From assembly GCA_028820845.1 (NCBI GenBank), contig JAPPII010000101.1:89591-153590 (forward strand): DNA of 64,000 bases, read 5' to 3'. Of this stretch, positions 1 to 64,000 are shown piece by piece. The notes beneath the pieces are model-generated. The model had not been told where the DNA came from and searched no databases. It worked only from the letters and a program-made list of their open reading frames with translations. Position 1 is the first letter of the stretch, and every line of letters begins with the position of its first letter. The translations under genes and the position numbers were made by a program. Source of the stretch: Candidatus Poribacteria bacterium. GTDB lineage: Bacteria > Poribacteria > WGA-4E > WGA-3G.

Positions 1-614
1 GTAAGATCGAGCACAACGCCTAAACGTTCCATTTCAGCGAGCAACGGGCGGCCGAGTTCGGTGAGTCCAATTTCTGTGCCTGTGCCACCAGCGTAACGTC
101 CCGGGCCGTAGTGTGTCAATCCGAGCAGTCGTAACCCAGCATCAGCCCATTCCTCTAATTGCGTCGGGGTCAAGATCGGGTCAGCACCTTCCATGCTAAT
201 CACAAACCCCAGCGCGGGTGTGTTATCGTAATCGTTTGCGTCGCCTATCGCTGTACTTTCCCATCTCTGCCAAGCCTCGATGTGTCTATCCAAGTTTTCC
301 GTGTTCGTGATGATACGGACGTATCCGATTGCTTCTAAGGCACGGTAATAAGCGAGTTGTCCTTGTGCGATACCGTAGGATTGGGCAGGCGTAGCATAAT
401 CAGAATGAGGGGAAGGTCTACCAGTAGAACGGGCAAAGAGCGTGACAAAACTCAAGGCAATTCGTCCTTGACGCATCTCTGGGAGCGCGACAGTGCCTTG
501 GTTCCCGGACACACGCGCTTCTTGAGTGCGAATTGTATACGCCGAACTTAGCAAGTCCCGGTTGCCTTGTAACGCATTCATTGACAAATCAAGATGAGCA
601 TCAATAATAAGCAT
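1..614 (-). CDS. Membrane dipeptidase-like (peptidase M19), 3' end outside window
   Basis: Reading leftward from an ATG at 612-614, the frame stays open to the window edge, giving 204 codons of an incomplete protein. The N-terminus begins MLIIDAHLDL, with the H-x-D metal-binding pair expected of the renal dipeptidase (M19) family. Further in are SMEGADPI and LTHYGPGRYAGG, which match the family's conserved blocks around the metal-bridging Glu and the following strand. The family hydrolyses dipeptides with a dinuclear zinc site in an amidohydrolase barrel; the substrate here is unknown. A GAGAGGA ribosome-binding site lies about 8 nt upstream. It follows the sulfatase by 41 nt and is probably the distal gene of the same transcript. 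Confidence 0.85.
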   Translation of the reverse strand, partial: MLIIDAHLDLSMNALQGNRDLLSSAYTIRTQEARVSGNQGTVALPEMRQGRIALSFVTLFARSTGRPSPHSDYATPAQSYGIAQGQLAYYRALEAIGYVRIITNTENLDRHIEAWQRWESTAIGDANDYDNTPALGFVISMEGADPILTPTQLEEWADAGLRLLGLTHYGPGRYAGGTGTEIGLTELGRPLLAEMERLGVVLDL

Positions 615-655
615 AAAATATTCCTCTCTGATGTGTTGGAATTGGAAGAATCACG

Positions 656-2155
656 TCAATCGCTGTCTGGGTAGGAAGCGAAATGTGCTTGCGGCGTTCC
701 ATTTCGATAATCGCCATCACAAGCACTGAGCATCCAACCACTCAACCGAGCAACGATGTCAGGATAATCCGCCGAAACATCGTTTTCCTCGCGGTAGTCG
801 TCGTTGAGTTGGTATAATTGGAAAGTGTCCGTGCTATTAATATATCGTAATTTCCAACCATCTGACGTTACCAACGCTGGCCCCAGTCGAGAGGCATATA
901 TAATCCACTCGTGGGTTTCTTGAGCCTCAGGTTGTTCAAACAGGGTCGGTAAGAACGATATACCGTCTTTTCCTTCCGGTAACTCGACTCCTATAAGGTC
1001 AGCGAAGGTCGGCATCAGGTCGTAGTTCGCAAGGATATGGTTTGATACGCTATCAGGGGCAATTGTTCCGGGGAACCGGACGATGTAAGGGATACGTGTG
1101 CCACCTTCCCAACTCGAAAACTTTAAACCACCCATACCGTCGTTTCCATTGAACACATCGCCACCCGTCTCCGAATAGAATTTTGTCGTGATCTCATCAA
1201 ACGGCTCACCGTCCAAATTCTGGCGCCGACCGGAGGTGCGTCCTTCCTGCAAATAATACACTTCGTGGCCGTTATCAGAGCAGAGGGCAATCATCGTGCG
1301 ATCGTCAATTCCGAGTCGTTCGAGTTCGTCCAAGATGATCCCAACAGTCTCATCGAGTTTTAGGATCATGGAGGCGTATTCTTTTTCATAGGTTGTTAAT
1401 TCTGGAACGTTTTTCACCGTTGGATGGATGTCAGGGATGGCAATCGGTCCGTGTGGTAGTTGAGACGGATGATAGAGAAAGAAGGGCTTGTCTTGGTGGG
1501 TGCGAAGGAACTCGATGATTTTTTCGTTGAAAATGTCTTGAGAATATACCGCTTTCCCCTCTCGGTTCCTGCGGCGCGCCATATTTTCTTCGGACTCCCA
1601 ATTCGGATTTACCGCGCAGTCGGCGTGTGTGTTTCCCCGAATGTATGTTGGTTGTCCGTTTTCAAAAAGGAAAGGCGGATAGAAACCGTGGCAACGCTGG
1701 TGATCATAGTAGCCGTAGTGATACTGCCAACCGTGCCGCCGGATGCGCTCCCCAGTTGTGGCAAAACCCCATTCAAGTTTTCCAATCTGTCCTGTGGTGT
1801 AACCAGCATGTTCCGCAATTTGTGCCAAGAAGATGTCATCGGGACCTGCTTGGAGTCCGGTGGTATGAAGCAATTCCGTAACTTGGTCCAAAGTCATCTC
1901 GCCAGCACTCAACCTGTGGTAAAGTCCGCCTTGGGTATAGGTCCAGGTCCCCTCGTGGCAATCGTGAAGACCTGTTAGCATACTCGCTCGCGATGGCGCA
2001 CAAAACGCGCAACCGTAGGCGTGGTTGAATTTCATTCCCTCATTTGCAAGACGATCAATATTCGGTGTCTCGAAATGTTGTTGACCATAGCAGCTGAGCA
2101 TACCGCGTCCAAGATCGTCTGCGAAGATGAGAATGACATTCGGGTTATCCGTCAT
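656..2155 (-). CDS. Sulfatase (type I, formylglycine-dependent)
   Basis: A 499-aa alkaline-phosphatase-superfamily sulfatase. The N-terminus carries the metal-binding FADDLG block (D13-D14). The modification motif is intact: C52-A-P-S-R56 within CAPSRASMLTG, where Cys is converted to formylglycine by a maturation enzyme. A second metal block is SDNGHE. The length fits arylsulfatases. I see no signal peptide, so cytoplasmic action is likely unless the true start is upstream. Sulfatases in sponge-associated and marine bacteria usually desulfate sulfated glycans, but the substrate cannot be read from sequence. The gene lies 42 nt downstream of the aldehyde dehydrogenase, in the same direction. 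No clear Shine-Dalgarno precedes the ATG. Confidence 0.93.
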   Translation of the reverse strand: MTDNPNVILIFADDLGRGMLSCYGQQHFETPNIDRLANEGMKFNHAYGCAFCAPSRASMLTGLHDCHEGTWTYTQGGLYHRLSAGEMTLDQVTELLHTTGLQAGPDDIFLAQIAEHAGYTTGQIGKLEWGFATTGERIRRHGWQYHYGYYDHQRCHGFYPPFLFENGQPTYIRGNTHADCAVNPNWESEENMARRRNREGKAVYSQDIFNEKIIEFLRTHQDKPFFLYHPSQLPHGPIAIPDIHPTVKNVPELTTYEKEYASMILKLDETVGIILDELERLGIDDRTMIALCSDNGHEVYYLQEGRTSGRRQNLDGEPFDEITTKFYSETGGDVFNGNDGMGGLKFSSWEGGTRIPYIVRFPGTIAPDSVSNHILANYDLMPTFADLIGVELPEGKDGISFLPTLFEQPEAQETHEWIIYASRLGPALVTSDGWKLRYINSTDTFQLYQLNDDYREENDVSADYPDIVARLSGWMLSACDGDYRNGTPQAHFASYPDSD

Positions 2156-2197
2156 AACTGTGATACTAAAGATTTGAAAACTTAAGTTTTTCAGATG

Positions 2198-3604
2198 TTA
2201 CTCAAGTTGAAATGCGCGTTGTCTATAGAGGTGCTCAAACAAATTCCCTTCATGCGGACTGTCCCAAGAGATCTGATTCGTCGGGACAGCACCCAAATTA
2301 AGTCGATCAATGAGCGGTGTAGCCACGAGATCTCGTCTTAATGCTGCGTCTTCCGTAATCGCCGTAGCAACCAGCGTTGCCCCCATAGATTCGACTAACT
2401 CTGTCGATGACACTTCAACAACACTCACAAACGGAAACGGGAATTCCGTATTCGCCAACGGATGTTCCGCATCCTCACACCAGATAACGGTCGGTCTGAG
2501 GAAGGTACACCCATCTAATTCAACAACGCGATCACCGGTTGTTAATTCCGTTGCCCCGGGTTCTTTGAGATGACGGTCGATCAACGACGAGATACCGTAG
2601 GCAGCTTTCGGATTCGCCCACGCTGCGATGCCTGCATCTGGATCATCCAGCGGTTTCGGTTCAATGCGTGCCAAGCGTTCTGCCAACGCTTCGGCAATTT
2701 CGCGTCCGTGTGCGGTTACCCACACACCAGAGGCGTTAATACAGGACCTGCCCCCGTTCTTGGTGACCGATTCCACAATGAGATCAAGATACTGCTCCCA
2801 ATTGTTCTGTTTGCTTTCGTGGATGACGATCTTGCTGCGTCCCGGTCCGTGAATCTCAACACGAGGTGTGTTCACCCACGGGGCGACAGTGGCTCCACCG
2901 CCGAAAAGCATAGAACGTCCGCATCGAGACAGGATTTCGTTGGCACCGGTATAATCGGTAGGATAGAAACTGAACCCCCCTGCGGGAGCACCTGCCGCGA
3001 TAAACGCTTGTGCGATACGATACGGAGTCCACGGCTCCTCGCGCCCTGGTTTTAGGACAAGCGGGACTTTCAACGGAATCGCAGGCACCCACAACGAATG
3101 CACACCTGGCGAATTGCTCGGTAACACAGCACCGAGTGAGTCTGTTTCGCAGACGTAACTCAACGTCCGTCCGTTTTGAGTGCCCCAACCTATATCAAGG
3201 ACTCGTAGATCCAAGCCGCGGGTGAGTCCGTCTAAGACCGTATCTATGTTTTCCAAAACCCCTTGAATCTTGAGCAGATTCTGTTGGCAGAGGGCTTCAG
3301 GTAAGCCCGTTGTCCCGGATACTTGTTGGATATAATCTGTCGGGGATTGTTCAGTACCGTCAAGTGGCAGCGTCGCCGTTGTGAAAAGGCGCGCTGCCGC
3401 CTTGCAAATAGAGATCAATTCAGCAACCGAACGTTGCCCAAGTGCCTCTTTTTGGAGACCGATGTCAACGAGGTCCTTCGCTATCAATCCACGGTTGGCT
3501 TGGCTCACCTCGACTAAAGGTTCGCCTGTTTTAATATGTGTCACGCTAACGGTGTTCAGACTTCTGTAAGAACGTCCGGCGCGTAAAATTGGGATATGTA
3601 TCAT
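2198..3604 (-). CDS. Aldehyde dehydrogenase-superfamily protein
   Basis: A 468-aa ALDH-fold oxidoreductase. The cofactor-binding block PSNSPG (N165) and K185 in VLKPGREEP precede the LFGGG turn near 234. The catalytic Cys is C288 in NGGRSCINASG. Family chemistry is NAD(P)-dependent oxidation of aldehydes or, in acyl reductases, reduction of acyl thioesters to aldehydes. The length (about 470) fits either a soluble ALDH or a LuxC-type acyl reductase. It starts 1 nt after the small propeller gene ends and shows no Shine-Dalgarno of its own, so it is probably translationally coupled. The co-directional adenylating enzyme at 5510-6583 makes an activation-reduction pair plausible, which is inference. 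Confidence 0.85.
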   Translation of the reverse strand: MIHIPILRAGRSYRSLNTVSVTHIKTGEPLVEVSQANRGLIAKDLVDIGLQKEALGQRSVAELISICKAAARLFTTATLPLDGTEQSPTDYIQQVSGTTGLPEALCQQNLLKIQGVLENIDTVLDGLTRGLDLRVLDIGWGTQNGRTLSYVCETDSLGAVLPSNSPGVHSLWVPAIPLKVPLVLKPGREEPWTPYRIAQAFIAAGAPAGGFSFYPTDYTGANEILSRCGRSMLFGGGATVAPWVNTPRVEIHGPGRSKIVIHESKQNNWEQYLDLIVESVTKNGGRSCINASGVWVTAHGREIAEALAERLARIEPKPLDDPDAGIAAWANPKAAYGISSLIDRHLKEPGATELTTGDRVVELDGCTFLRPTVIWCEDAEHPLANTEFPFPFVSVVEVSSTELVESMGATLVATAITEDAALRRDLVATPLIDRLNLGAVPTNQISWDSPHEGNLFEHLYRQRAFQLE

Positions 3605-3605
3605 T

Positions 3606-4301
3606 TTACCATGTAATTTTCGCTACCCATCCAGACGAGGCATCGCAGTAGAGGAAATCGTCACCGTAGATGGATAACCCATGCGGTTCGGGACAATCTT
3701 CGGGAACCTCAATCACATCAAGCGGCGTGCCGTCATTAAGATCAAGTTTGACGATAACCCTATCAGAAGTATGCGTTGACCAAAGTCCATCTTCAACGCG
3801 AATCATGCCGTGTCCGCGTCCGTGAGGCAACGGGAGCGTTTTTTGGACAGACCAATCCGAAATTCTCATCTTATGCGTGACCTGATTCTTAAGCGTTTGG
3901 ACCCATAAGTGTCCTTCATCGTAGTGGTCGTATTCGATCCCGTGTGTTCCGCCGCCATCGGGTATTGGATAGCGTCCGAGGGTTTCACCGGTTTCAGGAT
4001 CGACTTTGAAAACCTCGCCTGTCTCAGCATCTGTATCCCGGACGGGACGCCAACGTGCGCCAGATCCATTCGCGGCTAACCAGAGCGCGCCATCACCGGA
4101 CGTCATTCCGCTCGTGTTGGAAGATTCGCTCGGAATGTCGCGGATGAGTTTCGGCACGGTATAATCCTCGTCCGCTGTGATTTCAACCAAGGCGACCCTA
4201 TCGGTAATCTGATCGACGATCCACAAACCTTCTTCTGTAACTTGTAAACCGTTGGGCACCGAATAGGGAGATCGGAAAACTTTCTCAATTTTCGTTATCA
4301 T
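3606..4301 (-). CDS. Small beta-propeller protein (SMP-30/streptogramin-lyase-like)
   Basis: About 231 aa. I place the start at ATG 4299-4301 because AAGGAG lies 7-8 nt upstream; a TTG two codons earlier is the alternative. Repeated blade-like segments (TEEGLWIVDQIT, GDGALWLAANGSG, YDEGHLWVQTL, VEDGLWSTHTS) match NHL/Vgb-type propellers, which bind or cleave small molecules. There is no signal peptide. The upstream gene's stop at 4304-4306 nearly touches the start, so the two are coupled. The substrate is not inferable. In this lineage such propellers occur next to sulfatase and PhyH genes. Confidence 0.75.
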   Translation of the reverse strand: MITKIEKVFRSPYSVPNGLQVTEEGLWIVDQITDRVALVEITADEDYTVPKLIRDIPSESSNTSGMTSGDGALWLAANGSGARWRPVRDTDAETGEVFKVDPETGETLGRYPIPDGGGTHGIEYDHYDEGHLWVQTLKNQVTHKMRISDWSVQKTLPLPHGRGHGMIRVEDGLWSTHTSDRVIVKLDLNDGTPLDVIEVPEDCPEPHGLSIYGDDFLYCDASSGWVAKITW

Positions 4302-4303
4302 AT

Positions 4304-5479
4304 TCAAACTCCTTTTTCGTGTTTATCTACTTGTGCTAAAGAGGTCTTTAGCCACTTTAAATATTCGGATTTCCGTTCTTTCGTGATTGGAAAGGATTTG
4401 ATAAACTCGTTTGTCGGTAGATGTTGAATAAATGCCAGTTCCGGTGTCAGAATCAGGGAATCAACTGGATAAACAAAGTGTTCTTGGAGTTTCATAGCGA
4501 GTGTAGCCGCGGCGGTCCCTTTCGCGCTATCTTGAAGTTCCGGCAATTCTCTAAGTAAAACCCATGTATTGACAAACTTTGTGTTGAGCAGCTTAATGAC
4601 TTTCGATGTGGAGAGCGGACCCGCTCTCAAAATTTTACCGCTCCCTCAGCACGATTCATCATCAAGTGCACCAAATAAAACTAACGCATGGATGGGACGA
4701 TTTGTTGCTTTCGCGAGTTCAATGGCATCTTCAATCGGGACCCACTCAATTTTAGCAAACTTGTAGAACACAGTCATTAGTTTTTTGCGGGCTGCTTCAG
4801 CAGGAATGGCTGTTTCCCATGCTATCTCACGTACAGGTACGCTTGATAAAGTGGAGAGTTCCATGCGCGGAATAAAAGCCATGTCTGCTGTCCTGAAAGC
4901 ATTAACATCTACATTGCTATTGCGTGATGGAAGAAACAGAGAAAACTTAATAACTGCTCCTTCCTTTCGATTCAGTAACAGGCACCCTGCAAACTGCGCT
5001 GGCAGCAAACGGATACCCGACGCGTCCAACACGAACTGCGCATGAATTCGGAAGACAATCTCGGCGTAATTGGGCGAAATCGCCCGTAAACATGCTTTTA
5101 ACCCTTCAGCTCTCTGTGTTCTGTGGGAAAAGATGGTGATCTCCGTTGTTGCACCCGAGTGAAACTGACAGAGGAAAGGAAGAATCCTTTTCGAGTCAAG
5201 TTCCCAAATATCCCCTACATTAACAGTCGAAGGCGGTAGAAAAACTTGAAAGTCGGTTTGGTTGTAGTTCTTCAACGGGTGCACAGGTTTCGGATTGAAA
5301 AGTTCTAACGCTTGTTTCCACTCCATATTCACTGATTCTGGCAACCGTGCTTTGAGCCTATCGAACTGTTCTTGTGTGGGCTGATGCAAGTTGTACGTGG
5401 AATCCACAATTGGTTCCCAGTATGCTTGTACTTGCACACTCGCTGTACTGCTAAGAACATTGCTAAAGTCCGCTATCAC
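4304..5479 (-). CDS. Predicted selenoprotein with C-terminal thioredoxin-like domain (in-frame TGA = Sec278)
   Basis: The frame runs 277 codons from GTG 5477-5479 to a TGA at 4646-4648, then continues in the same frame for 113 more codons to a true stop at 4304. Read through, the product is 391 aa. Around the TGA the protein reads ALDDESC-U-GSGKILRAGPL. It is preceded by a segment (IEDAIELAKATNRPIHALVLF) and followed by one (VIKLLNTKFVNTWVLLRELP) that match the beta-alpha-beta core of thioredoxin-like proteins, so U278 sits at the redox-active position next to C277. A 7-bp hairpin with loop GGTC starts 17 nt after the TGA. The downstream part has no credible start of its own. The N-terminal about 220 residues are unassigned. 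Alternative: a nonsense-disrupted gene. Confidence 0.75.
4611..4628 (-). promoter_or_regulatory. Candidate bacterial SECIS hairpin
   Basis: On the minus strand the sequence is GAGAGCG-GGTC-CGCTCTC: a perfect 7-bp stem with a four-base loop starting with G. The stem begins 17 nt and the loop 24 nt after the TGA. Known bacterial SECIS elements have the apical loop roughly 16-37 nt after UGA with a G in its first two bases; the Escherichia coli fdhF element also presents a GGUC loop. An alternative pairing uses GGGAGCGG directly after the TGA against the same 3' arm. Confidence 0.6.
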
Positions 5480-5509
5480 CTTATTTTCTCTCCTGTTTGT
5501 TAGGACGAC

Positions 5510-6583
5510 TTAGTAAACACCAACAACAACACTCTCTTGAAGTTCTGTGAGCAAACGAAGATTTTCAACGCCGTCCCAAGGGTATTCCGGAATCGGTTCG
5601 GCGCGTTCGGCTTCGTCACGCTCCAAAAAACGGGGCATGAAAAATTCTTTCGTTAGCGTTGTGAGTATGACGCGTCCGGTTTCGCCGTAATCGACAGTTT
5701 CCTCTGGGTTTTCGGGGTTGACCAATTCAATGACAGCGCGCGGTTGCGGCGGATAGTAGATAATAGCATAGTTATCTGCCGGATCAAACGGTTTACAAGT
5801 GGCTAATCCCATGAGGGTATTCCCATAAGTCGGAATAAAGTCAATACCGGGAACAAGCTCCTCGCGAGCAAAGCGATGGAACTGGGCATCCATCTCCGTG
5901 CCGCCACAAAAAATACCTTTGATATCCACCTTTGGCAAGGCAATTTTTTCGCACAGTGCCTCCAGTAGTTTTGGTGTTGTGAAGAGACATTGAACGTTTT
6001 CGTGGGCACGCAACACGTTGAGTGCCTGCGATATGACATGGTTTTTATACGCGTCCAGTTCCTCATTTTTTCCGTAACGCACGAGTTGGTTCACCCAACG
6101 TGGATCGAGATCTACATGGAAACAGATACCTCCGCGATGCTGTGCCAGATGCTCAACAGCGAGTCGTAAACGCCGCGGACCCGTCGGACCCAACATCAGC
6201 CAATCGCTACCGGGTGGAAAGCCTTCGTCAGACAGCGTTTTACTGAACAGTTCATAGTCAATATGAAAATCGCGAATGCTAATCCGAGACTTTGGGACAC
6301 CTGTCGAGCCACCCGTTTCAAAGACGTAAATAGGTTCGTTGGCGTAAGCCTTCGGCACCCAGCGACGCACAGGTCCCCCGCGGAGCCATTCGTCTTGGAA
6401 ATGCCCAAGACACTTGAGGTCGGCATAGCTGCCAATCTCTTTTCTCGGATTAAAGTCGAGGTTTTCTGCGAATTCCAGCCAGAAGGGAGATCCCGTCTTT
6501 GGACTGAAGTGCCATTTGACAATTTCCCGGACGTGTGCATCAAGTGCTTTTTGGGCTTCAGTAATTTTTCGGGTAAGGTTCAT
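5510..6583 (-). CDS. Adenylate-forming enzyme, PaaK/LuxE-like
   Basis: A 357-aa adenylating enzyme of the phenylacetate-CoA ligase/acyl-protein synthetase type. The phosphate-binding motif is [11 protein letters not shown] (G91-G95). It is followed by TYGNTL near 255 (core A5) and [12 protein letters not shown] with FLERDEAE near 330 (core A7/A8). At 357 aa it is shorter than typical ligases and ends close to the hinge, as LuxE-type synthetases do. The expected role is activation of a carboxylic acid with ATP and transfer to a thiol. Its ATG overlaps the stop of the upstream propeller gene (ATGA), so the two are translationally coupled. The substrate is unknown. Confidence 0.8.
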
Positions 6584-8034
6584 TGCTTCTCTTCTATTGC
6601 AATCAAAGTATTGCGGGTTACGATGTAAAGCACACCGTCTTTCGCGACAGGTGTCGTATAGACAGCACTGCCCAGGTTCGTTTCAAACAGCACTTGTTTT
6701 GTTTTCCCTGTTTTTAGGATAACCACATCACCGTCTTCGTCGCCGAGGTAAACCTTGCCATCTACAACGTAAGGCGAACCCCAAATGGCAGCGAAGGTGT
6801 CATGTTTCCAATAAAGGTCCCCGGTGCTCACATCTAAACAGTAGAGGAAACCACTCAAATCCGAAATATAGAGGAGTCCATCCGCAATCGCTACAGTGGA
6901 CATCGTACGATTGAACTGCTCATCACCGAGGTGCCAGACCCCCGCCGTTTCGGTAACATCACCGGTTTGTGAGGCATCAATACACCAGAGGTGTCCTACG
7001 CCTTCGCCGTGTTCTGGATCTTGACCGACAGCAACAAAGACCTTGCCATCATAAACGACAGGCGTTGAGATAATATTATTGCGTGTACCACGACCACCGA
7101 GTTCCCAAACAGAATCTTTCGGATTACAATCAAACTTCCAGATGATGTCCCCGGTTTCCGGCGCAAAAGCGTAGACCCAACCATCGCCGCCGGGGATGAT
7201 AACTTGTGGAACACCATTGATAACACCGTAAGCCGGATTCGACCACTGCCCGTGCAGTATATCTTCCCCAGGGGAGGCATCCTCCCAGACGAGTTCACCC
7301 GTGTTTTTGTTTAAAGCGATAAAGGATGGAGCATCAGGTGAGGGAATGTGGATGTGTCCTTCATCAACGCCGTTACTCGTTTCTAAAAAGAGAAGGTCAC
7401 CAACAGCAAGTGGCGAACAGGTCGCGAGGTTGTGCGGGAAGACATCCAACTCGTCCATCATATCGTAACTCCAAATGATGTCGGCATCAATCTCACTTGT
7501 TTCTGTTTCTTCTGTAAAGGGCCCGTCGTTTTCACCATCGAGAAAGCCTTCAGTATCAATACAGACGACTTCACACCGATTGGAGACGTAGTAAAGCCGA
7601 TCACCTTCAATATACGGTGTGGAACAGATGCCTTGTAGGGGCCAGTCGTTGACCCGTCCTGAAGTGAGTTTCGTATGAGTTGATTGCCAGAGGAATTCGC
7701 CATCAGATTCGTTAAACGCCTTGATGACACCGCGATCGCCGGTCAGTTTCGGATTACGGAGTGCTTTGTTGTTCGTTCCGACAAAAACCTTTCCACCAAT
7801 GATAAGCGGTCCCGCGTAACTTTGCGAACCAAGTTCTGCTGTCCATTTAATGTTTTCGCCGGTTTCCATATCCCAACTCGCCGGAACATTTTTTTCGTCA
7901 GAGACCATATTACGGCTTAACGTACCACCCCATAGGGCAATCTCTGTTCCTGCGGAAGCAGTAGATACCGCAAACACGAGAAGCACTGCAAGTTTTATAA
8001 TGTCGGTAAATCGTGATTTCCAAAGAGGTTTCAA
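6580..8034 (-). CDS. Secreted PQQ-like beta-propeller protein
   Basis: A 484-aa propeller with an N-terminal signal peptide (hydrophobic [15 protein letters not shown], cleavage around 28-30). Blade motifs repeat: [33 protein letters not shown] and [11 protein letters not shown], each with the Gly-x-x-x-Trp signature of PQQ/BamB-type blades, interleaved with VFVG/VYLG strands. The start is TTG at 8032-8034, supported by GGAG 9 nt upstream. Such proteins may be quinoprotein-like enzymes or scaffolds; no catalytic residues could be assigned. It heads a coupled pair with the adenylating enzyme and shares family with 9102-10457. Confidence 0.85.
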
Positions 8035-8055
8035 TTGAATGACTCCTTCTTGAGT

Positions 8056-8180
8056 GGTTATTAGCCATTGGCTATCAACTGTCAGCTTTCAGTAAAGAGG
8101 ACTTTGATTTTTGAAAACCCACCTTACTGACTGCCGAAAGCAATCCGAAGGATTGCGCCCTGACTGCTGACAGCCAATTA
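8056..8180. repeat. Heptanucleotide-repeat intergenic segment
   Basis: Between the propeller and lipoprotein genes lies a segment with 7-base periodicity: CTATCAA-CTGTCAG-CTTTCAG, then TGACTGC and GACTGCTGACAGCC. The same word set recurs near 40.95-41.09, 49.97-50.05 and 55.72-55.86 kb. No gene is visible here. Confidence 0.7.
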
Positions 8181-9098
8181 CCATACTTTTAGATTGTCGT
8201 AATGGATATTAGCCGGGGAGTAGCCGTAGATACCGGGGCTTCCCTCGTGATTTGGTAATGGATCTTCAGCAGTGATCGTCCATGTTTCCGGTTCAGGTTC
8301 GCCGCTGCGCCAGACCTTGCCACGGATGATTGCTTTATTCTCCGTCGTCTCTACCATCATTTTCATTGTATACCAGACATCCGTCTCCCACGAGAAGTCA
8401 ATTGTTTTTGCCATCCGTAAGTCTGATGCCCAGGAACGAATTTGCAGGCGTTGGTGTCTGCCCTGCATATCCAATGTATAGCGGTTTGCAATGAGTCCCA
8501 TGTCCGGCAGTCTGCGTTTGTTTCTTGTTCCCATCAGGTCGACTTGGATTTGATAATTCTTCATTGTCGAGGGGCCCAGGAAAACATTAGACCGGTCTAA
8601 ACCGACTCTGGCAGGGGTTTTGACTAAAACCTTATTACCCTCTATCTCACGCACAAAGAATTTGCCAGTCGATCCGATCCAGTGAACTGGTGATTTTTCG
8701 AGTTCGATTGTCTCAAAATCTTCTGTCCACGGCAGCGATGGAATGACGCGAACACGCGCTGTTGCCTTTATATCGCCCGATTGAACGGTAACCGTGCCTG
8801 CATGTGCGCCCGCACTTTTATCGGGTGTGAAGCGTCTGTCTTGAAGTGTACCCATCAAGCCAGCTGATGTCCATTCTATAGGCGCTACTGCACTTGTCTG
8901 TTTTCCATCTACATCAAAACCGATAACGCTAAATTCGACCGGTTCCCCAGAGGTGAGTTTCTCAGCAGGTGCAATCAGGAGCGAGACAGCTGGAGCCGTT
9001 GACCTCTCCACAGGTTCTGGTGTTATCTCTTTGCTGGCACAACCAATAACAAGAACGCACACAATCAAAACAGCATAGATTGGGATAAAATTTCTCAT
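8178..9098 (-). CDS. Lipoprotein with Ig-like and LamG/DUF1080-like domains
   Basis: 306 aa. The N-terminus is a lipoprotein signal ending LVIGC (lipobox Cys at about 20), so the protein is probably membrane-anchored. Residues about 35-120 resemble a bacterial Ig-like domain (GEPVEFSVIGFDVDGKQTS, then AGTVTVQSGD). From about 125 the sequence (PWTEDFETI, GLIANRYTLDMQGRHQRLQIRSW, DVWYTMKMMVE, HYDNLKVW at the end) resembles concanavalin-like folds found beside PQQ propellers. Function is probably carbohydrate or surface binding. It starts 3 nt downstream of the 9102-10457 propeller gene and is surely co-transcribed with it. Confidence 0.7.
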   Translation of the reverse strand: MRNFIPIYAVLIVCVLVIGCASKEITPEPVERSTAPAVSLLIAPAEKLTSGEPVEFSVIGFDVDGKQTSAVAPIEWTSAGLMGTLQDRRFTPDKSAGAHAGTVTVQSGDIKATARVRVIPSLPWTEDFETIELEKSPVHWIGSTGKFFVREIEGNKVLVKTPARVGLDRSNVFLGPSTMKNYQIQVDLMGTRNKRRLPDMGLIANRYTLDMQGRHQRLQIRSWASDLRMAKTIDFSWETDVWYTMKMMVETTENKAIIRGKVWRSGEPEPETWTITAEDPLPNHEGSPGIYGYSPANIHYDNLKVW

Positions 9099-9101
9099 AG
9101 G

Positions 9102-10457
9102 TTAGTTTTCCTTCCCGATACAGTAGAGGTGTTCTTCTGTGGTGAAGTAGATACGTCCATCGGCGATAGCAGGTGAACCGTAAATTTCGACGTAATGCGC
9201 CTCGTCCACTCGGTTTATTTCTTGGCTGCTAAGCGTTTCACATTTCGTTTCACTGGGTTGTAGGATAGCAAATACACCGTTGACTTCTGCGACGTAGAGT
9301 TTACCATCTGCCCAAACAGGTGAACCTTTGCCGACTTTGCCGATGTTGTGTATCCAGAGGCGTTCGCCGGTATTAGCATTAACAGCGTGAACGTTGGCGG
9401 AGTTATCCACAACATAGAGGTGTCCGCCGTAAATCGTAGGGGATGCGTACCCGACGTTAACTGCGTCGTATCGCCAGACCTCATGCGTTTGGGTAACATC
9501 TCCGGTACCCGTTGCGTCAATACACACCACACGTCCCATCTCCGTATTATCGATATTTTCTTCGCTATGTGAGGCGTAGACTTTCGTGCCTGAAACGATA
9601 ACGGATGTATTGATGCCGCGCTGACTCAGTTTAAACCCCCAGACCATCTCCCCAGTGTTCTGCTTCATGGCATAGATACTGCCGTCCGCATTGCCACCGA
9701 TAATAAGTTGTTGTCCGTTGATATTCGCAACGACGGGGGTGGAGTAGGTCGTATCTAACGGTCTACCGCCGGGAGTTGATATCCAAATAAGTTCACTGGT
9801 GTGTTTATTGAAAGCGAAGTAGCGGTGGCGTGTCATGGCTTGATCACCCCAGCCTGCATTGAGAAAACTAATCACGACGAGGTCGCCAGCAATAATCGGC
9901 GTATGAACGCGTCCGCCGTATCCCGATATCCGTCCATACTCCTCTGTGAGTGAACGCGACCAAAGGATGTTTCCGTCTTTGTCAAAGCAGAAGAAGAGTC
10001 CTTGGACACCGTGTGCATAGATATTCCCAGTTTCGGGATCGCCAGCGAGGCTCGTCCATCCAACTCGGTTGAAAGTAATGGTCGTATGAAAGACGTTGAA
10101 TTGATAATTCCAGAGCAGTTCGCCGGTTTCTGCGTCGAAGCAGGCGACACGTTCCTGTTCAGTAATATCTTTGCCGACACGTCCGATGACGTAGACTCTG
10201 TTGTTGAGGATGATCGGTGTAGAGCGTCCTATAAATTCTGCCTTCCAGAGAAGGTTTTCACCTTCGGGTGACCAAGTTGAGATTAATCCTGTTTCAGCAG
10301 AGGTGCCGTCTTGATTCGGTCCTCGCCACGTCGGCCAATCCCCAGCGAAGGCAGGCATAGGTACGGCGAGCAGAACAAGGCAAATGGATAGCAGGCTTTT
10401 GTAGAGCAAATTTTGGCTTATGAATTGCGCCAAAAAACCCTGTTTTCGGTAGTGCAA
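9102..10457 (-). CDS. Secreted PQQ-like beta-propeller protein
   Basis: 451 aa with a long signal peptide (SLLSICLVLLAVPMPAFAG) followed directly by WPTWRGPNQDGTS, the hallmark opening of a large outer-membrane/periplasmic PQQ-propeller family. Blades contain GELLWNYQFN, SELIWISTPGG, GEMVWGFKLSQ and GERLWIHNIG. The start used is TTG at 10455-10457 with GGGGGA upstream; an internal start would shorten the signal peptide. It is the first gene after a noncoding gap with a -10-like element, so it may head the transcript leading to the adenylating enzyme, selenoprotein and ALDH. Confidence 0.87.
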   Translation of the reverse strand: MHYRKQGFLAQFISQNLLYKSLLSICLVLLAVPMPAFAGDWPTWRGPNQDGTSAETGLISTWSPEGENLLWKAEFIGRSTPIILNNRVYVIGRVGKDITEQERVACFDAETGELLWNYQFNVFHTTITFNRVGWTSLAGDPETGNIYAHGVQGLFFCFDKDGNILWSRSLTEEYGRISGYGGRVHTPIIAGDLVVISFLNAGWGDQAMTRHRYFAFNKHTSELIWISTPGGRPLDTTYSTPVVANINGQQLIIGGNADGSIYAMKQNTGEMVWGFKLSQRGINTSVIVSGTKVYASHSEENIDNTEMGRVVCIDATGTGDVTQTHEVWRYDAVNVGYASPTIYGGHLYVVDNSANVHAVNANTGERLWIHNIGKVGKGSPVWADGKLYVAEVNGVFAILQPSETKCETLSSQEINRVDEAHYVEIYGSPAIADGRIYFTTEEHLYCIGKEN

Positions 10458-10621
10458 ATTTCTGTTCCCCCTGGTTTATTTTTGATATGTCTGTAATTTT
10501 AAGACGATACAAAGGTGTGAATGTTTAAATCGACGCTTCTTCTGAAAACGCCACAGTATGCTACGTTTACCTCGTATTAGGCGCGCCGAATCGTTTTGTT
10601 CTCAATACCTTTTGATATGCT

Positions 10622-10627
10622 ATTATA
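10622..10627 (-). promoter_or_regulatory. Candidate extended -10 promoter element
   Basis: On the minus strand TGGTATAAT (TG-n-TATAAT) lies about 165 nt upstream of the 9102-10457 gene, in the only noncoding gap (10458-10706) of this gene run. No good -35 hexamer is visible. The rest of the gap shows no gene. Confidence 0.4.
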
Positions 10628-10706
10628 CCACATTTGGGATTTTTGAGGGAGATTTTAAATAAGAAATGTTAGTCAGTCCTGCTTTGCTAAACATTCCTTG
10701 AACCAA

Positions 10707-12845
10707 TTAAGTTGTCTTACTGGTAACTGCAATGCTCCGCCACGCGACTGTTGTGCGACCTGCCATATCAACGGTTGCAGCGCGAAGGCGATAGTTTCCT
10801 GGACGTTTAAGCCTAAAACGTATTTCCACTCTGGTTTCTGTTTGTTCTTGATTAATGTGAACTTCGGAGTACTCTCTGTTTAGGAATCGGTAATCCTCTT
10901 CCTCAGGACCGAACAACTCCCAGAGCACCATCTCATTATTATACACACCATTTTCGTCAGCACCCCGGGTGTAGTAAACAGCAGCAGATCCTTCGGTCAC
11001 AGTCGCACAAGCATGTACTTCAAGCGGGGTATCGGTTTGTGGCATAGACACATCAACAGTCAACACCGGCGGTATACCCGTTGGACGGGTTGGTGTCCTC
11101 GCGCCCTCGTGTAAGACCGTCTCCTGACCTTCACGGACCTCCACTTTACCATCTTCCCGAATACGGACGACTTCACGATAGTCAGACAATTTGAGTCCTT
11201 CTAAATCCCATAGGAGATCAAAGGCAACGCCGAGTCGAATTGCTCTCTCAATCTCGATAAAGAAGTTATGCATCACAGTCCGATATTTGACTCCCTCTCT
11301 ATTGTGCCGTTCTAAGTTAAGCTCTCCCAAACCCCAGAGATTGCCCCTTCCCATCTCGACGTGACCGAGGTTGTAGCCAGGAGGAAGGAGGATGGCTATT
11401 TCTGCCGCTGTGCGTAGTTTGTCAAGATTTCTATGCGGATGACTTTCGACATGGGCACTCAGGTTTCGTGAAAGTGTGAGGACCTCGTTGTAAGGCACAC
11501 AAGCAAGTTGATGATTATCCCAGTAGTGGAAATGCCTTGCTCCTAAGTCGTAGGCGTGTGTCTGCAACCAGAACGCATCGGCACGGTGTACCTGCCCGTA
11601 GATACTCATCCCCCAATCTTTATCTGTTTGTCTGGCAGCACCTCGTAGGAATCCGTAGAGGATACTCGCCAGATTTTTGGGGTCGTCTATCGGGATTTGA
11701 CAGCCATAAGTCATGTTCATTTCAGGCAGTGTTCGCAGCGTTCCAACTCTGCCGGGCGGCTCAAAGACTATCGCAGTAGGAGATGCCGTGTTTCCCTCTG
11801 ACAGTTGGTATACCGCAGAACTAATCATCGTCTCCCATGTATAGAGATTTTCTTGGAGAAACTGCATGTTTCCCAAATCTACATCTGGATCGGATTCCAG
11901 TGCTGTCCATAGCCGAGTCGGCGCGCCGTCGTATTTGGCAGTATGGAAATAGTCCCGAAACGCTTCAAAGGCAATTTGTGGTGTTAGTGCTTTCCGAAAT
12001 TCCGGGTCTGCTGCCAGTTTCGGTCGCAGGACGTGGTCCCGCGTGCAGACAGCAGGTTCGTCCATGAAAATAGTAGGACCGAGGTAGTTGCTGCGATATA
12101 AACATTCAGGGTAACCCAGTGAGCCCGCGTCAATACCCCAGTAAAAGATACTGCGGTTTTTAACCCATTTAACTTGCTCCGCATCAACGCGGACGCAGTT
12201 GATGCCCGCTGCGATCATTTCGTCATAGTCGGCTTCTGTTAGCAGTACAAGTTCATAATCAGATGTGTCGTAGCGGCGCGTTTCATCTTTCTGTCTTGTG
12301 TTACTCGGAGGTCCGATAAGAACATCTGGACGGAGGGAAAGAAGTTGCGTTTTCGGCGGTTCGGCGAATTCGTCTAAATTGGACATATCCGAGAGCCGAT
12401 AGGTATGTCCAAGGTACTTTGTTATTTGTGGAAAGGGACTGTTTTGTGGCGTTGCGTCTGTAGGTTTCGGAAAGAGATATTCCCACGCACCGAGTCCCGG
12501 CAAAACTGGTTTCCCTGTAAATCTATCGTGGAATTCCAAGGGCAGGTCATCTCTAATCTGTAGGATATAGCGCAAGATGTTTGCCCTGTCTCCCTTCAGG
12601 TTCTTGGAAGGAGAGTTTTTGCTGAGCAACCAGACTGCGAATTTTTCACCAGATGCTTTCGTTGCACGAAGACACAACCCCTGATAAAATACACCCGCCT
12701 TTTCTTCAACCGAACCAATTGCCAGGGTTAGCGTCTTCACAACGGTTTTAGGGAGTGAGGCTTCGCTTTCATGTTCGTACGTTGCCACTTGTCCCGGTTT
12801 TCCAATCGGGTATAGCGTGCCTTCGGTGGTTTCGGGTGTTTGCAT
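10707..12845 (-). CDS. Large uncharacterised protein, possible glycoside-hydrolase-like barrel
   Basis: I do not recognise this family with certainty. I choose ATG 12843-12845 (712 aa) because TGAGGG lies about 6 nt upstream; a TTG at 12857 would add four residues. The central part has features of a TIM-barrel sugar enzyme (RLWTALESDPDVD, GARHFHYWDNHQL, ILLPPGYNLGHVEMGRG) and the C-terminal about 110 residues look like a beta-sandwich ending in NYRLRAATVDMAGRT. No signal peptide is visible and catalytic acids are not assignable. The stop of the upstream PhyH gene lies just before the start, so the two are coupled. A family search or structure prediction is needed to name it. Confidence 0.7.
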   Translation of the reverse strand: MQTPETTEGTLYPIGKPGQVATYEHESEASLPKTVVKTLTLAIGSVEEKAGVFYQGLCLRATKASGEKFAVWLLSKNSPSKNLKGDRANILRYILQIRDDLPLEFHDRFTGKPVLPGLGAWEYLFPKPTDATPQNSPFPQITKYLGHTYRLSDMSNLDEFAEPPKTQLLSLRPDVLIGPPSNTRQKDETRRYDTSDYELVLLTEADYDEMIAAGINCVRVDAEQVKWVKNRSIFYWGIDAGSLGYPECLYRSNYLGPTIFMDEPAVCTRDHVLRPKLAADPEFRKALTPQIAFEAFRDYFHTAKYDGAPTRLWTALESDPDVDLGNMQFLQENLYTWETMISSAVYQLSEGNTASPTAIVFEPPGRVGTLRTLPEMNMTYGCQIPIDDPKNLASILYGFLRGAARQTDKDWGMSIYGQVHRADAFWLQTHAYDLGARHFHYWDNHQLACVPYNEVLTLSRNLSAHVESHPHRNLDKLRTAAEIAILLPPGYNLGHVEMGRGNLWGLGELNLERHNREGVKYRTVMHNFFIEIERAIRLGVAFDLLWDLEGLKLSDYREVVRIREDGKVEVREGQETVLHEGARTPTRPTGIPPVLTVDVSMPQTDTPLEVHACATVTEGSAAVYYTRGADENGVYNNEMVLWELFGPEEEDYRFLNREYSEVHINQEQTETRVEIRFRLKRPGNYRLRAATVDMAGRTTVAWRSIAVTSKTT

Positions 12846-12853
12846 TGTTGCCC

Positions 12854-13639
12854 TCAAGGTGCTTCTAAATCATTGAGAATCCGCGCCACTACCCGTTTGC
12901 GTCGTCCTTGGATCGCTGGCTGTTCCAATTCATAGACTTCATCCGAAATCAGATGTTTATATCTCTCAATCGGCAAGGCTTTGTGTGATCCGTTATCAAT
13001 ATAGCGGTTGAAGATGGTAAAGCGTGGGTAATCTTCTGTCCAGCGTCTGCCCCCGTGATAGAGTGCTTCTGTAAAGATAACACAATCGCCTGCACCGACG
13101 GGGACGTTAATAACTGTAGGAGGTCCATCGTAAATCGAGAGGTTATCAGGTGGTTCAAAGTTTCGTTTATGACTCCCCGGAAGACAGACAAACCCTGTTC
13201 CGGGTGGTACGTCAACTAAGGAGATACCAGCGTTAAGGAAACCTGCGCGAGGTCCTGATGCTTCTACACTGTAATCTTGACCAGCAGCATGAAAATTGAT
13301 GTCGTCAGAGGTTGTGTAATTCTTGGTCAGCGCACAATCAACAAGGCAAGGTGTTCCGCGCGTCAGAGCAATAATCACCCGCATAACCTCTAAATTGAGT
13401 ACAAGCCGTTGAAATACTGGATCACCGTATTGGATATGGTTAATCCAATGCGCAATCGTCGGTGAATGGGTACCGGTACGGGAAGTGGAAGTTAGCGGTG
13501 GGGGGAGTTCATCCAGCGTCACCTCGTGCCACCAATTGGCGAGTTCGATCATGCACTTGAGATCCTCAGACGGAACGACTTTGCGGAGGATGATGAATCC
13601 GTGGTGGTCAAAGAACCACTTTTCCTCAGGTGTCAACAT
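12854..13639 (-). CDS. Phytanoyl-CoA dioxygenase (PhyH)-family protein
   Basis: 261 aa. The fold-defining blocks are present: DHHGFIILRKVV at the start, PPGTGFVCLPGSHKRNF at 145-161, YHGGRRW and the 2-oxoglutarate-side Arg in YPRFTIFNRY. Family members are Fe(II)/2-oxoglutarate oxygenases with an H-x-D...H triad. Here the proximal motif is NFHAAGQD (H117-A-A), without Asp at +2, which resembles a subfamily with HGG at this position; D122 might substitute. AAGGAG precedes the ATG at a good distance. Substrate unknown. One of four PhyH-type genes in the window. Confidence 0.85.
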   Translation of the reverse strand: MLTPEEKWFFDHHGFIILRKVVPSEDLKCMIELANWWHEVTLDELPPPLTSTSRTGTHSPTIAHWINHIQYGDPVFQRLVLNLEVMRVIIALTRGTPCLVDCALTKNYTTSDDINFHAAGQDYSVEASGPRAGFLNAGISLVDVPPGTGFVCLPGSHKRNFEPPDNLSIYDGPPTVINVPVGAGDCVIFTEALYHGGRRWTEDYPRFTIFNRYIDNGSHKALPIERYKHLISDEVYELEQPAIQGRRKRVVARILNDLEAP

Positions 13640-13659
13640 AATATATACTCCTTATGATG

Positions 13660-14502
13660 TTACCGTGCCGCTTTGAGATCCCCCCACACGATAGGCAACT
13701 TCTCGGTTGTCTCAACGGACAACCCAATTTTTGATTCAAAGTTTCGGCGCACTTCGGCATCAGTCAGAGGTCGATCATATATGCGAACTTCATCAATGAT
13801 GCCGGGGAAGAAACGTTCGACGTTCCCACGATTGTTCGCAGCACCGATATAGACGGGCTCCACAAACGGAATAAAAGTATCAAGTTTTTTGGCATCACCT
13901 ACAATGACCTCTTGGGGTTCTCCATCCATATAGATGCTAACCTCAGATTCGCCCGCATCTTCAATTGCGAAAACGATGTGATGCCATTTGCCATCCGACA
14001 GAGCAAACTCAATTTCAACAGCGATTGCGTTGCACCCTGCCGCCGATTTTTGGCGGACGTAGTAGTGAACGATGTCCTCAGCGAATGGGAATCCTGCTTT
14101 CGCACTACGGTTGATATCGATTGCCCATGCCATATTACAGCCCTGATCGAGGACTTTGAAAAGCGTCGTCCAATCTTTCTTGAAACTCGTTTTGACCCAC
14201 GCTTCAAAAGTAGATGTAGCGACCTGTTCGCCAAAGTCGCCGAGATTTGTTAGATTGACGTAATCGTCGCTCCCGTCAAACTCCAGAGCTTCTCCAACGT
14301 GTCCGCCGACAATTTTCGGGGCACCCACTATCTTTCCATCATTTTCACCCCAGACATCTTTGACAGTTCCACCAGCGATGTCTTTCTGGTCAAACGTCCA
14401 ATAACTCACCAGTCCATCTGTGACGACTGGTTCCGTTCGTCCATTGGGTGAAAGTATTGCAAGCGTGAGGATGAGGGTGAAGAGATAGAATAGCCTTTTC
14501 AT
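13660..14502 (-). CDS. Secreted LamG/concanavalin-like protein
   Basis: 280 aa from ATG 14500-14502, chosen because AGGAGGAAAGTATT precedes it and the signal peptide (MKRLFYLFTLILTLAIL) begins there; an upstream frame extension lacks such support. The mature part begins DGLVSYWTFDQKDIAGGTVKD and contains FEAWVKT and GIIDEVRIYDRPLTDAEVRRNF, the classic LamG/pentraxin jelly-roll motifs, so a secreted carbohydrate- or surface-binding role is likely. The tail KLPIVWGDLKAAR closely parallels the tail of the second LamG protein at 29451-30224. Confidence 0.88.
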   Translation of the reverse strand: MKRLFYLFTLILTLAILSPNGRTEPVVTDGLVSYWTFDQKDIAGGTVKDVWGENDGKIVGAPKIVGGHVGEALEFDGSDDYVNLTNLGDFGEQVATSTFEAWVKTSFKKDWTTLFKVLDQGCNMAWAIDINRSAKAGFPFAEDIVHYYVRQKSAAGCNAIAVEIEFALSDGKWHHIVFAIEDAGESEVSIYMDGEPQEVIVGDAKKLDTFIPFVEPVYIGAANNRGNVERFFPGIIDEVRIYDRPLTDAEVRRNFESKIGLSVETTEKLPIVWGDLKAAR

Positions 14503-14591
14503 AATACTTTCCTCCTTGCAGAAGCAAGTATATTTCCGCATCTGTGGAAAATTTCTGATGTGATTTTGAGGCTTTTGGGATCGGTGAAGTA

Positions 14592-14621
14592 ATTATAGCA
14601 CGTTTAGCGGTTTCTTGTTAA
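14592..14621 (-). promoter_or_regulatory. Promoter of the LamG gene
   Basis: On the minus strand TTAACA (14616-14621), 18-nt spacer, TATAAT (14592-14597) preceded by TGC, an extended -10. It lies about 90 nt upstream of the start at 14502. Confidence 0.6.
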
Positions 14622-14781
14622 ATTTATTTTCCCTGAAGTTGATGCTTGCAAGTTGTGCTGAAAACTGATAGAATGGATTTATATCTATCCAGTTGCAGGC
14701 TACACTACTTTTGTAGAGCAAGTTTGTCTCTACGTTAGTTGCTATGAAGACCCCGACGTTGCCAAGCAGAGGAGAAAAATT

Positions 14782-16455
14782 ATGCCGAAAATGACAGGTG
14801 CTAAGTTTATTGCTGAAACCGTCCATGGATATGGAATTACCCACGTTTTTTTCATGCCTTACATTGGACCACGGGCTTTAATGGAGATGGAAAATCTTGG
14901 GATCAAGCGCGTTCAAACACACGGTGAAAAAGCAGCGGCGTATATGGCAGATGCCTACGCCCGCGTGAAACGGGGTCCCAGCCTCTGTATGGCGCAGTCG
15001 GTTGGAGCGGTCAACCTCGCCGCAGGGTTACAAGATGCCTATCTCGCCTGTTCACCCGTGATTGCGCTAACAGGAAAAGAAAACCAAATTAATCAGCAAC
15101 GACATGCCTATCAGGAGGTAGACCACGTTAATCCGTTTTCTGCGGTTACCAAATATAGCGCGTATGTCGCGACACCCGAGCAACTTCCCTTCTATCTACG
15201 TCAAGCCTTCCGTGCTGCGACAACAGGAACACCGGGCCCTGCACACTTGGATTTTGAAGGAATCGCAGGTTCTTCGGTCATTGATCGGGAGGGGGACCTT
15301 GAGGTTATCATTGAAGAGGCGTTTACCGAGTTACCGCCGTTCCGGCCAGAAGCAGAAGCGGAAAAGGTCACAGAAGCTATCAGGCTGCTTACTGACGCGG
15401 AACGCCCTATTATTGTGGCGGGTGGCGGTGTAACGGCATCGGATGCACGAGCGGAGCTTGTCGAATTAGCAGAAAAACTTTCGATTCCAGTGGCGACTTC
15501 ATTGAATGCGAAAGCGATGTTCCCCAGTGATCATCCCTTGGCAGTTGGAACCCCCGGTTCATACTCGCGGGCGTGTGCGAACCAAGCCGTGTGCGAAGCA
15601 GACCTTGTTTTCTTTATCGGGAGCCATACCGGTGGACAGGTGACCAATGGGTATAAGATTCCACCACAAGGCACACCGATTGTCCAACTCGATATTAATC
15701 CCGATGAACTGGGACGCAATTATCCAATCCAGTTAGGCATGCAGGGAGATGTGCGGAATACACTCCGTCGGATGCTTGAAGCCGCGGAAGCCGCAGCACC
15801 GCGCACTGAATGGGTTAACCGCGTACAGGAATTGGTAAAAGACTGGAAAGAGGATGTCAGTGGGAAAGTGAACTCGGAGCTGTTACCGATGCTCCCAGAA
15901 CGTCTCTGCCGTGAATTGACCGACTATCTACCCTCAGATGCGATCCTTGTATCCGATACGGGGCATTCAGGCATCTGGACCGGCACAATGATTGATTTTA
16001 AGCATCCCGATCAGTCTTTCATACGGTGTTCAGGTTCGCTGGGATGGGGGGTGCCCGCTGCGATGGGAGCGAAGTGCGCACAACCCGATAGACCGGTGAT
16101 CTGTTTCACAGGTGATGGCGGTATCTGGTATCACATGACGGAATTGGATACAGCAATGAAATCTGGTATTAACGCTGTTATTGTGGTAAACAATAATCAT
16201 TCACTGAACCAAGAACAGGGTGGTGTTGAGTCGGTCTACGGAGGGCGGACCGCTGGCTCTGATGAACTCTGGTTGTTCCCAGATGCGGATTTCGCGAAGA
16301 TGGCAGAATCGATGGGATGTCTGGGGATTACGGTCAACAAACCGAGTGAACTCGCGAGCGCGCTGGACCAAGCGTTTGATTCGGGGAGACCGGCAGTTGT
16401 GGATGTGAAAACGCATGTCGAAGGGATTGCGCCGCGGGCGTGGATGCCTTCGTAA
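14782..16455 (+). CDS. Thiamine-diphosphate enzyme, acetolactate-synthase-like
   Basis: 557 aa with the three-domain layout of the acetolactate synthase/benzoylformate decarboxylase superfamily: Pyr domain with the activating Glu in THGEKAAAYMADAYAR (E49), a central domain near 190-330 (ERPIIVAGGGVTASDA), and a PP domain with the ThDP/Mg motif GDGGIWYHMTELD...NNN near 445-475. The exact reaction (acetolactate synthase versus decarboxylase or oxalyl-CoA type) cannot be fixed by eye. AGAGGAG lies 7 nt before the ATG. It is a single plus-strand gene, divergent from the LamG gene and convergent with the next. Confidence 0.9.
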   Translation: MPKMTGAKFIAETVHGYGITHVFFMPYIGPRALMEMENLGIKRVQTHGEKAAAYMADAYARVKRGPSLCMAQSVGAVNLAAGLQDAYLACSPVIALTGKENQINQQRHAYQEVDHVNPFSAVTKYSAYVATPEQLPFYLRQAFRAATTGTPGPAHLDFEGIAGSSVIDREGDLEVIIEEAFTELPPFRPEAEAEKVTEAIRLLTDAERPIIVAGGGVTASDARAELVELAEKLSIPVATSLNAKAMFPSDHPLAVGTPGSYSRACANQAVCEADLVFFIGSHTGGQVTNGYKIPPQGTPIVQLDINPDELGRNYPIQLGMQGDVRNTLRRMLEAAEAAAPRTEWVNRVQELVKDWKEDVSGKVNSELLPMLPERLCRELTDYLPSDAILVSDTGHSGIWTGTMIDFKHPDQSFIRCSGSLGWGVPAAMGAKCAQPDRPVICFTGDGGIWYHMTELDTAMKSGINAVIVVNNNHSLNQEQGGVESVYGGRTAGSDELWLFPDADFAKMAESMGCLGITVNKPSELASALDQAFDSGRPAVVDVKTHVEGIAPRAWMPS

Positions 16456-16472
16456 AAGCAGATTCTGCAATA

Positions 16473-16497
16473 GTGCGGGGCTCCACGTGCCTCGCAC
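16473..16497. terminator. Hairpin between convergent genes
   Basis: GTGCGGGGC and GCCTCGCAC form a 9-bp stem with one G-U pair and a 7-nt loop, directly between the stops of two convergent genes. No T-tract follows, so intrinsic termination is uncertain. Confidence 0.45.
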
Positions 16498-16500
16498 CGC

Positions 16501-16911
16501 CTATAGTGCGTTATCCTGTACGTTTCGGATTGGAGGATAGTTGAACTTTCCGTGTTGCCACTCTTTGTAGATTAGAAATGCCCCGAGTAAACACAAACTG
16601 TAGCATAACACATCTTCTATACCAGTGGTTATAATGGCGATATCCAATCTTTGTCGCAATTTTACGCCCCTTACGTCTACCCCCGGTTCCCATTGCGCGA
16701 TATTATATGCGTTGAGAACTGCAGCGACAATCCAATTGAGAAACCTGACTTTGATGAGGGGCAGTGCCGCGGCGACTAATATCAGACCCTTTGACCGCGT
16801 TCGGAAGCATAAAAACACTAAGAATCCCATAACTGCCACAAATTCCAAGTATCCGATACCAGTTGTCAGTCTTACAAAAACATTCATAAGCCTCACTAAA
16901 ACTTCCTTCAA
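16501..16911 (-). CDS. Small membrane protein of unknown function
   Basis: Up to 136 aa with at least three hydrophobic segments (YLEFVAVMGFLVFLCF at about 21-36, LILVAAALPLI at 43-53, VLCYSLCLLGAFLIY at about 101-115). The TTG at 16911 has no clear Shine-Dalgarno; a GTG at 16894-16896 is preceded by AAGGA at 7 nt and may be the true start. I recognise no family. Confidence 0.55.
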   Translation of the reverse strand: MKEVLVRLMNVFVRLTTGIGYLEFVAVMGFLVFLCFRTRSKGLILVAAALPLIKVRFLNWIVAAVLNAYNIAQWEPGVDVRGVKLRQRLDIAIITTGIEDVLCYSLCLLGAFLIYKEWQHGKFNYPPIRNVQDNAL

Positions 16912-17112
16912 ATGCAGAGTTGAGTTACCGTATCATTTCTATTAGGGAAATTATGTCATGAATCTCCTGATCATATCAAAATTCCATAAACATGCCGCCC
17001 TTACAGGACAAACACAGGACTACTTAGTTTTCACGTTTGTAGGTATATTTCTCGAAGTCGTGAGCCGGAGCTCGCTTTTTTGGTTTTACCATAGTTAGGA
17101 GACACATATACC

Positions 17113-17493
17113 ATGGTTTGTCCGTTCTGCCCACCAAAAGTCAACGACAATGTTATTCTACTTGAGAACGAGTTAAACCTGTTTATCGATCTAAAGCATT
17201 CGATACTGCAAGGCTCTGGAATTATTGTACCAAGAGTACATCGGGAATCAGCATTTGATCTCACCGAAGAAGAAATTGCTTCTACGTTTTCACTGCTTAC
17301 GGAAGTTAAAGCCTTGCTTGATGCTCAGTACAACCCGCAAGGTTACAATCTGGGTTGGAATTGTGGTGCTGTAGCTGGACAGACGGTGTTCCATGCGCAT
17401 TTACATGTGATTCCACGTTATACGTCTGAGCCTTATGCTGGTAAAGGGATTCGCTACTGGCTGAAACAAGAGTCTAATCGCAGGAGAATCTAA
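17113..17493 (+). CDS. HIT-family hydrolase
   Basis: 126 aa with the histidine triad HAHLHVIPR (H94, H96, H98) and the upstream block SGIIVPRVHRESAFDL typical of Hint/Fhit-type nucleotide hydrolases. The N-terminal CPFC resembles the CIFC zinc-binding pair in many bacterial HIT proteins. Expected activity is hydrolysis of nucleoside phosphoramidates or dinucleoside polyphosphates. It stands alone on the plus strand; AGGAG lies 12 nt upstream, slightly far. The 200 nt before it hold no gene. Confidence 0.93.
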   Translation: MVCPFCPPKVNDNVILLENELNLFIDLKHSILQGSGIIVPRVHRESAFDLTEEEIASTFSLLTEVKALLDAQYNPQGYNLGWNCGAVAGQTVFHAHLHVIPRYTSEPYAGKGIRYWLKQESNRRRI

Positions 17494-17537
17494 TAAGTTG
17501 TTATTGTTGATAGCAAGGACTCGTTAAACATTTAAAG

Positions 17538-17969
17538 TTAGGGACAAGTATCTTTGGTTAACATACGTGCGTGCGATTTTCGTGTGTATACTTTGCCGCC
17601 AATGAATTTACGACTTTTAAAATCCGTAAATAAATCTCTGTCCCCTTCTCGGTAGGATACTAACACTTTTACTCCTGCTATCAGTGCCAATGCGATAATA
17701 TGCTCATCATCTGATGCTGTCTCACCTTTGAGTTCATTTGCCTTTTCTTGCACATCTTCAGAGGGCACCACTTTGAGTCTACCGGTTTGTCTTAGGCGGT
17801 TTCTCAGATTCTGCATTCCACCTTTATCCCATTCATCTTCTATTTTCTCTATATCAGCATAAGCGATTTTGCCATTTCTTCTCTCTAACCAAGCCCACAC
17901 AGGCTCCATATCTTCATCGTCTGGGTTCCTGAATTTATGAAAAGTGTTCGTATCAACAATAATACACAT
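17538..17969 (-). CDS. PIN-like nuclease, partner of the AAA ATPase
   Basis: 143 aa with the acidic layout of a PIN nuclease: MCIIVDTN (D6), a middle EDEW segment, ETASDDEHIIALAL (D87/D88) and VSYREGDRDLFTDF (D110/D112). PIN domains cleave RNA or DNA with Mg/Mn and usually act as toxins or as effectors of defence systems. It starts 3 nt after the ATPase stop, so it is co-translated with it. No antitoxin-like gene lies next to it, which favours regulation by the ATPase over a classical toxin-antitoxin pair. Confidence 0.75.
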   Translation of the reverse strand: MCIIVDTNTFHKFRNPDDEDMEPVWAWLERRNGKIAYADIEKIEDEWDKGGMQNLRNRLRQTGRLKVVPSEDVQEKANELKGETASDDEHIIALALIAGVKVLVSYREGDRDLFTDFKSRKFIGGKVYTRKSHARMLTKDTCP

Positions 17970-17972
17970 CGC

Positions 17973-19274
17973 TTACTCTTTAAACCCCAGGAGCCGTTTG
18001 GATTCTTTTAGGAAAAATTCGCCGTAATGTGGTGGTACGTTTTCCATATTACCCATTTTATCAAAACCGATATTATACACATTGACGATGCGTCCCTTTG
18101 GTTCAAAATAGATCAACGACACATCTTCGGGACGGATATTGCCTCTTATAATGTCAATACGCACACGGTCAATCATATAGTCGCTGTGCGTCTCAACGAT
18201 GAACGCCCGGTTCCCCTCATTTGCCAATCGTGCTAATAGAGAGGAAAGTTCCGCTTGTGCTTTTGGGTGTAAGTGGACTTCGGGTTGTTGTAGTAAGAAA
18301 TAGGTCATCTCTGAAGGATCAGATTTCAAAATGTGCACCAAGACTGGTAAAATTTGACTTACACCGTAGCCAACATCAATGATATTTGCTTTAGGACCGC
18401 GCACTTTGACCTGCAATTGGAACGGAGCACCTAAGGAGCCTCCAAAGTTTTTTACGTCTATGTTCTCGAACAGTCCAGAATTCCTGCCAAACTCAACTAA
18501 TTGTGTTTTTACCGCTTCCCAATCCTTTTTCTCAATTGCTTCAATCCGCATTAAATACATAGGAACATCGCTGCCTTCTGGATCATTAAATTCTCGGGTG
18601 GGATCGTATGTTCGTTTAGGGCGTGAGCGAATCGGGGACGTACTAAACACAAATAGCTCGTCCCCCATATACCAGGGGTCGTATCGCCACTTTTCCGAAT
18701 TTTGGAGTGTTTCTACATAGTTTGCTAAAGCTGTTTTTTCTTCAGCGTCGTATTCCAAAAAATTTTTTAATTCAAGGTCGAGGTATCCAGAAACGAAGGA
18801 GGAGTGAAAAATGTTCAAATCGTCAGTATCACAATTTATTTGACAGCGATTGTGCTTTTTATCAAAGTCAATTAAACGATCTGGCCTATCTGCCCAATCT
18901 TCTACAACTCTGAAAACAATTTCGCCATCTGATAACTTCAGACTGAGCGAACTTATTGCAGGCTCAATTCCTCCCGTTTTTTGGGTAAATTCGACTATCC
19001 ATTTAACAAAGTCAACAGTAAACCCCAGTTTAAAACTCTTCGCTTTCGGTCTACTGTTTCTGACGATATCCTTAAAGATCCCCATGGAATAGGGATCCGC
19101 ATTAAAATCTACCCCTTCTCCTCGCAAATAATCTGCCAACACCTGGAAACACGCCAACGCTGTCGTTTTACCGGTGCTGTTTTCACCGACTAAAAAGGTC
19201 AGGGGGCGAATTTCAAGCGTTTGGCGTTCACTGAAGCAGCGGACATCTTCTATTGTGAATTGGGTAATGTTCAT
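17973..19274 (-). CDS. OLD/RecF-like AAA ATPase
   Basis: 433 aa. Walker A is GENSTGKTT (30-38) after the opening FTIEDVRCFSERQTLEIRPL typical of SMC/RecF-type ATPases. The signature GYGVSQILPVL lies at 302-312, the Walker B region reads TYFLLQQPEVHLHP (324-337), and the switch motif is ETHSDY (361-366). Between the lobes is a long insert (about 80-290) of unassigned fold. Most relatives have acidic residues where this protein has Q329-Q330; I believe some close relatives share the Gln pair. GGAG precedes the ATG by 8 nt. With the PIN gene it forms a two-gene ATPase-nuclease module. Confidence 0.85.
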   Translation of the reverse strand: MNITQFTIEDVRCFSERQTLEIRPLTFLVGENSTGKTTALACFQVLADYLRGEGVDFNADPYSMGIFKDIVRNSRPKAKSFKLGFTVDFVKWIVEFTQKTGGIEPAISSLSLKLSDGEIVFRVVEDWADRPDRLIDFDKKHNRCQINCDTDDLNIFHSSFVSGYLDLELKNFLEYDAEEKTALANYVETLQNSEKWRYDPWYMGDELFVFSTSPIRSRPKRTYDPTREFNDPEGSDVPMYLMRIEAIEKKDWEAVKTQLVEFGRNSGLFENIDVKNFGGSLGAPFQLQVKVRGPKANIIDVGYGVSQILPVLVHILKSDPSEMTYFLLQQPEVHLHPKAQAELSSLLARLANEGNRAFIVETHSDYMIDRVRIDIIRGNIRPEDVSLIYFEPKGRIVNVYNIGFDKMGNMENVPPHYGEFFLKESKRLLGFKE

Positions 19275-19285
19275 AGCATCATCTC

Positions 19286-19300
19286 CACAACATTGTTGTG
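19286..19300. promoter_or_regulatory. Palindrome abutting the ribosome-binding site of the ATPase gene
   Basis: CACAAC-ATT-GTTGTG is a perfect 6-bp inverted repeat whose right end (minus-strand sense) runs into the GGAG of the ATPase gene, 12 nt from the ATG. It could be an operator or an RNA hairpin affecting translation. Confidence 0.4.
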
Positions 19301-19483
19301 TGATTCTGAGATATATTGATTTGTAGTTTTCTCAATACACTGCATGCCTTATGGTAACATATCCAATGGAGGATGTCAACAGAATCCGTCGGAAATTTGG
19401 AGTCATTTAGTTTTAGGCTTTTTCGCCCGATTTTAAGGAGAGGCACAAGCGAAAACTTCTTCCTACAGCAAGGGTCAAGAAAC

Positions 19484-20119
19484 TCAGTAACCCTGAACTC
19501 TGCCTGTCTTGTAGCGTTGCTTTTCTATTCTTCTTCCGAACTCTATTCCCAAGTAGTGCTGCAAGACCGGTAGGATGTCTATTTCTTCTCGGTTGCGTTG
19601 TTGACGAAAACAGTTAGCTAAATCTCTACAGAAAGCGAATAGATTCTCTGGCTCCACCGCATACATATCATCGAACAGAAGTTTGTATATGGCAATAGTT
19701 GTATAGGGTGGATCTTCAGTTTCTGCCATTTCCAGCCAGCTCACTCGCTCCTGAACCAATAGATCTTCGCTACACCATCCCAAGTAGGCGAGTACCCAAC
19801 CGGTCATATACTGGGCAATCGCTTCAACGATCAGCCTATAGTTGTTCGAGACTGCTCCGCCGAGCCAACAATGCAAAAGTTCATAAACGAAAAAGTGGTA
19901 CGCGAGATCCCGCTCAGGCTCTGTGTGACCATAATCGATCGGGAGCTCGCAGATAATTTTGATTTTTTTAAAGCGCTCTCGAAGGGAGTAAATTTGTCTG
20001 TCTATCTCAGATCGCGCGCCATAATCGTTCGGTTCGCAGAGACGATCTTCCACTTGAATAACAACGTCTGGTCCGGGTCCCATGAGTTTTTCAAATTCTC
20101 GACGGGTCTGTTCTAACAA
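19484..20119 (-). pseudogene. Degenerate zinc-peptidase-like protein with broken or unusual 5' end
   Basis: 211 aa if started at a TTG (20117-20119) that has no Shine-Dalgarno. The core HFFVYELLHCWLGG...IVEAIAQYM resembles gluzincin aminopeptidases (HExxH...E), but the first His is Tyr (YELLH), so zinc binding would be impaired. Upstream in the same frame, 14 sense codons lead to a TAA (20162-20164), and beyond it another 22 sense codons back to a GTG (20228-20230), which suggests a nonsense mutation in a longer gene. Alternatively it is a real short gene with a weak start. The 148 nt before the cupin gene hold nothing else. Confidence 0.45.
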
Positions 20120-20267
20120 TTCAAGAATTGTTTTAGAACTCCAGGGCGTTTCGCCTCTACTTTATAAGTGAAGTTCTTTGAAGAGGCGATCGAACCCCAG
20201 GTTGTAATATTCAATTTCTAAATCCTCCACGATTCAATTCACAGTTCCCTCAAAATTTAGGCGTATT

Positions 20268-20675
20268 TTAGGACTGGCTAAAGACTTCCATTCCGGCAGA
20301 ACCATCAGCAATCCTGCGGATCTGTTTCTCAAAACCGGGGGGTGAGAGCGTCCATGTAATCCAGAGCGGTTCATCGCCTGTATTAACAAAGCGGTGTTCC
20401 ACATTGGGGGGGAGATAGATGACTGTACCAGGTTTCAGATCAGCAACTTCATCACCGACAAACGCTTTGCCTTGTCCACCATAGACAAAAATAATCTCTT
20501 CGGCCTCACTGTGCGAGTGAAGTGGAATTTCACTATTGGGATCGACCTCTTCGAGTCCCATCGCGAAATGTGAAGTACCGACAGTATTCGGTTCAACGAG
20601 GGTGTACAAGGTTCGTGGTGCTTCCCCCTCGATACGTACGACTTCGGCATCTTCTTTGTGATAAATGTGTTTCAT
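20268..20675 (-). CDS. Cupin-domain protein
   Basis: 135 aa single cupin. Motif 1 is PLHSHSEAEEIIFVYGGQG (metal ligands His, His, Glu) and motif 2 is LPPNVEHRFVNTGDEPL with the last His. Such proteins are metal-dependent isomerases, dioxygenases or ligand binders; the substrate is not visible. TGGAGG precedes the ATG. Monocistronic, with gaps on both sides. Confidence 0.9.
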   Translation of the reverse strand: MKHIYHKEDAEVVRIEGEAPRTLYTLVEPNTVGTSHFAMGLEEVDPNSEIPLHSHSEAEEIIFVYGGQGKAFVGDEVADLKPGTVIYLPPNVEHRFVNTGDEPLWITWTLSPPGFEKQIRRIADGSAGMEVFSQS

Positions 20676-20787
20676 CTTTTTCCTCCAAGATTAAGTTTTA
20701 CGTCTGATTGTTGTACCTGAATCTGAAAAACTTAAATAGATTGTATCCTTCATAGAATTCTTCCCTGTCCCGCGCTTATCGTTTAGG

Positions 20788-21930
20788 TCACAACGCCCGT
20801 ATCTCCTCAAATAAAGCCAACTGTTGCTGATAATCTTTCGGGAGTAGGCGCACTTCTTGATAACCCTCAAAGAAAATTGCCTGTTCAGACTTACTCAATT
20901 GGCGTGAAAGCGTTAGAATATCTGAAAGATAATAGCCAAATCCAAATTGCATCACGTCAATTGGGCAGAGCTGCCCCTCCGAGACGACGATATTATGCGG
21001 TGCCAAATCCAAGTGAATCAGTCCAAAAGCGTCTCGTCTCTCACCATGTTCTGCAACAAACTGAGAGAAACGCGAAGGAAGCGAAGCGAGTTTTTCACGT
21101 GCCTCCGCTGAGTCATCTATATTGCCACTTGCAAGTGCCTTTTCAACTTGCAGCGTAACCCACTCTATATCGTAGTACCGAGGACGGGTAAACCAGTCTG
21201 GCAATTCTAACGTTTCCGACACAGAGTGCATACGACCCACTATTGATCCAAGACTCCGAATCAATTCTGGTGTCTTTTCCGCTGCCGAAAGGGCACCCAA
21301 TGTCTCGCCAGGAATCCAATCGTATACAGTCGCATAGCGCGACGGTAGATCGTTTGGAGAGGTACACTGAATCATTTCGCCATCACGTCCTGGCACGGGT
21401 GAGAGGGTCTTGATACCACCCTTATTCCGCAGTGCCTGTAGCCAATAGATTTCGGATTGAATTTTATACACAGCAGTTCCAGCTTGATGGAGTCTCAGTG
21501 TGAACCGGGCGTCTTCAGTATCCACGAAAAACAACATGTTCGCAATATCAAATCCAACCCCACTAATTCGGAATGAGGCGTTATTCAATCCATACGACCC
21601 AACAGCCGCTTTTGCATAGTGCCAATCGGTGGCAAGGAACTGTAAACCCCTTTTGCTATAAACTATCAAAATGTCGTTGTCGCAGGCGTGTTGTGTGGAT
21701 TCGGAGATAAACGTGCGTTGTGCATCATTGAGGGAGTCAAGGAAGGCAAGGATATCGGGATCAATCTGTGGAGGGTGACCAGAAATTGCTTCGAGCCAAT
21801 ACTGTCTGCATCTATCGTGACAATCGATCCGATAGACAGGTAGAGACGAATCTCGGTACCAATCGGGGGAATTTTCGATGGCGTATTCAACTTGGGTGCC
21901 ACAAAATGGGCACGACATTTTCTCTCCCAT
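20788..21930 (-). CDS. Kinase-like phosphotransferase (APH fold) with N-terminal zinc-finger-like segment
   Basis: 380 aa. The catalytic loop HLDLAPHNIVV and the following IDVMQFGFG belong to the aminoglycoside-phosphotransferase/homoserine-kinase-II fold, with D and N in place. ARFTLRLH may hold the ATP-binding Lys equivalent (Arg here). Unusual is an extra N-terminal region of about 100 residues opening with SCPFCGTQVEY and CHDRC, a likely zinc knuckle. The start could be the first ATG (21928-21930) or the one four codons later, which GGGAGAG directly precedes. Substrate unknown: small-molecule or protein kinase. Confidence 0.75.
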   Translation of the reverse strand: MGEKMSCPFCGTQVEYAIENSPDWYRDSSLPVYRIDCHDRCRQYWLEAISGHPPQIDPDILAFLDSLNDAQRTFISESTQHACDNDILIVYSKRGLQFLATDWHYAKAAVGSYGLNNASFRISGVGFDIANMLFFVDTEDARFTLRLHQAGTAVYKIQSEIYWLQALRNKGGIKTLSPVPGRDGEMIQCTSPNDLPSRYATVYDWIPGETLGALSAAEKTPELIRSLGSIVGRMHSVSETLELPDWFTRPRYYDIEWVTLQVEKALASGNIDDSAEAREKLASLPSRFSQFVAEHGERRDAFGLIHLDLAPHNIVVSEGQLCPIDVMQFGFGYYLSDILTLSRQLSKSEQAIFFEGYQEVRLLPKDYQQQLALFEEIRAL

Positions 21931-21972
21931 GGTGGATTTTCCTGTACTAACTTGATAATCGAATGCTCGTGA

Positions 21973-23247
21973 TTAGGTGCCTTGGTTGAATCGCGGTTCG
22001 TCCAGTCTGAAAGTCAACAAGAACCCAATTGAAACGAGTACTGAACAGCTGATGAAAACCGGTTCAAACGCTAATGTCTCGATAAGTGCTCCAATTAAGG
22101 GTGAAACAAACAAGGGAATGGCTTGAAAAAGGCTCATCACGCCGAGGTATTGTGGGTGTTTTTCTTGTGGCGCGATTTCAAGGGTATAGTTTGTGACAAT
22201 GCGAGCAGACACGGGTGTGAATCCCATAAGGGCAAAGACAATCCAATAGAATTGCCCACCGGAAGGCATGCGACTAATGCCAATCGCTAACAGCGGCATA
22301 CAGGCACTGATTAATATCAGAATGCGCAAAACCAATCGGTTGCCCGAGCGGTCTGCGATATTGCCCATGATGCCAGCACCGACGGCATTGGACGCATTCT
22401 GTGCGACGATCAACGCAACAAAACCGGAAGGGACTAACCCTAAGGTCCGCTGTCCGAAAACGGTATAATGTGGAAAAAGGGGCCAGATTGAATAAAACAG
22501 CAAGATAACAATCGCAAATCGTCGAAAGTTTCTATCGTATCTCAATAAGAGGAGGGCATCTCCGAGAAACTGAAAAAAGGGAGCGTTACGTTGGGGTCGT
22601 GACGGAAGCTCTTTAAACCAGAAACTCACCAAAGCGGCAACACCAAAGGAGATAGCCGTTGCATTGAAAAGCACTATATAATGGGCAGCGTTATCAGAAA
22701 GCCAACGCGGTAGCAGATAAAAAGCGAGGCCAATCGAAATCGTACAGCCGATGATATTAGAGTAAGCGAGGAGGCGCCCCCGTTTTTCTGGACTGATGAG
22801 TTTGCCTTGTAGCGTCCCGTTAGCCAGATGATTGCAACCGACAGCAAGCCAGTGCACGGTACATAGTACAAGGAAAGTCGCAACAATAATATTGGCTGAC
22901 CAGTCTGTTACACCCAATATAAGAGACAACACGCACCACGGGATCGCAAAACCGAAACTTGTGAAAACGAAGAATGCCTGTTTTTTCGGCATCTGTGCAA
23001 CGCGCTGCGCAACCAGAAATTGCGGCAAACTCTGTCCAATGCGTAAAATGAGTGGGAGCAATCCACGGATGGTGCCAGACGACGTGTAGGTGTCGATAAA
23101 CGCCGGAATGACCACAGACTCGGATTTGAACATCCAACCGAAACGCATCACAATTTGATTCAAGGCGAATACAATTAAATTGCGTTTTTCATGCGGATAA
23201 GATTCTTTAGAACGGACGTTCATTTGATTAGAGTCACTTTTGTTCAT
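21973..23247 (-). CDS. Major facilitator superfamily transporter
   Basis: About 424 aa with the hydrophobic pattern of 12 transmembrane helices and a central cytoplasmic loop near 205-225 (WFKELPSRPQRNAP). GNIADRSGNRLVLR around 295 is the MFS motif-A equivalent at the start of the second half. ATG 23245-23247 is preferred since GGAG lies 5-6 nt upstream; a TTG one codon earlier is the alternative. Substrate unknown. It lies in a run with an aldo/keto reductase and sugar-related genes, so a sugar or small-acid substrate is possible. Confidence 0.87.
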   Translation of the reverse strand: MNKSDSNQMNVRSKESYPHEKRNLIVFALNQIVMRFGWMFKSESVVIPAFIDTYTSSGTIRGLLPLILRIGQSLPQFLVAQRVAQMPKKQAFFVFTSFGFAIPWCVLSLILGVTDWSANIIVATFLVLCTVHWLAVGCNHLANGTLQGKLISPEKRGRLLAYSNIIGCTISIGLAFYLLPRWLSDNAAHYIVLFNATAISFGVAALVSFWFKELPSRPQRNAPFFQFLGDALLLLRYDRNFRRFAIVILLFYSIWPLFPHYTVFGQRTLGLVPSGFVALIVAQNASNAVGAGIMGNIADRSGNRLVLRILILISACMPLLAIGISRMPSGGQFYWIVFALMGFTPVSARIVTNYTLEIAPQEKHPQYLGVMSLFQAIPLFVSPLIGALIETLAFEPVFISCSVLVSIGFLLTFRLDEPRFNQGT

Positions 23248-23311
23248 CAAGACTCCGTTTGCCTGTTAATAAGTAGGCAAATTTACTCATTTTCTTACTA
23301 ACTTTCAGATA

Positions 23312-24115
23312 TTATAATTTCCCTTTTTGGAGCAGCTGTGCCCCATAGGTTTCCAAACCCATTTTCGCCTGGGATGTTAACGTTTCTTGCTCGGAGAGTG
23401 CTTTGGCAACGCGATGAAACCGTTCAATGTCCCTCAATCCCATAATCGTTACATTGACGCTCTGATGACTCAGCACATAGCGATAGAATTCCTCTGGGGA
23501 TGGTGCGTCTGACGCATCAAAGAGTCTATCATTACGCGAGGCATTCATAATGACCACGCCTGTATCATGTTTATCGGCTGCGGGAAAAACAGTACGTTCA
23601 GGTATTTTCATCGCACAATTGTACCAGCAGAGAACCGTATCGAAAAGTCCAGTGGCGACCGCTTCTTGCACCTGAAACCAATCGTGCCCAGTCACACCGA
23701 TGAATCGCACAAGCCCCTCCTCTCGTGCTTTCTGTGCCATCTCCATCGCGCCGCCGGGTGCCAGTGCTTTGACGCGTCCGTCTTGCGTATTCAGATGATG
23801 CAGTTGGTAGATGTCAATGTAATCGACGCTAAGTGTCCGTAGAGATGTTTCAAGGTCTTTCCGTGCGCTGATGGCATCGCGTTCGTGTGTTTTGGTCGCA
23901 ATAATAAGTTTATCGCGTTGTCCTTTTATTGCTGTTCCGATGACTTTTTCATCCTCGCCATCTCTGTATGCGCGCGCCGTATCAATATAATTAATACCAG
24001 CATCAATTGCCCTGCGGTACACCTCAGCAGATTCACAATACGCGCCGCCGACACCGAGCCGAGTGACTGTCAAGCCTGTGCGACCTAAAACTGTTTTCGG
24101 AATTTCATAACCCAT
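23312..24115 (-). CDS. Aldo/keto reductase
   Basis: 267 aa. Family blocks: GRTGLTVTRLGVGGAY at the start, INYIDTARAYRDGE with the catalytic D and Y, KLIIATKTH (Lys) and YIDIYQLHHL (His), giving the complete D-Y-K-H tetrad of NADPH-dependent carbonyl reductases. Slightly short at the C-terminus compared with the usual about 320 aa. GAGG precedes the ATG. Substrate unknown. Confidence 0.9.
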   Translation of the reverse strand: MGYEIPKTVLGRTGLTVTRLGVGGAYCESAEVYRRAIDAGINYIDTARAYRDGEDEKVIGTAIKGQRDKLIIATKTHERDAISARKDLETSLRTLSVDYIDIYQLHHLNTQDGRVKALAPGGAMEMAQKAREEGLVRFIGVTGHDWFQVQEAVATGLFDTVLCWYNCAMKIPERTVFPAADKHDTGVVIMNASRNDRLFDASDAPSPEEFYRYVLSHQSVNVTIMGLRDIERFHRVAKALSEQETLTSQAKMGLETYGAQLLQKGKL

Positions 24116-24178
24116 GATATTACCTCAAACGTGCTGGTTAACACTTTAGTAGTTTATCGGCGAAAATACTGCCCATAT

Positions 24179-25048
24179 TTATTGTGGTATTCGATAGCCG
24201 CCACCAACGTATAGCAGCTGCCCTGTGAGCCACCGCGCCTGTTCAGAACAGAGAAAAACTGTGACATCAGCCACATCTTCGGGTTTGCCAACCCTTCCTA
24301 AGGGTGTAGATTTCGCAATTGCTTTTTCGTTCTCTGGTTCAATGTAACCTGTCTGCACAGGTCCGGGAGCAACGACATTCACCGTGATCCCGTATTTCCC
24401 CAACTCACACGCGGCGGAGCGGCTATAGGATTCGATGGCGTGTTTGCTTGCTGCATAACTAACATTCAACGGGTGACAATGTGCGGCATCCGTACTCGTA
24501 TTAACAATCCGGCCCCAGTTCAATCCATTTCTCAGGTATTGGTTCAGATACGCTTGCATCATCAAGGCATAAGCCCGAGAATTGATAACAAAGTGGGCAT
24601 CAATATTTGCAGCAGTTGATAAGAAAATACCACTCCCTGCTCTTGAAGTTTGTTCCGGGTCAAATGTCTCTAACACGCAGTGGGTATGATTATTAATCAA
24701 GATGTCGATGGGACCGAATTCTTTCTCACATGCATCAAAGAGTTTTGAGATGTTTGTTTCCTCAGCAAGGTCCGCCTCTAAAGCAGATATTGTCATCTCG
24801 GCATCTCTAAACCGATTGACAAGTTCAGAAATGGGCTTCTGTTGCATGGCTCGGTAAAGCGTATCTCCGCCTATTCCTGATTTTTCGGCACGTTTCAGTT
24901 TTTCTTTGCTGTATTGACAGGGTGGACAAAAAAATGAAGCAAATACTTTCACACCTTGTTTGCCGAGTGCCAATGCTGTTGCGGCACCGATACCATGGTT
25001 GGCACCCGTAATCAGTGCCACTTTTCCCTCTAATTTCGGATCAATCAT
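24179..25048 (-). CDS. Short-chain dehydrogenase/reductase
   Basis: About 289 aa from ATG at 25048, preferred since GAGAG lies 8 nt upstream; an earlier in-frame start would overlap the GH32 gene. NAD(P) motif TGANHGIGAATALA, NNHTH (the NNAG position), catalytic Ser region NTSTDA and Y-x-x-x-K in YAASKHA; the C-terminal PGPVQTGYI is also typical. An extra segment of about 35 residues after the second strand (FFCPPCQYSKEKLKRAEK) with a C-x-x-C is unusual. It lies 11 nt after GH32 and is co-transcribed. Confidence 0.88.
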   Translation of the reverse strand: MIDPKLEGKVALITGANHGIGAATALALGKQGVKVFASFFCPPCQYSKEKLKRAEKSGIGGDTLYRAMQQKPISELVNRFRDAEMTISALEADLAEETNISKLFDACEKEFGPIDILINNHTHCVLETFDPEQTSRAGSGIFLSTAANIDAHFVINSRAYALMMQAYLNQYLRNGLNWGRIVNTSTDAAHCHPLNVSYAASKHAIESYSRSAACELGKYGITVNVVAPGPVQTGYIEPENEKAIAKSTPLGRVGKPEDVADVTVFLCSEQARWLTGQLLYVGGGYRIPQ

Positions 25049-25059
25049 AAAGTAGTCTC

Positions 25060-26583
25060 TCAAAACGCTGGTGCCATGTTCCACGCTTGCACGGATTGGA
25101 AGTGTGCCTGTCCGCCACGACTCAACAACCTTACACCAATACTATCAGCGCGCGTCGGGTAGACGCGTTGCGTAATACACTGCCTACCGTTAGCAAATAC
25201 TTCAACCACAGACTTATCGACATAGATGCGGAGTTGAAGCGTTTCATTGTCTTTCAATGCGAATGGCGCGTGCTGGGCATCGACAAACTGCTCCGACTCC
25301 GGCAATCTCGCGGTACCACCGGCATCTCGGTAGTGTGGATAGCGGATAGCGTCGTTTAAAGTAGAACGACTGATGTCTATTTTTAAAGTCCCTTCCCCTG
25401 GAACATACAGAATCCCGGTTCGCTCAGCCTGATTAGGTGAGCAGAGCACCTGAACGCCGACTTCGGTTGCATCCTTGGGATCAATCTCAACAGCCAACTC
25501 AAGGCAATTCCCTTGAATTTCTTCTAAGTTCAACGCCTCATCAGTGTTCAGTGTGATGTTTTTGAGTTCTTTCGGGTTCATCCGTAGGCAGTCTAACTCT
25601 GGCACCGGTTCAATCTGCAGACTACCATCGGTTGCGAGGGAGAGGACGCGTGGCAAGGTCATAACTCCTGACCAACCCGAAGCGCGTTCCTCTTCAATGT
25701 CGCGAATTTCCCGAATCCAATCGAAAAAGATACGTCGTCCGTGCGCGTCTAACAAGGAACGCGGTCCACCGAGCATGCCACCCGCCCAACTCATGCGTCC
25801 GTAATTCTCAACATGATACGCTTCATTTTCAAATCTACCGAGGTAATACTGCGTGCCTTGCCAATGGCTACAAAACAGCAGCATGTGCTTGTCGCCTAAC
25901 GGATAAAAATCGGGTACTGCACAATCTTCTTCCGCGTCTGTCCACTCACGCCGCGATTGATAAAAAGAGCGCACGAATTCCCACTCTACAAGATTGGACG
26001 ACTTAAACAGAGCCGTGCCGTCCCCGACTTGTTCCGGTATTCTGTTCCCGATGAGTGCGTAGTAGGTATCGCCCTCCAGCCAAGCACACGGGTCAAATAC
26101 AATATACTCGCCGTGTCCTTTCTCCCCAGGTTTTGGCACTGGAATCACCGGATTGGCTGGATGTTTGTCCCACGTAATAAGCAAGTCATCATCACTCGCT
26201 GCGATGCACGTTCCGTCAGGAACCCCATGATAGATGAACGTCGGGGTACCCTCCCGATTTACGAGAGCACCGCCGCTGAAACAACCATCGCGGTCTGGTC
26301 CATCGAGATCGGGCGTTAAAGCAATCGGATGATGCACCCAATGCACCAAATCAACACTCGATGCGTGTCCCCACTGCATCCATTTCCAATAGCCACCTTC
26401 CGGGTTGTGCTGATAGAAGATATGATATCGACCTTTCCAAAAGATGGAACCGTTAATGTCGTTCATCCAGCCGAACGGCGGGGTGAAGTGATAGCACGGT
26501 CGATAAGGATCGCCCTCATACATTGACTCGAGTACGCGTGTGGAATGAATAAGTGCTTCTGTTTTTTCGATGGCTGTGTTCAT
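25060..26583 (-). CDS. Glycoside hydrolase family 32-like (fructan/sucrose hydrolase)
   Basis: 507 aa from ATG 26581-26583. The nucleophile motif is FGWMNDINGSIF (D42). FYQHNPEGGYW and MQWGHASSVDLVHW follow, then FDPCAWLEG at the RDP position (Arg replaced by Phe, Asp kept) and AEEDCAVPDFYPLGDK at the EC acid/base position. The C-terminal beta-sandwich contains LRIYVDKSVVEVFANG, a GH32 hallmark. No signal peptide, so intracellular. The expected substrate is a beta-fructoside such as sucrose or a short fructan; the altered RDP motif leaves specificity open. It overlaps the end of the Gfo/Idh gene region by a few bases at most. Confidence 0.87.
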   Translation of the reverse strand: MNTAIEKTEALIHSTRVLESMYEGDPYRPCYHFTPPFGWMNDINGSIFWKGRYHIFYQHNPEGGYWKWMQWGHASSVDLVHWVHHPIALTPDLDGPDRDGCFSGGALVNREGTPTFIYHGVPDGTCIAASDDDLLITWDKHPANPVIPVPKPGEKGHGEYIVFDPCAWLEGDTYYALIGNRIPEQVGDGTALFKSSNLVEWEFVRSFYQSRREWTDAEEDCAVPDFYPLGDKHMLLFCSHWQGTQYYLGRFENEAYHVENYGRMSWAGGMLGGPRSLLDAHGRRIFFDWIREIRDIEEERASGWSGVMTLPRVLSLATDGSLQIEPVPELDCLRMNPKELKNITLNTDEALNLEEIQGNCLELAVEIDPKDATEVGVQVLCSPNQAERTGILYVPGEGTLKIDISRSTLNDAIRYPHYRDAGGTARLPESEQFVDAQHAPFALKDNETLQLRIYVDKSVVEVFANGRQCITQRVYPTRADSIGVRLLSRGGQAHFQSVQAWNMAPAF

Positions 26584-26587
26584 AGTC

Positions 26588-27589
26588 CTATATCCATCCG
26601 TCCTCAATCATCAACGTTAGGGGTGATTCCATCTCTTCAAGGGGCAGATGAATCCGCCGCCGTTTCCGAGACGACTCGTAAATCGCCATAAGCAGTTCGT
26701 GAGTTGCGTATCCTTGATAACCACTTGAACGATGCTCCCGGTCCTCTTCAATAGCGGCTATCATGTCTCGTACAGGGTTGCTTTCTGAGGGAAGTTCAGG
26801 CGCGATCCAAGCACATCCCGATGCTGTGTTTCGGACGCGGAGAGAGGGACCGCCCGGAGCAGCGAGTTCGAGTTCACCTTCCGTGCCATAGCAGTAGATG
26901 TGGTGATACCCCGGAGCGGTGTCGCTCCCACCTTCAATGATAGCGCGGACATTATCCTCGAACTTGAAGTAACCCAACGAGAAGTCTTCAGAGTGCAGAT
27001 CATATTTCATCGGTGTGTTGATACGTTCAATCTGACCAATCACCCAAGTAACCGAACGATCGCTGTAGACATATCGCATTAGATCAACAGTGTGCGTAGC
27101 GTTGTCTTTCAGATCGCCACCGCTACAGACACCGTGAATACGGAAAAGGTCCCCAATAGCACCGTCAGCAATCATCTGTCTTGCGAGTTGATAGGGTGCA
27201 CTAAACCGGACTTGATGGTCAATCGCCAATTTAACGTCGTGTTGTGAACAGGTTTCGAGCATCTCGCGTGCTTGCCCGAGGTTTTCTGCCATCGGTTTTT
27301 CGGATAGAATCCCCTTCACACCCCGTTTTGCGGTTTCAATTACGACCGGCGCATGCAGTTTCGGACGCGTACAAACAGAGACCAGATCAATCTCTTCCGT
27401 CTCAAGCATTTCAATATAATCGGTATACTGTTTTTCGACACCGTACTGTTCACCATACGCCTTCAATCCCGCTGCATTAATATCGGCAATCGCAGTCAGA
27501 GAAGCCCGCGGTTCATTCACATACCATCCGGCGTGCATGTGCGAAATCCCACCGCACCCAATTATCGCAACGTTGTAGGTTTTATCCAT
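26588..27589 (-). CDS. Gfo/Idh/MocA-family oxidoreductase
   Basis: 333 aa from ATG 27587-27589 with GAGGA 8 nt upstream; a longer frame would overlap the HAD gene. N-terminal Rossmann motif NVAIIGCGGISHMHAGWY, then VSVCTRPKLHAPVVIETAKRG and EKPMAENLGQA (the EKP motif with the catalytic Lys). The C-terminal sheet domain follows. Members oxidise or isomerise sugars and cyclitols with NAD(P). Location beside GH32, SDR and AKR supports sugar metabolism. Confidence 0.92.
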   Translation of the reverse strand: MDKTYNVAIIGCGGISHMHAGWYVNEPRASLTAIADINAAGLKAYGEQYGVEKQYTDYIEMLETEEIDLVSVCTRPKLHAPVVIETAKRGVKGILSEKPMAENLGQAREMLETCSQHDVKLAIDHQVRFSAPYQLARQMIADGAIGDLFRIHGVCSGGDLKDNATHTVDLMRYVYSDRSVTWVIGQIERINTPMKYDLHSEDFSLGYFKFEDNVRAIIEGGSDTAPGYHHIYCYGTEGELELAAPGGPSLRVRNTASGCAWIAPELPSESNPVRDMIAAIEEDREHRSSGYQGYATHELLMAIYESSRKRRRIHLPLEEMESPLTLMIEDGWI

Positions 27590-27623
27590 TGTGGATTCCT
27601 CTTGTGCCTGTGTTATAGCAATG

Positions 27624-28346
27624 CTAATCCGCTTTGTGTCCCAAGCAGGACAACACATCGTGTAGATTTGAAACTACATAATCCGGTCGTTCATCCCCTG
27701 TTTCCGGTATCCGCCCATCAGATTTTCGGTCAATAAGGACGCTTGTCATACCCACACGGTTCGCCCCAACAATGTCATTCTCAATGGAGTCACCGACAAA
27801 CACAACTTCTTTGGGTAGAACACCGGCACGCTCACAAGCGACTGTGAAGACTTTGATGTTTGGTTTCCTGACACCGACTTCATCGGAAATTGTCAGCGAT
27901 TGGATACGTTTACTGAGTCCGAGATGTTGGACTTTAGAAAATTGGCTGTCCGTATGGTTATCGTGTGCACCATTTGTAACAATACCGACATGGTATGTGT
28001 GTAACGCCTCAAGTACCGTGACATCTTCGTAAAGACGCAAACTTGTGAGGTAACGCGAACTCAAAAAGTTGTTGAGTTCTTCTACAATTTTACCTATAGG
28101 CAGACCGAGTTCCCGGAATAAACAGTGAAAACGTTTGTCTCTCAGCTCAGCCATAGAGCCTTTTCCGGCATTGAGTTGTCCAAAAAGTTCCTGATGAACT
28201 GTCCGCCACGCTTGTGTAATAGTATCTTCCGAGACATCCGGTTCGTACTTACGTAGCAATTGGAATGTCTCTCCTGTCGCAATGTCCCATGCTGTATCAG
28301 AGTCGCAGAGCGTGTTATCAAGGTCAAAGAATACTGCTTTAATCAT
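27624..28346 (-). CDS. HAD-superfamily hydrolase
   Basis: 240 aa. Motif I FFDLDNTLCDSD (nucleophile D8, acid D10), motif II GIVTNGAHDN, Lys in EVGVRKPNIKVF and motif IV FVGDSIENDIVGAN. The cap is helical, as in phosphoglycolate phosphatase-like and YjjG-like enzymes. Substrate unknown, probably a phosphorylated sugar or nucleotide. Confidence 0.92.
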   Translation of the reverse strand: MIKAVFFDLDNTLCDSDTAWDIATGETFQLLRKYEPDVSEDTITQAWRTVHQELFGQLNAGKGSMAELRDKRFHCLFRELGLPIGKIVEELNNFLSSRYLTSLRLYEDVTVLEALHTYHVGIVTNGAHDNHTDSQFSKVQHLGLSKRIQSLTISDEVGVRKPNIKVFTVACERAGVLPKEVVFVGDSIENDIVGANRVGMTSVLIDRKSDGRIPETGDERPDYVVSNLHDVLSCLGHKAD

Positions 28347-28377
28347 CTTCCCTCAAATGTTGTAAAATAGCCGTCCG

Positions 28378-28791
28378 TCAAGCAATCCAAGCGATGTAGA
28401 TATAAGCGAATACCAATACTATCCAAACACAGGCAACCGTCTTCATAATACGACTTTTCCGTCCTGTTTTTGTGAAGTTAAAACCGATGTGCGTGAACAA
28501 TAACATTAGCGCGACAAGAATGTTGACATTGAGCAGCCTGTTAGAGCCAAAATTGTGCCAGGTGAGAAATCGAAAGACATTATAGGCAAGCAGGCAAAGG
28601 ATAAGACCAAGTAGACCATATTTCCAGAGATGCTTTAATGCTATTTTCCTCGCAAACCCCGTTTTTGCAGATGCCTTTTCAAAAGACTCCGGTAGGTCTG
28701 GGTTCTTTTCTCGGAGGGTCTGCTGGCGTTCTTGCTCCTTTTTAATTTTTCCTTCAAGCTGCTGTTTCTCAGGGTCGGTGAGTTGTCTCAT
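28378..28791 (-). CDS. Small membrane protein with charged N-terminal coiled coil
   Basis: 137 aa. Residues about 5-35 are highly charged and probably helical (EKQQLEGKIKKEQERQQTL). Three hydrophobic segments follow (YGLLGLILCLLAYNVF, LNVNILVALMLLFTHIGF and TVACVWIVLVFAYIYIA). I recognise no family. It starts 6 nt after the GNAT gene, so it is in the same transcript. Confidence 0.65.
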   Translation of the reverse strand: MRQLTDPEKQQLEGKIKKEQERQQTLREKNPDLPESFEKASAKTGFARKIALKHLWKYGLLGLILCLLAYNVFRFLTWHNFGSNRLLNVNILVALMLLFTHIGFNFTKTGRKSRIMKTVACVWIVLVFAYIYIAWIA

Positions 28792-28797
28792 AAAAGA

Positions 28798-29340
28798 TTA
28801 CTTCTCTCTCGGTAATTTAAGCGGCAGGACAAAAGCCAAACATTTCTCGTCACGCTCCATCGGCTCTACAGCAAATCCCATAGAGAGTTTAAGAAGATGA
28901 TTTTCAGGGTAATTCTCGCCGCTGACGGATCGAACTTGGTAACAATTAAATAACTTTGCTTGCTTAATAGTATATTCTTGAAGGGCAGTGCCGATACCGT
29001 GTCGTCGGTAACCTTCCTTCACACCGAACGCAAGGATCTTCGCCTCTCTGAGCGTTTTTCCGTTTATCTGGATAGGAGGATGATCGCGGTCGTGCGGACC
29101 GATGTCCCACACAACGAACATGAGAAATCCGACGATGACCCCATCTTGTTTTGCCGCTAAAAAATAACGTGAAAACTGCTCAAAATACGGATTAAATGCC
29201 CAACCTTCTTGCTTTAAGTCGTTGACGAGCACAACGAATTCCTGCCAATCCGGATGGTCGGGCGTGACTTCTTCAATGGAAAAGCGAGATTGCTTGCGCA
29301 TCATGTATCTTGTTTTTTTCAAAAAAGCGAGGTTAGACAA
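28798..29340 (-). CDS. GNAT-family N-acetyltransferase
   Basis: 180 aa at most. The acetyl-CoA-binding motif A is AFGVKEGYRRHGIGTALQ, followed by AKLFNCYQVRSVSGENY and the closing HLLKLSMGFAVEPMERDEK typical of GNAT proteins. The TTG start at 29338-29340 and internal ATGs 12-13 codons later both lack a clear Shine-Dalgarno, so the start is uncertain. Substrate unknown. Confidence 0.85.
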   Translation of the reverse strand: MSNLAFLKKTRYMMRKQSRFSIEEVTPDHPDWQEFVVLVNDLKQEGWAFNPYFEQFSRYFLAAKQDGVIVGFLMFVVWDIGPHDRDHPPIQINGKTLREAKILAFGVKEGYRRHGIGTALQEYTIKQAKLFNCYQVRSVSGENYPENHLLKLSMGFAVEPMERDEKCLAFVLPLKLPREK

Positions 29341-29408
29341 AAATAAAAAGCACTTCTGTAGTTGATGAGCGATGAATCACCCTACTATGAGCAACTCGAT
29401 TTGTAGTA

Positions 29409-29442
29409 GTGCTATTTATAGCACGTTAGGGGGAAACCACAA
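29409..29442 (-). promoter_or_regulatory. Candidate promoter with palindromic -10 region
   Basis: On the minus strand TTGTGG (29437-29442), 16-nt spacer, TATAAA (29415-29420) preceded by TGC. The -10 lies inside GTGCTA-TTTA-TAGCAC (29409-29424), a 6-bp inverted repeat, and the segment AACGTGCTATAA also occurs at the LamG promoter near 14.6 kb. Confidence 0.35.
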
Positions 29443-29450
29443 CGGATGCC

Positions 29451-30224
29451 CTACTTTGAAATCTTTATTGCTCCCCAGGTGAGTGCTAATTTCTGGGTTG
29501 GGTCAACAGCAAGACCGACGGCATCAAGGTTGTTTTCAATCTCCGCTTGACTGAGACCGCGGTTGTAAAGACGAAGTTCGTCAAGAATGCCGTGGTAAGG
29601 GAGTCCATCCGATTTTCTGGCACCCATCCAAAAGTTCTCTCCGTTATGTTTGAGAACGCCTTCAAATTTTTTCTCATTGTCCACTTCACCATTGATATAA
29701 ATAATGGCTTCGGATCCGTCGTAAACGCCAGCGACGTGATGCCATTTCCCTACATCGGGCTGACCGACGCTGTGAAAGGGCCATGTCTCTAAGGCACCGT
29801 TCCAGAGATTAAAATCAACCCGAGTTTGGTCTGACCACGCGATCACATAAGAATTATTTCCTGATCTCGATATACCCGCGAAAATCGCCCAGCCAGGTTT
29901 CTCAGGTTTTATCCACACCTCCAATGTAATCTGATCGCCAATGTCGGTTAAACTCTTATCTGCTCCACAATCAACATGACCGCCACTAAACTTGAGTGCC
30001 TCACCAACTTTACCGTTAACAACCTCAACATTCCCATCCATGGTTCCATCGTTTGCCCCGAAAATATCTTTAACCGTTTTACCTGCGACTGAATCTTTAT
30101 TGAACGACCAGTAACTCACCAATCCATCGGTAATTGCTTGACGCGCATGTGCTGAATTTGCTGCCGTTAAAACAGTTGCTATAACAGCAAGAACAAACAC
30201 TGATCTCGGAATTCTGTTAATCAT
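29451..30224 (-). CDS. Secreted LamG/concanavalin-like protein
   Basis: 257 aa from ATG 30222-30224, chosen for GGAGG 5 nt upstream and a proper signal peptide (SVFVLAVIATVLTAANSAHA). The mature protein opens DGLVSYWSFNKDSVAGKTVKD and closes GILDELRLYNRGLSQAEIENN, both LamG hallmarks, in the same order as in 13660-14502. The tail KLALTWGAIKISK parallels that paralogue's tail. Role probably extracellular binding. The noncoding stretch 30225-30429 before it shows no gene. Confidence 0.88.
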   Translation of the reverse strand: MINRIPRSVFVLAVIATVLTAANSAHARQAITDGLVSYWSFNKDSVAGKTVKDIFGANDGTMDGNVEVVNGKVGEALKFSGGHVDCGADKSLTDIGDQITLEVWIKPEKPGWAIFAGISRSGNNSYVIAWSDQTRVDFNLWNGALETWPFHSVGQPDVGKWHHVAGVYDGSEAIIYINGEVDNEKKFEGVLKHNGENFWMGARKSDGLPYHGILDELRLYNRGLSQAEIENNLDAVGLAVDPTQKLALTWGAIKISK

Positions 30225-30429
30225 TTTGTCCTCCGTTGCGTTTTTGTACCGCAAACTGTTAGTTTGCGAGCTGCCAGACCTCATCTAACGAAACGTACCC
30301 CACAAAGACCAAAATCTAAATGAAATTGAGAAAAATAACTCAATAATAGGGCAATGAAGAACGATTTTCAACCAAGATACAGAAACAATAATCCTGTGAA
30401 TTCTCTAATCCCGACTGATGACTGTCAAC

Positions 30430-30807
30430 TTAGCCATCGTATTCTACAACCACATCGTCCCCTTCAACCTTGACAGAATAAGTTGCTACACGCAATGTTT
30501 CCTTGACGAGGCACTGTCCGGTAGCGATGTCGAAGGTCCATTGGTGCCAAGGGCAACGAAGCACCTCGCCTAAGCCGTCAACAGAGAGCGTTGCCCCATC
30601 AATAGAAGGTGGTACGTCAGCGGCGAACCGCCCCGTGAGTTCACCTGTACAAAGAGGTCCATGCTTATGTGGACAGATGTTACGGACGGCGTAAAACTTA
30701 CCACCAACATTAAAGACCCCGATACCTGCTTTGCCACGGAACGGGACAATGATCTTACGTTTCCCGGGTGGAATTTCCGACACTTTTCCGACGACAACAC
30801 GTGCCAT
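30430..30807 (-). CDS. Rieske [2Fe-2S] ferredoxin
   Basis: 125 aa. The cluster ligands are in NICPHKHGPLC and, after a 30-residue insert, RCPWHQWTFD, giving C-x-H and C-x-x-H pairs. The size fits the ferredoxin component of ring-hydroxylating or nitrite-reductase-type systems. It lies directly downstream of the amidohydrolase, so may feed electrons to an oxygenase, though no oxygenase large subunit is adjacent. Confidence 0.93.
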   Translation of the reverse strand: MARVVVGKVSEIPPGKRKIIVPFRGKAGIGVFNVGGKFYAVRNICPHKHGPLCTGELTGRFAADVPPSIDGATLSVDGLGEVLRCPWHQWTFDIATGQCLVKETLRVATYSVKVEGDDVVVEYDG

Positions 30808-30862
30808 TTTTTAATTTATTTCTCCTGGGCTGCCTTCCACTTCGTTTCAGGCAGGTTTCTGA

Positions 30863-32059
30863 TTAATTCGATATTGGCTTCGGGGATCCGTTGGCTTTCT
30901 CTAAATCCAATCGAAGGATATCGAGCGCGTTTTGTGCGAAGATACGATGTTTCAAGTCGTCAGAAAGTTCGGGAAGTACAGTCACCGGATCGTTCCAGTC
31001 GAAATGAGGAAAATCTGAACAGAATATCAGCGTTTCATCGGCGTGTATCATCTCTAACATCTGATACATCTGTTCCGGTTTTTCAGGTTCATGCATCGGC
31101 TGCGATCCAATTCGGATGTGTTCGCGGAAGTATTCACTGGGTAGACGTTTAAGCCACGGAGTCTGATCGCGTAGGGCTTTCCAATCGGTATCCAAATGCC
31201 ACATCACCGGCACCGCCCACATCTGTTGCGCTTCAATAAGAGCAAACTTGAGATTCGGAAACTTTTCAAAAACGCCTTCGCAAATGAGAGATGTCGCGTG
31301 TGTGCTGGCAACATAGGGACGACTCATCCGATTTTCCATGTAGTAGGTGGGATGTCCAACTGGGGTTGGTACGTTTCGATTGGCACCACCGCCGCCACCG
31401 ATATGTGATATGACAGGGAGTCCGTGTGCTTCGCATGCCTCCCATATCGGGTGATAAAAACGATTGCCGAACGGGCGACTCGTTCCCATCGGCACCATGA
31501 CAGCGACAGTGTCTTTCCGGTCTGCAAGCCTGTTAATCTCTTCCACAGCTTGCGGCGGGTCCGATGGCGAGATAAGGATAGCATTGACAACACGTTTGTC
31601 TTTCTCAAGCCAATGCTCAATTGTCCAGTCGTTAAAAGCACGGCAGAGCACGGCTGCCCAGTCAACATCCGGGAGTCCAGAGTATCCGTAGAACACGGGG
31701 GGACCCGTAAGCACAGCAACGTCGATATTCCAAACGTCGAGATGCTCCTCTTGCATGAACGCTAATGTGAAGTTGAAATCTCTTGGGTCGCCACCCGAAT
31801 TTTTCGGTGTTGATTCAACGGCTTCTTCGATTCTCCCTTTAAGGTCTACGCGGTTGCTCCGAATCGGGATATTCGGATACCCACCGAGATGTAATCCTTG
31901 ATCAAGGAGGTGTTCCTGATAGAACTTTGACAGGTAGGGCAACAATTGTGTAGGATGGCGGAAATTGTGGTGGACATCACAATCAACAATAGCAATACCG
32001 TTTTTCGGTTTGGCAGTCCAACCCGGTGCAGTAACGGGCTTTGCTCCAATTTGACTCAT
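30863..32059 (-). CDS. Amidohydrolase (amidohydrolase-2/ACMSD-like)
   Basis: 398 aa TIM-barrel metal enzyme. The opening IAIVDCDVHHNFRHP holds the D-x-H pair; SHIGGGGGANR carries the next His, and the end FCSDFPHFDWNDP holds the catalytic Asp block. The closest well-known relatives are aminocarboxymuconate-semialdehyde decarboxylase-type enzymes, acting on aromatic or carboxylic substrates. With the Rieske ferredoxin it may belong to an aromatic breakdown route; this is inference. The start is ATG with GGAG upstream. Confidence 0.88.
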   Translation of the reverse strand: MSQIGAKPVTAPGWTAKPKNGIAIVDCDVHHNFRHPTQLLPYLSKFYQEHLLDQGLHLGGYPNIPIRSNRVDLKGRIEEAVESTPKNSGGDPRDFNFTLAFMQEEHLDVWNIDVAVLTGPPVFYGYSGLPDVDWAAVLCRAFNDWTIEHWLEKDKRVVNAILISPSDPPQAVEEINRLADRKDTVAVMVPMGTSRPFGNRFYHPIWEACEAHGLPVISHIGGGGGANRNVPTPVGHPTYYMENRMSRPYVASTHATSLICEGVFEKFPNLKFALIEAQQMWAVPVMWHLDTDWKALRDQTPWLKRLPSEYFREHIRIGSQPMHEPEKPEQMYQMLEMIHADETLIFCSDFPHFDWNDPVTVLPELSDDLKHRIFAQNALDILRLDLEKANGSPKPISN

Positions 32060-32159
32060 TTTCGCTGTCTCCTTGTAATCAGGGAATGGATTCCAGTTTT
32101 AGGCAATTATACGGGTTTGCGTTATTTTGTCAATCCAAAAGGGTAGAAGTTCAAGGCAG

Positions 32160-32990
32160 TCAGTTTTGTTCTGTTGCCGATTTTTCCTTCATCCGTTTGA
32201 CAGCATCCAGTTTTGTCTGTTGCCAGTCCGTCCAATCTTTTTTCCCTTCGTAGCGAACGACATCGTGGATGGTTGCGCGGGGTTGATAGGTTATGTAGTT
32301 GCCAGTGTGCCACGCCAGATTCCGGTACACCATAAAATCTCCGGGTCCAAGATGTACCTGAACGGCTCCGGGAAACTGCCTACAGTGCGCTAAGCAGTAT
32401 CGTTCTGCCTCCGCATTCGACTGTCCTTCAGCAGGTCTGCGGAGTCTCGGATCGCCTGTGGACTGTTCCTCACCGGGCAGATCCCATTGTCGAAGGTGGC
32501 TTCCCGGCACGAACCACGTACAGGAATCGGCATAAATCGCACAGTTGACCTGATTGAAGTGCCGTAGATCGTACCAGACCTCCGCCAGTTTCGCGTTAAC
32601 AATCTCATCACGCGCTTCGGGTGGGACTTCCACAACGCCGTCTCGGTGCCACCCAATATGCCACGGATGCTCAAGCGGCTCGACGAGCAATCCCATGATG
32701 TCAACATGACCGTGCGTGTAGTTATCACCGAGCAATTTCGCGACGGCATCTCGGAGTTCTGGTAACTCCGTATAGTCATAAAAAGGTTTGAGGTCTAATT
32801 CATCGCCATAATTGGATAACGGTTGGATTCGTTGCGTCTGGGGTCCATTGAGTTTATGTGCCAAATGGCGTGCCTTTTCTGCCTCACGACGCAGATCGGT
32901 AAGCAAGGAAGGTGGAACAATCCCTCGAAAGATTAGGTAGCCTTGCGAGAGATATTCGTTGACCATGGAATCTTGAAATTGAAATGCCAT
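32160..32990 (-). CDS. Phytanoyl-CoA dioxygenase (PhyH)-family protein
   Basis: 276 aa with the complete proximal motif GWHRDGVVEV (H-R-D) and distal LAWHTGNYITYQPRATIHDV with His and the 2-oxoglutarate Arg. CTWFVPGSHLRQW is the family's PGSH block. It is predicted to be an Fe(II)/2-oxoglutarate oxygenase. It precedes the amidohydrolase by about 100 nt and follows the VOC gene by 15 nt. Confidence 0.92.
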   Translation of the reverse strand: MAFQFQDSMVNEYLSQGYLIFRGIVPPSLLTDLRREAEKARHLAHKLNGPQTQRIQPLSNYGDELDLKPFYDYTELPELRDAVAKLLGDNYTHGHVDIMGLLVEPLEHPWHIGWHRDGVVEVPPEARDEIVNAKLAEVWYDLRHFNQVNCAIYADSCTWFVPGSHLRQWDLPGEEQSTGDPRLRRPAEGQSNAEAERYCLAHCRQFPGAVQVHLGPGDFMVYRNLAWHTGNYITYQPRATIHDVVRYEGKKDWTDWQQTKLDAVKRMKEKSATEQN

Positions 32991-33005
32991 TGTGCATCCT
33001 ATCCG

Positions 33006-33410
33006 TTAAATCGACACACCCCGCCACTCATCAGTCGCACAGGTAATATCGACAACATTTCCGTCTGGATCGGCAACTTTGAAGGAACGTTCCGGCGGCT
33101 TGTTGTCATCAATTTCATCACCCTTCTTCACATTGTCCATGATCAATTCAAAACTGCCGTCTCGGAGGGTATTGTAAATGCTCGCTAAGTCTTCGACGAT
33201 GATACCGAAGTGGATAAATTCTGTCCCTTCCTCAAAGGGTGGACGTTCTGTGCCATTGTATTGGAGGATCGTCATGTTCAACGTGCCGTCAGAGAGGTCC
33301 AGTCCGCCGCGTCCTCGATAGCCAACAAACTGAAAACCGATGGTTTCATAAAAACGACGCGAGGCTTCCATATCCTTTGTTCGGAGTGCGATGTGTCTCA
33401 AAAATGCCAT
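33006..33410 (-). CDS. VOC-superfamily (glyoxalase/bleomycin-resistance fold) protein
   Basis: 134 aa with two beta-alpha-beta-beta-beta modules: FLRHIALRTKDMEASRRFYETIGF and FIHFGIIVEDLASIYNTL, ending DPDGNVVDI. Possible metal ligands are H6 and the distal acidic residues. Members include glyoxalases, dioxygenases and drug-binding proteins; substrate unknown. Upstream of the PhyH gene and likely in one transcript with it. Confidence 0.9.
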   Translation of the reverse strand: MAFLRHIALRTKDMEASRRFYETIGFQFVGYRGRGGLDLSDGTLNMTILQYNGTERPPFEEGTEFIHFGIIVEDLASIYNTLRDGSFELIMDNVKKGDEIDDNKPPERSFKVADPDGNVVDITCATDEWRGVSI

Positions 33411-33504
33411 GAGTCTATCTCCTTAGTTGATGAAATGAACTGGAGTCTGTCAAAAACGCTTGGAATTATGCTTTATCTTACAACAAATCCCGTTCGGATG
33501 TCAA

Positions 33505-35235
33505 TTAACTTACATCTTTCAATCTCTTTCGCGCCCACCAATATCCTAGCTGCCGGAGATAATAGCCCATGTTTTTAGGAATCTTCTCAAACTCCGGCAC
33601 AAATGGACACCTCCCACCAAGAACAACTAACGCCGACTTAGCACGCGTCATCGCGACGTAGAAAACACGTCGCTCCTCTAAGGTCTCACTATCGCGACGC
33701 GGAAAACGCCGTTCCAGTGTGTTGTGGACAAGAATCACCTTTTCCCATTCCCGTCCTTTTGCTTTGTGAATCGTTGTTACTTCAGCGGAGGTTGTGAGCT
33801 TAGCGAGTATCTCTTGAATCTGTTCCGTCTCATAGTTCGTCCGCGCCAAAACAGCAGCCTCTTGTCGTGAGTCCAATTCACGCAGCAACGTAGCTTCTAC
33901 GGTTTCAGGTGTCGTCTCAACGATTTTTATGTCGTGCTGCCTTGGATTGTAGGCGCGGAGATTTTTGCGGATACGTTGGGCATTTCGCTCAATCAAGGCT
34001 CTGGCGTGTTCAACGATTGTTGATGTGGAGCGGTAATTGCGTGTGATTTCATATTTTGTCACGTCTCGTCGGTTAGTGAATTCCTGCATAATCCGTGAAT
34101 CGCCGCCACGGAAGCTATAAATTGCTTGATCGTCGTCACCCACAGCGAAGAGATTCTCTGAAAGGTGTGAAATAAGCCGAAAGTCGGCTGGGGAAATATC
34201 TTGAAACTCATCAACAAGGACATACGGGTATTTATTGCGATAAGTTTGTCGGAGGTCTGGATAGGTATCAAGTAAATTTGCTGCGTGGATAATCATATCC
34301 TCGAAATCAAGGGCGTTTGCCTCGGCTTTGAGGGTTTCGTATTTTATAGCAAATGCTTGTGCGACGCGATCCTCAAGTGTCGTTGGGTCGAACACGCCTG
34401 TGACAACCTGTCGCTTGGCTCGCATGACGGTCTCTTTTATGTCCTTGAAACGTTCTCGGAGATTCTCGAAATCAGGGTCTCTATCGAGATGCTCTTTATA
34501 GGGCATATCGAAGTGTTGACAGAACATTTCAAGGATGAGTTGGTTGCTATACACCACTCTTAATGGATCTGCTCTGTTAAATACACTCGCGCGTTCCCTA
34601 TAGAACGCAATCCAGTGTGCCTCCCGACGATTTGCCTCGCGTCCAGGAACCCACTCCAGCACCTCGAAATTGAACTGTGTTTCGCCTTCCGAACGAATGG
34701 CGTGCCGGAGTCTATCGTTTGATGAATGACTGAAGTGTTCCTTTCTACGACGATCTGGGTTCGTGGTTTGTCCGATGTAACACTTACCAGTTTCCTGATT
34801 CTCGATTTTATAAATGGCGACCGAGGTAGATGAAGCTTCACGTTCAATTTGTTTCCGTTCTTCTGAAATGATTTGGTCGATTTGCCCTGTCCAAATCTCA
34901 GGATATTCGTTAAATCCGGTGCGTTTATAGTTTTCGGTGATGATGTCTTTGCCAAATGCATGGAGGGTTCGGATTTTAGGTCTTAGGTCGGTTCCAGTTC
35001 GGTCAATCGGTTTTGATGAAACGAGTCCCCGGAGGACTCGCGTCTCCATTTCCTCGACGGCTTTTCTATTGAAAGCGATGGCGAGGATGTGTGAGGGCGG
35101 GATGTTATGTGTTTGGATGAGGTTCAGAATCCGTGCCGTTACGACGGTCGTTTTTCCACTACCCGGTCCGGCGATAACAATCGCGGGACCCGTCTTGTGT
35201 TTCACGGCTTTTCGTTGGTTTCTATCGAGTTGCAT
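33505..35235 (-). CDS. UvrD/Rep-type SF1 helicase with inserted GIY-YIG nuclease
   Basis: 576 aa. Helicase motifs in order: AGPGSGKTT (22-30), TLHAFGKDII near 90-99, Walker B VDEFQD (341-346), GDDDQAIYSFRGG (366-378), NYRST (400-404), TIHKAKGREWEKV (488-500) and FYVAMTRAK (525-533). Between the second and third motifs, residues about 137-222, lies a GIY-YIG endonuclease domain: AIYKIENQETGKCYIGQT, R162-R164, EAHWI (E205) and N220. The rest of the 1B/2B subdomains is short compared with UvrD (about 720 aa). A single polypeptide that unwinds and cuts is predicted; its role could be repair or defence. No Shine-Dalgarno is seen before ATG 35233-35235. Confidence 0.88.
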   Translation of the reverse strand: MQLDRNQRKAVKHKTGPAIVIAGPGSGKTTVVTARILNLIQTHNIPPSHILAIAFNRKAVEEMETRVLRGLVSSKPIDRTGTDLRPKIRTLHAFGKDIITENYKRTGFNEYPEIWTGQIDQIISEERKQIEREASSTSVAIYKIENQETGKCYIGQTTNPDRRRKEHFSHSSNDRLRHAIRSEGETQFNFEVLEWVPGREANRREAHWIAFYRERASVFNRADPLRVVYSNQLILEMFCQHFDMPYKEHLDRDPDFENLRERFKDIKETVMRAKRQVVTGVFDPTTLEDRVAQAFAIKYETLKAEANALDFEDMIIHAANLLDTYPDLRQTYRNKYPYVLVDEFQDISPADFRLISHLSENLFAVGDDDQAIYSFRGGDSRIMQEFTNRRDVTKYEITRNYRSTSTIVEHARALIERNAQRIRKNLRAYNPRQHDIKIVETTPETVEATLLRELDSRQEAAVLARTNYETEQIQEILAKLTTSAEVTTIHKAKGREWEKVILVHNTLERRFPRRDSETLEERRVFYVAMTRAKSALVVLGGRCPFVPEFEKIPKNMGYYLRQLGYWWARKRLKDVS

Positions 35236-35255
35236 ACTTTTTTTGGGTTAAAGGC

Positions 35256-35283
35256 AAAAACCTCCTAAGGGTTGGAGGTTTTT
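35256..35283. terminator. Intrinsic terminator, bidirectional
   Basis: AAAAACCTCC, loop TAAGGGTT, then GGAGGTTTTT: a perfect 10-bp stem flanked by A and T runs. It lies between the HNH gene and the helicase, and would end the HNH transcript on the minus strand. Confidence 0.85.
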
Positions 35284-35321
35284 CAAAAATCGACGGTAAG
35301 TTGACATTGTCTTTGAAATCT

Positions 35322-35729
35322 TCATAAAACTTGAAGGTTTATTAGTCTCCGCCTCATTTGGATCCGATGTTCGGTATTCATCAAAAGAACGACAACTGTT
35401 GCTCGACCTATGGGTGTTTGCCCTTCGATCTCACCAGTTTTCCGATTTAAAACGAAATTAACTCTCCAGTTATCGGTACGAGGATTAAAAAGTCTAACAT
35501 CTATTTTTGTGAGCGGATCAGTGCCTATTTGGTGTTTAGATTTGTATCTGTTACAGTGTGAACAGGCGAGTGCTAAATTTTCGGGTTGTGTTGGTCCTTT
35601 TGCAGATTGTGGCACAATGTGGTCTACCTCCAGCGGGGCGGAAGACACTGTCTCTGGATACTGACAGTACTCACACATCTCATTTGCGCGATTTGCTACA
35701 ACACCACGCAACGGATCACTTACACGCAT
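35322..35729 (-). CDS. HNH endonuclease
   Basis: 135 aa. MCEYCQYPE and ACSHCNRYKSKH provide the two zinc-binding C-x-x-C pairs, and PLEVDHIVPQSAKGPTQPENL is the His-Asn core (DH...N...H). It starts 13 nt after the antitoxin-like gene, with GAGG upstream, and ends before a strong terminator. HNH proteins nick or cut DNA; target unknown. The two-gene unit parallels the pair at 61217-62301. Confidence 0.93.
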   Translation of the reverse strand: MRVSDPLRGVVANRANEMCEYCQYPETVSSAPLEVDHIVPQSAKGPTQPENLALACSHCNRYKSKHQIGTDPLTKIDVRLFNPRTDNWRVNFVLNRKTGEIEGQTPIGRATVVVLLMNTEHRIQMRRRLINLQVL

Positions 35730-35742
35730 ATATCATGCCTCG

Positions 35743-36261
35743 CTATGATAAAAGCCGTTTCTCCAAAGTTTCGAGATTTCGGATTTGAAGTTTTTGTTCT
35801 TCAGCAAGAAGTGTTTCCATTTCTTGTTTTTCGTTCGATTCTAACGTCCTTTCATTATTTAATGCCAAGAGTTCCGCCAAGCGTTCTTGTTTCTCTATAG
35901 CAAATGACTCAAATCCAAAGCTAACGTGCCCCTTCTTCATCATTTTAACCACATCTTGCTGTGTACTTAAAACTTCCCCGGTGTCAGCATCAACGATTAT
36001 CTCTCCAACCTCTACAGGCGGCGCGACGTTAGTGAAGATAGGAACTACCCAAAGAGGTGGGACTGTTTCCTTAAAAACAGGTTCTCTTACTGTTAAGCAT
36101 CTACCAGCACGCTTCCTTAGGAACGCTGACGCAGCATCTCGTGCTTCGTCACGCTTGAGTTGGAACAACACTAATTCTTCCAGAGAAGTTTCAAATGCTT
36201 GGGCTTGTTGTGTCAATTTTTCGTAGAGATAGTCTGGCAATGAAATTGTTAGCGGACGCAT
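35743..36261 (-). CDS. Antitoxin-like protein (ribbon-helix-helix-like N-terminus, coiled-coil C-terminus)
   Basis: 172 aa from ATG 36259-36261, chosen for GGAGG 8 nt upstream. The N-terminus MRPLTISLPDYLYEKLTQQA followed by ETSLEELVLFQL looks like a ribbon-helix-helix DNA-binding fold. The middle GEIIVDADTGEVLS is a beta segment. The C-terminal about 50 residues (RLAELLALNNERTLESNEKQ, then EMETLLAEEQKLQIRNLE) match a short helical module that I recall upstream of HNH genes in cyanobacteria. It is predicted to bind DNA and perhaps neutralise or guide the HNH partner. Confidence 0.65.
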   Translation of the reverse strand: MRPLTISLPDYLYEKLTQQAQAFETSLEELVLFQLKRDEARDAASAFLRKRAGRCLTVREPVFKETVPPLWVVPIFTNVAPPVEVGEIIVDADTGEVLSTQQDVVKMMKKGHVSFGFESFAIEKQERLAELLALNNERTLESNEKQEMETLLAEEQKLQIRNLETLEKRLLS

Positions 36262-36355
36262 GTTAAACCCTCCAAGAGTCTTTCTAAGTCTGCTGATTTG
36301 TATAGAGTTTACCACATTTGGAACGATTTTGCAAATGGAACCGGTGCCAACCAAT

Positions 36356-36790
36356 TCACTTGGGCATCCGCCGCACCCACAGCAGCAGTGCCACGTTCAT
36401 CGCACCAATAAAGCCGAAGACATAAGATTGAATGCCTGCTAACGTGTCAAGCGAACGGATGAGGAAGGGACAGAGAATCGGTAAACCGAGGGCAAAGCAG
36501 GTGTAGAAAGTTAAGAGTTTCGCCCCTTTCGCTTCCCAGAAGGTTATCTGCCGCTTTAAAACCTTTATATAGGATTGATCCCATAAGCGAGATGTCCACT
36601 TACCCTGCATAAATCCTAAACCGACACCCAAGCCGTAGCCGACGCTCGACCAACGGAGATCGATACGGGCGTCGTATGAGATAGCAACCACCCAAAGTAG
36701 CTGCCCCAACACTGAAAGTACGATGAATGCCCAGAACACTGGCAATTTCATATAGAAGGGGAGTAAACGGCGGTATAATTTATTTGGCAT
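36356..36790 (-). CDS. Small membrane protein
   Basis: 144 aa from ATG 36788-36790, which overlaps the purQ stop. Hydrophobic segments at about 13-35 (LPVFWAFIVLSVLGQLLWVVA), 45-60, 95-115 and 120-135. I do not recognise a family. The overlap with purQ implies co-transcription with the purine genes. Confidence 0.65.
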   Translation of the reverse strand: MPNKLYRRLLPFYMKLPVFWAFIVLSVLGQLLWVVAISYDARIDLRWSSVGYGLGVGLGFMQGKWTSRLWDQSYIKVLKRQITFWEAKGAKLLTFYTCFALGLPILCPFLIRSLDTLAGIQSYVFGFIGAMNVALLLWVRRMPK

Positions 36791-37583
36791 GCGATGTGAT
36801 GTAATGAACGGCGTTTTTGAAGATAGCGAGTCCATCGCCTTCTTCGGAACTCGTTCTTTCTCTCTCGGCGAGTCGCGTCCAGCGAGGGTGATTCCACTTC
36901 ATCAGAAACCGTTCTGGGTGGGGCATTAATCCGAAGATTCTACCTGTTGGGTCGCAGATACCGGCAATATCAGCGTCAGAGCCGTTTGGGTTGTCGGGGT
37001 ATCTGCTTTTGGCATACCGGAACACAACTTGCTTGTTTGATTCTAACTCTTTCAGCACATCTGACGGAGCGGTGAACCGTCCTTCAGCGTGTGCAACGGG
37101 GAGATAGATCCCCGCTTTGATACCTTTTGTAAAGACACACGGACTTTCTTGTGTTTCCAAGTCCACCCATCGACACTCAAATTTTGCCGAAGTATTCATT
37201 GCCAATGTCGCGCGCTGTGTCATTTCTGACGCGCCGTTTTCCGAGGAACTTATCCCAGGCAACAGCCCTGTTCGCACCAGCACTTGGAATCCGTTGCATA
37301 TACCGAGTATCAGTTTGTCATCAGCAACAAACTTGTTCAAAGCATCTGCAAGTTTATGTTTCATCTCGACTGCCAAGAGAATACCGGCTGAAATGTCATC
37401 GCCGTAGGAGAAACCACCCGGAATGGCAAGGATTTGATAGTCGGCTAAGTCGATTTTTCCAGATATAAGGTTTTGGATGTGTATTAACGCCGTCTCTGCA
37501 CCGGCGAGTTGGAACGCTGCATCCGTTTCTACATCGCAGTTCGTCCCAGCAGTTCGTAAGATGAGGACTTTGGGTTTCTGCAT
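36780..37583 (-). CDS. purQ: Phosphoribosylformylglycinamidine synthase glutaminase subunit
   Basis: 267 aa class-I glutamine amidotransferase. GGFSYGDDISAG forms the oxyanion region, LGICNGFQVLVRTGLLPG holds the nucleophilic Cys, and HAEGRF with LMPHPER carries the His and Glu. It delivers ammonia to PurL in the fourth step of purine synthesis. It is longer than the Bacillus enzyme (about 227 aa). It lies about 100 nt downstream of purL. No purS gene is visible nearby, although the small-type PurL usually needs PurS. Confidence 0.95.
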   Translation of the reverse strand: MQKPKVLILRTAGTNCDVETDAAFQLAGAETALIHIQNLISGKIDLADYQILAIPGGFSYGDDISAGILLAVEMKHKLADALNKFVADDKLILGICNGFQVLVRTGLLPGISSSENGASEMTQRATLAMNTSAKFECRWVDLETQESPCVFTKGIKAGIYLPVAHAEGRFTAPSDVLKELESNKQVVFRYAKSRYPDNPNGSDADIAGICDPTGRIFGLMPHPERFLMKWNHPRWTRLAERERTSSEEGDGLAIFKNAVHYITSHAK

Positions 37584-37683
37584 TAACTATGAGATCTCCT
37601 TATAGGTTGACCTAATAGGTTTCTCTGATGTTTGGTTAGAGGTGTGAGATCGGTTTCAAGTGAGACCGCCTATCGCGTAAGAC

Positions 37684-40080
37684 TTAAAACTGCAACGGTG
37701 CCTGCCATGCGGATTTGAGAGTATCAATTGGGGTTTCAACGATTTGGTGTCCCGCAATTCCGTTGATGATAAAGTTTGGTGTGTCCGTAACGGTGCCGAG
37801 GCAGCCTGTCGGTACGTCCTTCATAAGGGTTTCGTAAGCCTCTTGGTGTTGCGGTTCGACTTCTACAAGAAAACGGCTGTTTGACTCCGAAAACAGGAGC
37901 ATGTCGTCAGCAGCAATCTCCTCACCCGTTGGGATGCTACTCAGGTTCAAGGACATCCCGTATCCACCAGAAAATGCCATCTCCGCCGCTGCGACACCGA
38001 TACCGCCTTCAGAACAGTCGTGGCAAGAACGCACCAACCCCTTACCGATTGCAGTGCTGAGTCGTGCCATCGTCAGTTTGCCTTCATCTGGACGGACGAT
38101 GGGTGCGTTGTTTCCAATGAATCCGTGGATACCAAAGTAGTGGGATCCGCCCAATTCAGCGTAAGTGTTCCCAACAACATAGATATAGTTACCAGGGGCT
38201 TTTACGTCCATCGTGACGGCGCGCTGGATGTCGGGCATCACACAAATAGCGGATATAAGCAGCGTCGCTGGAATTGCGCGTTGTTCACCGGTTGTTGTGT
38301 CGCTATATTCGTTGTAGAGGCTATCCTTACCAGAGATGAAAGGCGTGCCGTAAGCGGTTGCAAGGTCATAGCATGCTCTTGCTGCCCGGACCAACTCTCC
38401 AAGTCTGTCGGGTTTGTCAGGGTTGCCCCAACAAAAATTGTCCAACAGTGCCGTTTTTTCCAGTGTTCCACCGACAGCGACGATGTTCCGCAACGCCTCA
38501 TCGATTGCCGCCGCTGCGCTGAGATACGGATCCACATCGCTATATTTCGGGTTAATCCCGTTGGCAATGATTACACCCTTTCGGCTTCCAATTACTGGCG
38601 TGACGACGCACGCGTCACTCGGTCCATCATTTTCCGCGCCAATGAGTGGGTTAATAACGATACCCCCTTGCACACCGTGGTCATACTGCCGGATAACAGA
38701 TTCTTTACTCGCTATGTTTGGACTCGCGAGGAGTTGGCAGAGGTCGTCTGTATAGTCTTGGGTTTCTGTATCTCGCGACGGCATTTCTGGGTGCTTTGGT
38801 GGATTCCAGACCGCCTGTTTAATGGGTTGTGGTAAGCCGTTGTGCAGGAATTCCATCTCTAAATCCGCAACAATTCTACCTTCGTAAAAGACTTGTAATC
38901 TGTGTGTATCTGTGAAACTGCCGAGGACCGTTGCCTCAACGAATTCTGCCTCACATATCTCTATCAATTCATCTAAGTTTTCAGGAGGTACGGCAATGAC
39001 CATGCGTTCCTGTGCTTCCGAGAGCCAAATCTCCCATGGCGCGAGTCCTTCGTATTTCAGAGAGACGCGTTCGAGATGCACTTCCGCCCCTATGTGTTCC
39101 CCCATCTCACCGACTGCAGAGGAAAAGCCGCCTGCACCGCAATCCGTTATGGAGCGATACAGGTTCTTGTCACGCGCCTGTAGCAGCGCATCGACGATCT
39201 TCTTTTCCATAATCGGGTTGCCAATCTGCACCACACTGCCGAGGTTCTCAGAGGTGTCATCCAATTCAGCGGAAGAAAAAGTAGCACCGTGAATGCCGTC
39301 CCGGCCCGTCTGCCCCCCAATAGAGACGACGAGATCACCGGGTTCAACAGATTTCTCACACCTATTTCTCGGTATTAAACCGACGTTTCCACAAAAGACG
39401 AGTGGGTTTGCAGTATAACGGGTATCAAATAGAATCGCACCATTTGCAGTCGGGATGCCCATCCGGTTGCCATAATCTCGTACGCCAGCAACGACACCGT
39501 TGAATACACGCTTTGGGTGGAGTGTGCCTTTCGGAAGTTGGGCATAGGGTGTATCCGGCATCCCGAAGCAGAAGACATCCGTGTTCAGAATAGGCTTCGC
39601 GCCGAGTCCAGTGCCGAGCGAATCCCGAATCACACCACCGATGCCTGTCCCTGCCCCGCCATAAGGTTCAATCGCTGAAGGATGGTTGTGCGTTTCTACC
39701 TTGAAAACGAGATTGTAAGTATCGTCGAATTCGATGATACCGGCGTTATCTGAAAAGACAGAGACGCACCACGGCTTTGCTATTTCCTCTGTCGCACGTT
39801 GAATAAAAGTCGGAAACAAACCGTCGATTCGTTCCGGTTCTTTCCCCACTTCAGCGTAGTCAATGATGCTTTTGAAGGTTTTGTGGACGCAGTGTTCTGA
39901 CCAGGTTTGCGCGATGGTTTCGATTTCGACATCGGTTGGGTTGCGTCCTAATCCCTCAAAATGGTTCTGAATCGCGTGCATCTCGTTCAGATTTAGGGAC
40001 AGCGTGCCTTCTCGACTGATACGCACGAGTTCCGTATCATCAGCATTTAGGATCTCTACTTCTTTGACCGTACTGGACAT
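37684..40080 (-). CDS. purL: Phosphoribosylformylglycinamidine synthase, synthetase subunit
   Basis: 798 aa from ATG 40078-40080, with GGAG 7 nt upstream; a GTG four codons earlier is unlikely because the Shine-Dalgarno lies inside it. Small-type PurL: IAQTWSEHCVHKTF (catalytic His region), VETHNHPSAIEPYGGAGTG, GGQTGRDGIHGATFSS, and a second half with GKDSLYNEY and SHDCSEGGIGVAAAEMAFSG. It acts with PurQ (and usually PurS) to convert FGAR to FGAM using ATP. Confidence 0.97.
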   Translation of the reverse strand: MSSTVKEVEILNADDTELVRISREGTLSLNLNEMHAIQNHFEGLGRNPTDVEIETIAQTWSEHCVHKTFKSIIDYAEVGKEPERIDGLFPTFIQRATEEIAKPWCVSVFSDNAGIIEFDDTYNLVFKVETHNHPSAIEPYGGAGTGIGGVIRDSLGTGLGAKPILNTDVFCFGMPDTPYAQLPKGTLHPKRVFNGVVAGVRDYGNRMGIPTANGAILFDTRYTANPLVFCGNVGLIPRNRCEKSVEPGDLVVSIGGQTGRDGIHGATFSSAELDDTSENLGSVVQIGNPIMEKKIVDALLQARDKNLYRSITDCGAGGFSSAVGEMGEHIGAEVHLERVSLKYEGLAPWEIWLSEAQERMVIAVPPENLDELIEICEAEFVEATVLGSFTDTHRLQVFYEGRIVADLEMEFLHNGLPQPIKQAVWNPPKHPEMPSRDTETQDYTDDLCQLLASPNIASKESVIRQYDHGVQGGIVINPLIGAENDGPSDACVVTPVIGSRKGVIIANGINPKYSDVDPYLSAAAAIDEALRNIVAVGGTLEKTALLDNFCWGNPDKPDRLGELVRAARACYDLATAYGTPFISGKDSLYNEYSDTTTGEQRAIPATLLISAICVMPDIQRAVTMDVKAPGNYIYVVGNTYAELGGSHYFGIHGFIGNNAPIVRPDEGKLTMARLSTAIGKGLVRSCHDCSEGGIGVAAAEMAFSGGYGMSLNLSSIPTGEEIAADDMLLFSESNSRFLVEVEPQHQEAYETLMKDVPTGCLGTVTDTPNFIINGIAGHQIVETPIDTLKSAWQAPLQF

Positions 40081-40106
40081 CACTTTCTCCACTATTTTAT
40101 CAATGT

Positions 40107-40931
40107 TTATTGCTCTTTAAAGGAAGCCGTGACACGCGGGATACTCTCTTCACACGCGAACCGTTCAATACTCGAAGCACCGACGAAACCGACAGCATCC
40201 GTCTTCTCATTGATAAACGCCGCTTCGGGTGCCTTTGAGATGGGACCGCCATGTGCAAGACAGATGACATCCGGGTTCACTGTTTGTGCAGCGTCGCAGA
40301 TTTCTTGCACTCGAACCGCCGCGTCTTCAAGCGTGAAGGCTGTTTCCGCACCGATCGTTCCGCCTATCGTCGTGCCCATGTGTGCAATAATAACATCCGC
40401 GCCGACTTTCGCCATATTCTCAGACTCTTCCGGATTGAAGACATAGACGATAGTGAACAGATCCATTTCATGCGCGATGCCGATCGTCTCAACCTCTTTG
40501 TAGAACCCCATCCCTGTCTCTTCAAGTGTTACCCGGAAAGTACCATCAATTACGCCAACGGTCGGGAAGTTATTGACACCATCAAAGCCGACATCGCGAA
40601 CCTGTTTGAGGAAGTTACTCATCCGGCGCGTCGGGTCTGTCCCGTTGACACCAGCGATAACAGGGGTCTCTTTGACAACGGGTAGGACTTCACGCTCACC
40701 CATCTCCATAACGATGGCGTTGGCATCGCCGTAAGCCAAGAGTCCAGCACAAGAGCCGAATCCTGACATCCGGTAGCGACCTGAGTTGTAAATTACAATC
40801 AGATCTGCCCCACCCTGTTCAGCGAATTTTGCCGTGATACCCGTCCCCGCACCGACAGCGAGCAGCGGTTTGTCTTTACTTAATTCTGTTCGCAGTCGTC
40901 CTAATACCTCATCTCGTCTATAATCTGGCAT
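40107..40931 (-). CDS. Phosphoenolpyruvate hydrolase-family TIM barrel
   Basis: 274 aa. The motifs AVGAGTGITAKFAEQGGADLI, YNSGRYRMSGFGS, ADVIIAHMGTTIGG and CLAHGGPISKAPE belong to a PEP-hydrolase-like/isocitrate-lyase-fold family often annotated from Tm-1-type homologues. The reaction is not established for most members. The ATG has GGAAACGC upstream. It sits 26 nt from the purL start and is probably transcribed with purL and purQ. Confidence 0.82.
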   Translation of the reverse strand: MPDYRRDEVLGRLRTELSKDKPLLAVGAGTGITAKFAEQGGADLIVIYNSGRYRMSGFGSCAGLLAYGDANAIVMEMGEREVLPVVKETPVIAGVNGTDPTRRMSNFLKQVRDVGFDGVNNFPTVGVIDGTFRVTLEETGMGFYKEVETIGIAHEMDLFTIVYVFNPEESENMAKVGADVIIAHMGTTIGGTIGAETAFTLEDAAVRVQEICDAAQTVNPDVICLAHGGPISKAPEAAFINEKTDAVGFVGASSIERFACEESIPRVTASFKEQ

Positions 40932-40951
40932 TGCGTTTCCTTTCTTATTTT

Positions 40952-41088
40952 AAGAGCAATCAGTCATCAGCAGTCGGTTAAGAGCAGTTTTTAACGATTC
41001 ACCGTTCCGTGGCGTCCGCCAAGAGTGGGTCAATTGTTACACGAAACCCTTTTCACCAATAACCAACAACTGACAACCAATAACTATT
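40952..41088. repeat. Heptanucleotide-repeat intergenic segment
   Basis: The right part (41054-41088) reads as consecutive heptamers CACCAAT, AACCAAC, AACTGAC, AACCAAT, AACTATT. The left part has CAGTCATCAGCAGTCGG. No gene is visible. Same repeat class as at 8.1, 50.0 and 55.8 kb. Confidence 0.7.
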
Positions 41089-42489
41089 TCACTGCTCGAC
41101 TCTCGATTTTGCTTGTAGGCGTGCCGCAGCCCCTGCATCCCCGATGTGCATCGTATTGTATGCCTGCTCGGAAGTTTTGAACGGCCCCACACCTTTGTGT
41201 CCATGCCAATCCCCTTGGGTCATGATCGGATTTGTCAGTCCCGTTGCCTGCTCGCGCTGCCGAATCCAGTTTTGCATCCGTGTTTCGAGGACGTTCACGA
41301 TGTCAGGATGTGCCTCAGCAAGATTATTGTTCTCATCGGGATCTTGGATGAGATTGTAGAGTTCGACAGGCGGCTTGAAATGGAAATCGGGTTCGAGCGC
41401 GACGATGAGTTTCCATTCCGGGGTCCGCCAACCGTGCTTGCGCATCCATGTGCATTCTGTGATGTAGATCTCGCTCTCAAAAGAAGTTATCTCGCCGCTG
41501 ATGAGAGAAGTAAGACTCTTCCCATCGAATGCTATGTCTGTGTCAATGTCGGCTAATTCAAGAAGCGTCGGCACGAGATCTTTATGTTGATTGTATCCGG
41601 CGACCCGTTTTCCGGCAGGGACACGTCCGGGGTAGCGGATAATCAGCGGAACGTGCAATGTAACATCGTAGAGTCCGTGATGGTCGAACCAGCACTCGTG
41701 GTCGTAGAGGGTTTCGCCGTGATCCCCATTGATGACAACTATTGTCTCGTCCAGTACGCCGCGCGTCTCAAGGGCGTTAAAAAGTGTTTGAATACAGGCA
41801 TCCATATAAGCGACCGCGCCGTCATATTGTGCGATGACGTAATCTTTATCGGTAATTCCAGGCGGCATCCAAGATGCGAAATAATCGCAAAACGGTTTGA
41901 ATGCCATTACCGGTTCCATGGATTTATTACTTGGATCGCATTCATCACCGTGGTAGAACGTGCGTTCATAAGGGGCGGGTGGAAGATAAGGAGAATGCGG
42001 ATCCATGTGACGCAAAAACAGGAAAAACGGTTTTTCATCACTCTGATCAATCAGTCGGTTGAGTTCTGGAAGCGTCGTTTTGTTGAGGTTTTCTGCTTTG
42101 GGGGAACGTCCGCTTTCGTCGGGACCCCATCCGCTGTAATCGAGATAAGTATCAAACCCCCGGGAACTTGGATTGTTACTGAATCCCACACAGGTTGTGT
42201 CGTAGCCTGCATCCCGGAGGATTTCCGCCAATGTTTTGACCTCCTCACGAAGCGGGCCGCGGTGGCGCAAAGCGACGACCTGTGTGCTGAAGGTATCTAA
42301 CCCTGTCAGCATAGAGGCATAAGCACTTGTTGTCGGAATGTGTGCGCTGTAAGTTTTCTCAAAGAGGGTGCCACCCTCCGCGAACTTATCAATGTGAGGT
42401 GTCGTGAGTCGATGATACCCATAGCAGCTCATGTGTGTTGCGAGGAGGGAGTCAACTCCCATTAGCACAATATTAGGCTGTTTTGCCAT
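41089..42489 (-). CDS. Sulfatase-like hydrolase/transferase lacking the Cys/Ser-x-Pro-x-Arg motif
   Basis: 466 aa from ATG 42487-42489 (AAGGAG upstream). Alkaline-phosphatase-fold blocks: NIVLMGVDSLLATHMSCYGY at the N-terminus, NGDHGETLYDHECWFDHHG for the second metal site. At the nucleophile position, where sulfatases have C/S-x-P-S/T-R, the sequence is HIPTTSAYASMLTG, so Thr (T53) takes the place of Cys. Thr nucleophiles occur in phosphonate/phosphate-ester members of this superfamily. The enzyme may therefore be a phosphoester hydrolase or transferase. It overlaps the PhyH gene upstream by 17 nt. Confidence 0.85.
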   Translation of the reverse strand: MAKQPNIVLMGVDSLLATHMSCYGYHRLTTPHIDKFAEGGTLFEKTYSAHIPTTSAYASMLTGLDTFSTQVVALRHRGPLREEVKTLAEILRDAGYDTTCVGFSNNPSSRGFDTYLDYSGWGPDESGRSPKAENLNKTTLPELNRLIDQSDEKPFFLFLRHMDPHSPYLPPAPYERTFYHGDECDPSNKSMEPVMAFKPFCDYFASWMPPGITDKDYVIAQYDGAVAYMDACIQTLFNALETRGVLDETIVVINGDHGETLYDHECWFDHHGLYDVTLHVPLIIRYPGRVPAGKRVAGYNQHKDLVPTLLELADIDTDIAFDGKSLTSLISGEITSFESEIYITECTWMRKHGWRTPEWKLIVALEPDFHFKPPVELYNLIQDPDENNNLAEAHPDIVNVLETRMQNWIRQREQATGLTNPIMTQGDWHGHKGVGPFKTSEQAYNTMHIGDAGAAARLQAKSRVEQ

Positions 42490-43309
42490 ATTGATTCTCC
42501 TTTTTTGTCTCCCAATCCTTATGCCAAATAAGCGTATTTTGCGTGTCGTTATTAAGCATGTCACCAATTTCCAGTGAGTTGAAGTATTCTTCTGGTAGGA
42601 TGTTTCGCTTTCCGTTGAATGTGCATCCGTCGGGCATAAAACCGCACGTCATCGCTCTACGGTGGTGGATTGTCATGTTCGCACCCGCACCGTGTGCAAC
42701 GAGTCCGTTATGCCATACGATAGAGCCAGCAGGGCAAGGTGCACACTGCGGTTCAATCTGCTTCCATTCGGGATAGACATTGAACAATTCACCGATGTTT
42801 ATGCCGATTCCCACGTTATCAAAACGCGCCGTCTTATGTGTGCCGGGTAGATACCACATGCATCCGTTGGCGAGGGTGGCATCGTCCAACGCAACCCAGA
42901 ACGAGAGGGCGTCCCGTGAATCAAATGACCAGTACGGTACGTCAAGATGCCATGCAGTCGGATTGCCGTGCGGCGGTTTAATGAGTGCCTGATCGTGCCA
43001 TATACGCATCCCATCAACACCTGCTAATTGTGCTGCCATCTTACCGAGCCTTGGATCGTGAACAAGTTTTCGCATGCCTTTATGTGTATCTGACAGACGC
43101 AGACACTGCGTGAAGACGCGAGCGTAGAATTGCTTAGCATCCATCTGGTTCGTCATAAATTCGACCGAGTTTCCGAGTCGTTCCTCAACAGATTCATCCG
43201 TGCAACGTCGCCATTCTTCTAATTCGTCAGTATCAAGGAAGTTCTCAATCGCCAGGAATCCGTTTTCGCGATAAAAGGTAATTTGTGATTCGGTGAGTTC
43301 GTTCTGCAT
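42473..43309 (-). CDS. Phytanoyl-CoA dioxygenase (PhyH)-family protein
   Basis: 278 aa. Proximal motif TAWHLDVPYW (H-L-D), PGSH equivalent YLPGTHKTA, distal LVAHGAGANMTIHHRRAMTCGF with His and Arg. Predicted Fe(II)/2-oxoglutarate oxygenase acting on an unknown small molecule. Its 3' end overlaps the start of the sulfatase-like gene, so the two are translationally linked and may modify one substrate. Confidence 0.93.
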   Translation of the reverse strand: MQNELTESQITFYRENGFLAIENFLDTDELEEWRRCTDESVEERLGNSVEFMTNQMDAKQFYARVFTQCLRLSDTHKGMRKLVHDPRLGKMAAQLAGVDGMRIWHDQALIKPPHGNPTAWHLDVPYWSFDSRDALSFWVALDDATLANGCMWYLPGTHKTARFDNVGIGINIGELFNVYPEWKQIEPQCAPCPAGSIVWHNGLVAHGAGANMTIHHRRAMTCGFMPDGCTFNGKRNILPEEYFNSLEIGDMLNNDTQNTLIWHKDWETKKENQYGKTA

Positions 43310-43517
43310 CTTCTACCTTCTCCTTCTCATTTTTTCGTCACAGATTTATAAATAATCCATAATAAAATTGTATCACATACATGATAAATAGACAAAAGAA
43401 AAATAGAACGGCAGGATATTCAGTTTTCCGATAAGTGGACAATTGAATGCCTCTTAACAAACAACCAGGGGTGTTTAGTTTTACATATTTACTTTATTTA
43501 TGTGAATATTTTTCTTC

Positions 43518-43570
43518 TGTAGGAGCGAGTGTTTTTGCTGGGGTGTTTCTTCATGCTCGCGATCTTGTGT
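43518..43570. repeat. TGTAGGAGCGAG-type dispersed repeat
   Basis: TGTAGGAGCGAG followed about 35 nt later by GCTCGCGAT forms an imperfect inverted repeat. The same opening word occurs three times at 61.0-61.1 kb and twice near 62.4-62.6 kb. It lies in the 420-nt noncoding region 43310-43732, which otherwise holds only the promoter below. Confidence 0.6.
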
Positions 43571-43638
43571 CTAAACGTTAACTTATGTGAATCAAAACCC
43601 ATATCGGAACCGAAAACTAAACAAACAACCGAATTCTC

Positions 43639-43668
43639 TTGAATTGCAATGTTTAATTGTGATATAAT
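43639..43668 (+). promoter_or_regulatory. Promoter of the SufR-like regulator
   Basis: TTGAAT (43639-43644), 18-nt spacer, TATAAT (43663-43668) preceded by TGA, an extended -10. The start codon follows about 65 nt downstream. Confidence 0.6.
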
Positions 43669-43732
43669 GATCTTAAAGATTGTAAATTACCGTATAGGAT
43701 ATTGTTATTAACCCATATTGCGAGGAAATCAC

Positions 43733-44365
43733 GTGAATTGCGAAATGAGCGAAACCCGAATGCGAATCTTGCAGCTCCTCAAAATGCGCGCCGGTATGAC
43801 GGTCAATCAACTGACAGATGCCTTGCCTATCAGTCAGATGGGAATCCGACAACACCTCGCTATCCTTGAATCAGAAAATCTGGTTGAATACTACCGAGAA
43901 AAGCAAAAGCGGGGACGTCCGCGCCACATCTATCGTTTGACGGATCAAGCAAATAGTCTTTTCCCAACAACGTACGCCAATTTCGCAGTCGGCCTGATGC
44001 ATGAAGTCGCAAAATTCAACGGACCCGGTTTCATCAACAAAGTCTTTCAAGAACGAATGAAATCGCAGTTACAAGCATACCAACAACGACTTCAAGGGAA
44101 AGATTTGCCCCAACGCGTCAAAGAACTTACGCGTATACGAGACGAAGAAGGATACATGGCAAGTTTCGACGAAGACGAGGACGACTACGTCTTAATTGAA
44201 CATAATTGTCCAATCTCTGTGATTGCTGAGGAGTACCCTTACGTCTGTGAAATTGAATTGGGACTCTTCCGACAATCTTTAGGCGCGAAAGTTGTCCGAG
44301 AAGAACATCTCATGCAAGGCAGCCATAGATGTTGCTACCGGATTGCTAAGGGAAAAAAAGAGTAG
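43733..44365 (+). CDS. SufR/DeoR-type transcriptional regulator with C-terminal Cys motif
   Basis: 210 aa from GTG 43733-43735, selected because GAGGA lies 6 nt upstream; longer starts lack one. A winged HTH spans about 5-75 (RILQLLKMRAGMTVNQLTDA, then GIRQHLAILESENLVEYY). The C-terminal block HNCPISVIAEEYPYVCEIE and RCCYRIAKG carries Cys residues spaced as in the cyanobacterial SufR repressor, which binds an iron-sulfur cluster. Probably a redox- or iron-sulfur-sensing regulator. It precedes a four-cluster ferredoxin gene by 33 nt, a likely target. Confidence 0.82.
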   Translation: MNCEMSETRMRILQLLKMRAGMTVNQLTDALPISQMGIRQHLAILESENLVEYYREKQKRGRPRHIYRLTDQANSLFPTTYANFAVGLMHEVAKFNGPGFINKVFQERMKSQLQAYQQRLQGKDLPQRVKELTRIRDEEGYMASFDEDEDDYVLIEHNCPISVIAEEYPYVCEIELGLFRQSLGAKVVREEHLMQGSHRCCYRIAKGKKE

Positions 44366-44398
44366 CGTAGCTCGCGACGCTTAGGGATAAATATAAAA

Positions 44399-44989
44399 AT
44401 GCCTGACGAAACAGGGCGACGCGGCTTTTTCAAGGAAGCCTTGAACCAGCTCATCCAACCCGTTGCTGAATTTCTTGATGACAGGGTAGGAGATCACTTG
44501 CTTGCTGCAGATTCCGAGCAGCGTGTTATTTTTCGACCACCGGGAGCATTGCCAGAAGCGGAATTCTTGGAACGGTGTCACCGATGTGGAAACTGCGTCA
44601 AGAACTGTCCCGCAAACGCTATTCAGACCTTGCCGAGTACCGATGCAAACCTTGCGAATACACCCTATATAGACCCTGATGAGCAGCCCTGCGTCATCTG
44701 TGACTCATTGGCATGTATGTATGTCTGTCCGAGCGGTGCCTTACAACCTGTTTATGCCGAAGACATTAAAATCGGGTTGGCGGTTTTCACCGCAGAAACC
44801 TGTCTCCGCACCAAAGAGGTAGATTGTACCTACTGTGTTGATACCTGTCCTATTGGAGAAGATGCAATTCATCTCACGTCAGAGGGGCTTGTAGAAGTTA
44901 TAGACCCCGGATGTACAGGATGCGGGGTCTGCCAATACGCATGCCCAACTTCACCGAAATCGATAGTTATTAGACCGCTTGGGGCATAA
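44399..44989 (+). CDS. Polyferredoxin with four [4Fe-4S] motifs (NapF/NapG-like)
   Basis: 196 aa. Four Cys sets: CHRCGNCVKNCP (C60, 63, 66, 70), CVICDSLACMYVCP (C98, 101, 106, 110), C135 with CTYCVDTC (C143, 146, 150), and CTGCGVCQYACP (C172, 175, 178, 182). The opening GRRGFFKEAL resembles NapF/NapG-type ferredoxins. No Sec or clear Tat signal. Probably an electron carrier for an unidentified oxidoreductase. AGGG lies about 12 nt upstream, a weak ribosome-binding site. Confidence 0.9.
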   Translation: MPDETGRRGFFKEALNQLIQPVAEFLDDRVGDHLLAADSEQRVIFRPPGALPEAEFLERCHRCGNCVKNCPANAIQTLPSTDANLANTPYIDPDEQPCVICDSLACMYVCPSGALQPVYAEDIKIGLAVFTAETCLRTKEVDCTYCVDTCPIGEDAIHLTSEGLVEVIDPGCTGCGVCQYACPTSPKSIVIRPLGA

Positions 44990-45046
44990 AATCGCAGCTC
45001 GTATTTTTTCTTCTATACGTTATCCTTCTCACCTTTCCTAAAAAGT

Positions 45047-45604
45047 ATGTCTGTACTCACACAAATCCTGACGCAAGGAACTGTAGATGTTCAGAGTCTA
45101 CGAGACATCAAACCACCGTTGGAAGTAGCGCAAAGCCTCTTGCCTTATTTTATAGGGGGGACAATCGTCCTCGGCTTTATAGCTGTTTCAGGGTGGCTGC
45201 TATATATCCGAAAACGTTCGCAAACCTTACCCATGTCTCCAATCCAAGAAAATGAGGCACCGCTACCGCATGAAGTCGCTTATGAACAATTAACGGCAAT
45301 TGAAGCCTCGGATTGGCTAAAACGCGGCGATATGAAGACATATCACACACAAATCGCGTATGTCCTCCGAGAGTATATCTATGGACGTTATCAAATTCCG
45401 GCCTTGGAGTTGACAACAACTGCCTTACTTCGCACAATGCGACGCGAACGGGTAGATACCCCCTATGTTGAACGGATTCAGCAGTTACTTTCGGATTGTG
45501 ATAGAGTCAAATTCGCAAGTTACCAACCAAAGCTCTCAGAGGCTACTGCACGAATAGCAGACGCTCGCTGGATTGTTGATGAGACAAAACTATCTATTTC
45601 GTGA
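45047..45604 (+). CDS. Membrane protein, DUF4381/BatD-operon-like
   Basis: 185 aa. It opens with a short stretch containing LRDIKPPLEV, then one transmembrane helix at about 33-55 (LPYFIGGTIVLGFIAVSGWLL), then a cytoplasmic helical domain (YEQLTAIEASDWLKRGD, YGRYQIPALELTTTALLR, DRVKFASYQPKL). This resembles the DUF4381-type protein of MoxR-DUF58-Bat operons. DUF58 and BatA-like genes lie 3.4-5 kb downstream, beyond the partner-switching genes. No MoxR ATPase is visible in the window. Confidence 0.7.
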   Translation: MSVLTQILTQGTVDVQSLRDIKPPLEVAQSLLPYFIGGTIVLGFIAVSGWLLYIRKRSQTLPMSPIQENEAPLPHEVAYEQLTAIEASDWLKRGDMKTYHTQIAYVLREYIYGRYQIPALELTTTALLRTMRRERVDTPYVERIQQLLSDCDRVKFASYQPKLSEATARIADARWIVDETKLSIS

Positions 45605-45620
45605 GTTACAGATAAAAAAC

Positions 45621-45650
45621 TTGACATAATTAAAAAAAATATGGTATGAT
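45621..45650 (+). promoter_or_regulatory. Sigma-70-type promoter before the partner-switching genes
   Basis: TTGACA (45621-45626), 18-nt spacer, TATGAT (45645-45650) preceded by TGG. It is the best consensus promoter in the window. The RsbW-like gene starts about 165 nt further on, leaving a long leader. Confidence 0.75.
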
Positions 45651-45815
45651 TTAATCAAGTTTTCATAATTTTGCATCTAAAGCCTTCGGTGGAAATCAAC
45701 TACAGTCTTTTTTTCGATTCTTCATTTCCTGCCGATGGAGACGGAAAACACAAACGGAAGTGAATTTTGTGGATTCCAATATAAATATGAGCCATAGCAA
45801 GGAGGGAAACGCAAC

Positions 45816-46247
45816 GTGTCAGATATAGCTAAACGCGTAATCCTCACTATACCTATGTATCCTGATATGGAACTTGCTGCAGCGAAAACAGCCTCTGTTC
45901 TTGCCGAATTGATGGATTTCGGGGAAGGAGAGGTTGAGGAAATTCAACTCGCTATCATCGAAACCTGTATCAACGCTTTTGAGCATAGCAAGAGCGATGA
46001 TCAGGAAGTTCATATTGAATTTTTGCTTATGGCGGATGAGTTGCAGTTTAAAGTTACAGATCGAGGGGTCGGTATCTCTACAGATACACTCGACGGTAGC
46101 CGTGTACTCGGGAGCCCAGGGGTACATACCGACCTACGTAAGCGCGGACGGGGATTGCAAATTATCAGGTCCCTCATGGATGAAGTGGATATAGAAAGCA
46201 GCCCTAACGGAACAACTGTGAGCGTCAAAAAGAAAAAGAAAGGATAA
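45816..46247 (+). CDS. RsbW-like anti-sigma factor/serine kinase
   Basis: 143 aa GHKL ATPase. N-box AIIETCINAFEHS (E49, N53), G1 VTDRGVGI (D82), G2 KRGRGLQII (G111-G113). Such kinases bind a sigma factor or other target and phosphorylate an STAS antagonist. GTG start with GGAGG 9 nt upstream. The C-terminus is Lys-rich (KKKKKG). With the following STAS and PP2C genes it forms a complete partner switch; the target is not encoded nearby. Confidence 0.92.
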   Translation: MSDIAKRVILTIPMYPDMELAAAKTASVLAELMDFGEGEVEEIQLAIIETCINAFEHSKSDDQEVHIEFLLMADELQFKVTDRGVGISTDTLDGSRVLGSPGVHTDLRKRGRGLQIIRSLMDEVDIESSPNGTTVSVKKKKKG

Positions 46248-46415
46248 CTGAATGTGACGTTTCGCAACATCCATAACACAGTTTGGGATTCCCTGAGAAT
46301 AGACCCTAAATCTGTGTTGAAATTTGTTGTTCAACGATCGGTTTTGCTACGTACTACCTTTATATCTACGGCGTAACTCGCAAGTCCATATTAGGAATCT
46401 AAGGAGGTAAGGGTT

Positions 46416-46757
46416 TTGAATAAATTCGATATCCAAATCCGTGAAGACGGAAAACACGCAGTGATTGAGACAGCTGGGTACCTAAATGATGCCTTGGGGG
46501 AGCAACTCGCTGAAAAGGCAAAGGAACTCATTCAGAACGGGTATATACAGCTCGTAATCAATCTTGAGAAAACAACGCTTATTAATAGTATCGGTATATC
46601 TATACTTATCGAAATCATAGAAGCACTTCACGAACGGGAAGGAGTTTTGAATTTCTGTGGGTTGTCGGCCACGCAGGAACGGACTTTTCGTATGATGGCA
46701 CTTGCTAAATACGCTGGCATTTTCCCAGATGAAGAATCCGCTATTGCAAATCTATAA
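46416..46757 (+). CDS. RsbV-like STAS anti-sigma-factor antagonist
   Basis: 113 aa STAS domain. The phosphorylation site is S58 in LINSIGISIL (more often DSSG or NSxG). It alternates between free and kinase-bound forms according to phosphorylation. TTG start at 46416 with GGAGG upstream, spaced 8 nt. It lies 168 nt after the kinase gene; the gap shows no gene. Confidence 0.9.
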   Translation: MNKFDIQIREDGKHAVIETAGYLNDALGEQLAEKAKELIQNGYIQLVINLEKTTLINSIGISILIEIIEALHEREGVLNFCGLSATQERTFRMMALAKYAGIFPDEESAIANL

Positions 46758-46866
46758 CCCTTTGCTTAGTTCAAATTTGAGTCTCGGGGAAAATTGAAAT
46801 TTATATCTGTGCTATGCTCATCGGTGTATTTTCTGGAACCTTTGTTCCTGTTTCCTATCGATATTC

Positions 46867-46910
46867 TTGTAATAATAGATATATAAAATTGTTTTGTAAT
46901 AATAGATATA
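46867..46910. repeat. Pair of 17-bp direct repeats, 27-bp period
   Basis: TTGTAATAATAGATATA occurs at 46867-46883 and again at 46894-46910, so two copies lie 27 bp apart, about two to three helical turns. They sit about 110-150 nt upstream of the phosphatase gene and could be tandem protein-binding sites. Confidence 0.65.
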
Positions 46911-46948
46911 CTAAAAAAGAAAGTCGTCATACGGTGTGGACCATATAT

Positions 46949-46972
46949 CCGTTTTTGACAACGGAAAAACGG
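46949..46972. other. Hairpin in the leader of the phosphatase gene
   Basis: CCGTTTTT and AAAAACGG form an 8-bp stem with an 8-nt loop, 45 nt before ATG 47016. It may act as an attenuator or a transcript-end signal for the upstream pair. Confidence 0.4.
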
Positions 46973-47015
46973 TCCAGGTTTAATCGTTGAATGACCAATA
47001 TCTGGATGCAACACT

Positions 47016-48956
47016 ATGAAAGATTTAAGCGAGCCTATTTTAGATCGCGATTTGCAGCAAACCCAAGGCACACAAAACACCGCAGAACAGACTATGGAAA
47101 GGCTCATATTTAGTCTGTCCGAGTTAGAGCATTTGGGACAAACGCTCATTTCCGGCTACGGTAACTTTAATCATTCAAGCAAAACCTATCTTCGCATCAC
47201 CCTTGGGACCTTGCAAGTCACACGGGGTGTGATCCTGCGTTACCATCCTACCGCAGAAAATCTTGATGTGGTGGCATCGACACCCGAACAGGTGTTTCCC
47301 TCAATTCCTATTACAGCAGAGGAAGTTGCGAGTTTACTGCAACATCCATTCATCGAGAGTCGTACACCGCCAGTCGGTCTTGAGGAGTTCTTTGTCCAGA
47401 GTGCTGAACTCGTCGAAACTGTTGATATCAGACTCTGGGTTCCGCTAAAGATTCAAGATGAATTCTTGGGTATGATTGGTTTAGGACGATTTTTGGGGCG
47501 GGAGACGTTAGTCACATGGGAACAGGAATTGTTGACAACCCTCGCCCACCAAATTTCAATCGCTATCGCTTATTCGCGAATGGTAGAAGGTATCCAGAGC
47601 GAAAAGTTTCGTCTCTTCATGCTCGCTGAGAGTGCCCCACAAATTTGTCAGCTCTTACAGCCTGAAGATGCTGCAGAACAGGTCGTGTTACAAGCCGTTT
47701 CGTTTTTGGATGCGAATGCCGGGGCACTCATGCTCACGCGCCCAGAGCAACAGGAACTTGAACTGAGCTATGCCTTTCCTGAGACATTGGTTGAAAACTC
47801 CACGGCACAGCAGAACGGTAATGAACTTGTTATCTCTTGTGGAGAGGAAGCACCTGTGTCCGAAGAAGCAACATCGGTGGACATGCTGAGGTCTGTCGTC
47901 AAGGATGGATTGCCCGGACACTGTTTGCCGGAGTCCGATACGCTTTTCGGGGGCAAGAATTTGATGGCGGTTCCTATCTCTGGACGCGATGGTGATGTTT
48001 TAGGTGTTCTTGTCGTCGGGGACAAGGAAGAACGTGGTGGTAGAATCACTCCTTTTACCGATGAGGATGTAGTCTTACTCGATTCTTTTGCCAAACAGGC
48101 AGGCGTGGCGATGGAGAACGCACACCTCCATCAAGAAGCACTTGAGGCACGCCAATTGCAAGCAGAAATGGAAGAGGCACGTAAGATCCAAGAAAACCTC
48201 ATTCCAGAGAATTTGCCTGATATTACTGGCTATGAAGTCGCAGGGCATTATGAACCCCGGGGTCCCGTCGGCGGCGACTACTATGATTGTATTGCTTTAC
48301 CTACTGGGCATTGGGGACTTGCAATTGCGGATGTCTCTGGAAAAGGGATGCAAGCTGCGCTACTCATGGCGACCTTGCGCGCTGGGCTTATTTCTGAATT
48401 ATCTCGTGTCGATACCCCGACAGCCGAAGACGCTGGAAACGGGGTATGTCCATCAATCGTGTATGCTGAACTCACCGAGATGGCGATGATACTCAATTCG
48501 CTGCTTTATGCCAGCGGCACTGAGGAGAAATATGCAACTTTCTTCTATAGCCACCTTAACCCCGAAACAGATGTGTTGACAACTCTCAATGCAGGACATA
48601 ATCCGCCGCTCCTCGTGAAAAAAGATGGAACCTGTAAGTGGCTCGGTGAAGATGTCGGCGGCATCCCACTCGGAATGTTCCCTAATGATATGGTCTCAAG
48701 TATCGCTGAATATGAGGCTGAACATACGCAACTTGTTAGTGGTGATGTTGTTGTGTATTATACCGATGGTGTCACGGAGACTGTTAACGTTGATGATGAG
48801 TATTATGATGAAGATCGACTCGTTGAAGCATCTAAGGAATGCAGAGATGCCAGTGCTGAGGCTATGCGGGAACACCTTCACGACGCCGTAATGAAATTTC
48901 AGGGCGAAGCCGATCAGTTTGACGACCTGACGCTACTCATCTTGAAAAAGAAATAG
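47016..48956 (+). CDS. RsbU-like PP2C phosphatase with two GAF domains
   Basis: 646 aa. Two GAF-like sensory domains at about 30-190 (LWVPLKIQDEFLGMIGLGRF) and 205-370 (MAVPISGRDGDVLGVLVVGD), a helical linker (EARQLQAEMEEARKIQENL) and a SpoIIE/PPM domain from about 400 with metal ligands in GGDYYDC (D421) and IADVSGKG (D439). It would dephosphorylate the STAS protein and switch the system on signal binding to the GAF domains. No transmembrane segment, so cytoplasmic. Confidence 0.93.
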   Translation: MKDLSEPILDRDLQQTQGTQNTAEQTMERLIFSLSELEHLGQTLISGYGNFNHSSKTYLRITLGTLQVTRGVILRYHPTAENLDVVASTPEQVFPSIPITAEEVASLLQHPFIESRTPPVGLEEFFVQSAELVETVDIRLWVPLKIQDEFLGMIGLGRFLGRETLVTWEQELLTTLAHQISIAIAYSRMVEGIQSEKFRLFMLAESAPQICQLLQPEDAAEQVVLQAVSFLDANAGALMLTRPEQQELELSYAFPETLVENSTAQQNGNELVISCGEEAPVSEEATSVDMLRSVVKDGLPGHCLPESDTLFGGKNLMAVPISGRDGDVLGVLVVGDKEERGGRITPFTDEDVVLLDSFAKQAGVAMENAHLHQEALEARQLQAEMEEARKIQENLIPENLPDITGYEVAGHYEPRGPVGGDYYDCIALPTGHWGLAIADVSGKGMQAALLMATLRAGLISELSRVDTPTAEDAGNGVCPSIVYAELTEMAMILNSLLYASGTEEKYATFFYSHLNPETDVLTTLNAGHNPPLLVKKDGTCKWLGEDVGGIPLGMFPNDMVSSIAEYEAEHTQLVSGDVVVYYTDGVTETVNVDDEYYDEDRLVEASKECRDASAEAMREHLHDAVMKFQGEADQFDDLTLLILKKK

Positions 48957-48993
48957 GATGTAGTTTAGAGCGACATAAAAGGCGTAATTATAG

Positions 48994-49965
48994 ATGCAAA
49001 GCCAGTCAGAGGGACGCAGATTCCTAAACCCATCAATTCTTGCCCGAATCGGAAATCTTGAATTAATTGCTAAATTCGTCGTTGAAGGTTTTATTTCAGG
49101 TCTCCATAAAAGTCCGTATCATGGATTTAGTGTCGAATTTGCCCAGTATAGACAGTATATGCCCGGCGATGATACCAAACATATAGATTGGAAAGCCTAT
49201 GCTCGGACTGATAGATACTATATCAAGCAGTTTGAGGAGGAAACCAATCTCAATTGCTACTTGCTTTTGGATACCAGCGAGTCTATGGCGCACCCGGTAG
49301 ATGATGTACCCGAAACCGATGCTACGGATCAGGGAACAGCTGGACAGACCTTGACAAAACTGCAATATTCCAGCTACCTGATCGGGTCACTTGCCTACTT
49401 TATGGCAAAGCAGCGGGACGCTATTGGGTTCGCTTATTTTGATGACACGCTGCATCAGTATTTCCCCGCAAGGAGTAGCACGTCACACCTGCATTCTATC
49501 TTGCTCACATTGGAAACCTTGCAAACCGCAAAAACCACCCGAATGGGAATGCCGCTGCATCAAGTCGCAGAACGCTTGACGAAGCGCGGTTTAGTGCTTT
49601 TTATCTCGGACCTTTATGATGAAAATCAGGAAGAGGTTATCTCTGGTTTGGAGCATCTCCGATATGAGGGGCATGAAGTAATTGTTTTTCACGTCCTCGC
49701 ACAGCAGGAAATTGATTTCACTAACTTTGAGACAGGACGAAGTTCCGAAGCTCTTATCCGTTTTATTGACTCGGAAAATGACAATGAGATTATCACGACA
49801 CCACAAGCGATTCAGGAGAGTTATCTGAATAATTTCAACGCATTTCTTGATACCTACAGGCTTGCACTACGACAGGCCGATATTGATTATAACCTGATAA
49901 CCACAGCGACACCGATTGATTTCGCACTCGCTTCCTATCTTGCAAAACGGCAAGGGATTCTTTAG
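48994..49965 (+). CDS. DUF58 protein with VWA-like fold
   Basis: 323 aa. Hallmark DUF58 block YRQYMPGDDTKHIDWKAYAR, then the metal-ion-dependent adhesion motif LDTSESM. DUF58 proteins work with MoxR-type AAA ATPases and BatA/BatD in envelope-associated complex assembly or stress tolerance. The gene lies 37 nt after the phosphatase. Confidence 0.92.
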   Translation: MQSQSEGRRFLNPSILARIGNLELIAKFVVEGFISGLHKSPYHGFSVEFAQYRQYMPGDDTKHIDWKAYARTDRYYIKQFEEETNLNCYLLLDTSESMAHPVDDVPETDATDQGTAGQTLTKLQYSSYLIGSLAYFMAKQRDAIGFAYFDDTLHQYFPARSSTSHLHSILLTLETLQTAKTTRMGMPLHQVAERLTKRGLVLFISDLYDENQEEVISGLEHLRYEGHEVIVFHVLAQQEIDFTNFETGRSSEALIRFIDSENDNEIITTPQAIQESYLNNFNAFLDTYRLALRQADIDYNLITTATPIDFALASYLAKRQGIL

Positions 49966-50062
49966 CAGTCGGCTATCAGCAGTCAGTAGAGAGATGCTTG
50001 GTGGAATGGTAGATTAGATAACTGCCACAAGCCAACCGCTGACTGCTGAAGGGGAATAAAAA
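49966..50062. repeat. Heptanucleotide-repeat segment between DUF58 and BatA-like genes
   Basis: AGCAGTC, GGCTATC, AGCAGTC, AGT, then ACCGCTGACTGCTGAAGG. Same words as near 8.1, 41.0 and 55.8 kb, here directly after the stop codon. Confidence 0.7.
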
Positions 50063-50084
50063 GTGTTTGGATTAGGATTTTTAG
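50063..50084 (+). repeat. Duplicate of the BatA-like gene start
   Basis: These 22 bp, GTGTTTGGATTAGGATTTTTAG, recur exactly at 50204-50225, which is the start codon and first seven codons of the BatA-like gene. After the upstream copy the frame closes in 8 more codons (stop TAG). The spacing is 141 bp. Confidence 0.8.
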
Positions 50085-50160
50085 TATTCTTTATGACCCA
50101 GAGATAGTTAGAATTACCCGAAAACCCGGGGAATGCCATACGGCATTCATACCGTTGATT

Positions 50161-50197
50161 TGTGAAACGAAGTGGAACGGTGCCCAGATTTAATAGG
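50161..50197 (+). repeat. 37-bp repeat preceding a start codon, copy 1
   Basis: Contains GAAGTGGAACGGTGCCCAG and then ATTTAATAG. A near-identical copy lies at 56432-56468 before accC. In both places it ends 6-8 nt before the start codon. Immediately upstream (about 50134-50151) GAATGCC and GGCATTC form a 7-bp hairpin. Confidence 0.75.
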
Positions 50198-50203
50198 TAA
50201 AAG

Positions 50204-52351
50204 GTGTTTGGATTAGGATTTTTAGCCCCCCTATTTGTAGCAGCCGGTGTCATAGGCGCGTCAATTCCGATTATTCTACATCTGTTGAATCGGGAGCGTG
50301 CAAGGCGGTTGATATTCAGTACAGTGCGTTTCATTCAGATGTCGCATCAGACAAACGTCCGCCGACATAAACTGAAACGTTGGCTACTCCTACTGATGCG
50401 TATTCTGATATTGGCACTCCTCGGTGTAGCGTTTGCGCGACCTTTTTTCGCTGCAGCCCCTGTCATTACACAGAAGATTGGGGGGAAACGAAATGCTGTT
50501 ATTATTCTCGATACCTCCTATAGTATGCAGTATGAAGAAGTCTTCAAGGATGCCAAAGAAGAAGGAACCAAAATTCTGGGTGGGCTTGATTCAACCGATG
50601 CAGCGTGCCTCATCCTTTCATCGGACAAAGCACGTGTTGTCGCGCCTCTCGGTTCAGAATTCTCGCATCTCAGGTCGGCTTTAAATACCGCGGAAGTTAC
50701 CTATGAGCCCACGGATTATTTGGATGCCTTGCAAACCGCAAATGAGATTCTTGAATCTATTCCTATTGGGCAGAAGCAGGTTTATCTCATCAGCGATATG
50801 CAAAAGCGGGGTTGGGAAAACTTTATCGAGACGGACAAACTCAATCCTGATGTCCAAGTTGAGTTTATTAATGTCGGCATCGAACAGCCCAAGAATCTCG
50901 CTATTACGGGGATCAGTGTACCACCTGTTATTTTGAACGAGCAGCAAGCGTCGCATCTGGTCGCTCGCGTCCACAACTACGGCGATGAACCTGTTGAAAA
51001 TTTACCCGTTCGCCTTTTTATAGATGAAAATATGATTCAAACCGTCCAGCTCGACATTGAACCAGACGACTTGGCAGATGCTGTCTTCAATATTGATTTC
51101 CAAGACGAAGCGACACATACAGGGTGGGTTGAACTTCCAGAAGACGGACTTGCAGTTGACAACAAACGCTATTTCACCTTACAGAGTCTACAGTCTATCA
51201 AGGTTCATGCTGTCGGTAACAGTTCTCGGACGCGCAGCTCGTTTCAAAAACCAGAGACCTTCTTCATGGAAATGGCGTTTACAGCCGGAAGTGATGCCGT
51301 TCCAATTGATTTCAGCGAATCGACAACTATTCCCAATGCAGCGACGCTTGCACGCACCGACGTGCTTATCCTTGCCGATGTTGCGCGGTTCTCTTCAAAT
51401 GAAGCGGATCGCATAAAAACTTACGTCGCATCAGGCGGCGGCTTGATTGTGACAGTGGGTGATAATTTCGATGCTGATGTCTATGAACAACACCTCGGCG
51501 GTGAGGCGGGCTTGATGCCGTGCAATTTCGTTCAAGCCGTTGGGGATGCCTTTGATCGCCAACAGTTTCGGGTCCTTGCAACTGTGAAGTATGAACATCC
51601 AATTTTTGCACCCTTTAAAGAACCAAACCATGGTGATTTCGGGAAAGCACGGTTTTACAGAGTTTTTCAAACCGTCCCGACAGCAGATGCAACCGTCATC
51701 GCGACTTATGATGATGGGAGTCCTGCACTTTTTGAAAAATCTTACGGCGATCCCCGCGCGCTATCCACTACGGGGACCCCAGGACGTGTTCTCTGCTTTA
51801 CCTCAACGATAGACCGCGAGTGGAACGATCTCCCAATTCGTGCCGTTTATCTGCCTTTCTTGCATGAGACGATTAAATATCTCGCACTCAAGGATGTAGA
51901 GACACGTCCGGATTATCGCGTTGGTGATAGCATCGAACTTGATGTTGAAACTGAGAGGGGTGGGGGTCAACGCGATCGAGTACTTGCGATCTTCAACCCA
52001 AATAGTATTGAAACTCGCTTGCAGTCCGAGCAAAATAACACCACTACAAGCGTCTTTTATACAGACACGACGATACCGGGTATCTATTCTATCCATGCAT
52101 CCGGCGAGGAGGCTCGCTATTTTGTCATCAACACTGAGGCAACAGAATCTGACCTCGCCTCGCGTGATGTGGAAGAACTTACGAGTATGTTGAAAGGGAC
52201 TGTGGATGAATCCGCGGAGGACAAACCTACCGCAGAACTCATCGCACAGTACCACGAGGACGTTGAGAACAGACAGGATGTCTGGATGTATCTCATGTTA
52301 GCGGTCTTTGCTTTGGCGGTAACAGAGATGTTTCTTGCAAATCGTGTTTAG
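50204..52351 (+). CDS. BatA-like VWA membrane protein
   Basis: 715 aa, GTG start. The N-terminus is the conserved BatA_N domain: LFVAAGVIGASIPIILHLLNR, then a second helix LLLMRILILALLGVAFARP. A VWA-like domain follows with VIILDTSYSMQYEE (DxSxS). A middle region and a periplasmic part contain ARTDVLILADVARFS. It ends with a transmembrane helix (VWMYLMLAVFALAVTEMFL). It belongs with DUF58 and the DUF4381-like protein in an aerotolerance-type complex. Confidence 0.88.
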   Translation: MFGLGFLAPLFVAAGVIGASIPIILHLLNRERARRLIFSTVRFIQMSHQTNVRRHKLKRWLLLLMRILILALLGVAFARPFFAAAPVITQKIGGKRNAVIILDTSYSMQYEEVFKDAKEEGTKILGGLDSTDAACLILSSDKARVVAPLGSEFSHLRSALNTAEVTYEPTDYLDALQTANEILESIPIGQKQVYLISDMQKRGWENFIETDKLNPDVQVEFINVGIEQPKNLAITGISVPPVILNEQQASHLVARVHNYGDEPVENLPVRLFIDENMIQTVQLDIEPDDLADAVFNIDFQDEATHTGWVELPEDGLAVDNKRYFTLQSLQSIKVHAVGNSSRTRSSFQKPETFFMEMAFTAGSDAVPIDFSESTTIPNAATLARTDVLILADVARFSSNEADRIKTYVASGGGLIVTVGDNFDADVYEQHLGGEAGLMPCNFVQAVGDAFDRQQFRVLATVKYEHPIFAPFKEPNHGDFGKARFYRVFQTVPTADATVIATYDDGSPALFEKSYGDPRALSTTGTPGRVLCFTSTIDREWNDLPIRAVYLPFLHETIKYLALKDVETRPDYRVGDSIELDVETERGGGQRDRVLAIFNPNSIETRLQSEQNNTTTSVFYTDTTIPGIYSIHASGEEARYFVINTEATESDLASRDVEELTSMLKGTVDESAEDKPTAELIAQYHEDVENRQDVWMYLMLAVFALAVTEMFLANRV

Positions 52352-52361
52352 TTATTGAATC

Positions 52362-52470
52362 GAGTTATAAGTTATAAGTTAAGAGGGTTTTGATTAACAA
52401 TAGGTTCTCCACTCTTAACTTACTAGCTAAAAGCGAAGCGTACTTTTAACTAAAAGCGGAGCGTACCTAA
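52362..52470. repeat. Heptad and 18-bp repeats before the PhyH gene
   Basis: AGTTATAAGTTATAAGTTAAG shows 7-base steps. It is followed by two copies of CTAAAAGCG(A/G)AGCGTAC about 26 nt apart. The second ends 7 nt before ATG 52476. Confidence 0.65.
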
Positions 52471-52475
52471 AAAAA

Positions 52476-53393
52476 ATGGACTTTGAACCAAGTGCACCGA
52501 TTGAAGTGCCAAAAATCGTATCTGATGAACAGATTCAATCTTTTATAGACAACGGTTATCTCGTTGTCCCGGATCTGCTGTCTCTTGATGAAATAGAGGA
52601 GCTGCGGCAGGATACCATGACGCTCGCTAAAGGTGGGTATCCGTGTGAGAGCCTGAAACCGCTCCCTGACAATATTAGCAATGACGAGGCTATCAGTCGT
52701 ATCCTTTGCATACATCAGCCGCATTTTGTCAGTCCTGTTATTGAAAGGTACGTCAAACACCCGAAAGTATGTGGCATCTTGAGTCAAATAACTGCCGCAC
52801 ATTTACCCTATTGGGACGGTAGTGTCAAGTGTATGCAGTCGATGTTGTTCGTCAAACCGCCCAATTTTCAAGGGCAGGCATGGCATCAGGACGAAATCTA
52901 TATTCCGACTCGCGATCGCTCCTTGATTGGCGCGTGGATAGCAATGGACGACGCAACTATAAAAAATGGATGTTTATGGGTTCTCCCAGGCTCGCATCGC
53001 CGCGGATACCTCTATCCGCAGAGATCGCACGAGAACCCAGATGAGTTCGATTTTACGCCAGAGAGCTACGGTTTTGATGGTACCGGTGAGGTGCCTGTTG
53101 AAGTTACGACCGGCACATTAGTGTTTTTTAACGGTTACCTTCTACATCGGTCTCGTAAAAATCGTGGCGATACATATCGACGGGTTTTGGTGAACCATTA
53201 CTGTAATGCTTGGTCGTTGCTGCCCTGGACGGTTAAGGAAGGGGAGCGTGCCGCAAGTGCTGACCGACGATGTATCGTCCCGGTCTCCGGGGTCGATCCC
53301 TATGCGTGGAAAGGCTATGATCCGCCGCCTCAGAACGTCCACCTGCGGACCTGTAAAGCCGTTGAAGAGTTGGAGGCATTAGATGCAAGTTAA
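52476..53393 (+). CDS. Phytanoyl-CoA dioxygenase (PhyH)-family protein
   Basis: 305 aa. Proximal motif AWHQDEIYIP (H-Q-D), PGSH block WVLPGSHRRGYLYPQ, distal LLHRSRKNRGDTYRRVLVNHY with His and Arg. The full triad is present, so it is a probable Fe(II)/2-oxoglutarate oxygenase. Its 3' end overlaps the next small gene by 11 nt. GGAG in AGCGGAGCG is 13 nt from the ATG, within the repeat. Confidence 0.93.
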   Translation: MDFEPSAPIEVPKIVSDEQIQSFIDNGYLVVPDLLSLDEIEELRQDTMTLAKGGYPCESLKPLPDNISNDEAISRILCIHQPHFVSPVIERYVKHPKVCGILSQITAAHLPYWDGSVKCMQSMLFVKPPNFQGQAWHQDEIYIPTRDRSLIGAWIAMDDATIKNGCLWVLPGSHRRGYLYPQRSHENPDEFDFTPESYGFDGTGEVPVEVTTGTLVFFNGYLLHRSRKNRGDTYRRVLVNHYCNAWSLLPWTVKEGERAASADRRCIVPVSGVDPYAWKGYDPPPQNVHLRTCKAVEELEALDAS

Positions 53394-53610
53394 ATCTCTT
53401 GACGCAACGCCGAAGTCTAAACTTACAAATCTCAGGCAAACGTTGGAAACTATGATGCAACGGATTGAGACAGGCGAGGATATAATGGAACAGTTGGAAG
53501 GAATTGATGCACTGTCGCAAGAACTTGCACCGACAGCTCCTAAAATGCTTCTACACTATCTTGAACGGAAAAGTTATACCAAGGCATTAGAATTTCTCAG
53601 AGCCTTATAG
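53383..53610 (+). CDS. Small helical protein of unknown function
   Basis: 75 aa, mostly helical and charged (NLRQTLETMMQRIETGEDIM). It overlaps the PhyH gene by 11 nt and has GGAGG 7 nt upstream, which supports it as real. No family recognised. Confidence 0.65.
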   Translation: MQVKSLDATPKSKLTNLRQTLETMMQRIETGEDIMEQLEGIDALSQELAPTAPKMLLHYLERKSYTKALEFLRAL

Positions 53611-53612
53611 CA

Positions 53613-53680
53613 GAACCGCGAACCGCGAACCGCAGACCGCAAAAAGCAAACAGCGAATAGCGAATAGCGAATAGCGATAC
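53613..53680. repeat. Heptanucleotide tandem repeat before rph
   Basis: AACCGCG units are followed by AACAGCG and three AATAGCG units with short interruptions. They fill the gap between the small gene and rph and stop 13 nt before its ATG. Confidence 0.85.
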
Positions 53681-53693
53681 ATGGAGATTAAGG

Positions 53694-54426
53694 ATGGAAA
53701 GAGAAGATGGGCGACAATCAAATGAAATGCGTCCCGTCACAATCAAACGACACTATATCAAACATGCTGAAGGTTCAGTCCTCGTCGCAACAGGGGACAC
53801 CCATATTATCTGTACCGCCTCTGTTATAGACCAGCAGCCCCGTTTCATGCGTGCGCAACGTATCAGGAATAAGGGCTGGGTAACGGCAGAATACTCAATG
53901 TTGCCCCGTTCCACCTCTGAGCGAATGCAACGGGAAGTCACCCGTGGGAGCATCGGTGGAAGAACGCAAGAAATTCAACGCCTTATCGGTCGTTCCTTAC
54001 GCGCTGCTGTCGACTTATATGCTTTAGAAGAGCGAACAATCTGGGTAGATTGTGATGTGATTCAAGCCGATGGAGGGACACGCACAGCCGCTATTACTGG
54101 GGCTTTTATCGCTTTATGGGATGCCTGCCGTGGACTTGTTGACAGTGAAAAAATCAAAAACTTTCCGATCGCAGATAACGTTGCCGCGACCAGTGTAGGG
54201 TTGATTAAAGGCACACCGATGTTGGATCTCTGTTATACTGAAGATTCAACTGCCGATGTTGATATGAACATCGTTATGACCGGAAGCGGGAAGTTCATAG
54301 AAATACAGGGCACTGCGGAAGAGACCCCGTTTTCGCGTGAGGATTACGACCAGATGTTGGATCTCGCTGTCAACGGTATCCAAGAGCTCATTCGATTACA
54401 GAATCGTATGATGCTGGAGGGTTTAG

Positions 54427-54452
<26 letters not shown>
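53694..54452 (+). CDS. rph: Ribonuclease PH
   Basis: 252 aa. [19 protein letters not shown], then [41 protein letters not shown] and the C-terminal [18 protein letters not shown] match the phosphorolytic 3'-exonuclease that trims tRNA. GGAG is 7-8 nt upstream. The last 26 nt overlap rdgB, the usual rph-rdgB arrangement. Confidence 0.97.
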
Positions 54453-55111
<659 letters not shown>

Positions 55112-55113
<2 letters not shown>

Positions 55114-55138
55114 TCGCGGTTCGCGGTCCGCGGATGGC
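55112..55138. repeat. Heptad repeat remnant between rdgB and efp
   Basis: TCGCGGTTCGCGGTCCGCGG is the reverse complement class of the AACCGCG repeat. It begins at the rdgB stop codon. Confidence 0.7.
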
Positions 55139-55155
55139 GAAGAAACGAGGAGAAA

Positions 55156-55713
55156 ATGGCGGCACTTAACGATTTACGTAACGGATTGGTTATCCGACTT
55201 AACGATACGATTTATACTATAGTTGATTGTCAACATGTCAAACCAGGGAAAGGCAGTGCCTTTGCTCGCACAAAAATCAAGCGCGTTAGCGATGGGGCTG
55301 TTTTGGATCGGACCTTCCGTTCCAATGAAAACGTTGAGACCGTGCGGGTCATGGATCACCGGATGCAATATATGTATAGGGATGGCGATAGTTTGTGGTT
55401 TATGGACAACGAAACCTTCGAGCAACATTCGCTGCTTGTAGAATTTGTTGGTGATAACTTAAAGTTCCTAAAGGAAGGCGAGACGGTCACTATCAAAATG
55501 GAAGGGGTAACCCCGCTTGCCCTTGAACTCCCTAACTTCGTTGAACTTCAAATCGTTGAGACGGATCCAGGGTTACGAGGTGATACGGTGAGCGGTGGTT
55601 CAAAACGTGCTACGCTTGAGACGGGCGCGGTTGTTAACGTCCCACTGTTTGTTCAAAACGAAACGCGCATCAAAGTTGACACGCGTACTGGAAAATATGT
55701 AGAAAGGATTTAA
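55156..55713 (+). CDS. efp: Elongation factor P
   Basis: 185 aa. The KOW-like first domain carries HVKPGKGSAFARTKIK, whose loop Lys (K32) is the usual post-translational modification site, then OB domains with FMDNETFEQHSL and GLRGDTVSGGSKRATLETGA at the C-terminus. It rescues ribosomes stalled on polyproline. AGGAG lies 5-6 nt upstream. It is clustered with accB and accC, as in many bacteria. Confidence 0.97.
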   Translation: MAALNDLRNGLVIRLNDTIYTIVDCQHVKPGKGSAFARTKIKRVSDGAVLDRTFRSNENVETVRVMDHRMQYMYRDGDSLWFMDNETFEQHSLLVEFVGDNLKFLKEGETVTIKMEGVTPLALELPNFVELQIVETDPGLRGDTVSGGSKRATLETGAVVNVPLFVQNETRIKVDTRTGKYVERI

Positions 55714-55862
55714 TAGCCATTGGTTTTTGGCTTTCGGCTTTCGGAGACTGAGGACAGTTTGTAACAAGCTTCACTTGCTTGGTGTATTCCAAGACCCGAA
55801 AATTGTTACAGAATGCCTCTTAACCGACTGCTGACTGCTGACTGCTGATAGCCAATAAACAA
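55714..55862. repeat. Heptad repeats between efp and accB
   Basis: Left: GCCATTGGTTTTTGGCTTTCGGCTTTCGG. Right: CGACTGCTGACTGCTGACTGCTGATAGCC (in 7-base steps ACTGCTG). The right block ends 3-8 nt before the accB ATG, and no Shine-Dalgarno is visible. Confidence 0.85.
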
Positions 55863-56381
55863 ATGCGTCAAAATAAAGCTAAGGACAGATCCCAATCTCC
55901 GGAACAAGACTTCAGCAGCGTGCTGGAACTCGTTGAACAGCTGGCAGCGATTCTTGAGCGCACTGACCTTACGGAAGTCCGCATCCGTGAAAATGAACTG
56001 GAAGTCCAAGTTTCCAAGCACCCCGGGAGTCCACCTAAGTATGAAAATCTGCCGTTACAACCGGTAGAGACGAGCATCGCAGTGAGTCCACAAAGCCTAC
56101 CTGTTGAGGATATGGATATTGAAGATGGCGAGCAGGTCGAAAATAACTTCATCAATGCGCCGATGCCTTCGCGTTTTTACCGCGCCCCTGGACCTGATGA
56201 ACCTCCCTTTGTTGAGGCGGGGGATGTCGTCAGTCTTGGTGAACCTGTAGCCGTGCTTGAGGTTATGAAAACATATAATCCAGTGGAAGCACCTTTTAGC
56301 TGCGAGATTTTGGAAATCCTCGTCGAAGACGGTGACGCAGTTGAGTATAACCAACCCCTCTTCCGAGTGAGGCAGCAATAG
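55863..56381 (+). CDS. accB: Biotin carboxyl carrier protein of acetyl-CoA carboxylase
   Basis: 172 aa. The C-terminal lipoyl-like domain holds LEVMKTYNPVEA with biotinyl Lys K136 (usually E-A/V-M-K), and MPSRFYRAPGPDEPPFVEAG before it. The N-terminal half is a flexible linker. It supplies the carrier for AccC. There is no visible ribosome-binding site; the heptad repeat directly precedes the start. Confidence 0.95.
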   Translation: MRQNKAKDRSQSPEQDFSSVLELVEQLAAILERTDLTEVRIRENELEVQVSKHPGSPPKYENLPLQPVETSIAVSPQSLPVEDMDIEDGEQVENNFINAPMPSRFYRAPGPDEPPFVEAGDVVSLGEPVAVLEVMKTYNPVEAPFSCEILEILVEDGDAVEYNQPLFRVRQQ

Positions 56382-56431
56382 ATTCTTTTACTTTTCATAA
56401 TTCAAATCCAGTTGACTTAGGCGAAAACCAC

Positions 56432-56468
56432 CGTGAAATGAAGTGGAACGGTGACCAGATTTAATAGT
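56432..56468 (+). repeat. 37-bp repeat preceding a start codon, copy 2
   Basis: GAAGTGGAACGGTGACCAG followed by ATTTAATAG; about two differences from the copy at 50161-50197. It ends 7 nt before the accC ATG. Confidence 0.75.
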
Positions 56469-56475
56469 TTAAAAA

Positions 56476-57834
56476 ATGATAAAAAAAATATTAGTAGCAA
56501 ATCGCGGTGAAATCGCTGTCCGTATTATTCGCGCATGTAAAGACATGGGAATTAAGACGGTCGCTATTTTCTCTACTGCTGATGAGGAGGCACTCCACGT
56601 TAAATACGCTGACGAGGCATATTGCATCGGACCGCCCCCATCAGCAGAAAGTTATCTCAAGTATGCCAATATTATTTCTGTCGCGGATTTTGCGAACGTC
56701 AATGCTATTCACCCAGGAGTGGGTTTTCTTGCTGAGGACGCACAGTTCGCCGAGATTTGCGAGGCACACGAAATACGATTCATCGGTCCTTCTATTGAGG
56801 ATATTCGGACAATGGGGGACAAGGTAAAGGCATTGGAAACAGCAGCGAAAGCTGGTCTGAAATTGATTCCCGGCAGCCAAAGTGGTAGACGCAGAAACAA
56901 TAAAAAAGGGACAGTCGATACTGCTGAGGAGGCGGCGCAACTCGCCGAGAAAATCGGTTATCCCGTCGGGATTAAAGCCGTCGCTGGCGGTGGAGGTCGC
57001 GGCATTCGGATTGCTGAGAACCGTCCAAGTTTGATGAACCTCTTTCGCACCGCGAAGGCTGAAGGTGAGGCTGCTTTTGGCAATGGCGATGTCTATATCG
57101 AGAAATGGATTGAAGAGGCACGGCATATTGAAGTCCAGATCTTAGGCGATATGCACGGGAATGTCGTTCACTTGGGTGAGCGTGAGTGTTCTATCCAGCG
57201 GAAGCAGCAGAAACTGCTTGAAGAAGCACCCGCCGCTTCTATTCCATCTAAACTTCGATCTGACATCTGTAAAGCCGCCGCAAAAGCCGCAAGATCCATC
57301 GGTTATTCAAACGCAGGGACTATTGAATTTGTTGTTGATAAAGATAACAATTTCTATTTCCTTGAAATGAACACGCGTATTCAGGTTGAGCATACGATCA
57401 CTGAGAGTATTACCGGTATTGATCTCATTAAAGAACAAATCCGACTCGCAATGGGTGAGGAACTCGGATACAGCCAATCTGATGTTGAGATACACGGACA
57501 CGCTATTGAGTGCCGGATTAATGCCGAAGACCCAGCGAATCAGTTTATGCCTTCGCCAGGGCTGGTCACCACCTACCACCCGCCAGGGGGCATAGGTGTT
57601 CGAGTCGATGGATACCTCTACACAGGGTATACCGTGCCACCTCACTACGATTCACTTGTCGCGAAACTTATCGCAAGCGGTAGAGACCGGGAAGAGGCAA
57701 TTGCGCGATTAGATCGGGCGTTGTCCGAATTCAGAATTGAGGGCATAAAAACCACAATTCCGCTCTATCAGCAAATTCTCAACGACGAACGCTTCCGCAA
57801 CCGGGCTATCTTTACAAATTTTCTTGAAACGTAG
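56476..57834 (+). CDS. accC: Biotin carboxylase subunit of acetyl-CoA carboxylase
   Basis: 452 aa. ILVANRGEIAVRIIRACKDMG at the start, ATP-grasp loop AGGGGRGIRIAENR, and FLEMNTRIQVEHTITESITG with the catalytic Glu/Arg, then INAEDP. An extra short segment (GRRRNNKKGTVDTAEEA) lies in the B-domain loop. It carboxylates biotin on AccB. Full length. Confidence 0.97.
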   Translation: MIKKILVANRGEIAVRIIRACKDMGIKTVAIFSTADEEALHVKYADEAYCIGPPPSAESYLKYANIISVADFANVNAIHPGVGFLAEDAQFAEICEAHEIRFIGPSIEDIRTMGDKVKALETAAKAGLKLIPGSQSGRRRNNKKGTVDTAEEAAQLAEKIGYPVGIKAVAGGGGRGIRIAENRPSLMNLFRTAKAEGEAAFGNGDVYIEKWIEEARHIEVQILGDMHGNVVHLGERECSIQRKQQKLLEEAPAASIPSKLRSDICKAAAKAARSIGYSNAGTIEFVVDKDNNFYFLEMNTRIQVEHTITESITGIDLIKEQIRLAMGEELGYSQSDVEIHGHAIECRINAEDPANQFMPSPGLVTTYHPPGGIGVRVDGYLYTGYTVPPHYDSLVAKLIASGRDREEAIARLDRALSEFRIEGIKTTIPLYQQILNDERFRNRAIFTNFLET

Positions 57835-57842
57835 GGAAAGTT

Positions 57843-59519
57843 ATGAAATGTACCGCTGTTCGCTGTTTGCTATTCGCTGTTTGCTGTTCGCTGTTCATTG
57901 TGCTAACATCTATGTCTGTAGCGGCGGTTACCTATGTTGATGTCACCGATGAATCTGGCATCCATTTTCGGCATTCAAGTGGTACTCGATCAAGCCTACT
58001 ACCTGAAGACATGGGATCCGGTGCCGGATTCGCCGATATAGATAACGATGGGGATATAGACCTCTACGTTGTGAACCTCCCTGGACCTTTTAAACGAGAT
58101 CGGAATCCTGTTAATTCCGGGACTGCTAATGTTCTCTATCGGAACAATGGGGACGGCACGTTTACGGACATTACTAAGACCGCAGGGGTTGGACATCGAG
58201 GCTACGGTATGGGATGCGTTTTTGCGGATTATGATGGCGACGGCAATATCGATCTATACATCACCAATTATGGGGCGAATGTGCTTTATCGCAACAACGG
58301 CGATGGCACTTTCCGGGATGTGACGGGAACTGCTGGGGTCGGTTGTGAATTGTGGAGCACAGGGGCTGCCTTCGCTGATGTGGACGGCGACAACGATTTG
58401 GACCTCTATGTTTGCAACTACGTCACCTACGACTTAGAAGCGTTAGAGCAGATGAAGGAGGAATCCTTACAATCTGGCAAACCCGTACCGAGTGCCCTCA
58501 ATCCGCACGTCTTTGAACCGCAGGATAATGTCTTTTATCGCAACAATGGGGACGGCACCTTTACGGATGTAACGGCTGAAGCGGGTATCGCTGCACCGGG
58601 GGGCAGAAGTATGCAAGCCATCTTCAGCGACTTTGATGCAGACAACGACCTTGATTTGTACGTCGCAAATGATACCTCTGTCAACTATACCTATCGTAAT
58701 GACGGAAGGGGTGTGTTTACTGATGTGAGTGCCGAATCGTGGGCGGCGGATTTTCGGGGTTCCATGGGACTTGCTGCTGGGGATTACGACGGTGATGGTG
58801 ATATAGACCTTTTTATGAGCCATTGGGTTGACGAGGAAAACGCGCTCTACAGAAATCTCTTGAAGGAGGATGCGGTTGCCGAACACATCAGATTCGTGGA
58901 TGAATCTTATACGGCTATGCTTGCTGAAGCGAGCATCAAAGAGATTGGATGGGGGACTGCGCTCTTTGATTACGACAACGATGGCGATTTAGATATCTTC
59001 GTAACGAACGGTAGCACCTTCCAAGAACTCAAGCGTCCACAGGTGCTTATCCCCCAACGCGATGCCTTGTTTCGTAATGAGGGGGATGGCACGTTCACGG
59101 ATGTGAGTGGAATCACGGGGATTGCTGTGCTTCCTATCCGAGTCGGTCGTGGCGCGACGTTTGGCGACTACGACAGCGATGGCGATGTTGATATTTTCAT
59201 CGTCAATAACCATGCAGCACCGACGCTATTGCGCAATGACGGTGGGAACCGTAACAATTGGCTGCATATAGAATTAATTGGCACCAATGCCAACCGAAAC
59301 GCAGTCGGCACGAAGATTCAAGTGAAAACGACAGATCGGACACAGATACGCGAGGTTTATGCCGGTGATAGTTACATGTCTTTTAATAGTTTCATCACTG
59401 AATTCGGTGTAGGGAGTGCTACACAGGTCGAGCGTGTACAGGTCATCTGGTCGAACGGCGATACCCAAACGCTGCATAACGTGCCGACAAACCAACGACT
59501 CCGTATAATGCAGAAATAA
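57843..59519 (+). CDS. Secreted UnbV/ASPIC protein with VCBS repeats (CRTAC1-like)
   Basis: 558 aa. Signal peptide about 1-28 (LLFAVCCSLFIVLTSMSVAA), encoded by the heptad repeat at 57851-57898. It then has seven FG-GAP/VCBS calcium-loop repeats: DIDNDGDIDLYV, DYDGDGNIDLYI, DVDGDNDLDLYV, DFDADNDLDLYV, DYDGDGDIDLFM, DYDNDGDLDIFV and DYDSDGDVDIFI, forming a beta-propeller. The C-terminal UnbV domain is LHIELIGTNANRNAVGTKIQ ... FGVGSATQVERVQVIWSNGD. Extracellular adhesion or ligand binding is likely. Confidence 0.93.
   Translation: MKCTAVRCLLFAVCCSLFIVLTSMSVAAVTYVDVTDESGIHFRHSSGTRSSLLPEDMGSGAGFADIDNDGDIDLYVVNLPGPFKRDRNPVNSGTANVLYRNNGDGTFTDITKTAGVGHRGYGMGCVFADYDGDGNIDLYITNYGANVLYRNNGDGTFRDVTGTAGVGCELWSTGAAFADVDGDNDLDLYVCNYVTYDLEALEQMKEESLQSGKPVPSALNPHVFEPQDNVFYRNNGDGTFTDVTAEAGIAAPGGRSMQAIFSDFDADNDLDLYVANDTSVNYTYRNDGRGVFTDVSAESWAADFRGSMGLAAGDYDGDGDIDLFMSHWVDEENALYRNLLKEDAVAEHIRFVDESYTAMLAEASIKEIGWGTALFDYDNDGDLDIFVTNGSTFQELKRPQVLIPQRDALFRNEGDGTFTDVSGITGIAVLPIRVGRGATFGDYDSDGDVDIFIVNNHAAPTLLRNDGGNRNNWLHIELIGTNANRNAVGTKIQVKTTDRTQIREVYAGDSYMSFNSFITEFGVGSATQVERVQVIWSNGDTQTLHNVPTNQRLRIMQK
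57851..57898 (+). repeat. Heptanucleotide repeat encoding a signal peptide
   Basis: CGCTGTT, CGCTGTT-type units alternate with TGCTATT and TGCTGTT over about 45 bp. It is the reverse complement of the AACAGCG/AATAGCG units at 53.65 kb and is read as hydrophobic residues. Confidence 0.9.
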
Positions 59520-59544
59520 GAACCAAGATTTATAGGATTATCAG

Positions 59545-60975
59545 ATGTGCTATGATTTATGGAATCACACAAATCTTAAAATCATAAGAATCACAGTTCA
59601 GATTTTTTCTCTATGCTTAATCCTGCTCGCGTGCGGTGAGGATCCTGCCATCAAACGCGGCAAGGAATTAGTCAGAACTGGTGACACCGCGGCAGCGATT
59701 CAGCAGTTTGAATCGGTAATCAGACAAAATTCTTCTGATGCCGAAGCCTATTACCAACTCGGTTTAGCGTATGAAGAATTGAAAGACGCTACCCAAGCAA
59801 CCGATGCTTTTAAAAACGCACAACGATTAGCACCCCAACGCCCAGAAATCGCACTCGCTCTCGGCCGCCTCCACTGGCACACTGGTAACCGGGACCTCGC
59901 CATTTCCCAATTTCAAAACCTGCTAAGCAATTCTTTAAATGAAGATGTCCACCTTCAGTTAGCGGCACTCACGGGAGATGCCTACCACGTTCAACGTCTC
60001 CGCACGGAAGGCAGCGACGATTACGAGCAGACCTTCACTGAAAAAGGGAACATGATGACCTTTACGGCGAAGTACACGGACGATTATAGTCCCGCAATTT
60101 CGCCCGATGGTAAGTGGCTCGCCTTCGCCTCAAACCGCCTCCAGAACGCTGAGTTGTATCTCATGGATCTCAACACACGTTCACTCCGTCAACTGACGCA
60201 TACCGATGAACTTGACGAATACATGCCAGCATTTTCACCCGATGGAAAGTCGCTTGCCTTCGTGACAGAGCGTACCCGCGGCGGCATGATGCTCCCACCT
60301 GTCCAAGCAAGCGGTTCTGATCCGAGCAGTGCCTCGATTTATCTCATGGATATTGACGGAAGGAACCAACGTCCGGTAATTGATATAGAAGGTGCGCATC
60401 GCGCACCTGTCTTTTCTCCTGATGGAAAGCGGATCGCTTTTGAATCCAGAGCACCGACACGGGAAAACGGAAGCACGCCTGGAGATGCTAACAATGACGA
60501 TACTTTGGAAATCTACATCATCCAGACAGACGGCACAAATCAGATGCAGCTGACCCATAACACTGTTGATGACGGACATCCAACGTGGGCACCCGATGGC
60601 AGACGGATTGCCTTTACCTCGATGGTGGAGGATGTCTATCAGATTTTCGTCATTAGTGCATCGGGTGGTACGGCGAAGCAGCTAACGTTCTCTAACGCAA
60701 GCCACTATCAGCCGACTTTCAGTCGAGACGGGAAGCGGATTATCTATATCTCAAGTGCGCATAATCATTATACGCTATGGATGATGAACGCTGACGGCAC
60801 AAACAAGACCCAACTCACAAGCCACGTCGGTGCCCATTTTGAACCCAGTCTTTCAGGAGATGGAAAAACCCTCGTCTTTAGTTCTGACCGTTCAGATCAC
60901 ATGCGGATCTATCTCATGGATTTAGCACAATCTGTCCAAGAAGCAGAATTGAAGGCGCGGTTGGCGGGTTTGTAG
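59545..60975 (+). CDS. Lipoprotein with TPR and TolB/PD40-like propeller
   Basis: 476 aa. Lipobox LILLACGED (Cys30). TPR repeats at about 35-145 (GDTAAAIQQFESVIRQNSSD, EAYYQLGLAYEEL). From about 160 PD40 blades: SPDGKWLAFASNR, SPDGKSLAFVTER, SPDGKRIAFES, APDGRRIAFTS, SRDGKRIIYIS, SGDGKTLVFSS, a TolB-like propeller. Periplasmic or outer-membrane-anchored scaffolding is likely. The start context ATGTGCTATGATTTATGG is itself repeat-like. The last 116 bp recur at 62302-62417. Confidence 0.9.
   Translation: MCYDLWNHTNLKIIRITVQIFSLCLILLACGEDPAIKRGKELVRTGDTAAAIQQFESVIRQNSSDAEAYYQLGLAYEELKDATQATDAFKNAQRLAPQRPEIALALGRLHWHTGNRDLAISQFQNLLSNSLNEDVHLQLAALTGDAYHVQRLRTEGSDDYEQTFTEKGNMMTFTAKYTDDYSPAISPDGKWLAFASNRLQNAELYLMDLNTRSLRQLTHTDELDEYMPAFSPDGKSLAFVTERTRGGMMLPPVQASGSDPSSASIYLMDIDGRNQRPVIDIEGAHRAPVFSPDGKRIAFESRAPTRENGSTPGDANNDDTLEIYIIQTDGTNQMQLTHNTVDDGHPTWAPDGRRIAFTSMVEDVYQIFVISASGGTAKQLTFSNASHYQPTFSRDGKRIIYISSAHNHYTLWMMNADGTNKTQLTSHVGAHFEPSLSGDGKTLVFSSDRSDHMRIYLMDLAQSVQEAELKARLAGL
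60860..60975 (+). repeat. Direct repeat, copy A (3' end of the PD40 gene)
   Basis: These 116 bp match 62302-62417 without gaps and with about 13 differences, mostly silent. The first about 48 bp are identical. The two copies flank the Phd-like/HNH pair. Confidence 0.9.
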
Positions 60976-61004
60976 CCGCACTGCATTTCCCTCGCCCCTG
61001 CTGC

Positions 61005-61135
61005 TGTAGGAGCGAGTTTTACTCGCGATTTTTCCTAATTTGACCATCCTTGTAGGAGCGAGTTTTACTCGTGATTCTTCCTAATTTGACCATTCTTGTA
61101 GGAGTGAGTTTTACGCTTGGGTATTTCCTCAGCTG
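61005..61135. repeat. 46-bp tandem repeat, TGTAGGAGCGAG family
   Basis: TGTAGGAG starts at 61005, 61051 and 61097 with a strict 46-bp period; each unit has GCGAGTTTTACTCGC, a hairpin in the first copy. It lies directly after the PD40 gene stop. Confidence 0.85.
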
Positions 61136-61173
61136 TTTCACAAAAGATGTGGCAAACACGCTAAAGAATATAG

Positions 61174-61179
61174 TATAAT
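61174..61179 (+). promoter_or_regulatory. Candidate -10 element before the Phd-like gene
   Basis: TATAAT about 38 nt before the start; no convincing -35. Confidence 0.4.
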
Positions 61180-61216
61180 AATGACCGAAAGTGCTACTTG
61201 AAAAGGAGATGAACTT

Positions 61217-61636
61217 ATGCGTAAAACGATTTCGTTGGACCAACTTCCACGTCAAATTGAAAACTTACTACAGGCAAATTGGGAAGGACATGAGAGTCTC
61301 GTTCTTGAACACAATGGGGAGCCTGTCGCCGCGATTATCCCGATGGATGCGTATCGCAAGTGGCACCCGGACGCAGGTGAAAACGTCTTTGATTATGAAC
61401 TTCCTGCGGATCTGCTTAAAACCTATCACAAATTATTAAATAAAAAGTTCTCTAAAAGCTTAACACCTCAAGAGGAAATTGAGTTGACTAAGTTGGACGG
61501 TCAATTGAACGATGTAGAAGCAGCGCAACCGCTTATACAATCCATGCGGAAACGAACCGCCGCACGCGATGAAGAGTGGAAGCAAAGGTTTGAGGAGGTG
61601 GTTACCAAACTCCGTGAATTGAAGGAGCTGATGTGA
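61217..61636 (+). CDS. Phd/YefM-like antitoxin-like protein
   Basis: 139 aa. The N-terminal about 60 residues (DQLPRQIENLLQANWEGHES and EHNGEPVAAIIPMDAYRKW) match the Phd/YefM DNA-binding antitoxin fold. The C-terminal part is helical (TPQEEIELTKLDGQLNDVEAA, QRFEEVVTKLRELKEL) and resembles the tail of the protein at 35743-36261. AAGGAG lies 9 nt upstream. Its stop overlaps the HNH start by 4 nt (GTGA), so the two are translationally coupled. Confidence 0.8.
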   Translation: MRKTISLDQLPRQIENLLQANWEGHESLVLEHNGEPVAAIIPMDAYRKWHPDAGENVFDYELPADLLKTYHKLLNKKFSKSLTPQEEIELTKLDGQLNDVEAAQPLIQSMRKRTAARDEEWKQRFEEVVTKLRELKELM

Positions 61637-62301
61637 ATCAAAATGCCTCTCCTCGTATTCGCCGACGAGAATCACCCCCTGTGATGCGAGGTAGGACAGG
61701 ATATCGAAACGCTGAGCCGTATCTGCGCAGAGACTTCGAGTTCCGTTGTGCCTATTGCGGTGTTCATGAACAAACAAAAGGCGGTCCCCAAGCCTTTTGT
61801 ATTGACCATTTCAAACCACGAAGTAGAGGCGGATCTGTCAATGACTATACCAATCTATATTGGGTCTGCATCCCATGCAATATGATAAAACATAACAGAT
61901 GGCCGACAGATGAACAACTGCGACGTGGGTATCGCTTTGCTGATCCGTGTCGTGAACAAGATGTGGGTGTTCATTTCACTGAGTCCGACGACGGTTTACT
62001 GCAGCCTCTTACACCTTGCGGTGAATACCATATTGCCACGCTCCGTCTCAATCGTTCATGGCTGCAGCAACACCGTCGTGATCGGACTCAGAAGTGGACG
62101 CGATTCAATGACGCGTATCAATTACAGATAGAACTTGAAAGAACCATTGAGACACGACCCGCAGACGATGCGACTCGAATGATGCGACGTTTACTTTCTT
62201 TCCTGTCCCAAGAGATCAGTGCTTTACGAAGCGAACTAACAGTGGCTATCCCGATGTGGGATCTAAAGAACCTGTCCAATAATGATTCAGAGCGCACTTG
62301 A
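61633..62301 (+). CDS. HNH endonuclease
   Basis: 222 aa, GTG start. FRCAYCGVHE and CIPCNMIKHNRW give the zinc pairs, FCIDHFKPRSRGG the HNH core (DH...N...H). A C-terminal helical half of about 100 residues (SWLQQHRRDRTQKWTRFNDA, then MRRLLSFLSQEISALRSEL) is unassigned. It is coupled to the Phd-like gene and ends exactly where the 116-bp direct repeat copy B begins. Confidence 0.93.
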   Translation: MNQNASPRIRRRESPPVMRGRTGYRNAEPYLRRDFEFRCAYCGVHEQTKGGPQAFCIDHFKPRSRGGSVNDYTNLYWVCIPCNMIKHNRWPTDEQLRRGYRFADPCREQDVGVHFTESDDGLLQPLTPCGEYHIATLRLNRSWLQQHRRDRTQKWTRFNDAYQLQIELERTIETRPADDATRMMRRLLSFLSQEISALRSELTVAIPMWDLKNLSNNDSERT

Positions 62302-62417
62302 ATGGAAAAACCCTCGTCTTTAGTTCTGACCGTTCAGATCACATGCGGATTTACCTCATGGATTTAGCACAACCCATTCAAGAAGAAGAATTGAAGGCAC
62401 GATTGGCAGGGCTGTAA
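62302..62417 (+). pseudogene. Remnant 3' end of a PD40 gene (direct repeat copy B)
   Basis: It codes for GKTLVFSSDRSDHMRIYLMD, then LAQPIQEEELKARLAGL and TAA in the same frame as 59545-60975, but without start or upstream part. Relative to copy A most substitutions are silent, which suggests it comes from a diverged homologue rather than a fresh copy. Confidence 0.85.
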
Positions 62418-62860
62418 TCCCGACCTTTCTTACATGCTTCTTGTAGGAGTGATCTCCCGGTGCGACTTCTCCCAGAAAATCCAGAAAAAACTGAAAGCTA
62501 AATAGCCGTAATGAACTCTCAATCGCGACAGAGCCATTCAATTCTTCTGTAGGAGGGAACTCCGATTCCCGACACATTCCTGTAGCGGCAAACTTTCAAC
62601 TCGCGATGCCTTCGCGAAAATACTCAAAAATCCGACAATTGAATGGCTCTGTCGTTGGACGCTTTGGCATCCTCTCCAGTCTAAAGACTGAAGATTCCTT
62701 ATTGTTAAGAACATAGAGTTGGTTAGACAAAATACAGGCGTGTTCCCGTAAGAGAGACACCTGAAAATTAAGGTGACTTGAAGTGCCACCGTTTATTTAG
62801 ACCAAAAATTAGCAAAGTTAAGACAAGTATTGTTGTTCACATTCAAAAATGGTTCTGTTT
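62418..62860. other. Noncoding region rich in repeats
   Basis: It holds TGTAGGAG-type words at about 62443, 62550 and 62580, the inverted repeat at 62526-62654 and CAGTCTAAAGACTG near 62678. No gene is convincing here. Confidence 0.6.
62526..62654. repeat. 129-bp element with 18-bp perfect terminal inverted repeats
   Basis: CGACAGAGCCATTCAATT (62526-62543) is exactly inverted at 62637-62654, with 93 bp between containing two TGTAG(G/C) words. It could be a MITE-like element or a long-range hairpin. Confidence 0.7.
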
Positions 62861-63403
62861 TCAACGTTCTTCGCTGTCATACGAATACCGCCATAACGCT
62901 CTATCAAGCGTTCGCATCTTTATCCGGTTTCGGTTGGCAATATCCCGACAAAACGCAATATATTTCGGCCAGAATGGATACGAACTTCTTTGTCTGAATT
63001 TAAGCCCAACAGACCAGAGGGCGTGAATATCGAGTATAGGATACTGCCCTTTGTCATAGAGGTGTAGGATCGCGGAAGCAACTGACTCCCCAATGCCTTG
63101 TAACTGGGTCAAAGACAACAATTTTACCTCATCGTCTGTAGGCGTGAATACCTGTTTAGTAATTTCCCTTATAAAACCGTCCCGGTTATCTAAGGTCAGG
63201 TCTGCCCTCCCAAAAATATTTCTGGTTTTCCAATAAGTGACCTTATGCAATTCATCTTTGGTTAGGTAACCTCGCTCCTGAATACCATCCCGAAATCCGA
63301 TAACCTGCTGTTCCCTCGTTTGGCCTTTCGTCGTTTGGTATTCCGTATAGATGTTTGCCCAATAGGCGATTTCGGATTCGCAAAAGCGTAGTCGCATTTT
63401 CAT
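62861..63403 (-). CDS. Helix-hairpin-helix DNA-glycosylase-like protein
   Basis: 180 aa. The helix-hairpin-helix is LTQLQGIGESVASAILH (98-114), followed by GQYPILDIHALWSVG with a possible catalytic Asp (D125), the arrangement of HhH-GPD base-excision glycosylases. No Fe-S Cys cluster and the length is short (typical 210-300), so it may be a minimal family member. The ATG has no strong Shine-Dalgarno in the sequence seen. It lies opposite a DNA-methyltransferase start. Confidence 0.7.
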   Translation of the reverse strand: MKMRLRFCESEIAYWANIYTEYQTTKGQTREQQVIGFRDGIQERGYLTKDELHKVTYWKTRNIFGRADLTLDNRDGFIREITKQVFTPTDDEVKLLSLTQLQGIGESVASAILHLYDKGQYPILDIHALWSVGLKFRQRSSYPFWPKYIAFCRDIANRNRIKMRTLDRALWRYSYDSEER

Positions 63404-63931
63404 TTCGTCTTAGTTCCAGCTCTTTTATCCTCCTACTACGGTAGGAAGGTAGTAGAAACGGAATTGAGGTGCCGTTTCGTAGCAGTACCACCCTAAACTG
63501 GTAATCAAATTATATCACAGATATTTTGTGAAATCAATCTTATATTTTCCGAAAATCCAAAGATAAGATGAGTACGGCGTGTGTTTCGGACTTCAGAAAA
63601 ATGTTGCATTTCTCCCCAATTTCTGATAATATACATTATGTATAATATCAGCACATTGAAGAGATAAGGACATCCGTTGCTGCCTACGACAAGTGGGACA
63701 CGGTTTCGGAATATTTCGGAAACGATTCGACAGTGTAATCTGATAGTGGGATTTTTGCGTAAGGAACGTGAGTTTGAAAATAGATCTGTAGGTCGGGTAG
63801 AGCGGTAAATACACACGAAATCCCTTGAAATGCGGACAAATATCCGGTTTTCATCCCCCCTTGGGGTCAGAAACTATAGCGAAACCGGACATGTCACTTT
63901 TATCAAACTGGTGTTAAGGAGAACTTGCAAC
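63404..63931. other. Divergent intergenic region with hairpins and palindrome
   Basis: A 528-nt region with no convincing gene. It contains CTACTAC/GTAGTAG and GAAACGG/CCGTTTC hairpins near 63436-63480, the palindrome at 63623-63651, and an inverted pair TCCGGTTTTC (63843) and GAAACCGGA (63881) close to the plus-strand gene. Confidence 0.6.
63623..63651. promoter_or_regulatory. 29-bp near-perfect palindrome, probable operator
   Basis: CTGATAATATACAT, T, ATGTATAATATCAG: 13 of 14 arm positions pair. A TATAAT (63641-63646) lies inside its right arm. Located between the HhH gene and the methyltransferase start. Confidence 0.65.
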
Positions 63932-64000
63932 ATGCCTACACTCGATTTCAAAGGAAAACACCACATCTACGCCCACCATCTCTCCGTCCCGTATCGCCCC
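63932..64000 (+). CDS. Probable site-specific DNA methyltransferase, N-terminus only
   Basis: The first 23 codons before the window ends, from ATG 63932 with AAGGAG 10 nt upstream. The opening MPTLDFKGK and HHLSVPYRP resembles adenine-specific methyltransferases, notably type III Mod-like proteins (MPTLDF.GK...HH..VP). Partial; identity depends on sequence beyond the edge. Confidence 0.55.
   Translation, partial: MPTLDFKGKHHIYAHHLSVPYRP

Follow-up and report, generated by a model that had tools for sequence, protein, structure and literature searches.

A Poribacterial gene with an in-frame TGA as a probable bacterial selenoprotein of the selenoprotein N type

The DNA analysed here (the window) is a 64,000-nucleotide stretch of a Candidatus Poribacteria contig from a 5.69-Mb assembly. 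One of its minus-strand genes contains an in-frame TGA followed by a long open segment, which raises the question of whether this codon ends translation or specifies selenocysteine (Sec), and what kind of protein the gene would then encode. Sequence comparison indicates that the internal UGA is almost certainly read as Sec, with no experiment on selenium incorporation, and that the gene encodes a bacterial selenoprotein of the SELENON (selenoprotein N) type. We assign the latter reading a probability of about 0.93; it depends on a human sequence that is not database-verified and is not supported by protein, 75Se or activity data.

The reading frame and its internal TGA

The SELENON-like gene, assigned by homology, occupies positions 4304..5479 on the minus strand and would encode 391 residues. 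It starts with a GTG at 5479, preceded by a ribosome-binding site (AGGAGA, 5494-5489, minus strand). The in-frame TGA at 4648-4646 corresponds to codon 278, in the context D-E-S-C-U-G-S-G-K, and places the putative Sec278 directly after C277. It is followed by 113 open codons and a terminal TGA at 4306-4304. No credible start is found 3' of the in-frame TGA, the sole near in-frame candidate being a TTG at 4630 that lacks an evident ribosome-binding site. A putative bacterial SECIS hairpin lies at 4611..4628 (minus strand), where a 7-bp stem, GAGAGCG/CGCTCTC (4628-4622 / 4617-4611), is closed by a GGTC loop (4621-4618). The stem is separated from the TGA by a 17-nt spacer (4645-4629) and covers codons 6-12 after it. 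A first-pass annotation, made from the sequence alone, had described this frame, the TGA, the C-U-G-S-G-K junction, the spacer, the hairpin and the absence of an independent downstream start, and every one of these details was reproduced exactly.

Taken alone, the TGA and hairpin form a weak signal, because the folding energy of the window hairpin is no better than that of shuffled sequences (z -0.15, single sequence) and other long frames of the window also continue for at least 100 codons past a stop. An Rfam search of the window's first 12 kb gave no match. The significance of the TGA, and the case for a SECIS element, therefore come from comparison among homologues.

Conservation of the Sec codon and the hairpin

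The Sec column is readable in 192 distinct sequence contexts from 131 loci. TGA is present at 188 of these sites and is kept in homologues down to ~33% protein identity; the remaining four encode Gly (2 GGA, 1 GGC) or Ser (1 TCA). A Cys codon occurs at none of the 192 distinct homologous sites, so the usual Sec/Cys pairing is not seen, and the expectation that homologues would carry Cys or Sec at position 278 is met by Sec alone. The four homologues without TGA (L002, L124, L128 and L080) all retain the SECIS hairpin, consistent with recent loss of Sec, and their substitutions indicate that some copies can do without Sec. Within the window genome, two paralogues share the Sec site, one with TGA (on C18) and one with Gly (on C10).

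The hairpin is conserved beyond what its coding sequence demands. A stem of at least 6 bp follows the TGA in 98.9% of 175 distinct sequences, as opposed to 25.8% in shuffles in which synonymous codons were drawn from family usage, and the mean folding energies are -10.6 and -7.0 kcal/mol, respectively. Arg codons in the stem are AGG or AGA in 175/175 cases, compared with 48/294 (16%) elsewhere in the family. In 26 diverse sequences, 94.2% of alignment cells pair, and two pairs have changed on both sides in a compensatory manner; the covariation score was reached by none of 500 shuffles and also exceeds those of all slid registers. We took as the SECIS criterion a small apical loop that contains G and lies ~16-37 nt from the UGA. 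This is met, with a loop that begins 23-24 nt after the TGA and is 4 nt long and G-containing in most sequences.

Decoding of the UGA codon

The simplest alternative is that translation ends at the TGA as at any other stop, the 113 codons beyond it being either what is left of a decayed sequence or open by chance. TGA does serve as a normal stop in this genome and the single-sequence hairpin is not unusually stable, but this account is hardly tenable given how the downstream segment has evolved. In the 11 closest orthologues examined, dN/dS is 0.08-0.19 after the TGA, lower than the 0.20-0.36 before it, and these values indicate purifying selection on the downstream codons. The TGA lies inside the thioredoxin domain and falls in the same column in ~190 conserved homologues. 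All 11 orthologues contain the in-frame TGA, and the stop that ends the frame varies among them, some having TGA and some another stop codon; together with the low downstream dN/dS, this pattern makes a pseudogene or a sequencing error very unlikely. A base error at 4646-4648, which the first-pass annotation had left possible, is excluded, since orthologues in many independent assemblies carry the TGA.

A second alternative is a general reassignment of UGA to an ordinary amino acid, Trp or Gly. Both readings occur in some bacteria, and three homologues have Gly at this position. We consider such a reassignment practically ruled out for this genome: selA and selB, both long conserved genes, have no internal TGA, which indicates that the code is not generally altered, and of the window's 36 long frames, 8 end in TGA. 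The hairpin would also be left unexplained, as would the dedicated machinery. A tRNA-Sec gene (selC, 78 bits, anticodon TCA) adjoins selB (351 bits) in the window genome, and selA (593 bits) and selD (363 bits) are present as well, so that the full selABCD set is in place; a lack of selB/selC would have undermined the original proposal. The SelD is of the Sec type, its gene having an in-frame TGA of its own at the catalytic position (KCAGUASK, L024:1531-1533), and would be a second selenoprotein of this genome. Across the phylum, a full selA is missing from 8 of 65 family-carrying genomes, some of them incomplete assemblies, and selA is also found in 15 of 20 Poribacteria genomes without the family, so co-occurrence of the two is not discriminating. 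It is also conceivable that the UGA acts as a regulated stop, yielding the 277-residue N-terminal domain at low selenium and the full protein when selenium is plentiful, both being functional. Sec codons are inherently leaky, and the structural model confidently predicts that the N-terminal domain folds as a unit. We nevertheless regard a functional short form as unlikely, because the homologues that have lost Sec retain the whole protein rather than the short form. The preferred reading thus remains one in which SelB and tRNA-Sec would insert Sec at the UGA at 4646-4648 under the direction of the hairpin 17 nt beyond it.

Relationship to selenoprotein N

The human SELENON query was not taken from a database, so the match, though strong, lacks database verification. 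The query comprises 590 residues, of which 127 and 462 are Sec. Published human numbering agrees with this query for Sec462, Arg466, codon 315 (c.943) and total length (PMC12839072). The query matches the window protein with 143.5 bits and ~32% identity, and matches the family profiles with 185-202 bits over human residues ~193-548. Nearly all of the members closest to it are short ones that, like the window gene, have no extra C-terminal domain. The window protein contains the SCUG redox motif with Sec, as do animal SELENON proteins (PMC8584023, PMC12839072).

Could the protein instead be a DsbH/UAS-class thioredoxin selenoprotein, its likeness to SELENON having arisen by convergence and not by descent? 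Foldseek matches are confined to the thioredoxin domain and do not extend to the whole protein, and the human sequence is not database-verified. Against convergence, both domains match SELENON and stand in the same order, the N-terminal one with 81-93 bits and the thioredoxin one with ~100 bits, and His293 and Gly315 of the human query, together with Arg469, fall on columns that are invariant in 46 bacterial members. We therefore consider convergence very improbable. Membership of the Thioredox_DsbH family itself (PF03190) was rejected, the score of 12.4 bits being well below the curated cut-off of 27 and reflecting fold likeness only.

No EF-hand, the calcium-sensing hallmark of SELENON, is matched by Pfam in any of the 46 members (E 0.01), and no signal peptide or membrane helix is found at the start of the window protein, so the ER-membrane, lumen-facing criterion of SELENON is not met. 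No Pfam, NCBIfam or PADLOC model covers the protein, and PDB sequence searches returned nothing meaningful. The N-terminal domain that the first-pass annotation had called unassigned does exist, but it is not a random fusion partner, since the whole protein matches eukaryotic selenoprotein N. By the same token, the designation as a new selenoprotein candidate holds for its selenoprotein part; the family is known in animals and is new, as far as we found, only in bacteria.

Predicted structure and proposed chemistry

The AlphaFold model of the window protein (pLDDT 90.9, pTM 0.88) consists of two domains. Residues 1-225 (4805..5479, minus strand) form the predicted counterpart of the SELENON N-terminal luminal domain, for which Foldseek finds no relative among solved structures. 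Residues 226-391 (4307..4804, minus strand) adopt a predicted thioredoxin-like fold of the DsbH/UAS/ERp19 type, as judged from AlphaFold and Foldseek. The C277-Sec278 pair lies just before a helix of this domain, in keeping with the redox centre originally proposed there.

In an alignment with a plain thioredoxin, Sec278 takes the position of the first Cys in the WCGYC motif, and the second Cys is matched by an invariant Gly. From this we infer that Sec278 is likely to take the place of the attacking cysteine of the thioredoxin fold, with Cys277 as the probable resolving partner. The selenol/thiol pair of the active site would alternate with a vicinal Se-S bond during turnover, by analogy with animal SELENON (SCUG motif) and thioredoxin reductase (GCUG motif), for which such a cycle has been proposed. 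Because it lacks a signal peptide and an EF-hand, we expect the protein to be cytosolic, to work without calcium gating and to reduce oxidised thiols. Its function, inferred in the absence of activity data, is most likely that of a calcium-independent thiol/selenol oxidoreductase. The aldehyde dehydrogenase encoded two genes downstream is a plausible client, for which there are no data, and protection of the dehydrogenase's cysteine is a guess.

Gene neighbourhood, paralogues and distribution

Positions 656-6583 of the window form a tightly spaced minus-strand cluster with small gaps and an operon-like order. An AMP-dependent ligase-like gene (5510..6583) lies directly upstream of the SELENON-like gene, and a virginiamycin-B-lyase-like (Vgb) β-propeller gene (3606..4301) begins 2 nt after its stop. 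These are followed by genes for an aldehyde dehydrogenase superfamily member (2198..3604) and, at the end of the cluster, a sulfatase (656..2155), all on the minus strand. The order ligase-like, SELENON-like, Vgb-like, aldehyde dehydrogenase, sulfatase is kept in most of 14 orthologous loci.

The family is present in 65 of 85 Poribacteria genomes. Among seven genomes examined in detail, the six assembled in one to three contigs contain 3, ~5, 8, 9, 12 and ~15 TGA-containing genes, often in tandem arrays. Many paralogues are of a long form with an extra C-terminal β-domain, for which the Foldseek matches were dismissed as generic β-sandwiches. A hydrophobic, signal-peptide-like N-terminus was noted by a crude hydrophobicity test in ~38 of 186 paralogues (L083, L082, L059, L058 and others), and part of the family may, on this prediction, be exported. 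ECF-type sigma factors (Sigma70_r2, r4) with one membrane helix and the C-terminal β-domain common to the long-form SELENON paralogues were also observed, at loci L093, L128, L127, L060, L002 and others, and in the window genome at C10:77592-77999 and C86:2030-2491. Of the 24 whose locus could be checked, 23 have a SELENON gene on the same strand no more than 2.5 kb away.

All homologous loci with an organism name belong to Candidatus Poribacteria, including one at 97% identity. A contig scan gave only Poribacteria among the matches listed (80 of 149 relatives), which does not exclude other phyla. In 302 genomes outside the phylum, the sole match was an ordinary thioredoxin with WCGYC (genome G380), useful only for placing Sec, and no relative was found on viral contigs or plasmids.

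Significance and comparison with known systems

SELENON mutations cause a congenital human myopathy, and because the protein is a membrane glycoprotein that contains Sec, its chemistry is difficult to investigate. PDB sequence searches found no solved structure of a relative. A soluble, compact bacterial homologue with a simple SECIS of its own would open the way to structure and enzymology. Positions of patient mutations coincide with residues that are invariant in the bacterial proteins, among them His293 and Arg469. Gly315, the site of the patient mutation c.943G>A (PMC12839072), is another.

Given that the family occurs in a sponge-symbiont phylum, the origin of the animal selenoprotein becomes a question open to testing. 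We tentatively suggest a two-part proposal, which we consider less likely than not: that animal selenoprotein N and the Poribacterial family descend from a gene that passed between animals and sponge symbionts, the eukaryotic 3' UTR system taking over from the bacterial SECIS inside the gene or the reverse, and that the Poribacterial family has grown into an extensive selenium-dependent redox system linked to membrane-bound ECF sigma factors, with which it has a C-terminal domain in common. A 2026 review records SEPN1 orthologues in vertebrates and some invertebrates (PMC12839072). Word searches through the full text of a 2026 inventory, which covers 119 families and subfamilies of prokaryotic selenoproteins, gave no SELENON entry, and none stands in the part of its table that was examined (PMC13188914). 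Our literature search, which did not extend to subscription papers, preprints or protein-database annotations, returned no report of a bacterial SELENON or of Poribacteria selenocysteine.

Thioredoxin reductases of the GCUG type also contain a vicinal Cys-Sec pair followed by Gly; these enzymes are not homologous to the SELENON-like family, and their pair is located at a flexible C-terminus, whereas here it lies inside a thioredoxin fold. Residues 226-391 share their fold with the DsbH (PF03190), UAS-domain and ERp19 thioredoxins but differ in having an invariant Gly for the second Cys of CxxC, a partner Cys before Sec and an added N-terminal domain. The closest resemblance in overall design is to animal SELENON (SEPN1), with the same two-domain order, ~32% identity over 340-360 residues, an SCUGSG site and Sec in the same place. 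Unlike the animal protein, the bacterial family has no EF-hand, membrane anchor or ER signal, and has undergone a large paralogue expansion in which many copies carry the additional C-terminal β-domain. The animal gene relies on a eukaryotic SECIS in the 3' UTR, whereas the putative bacterial element lies within the coding region; in this respect, with an in-frame UGA and a downstream hairpin at SECIS spacing, the family resembles known prokaryotic selenoproteins.
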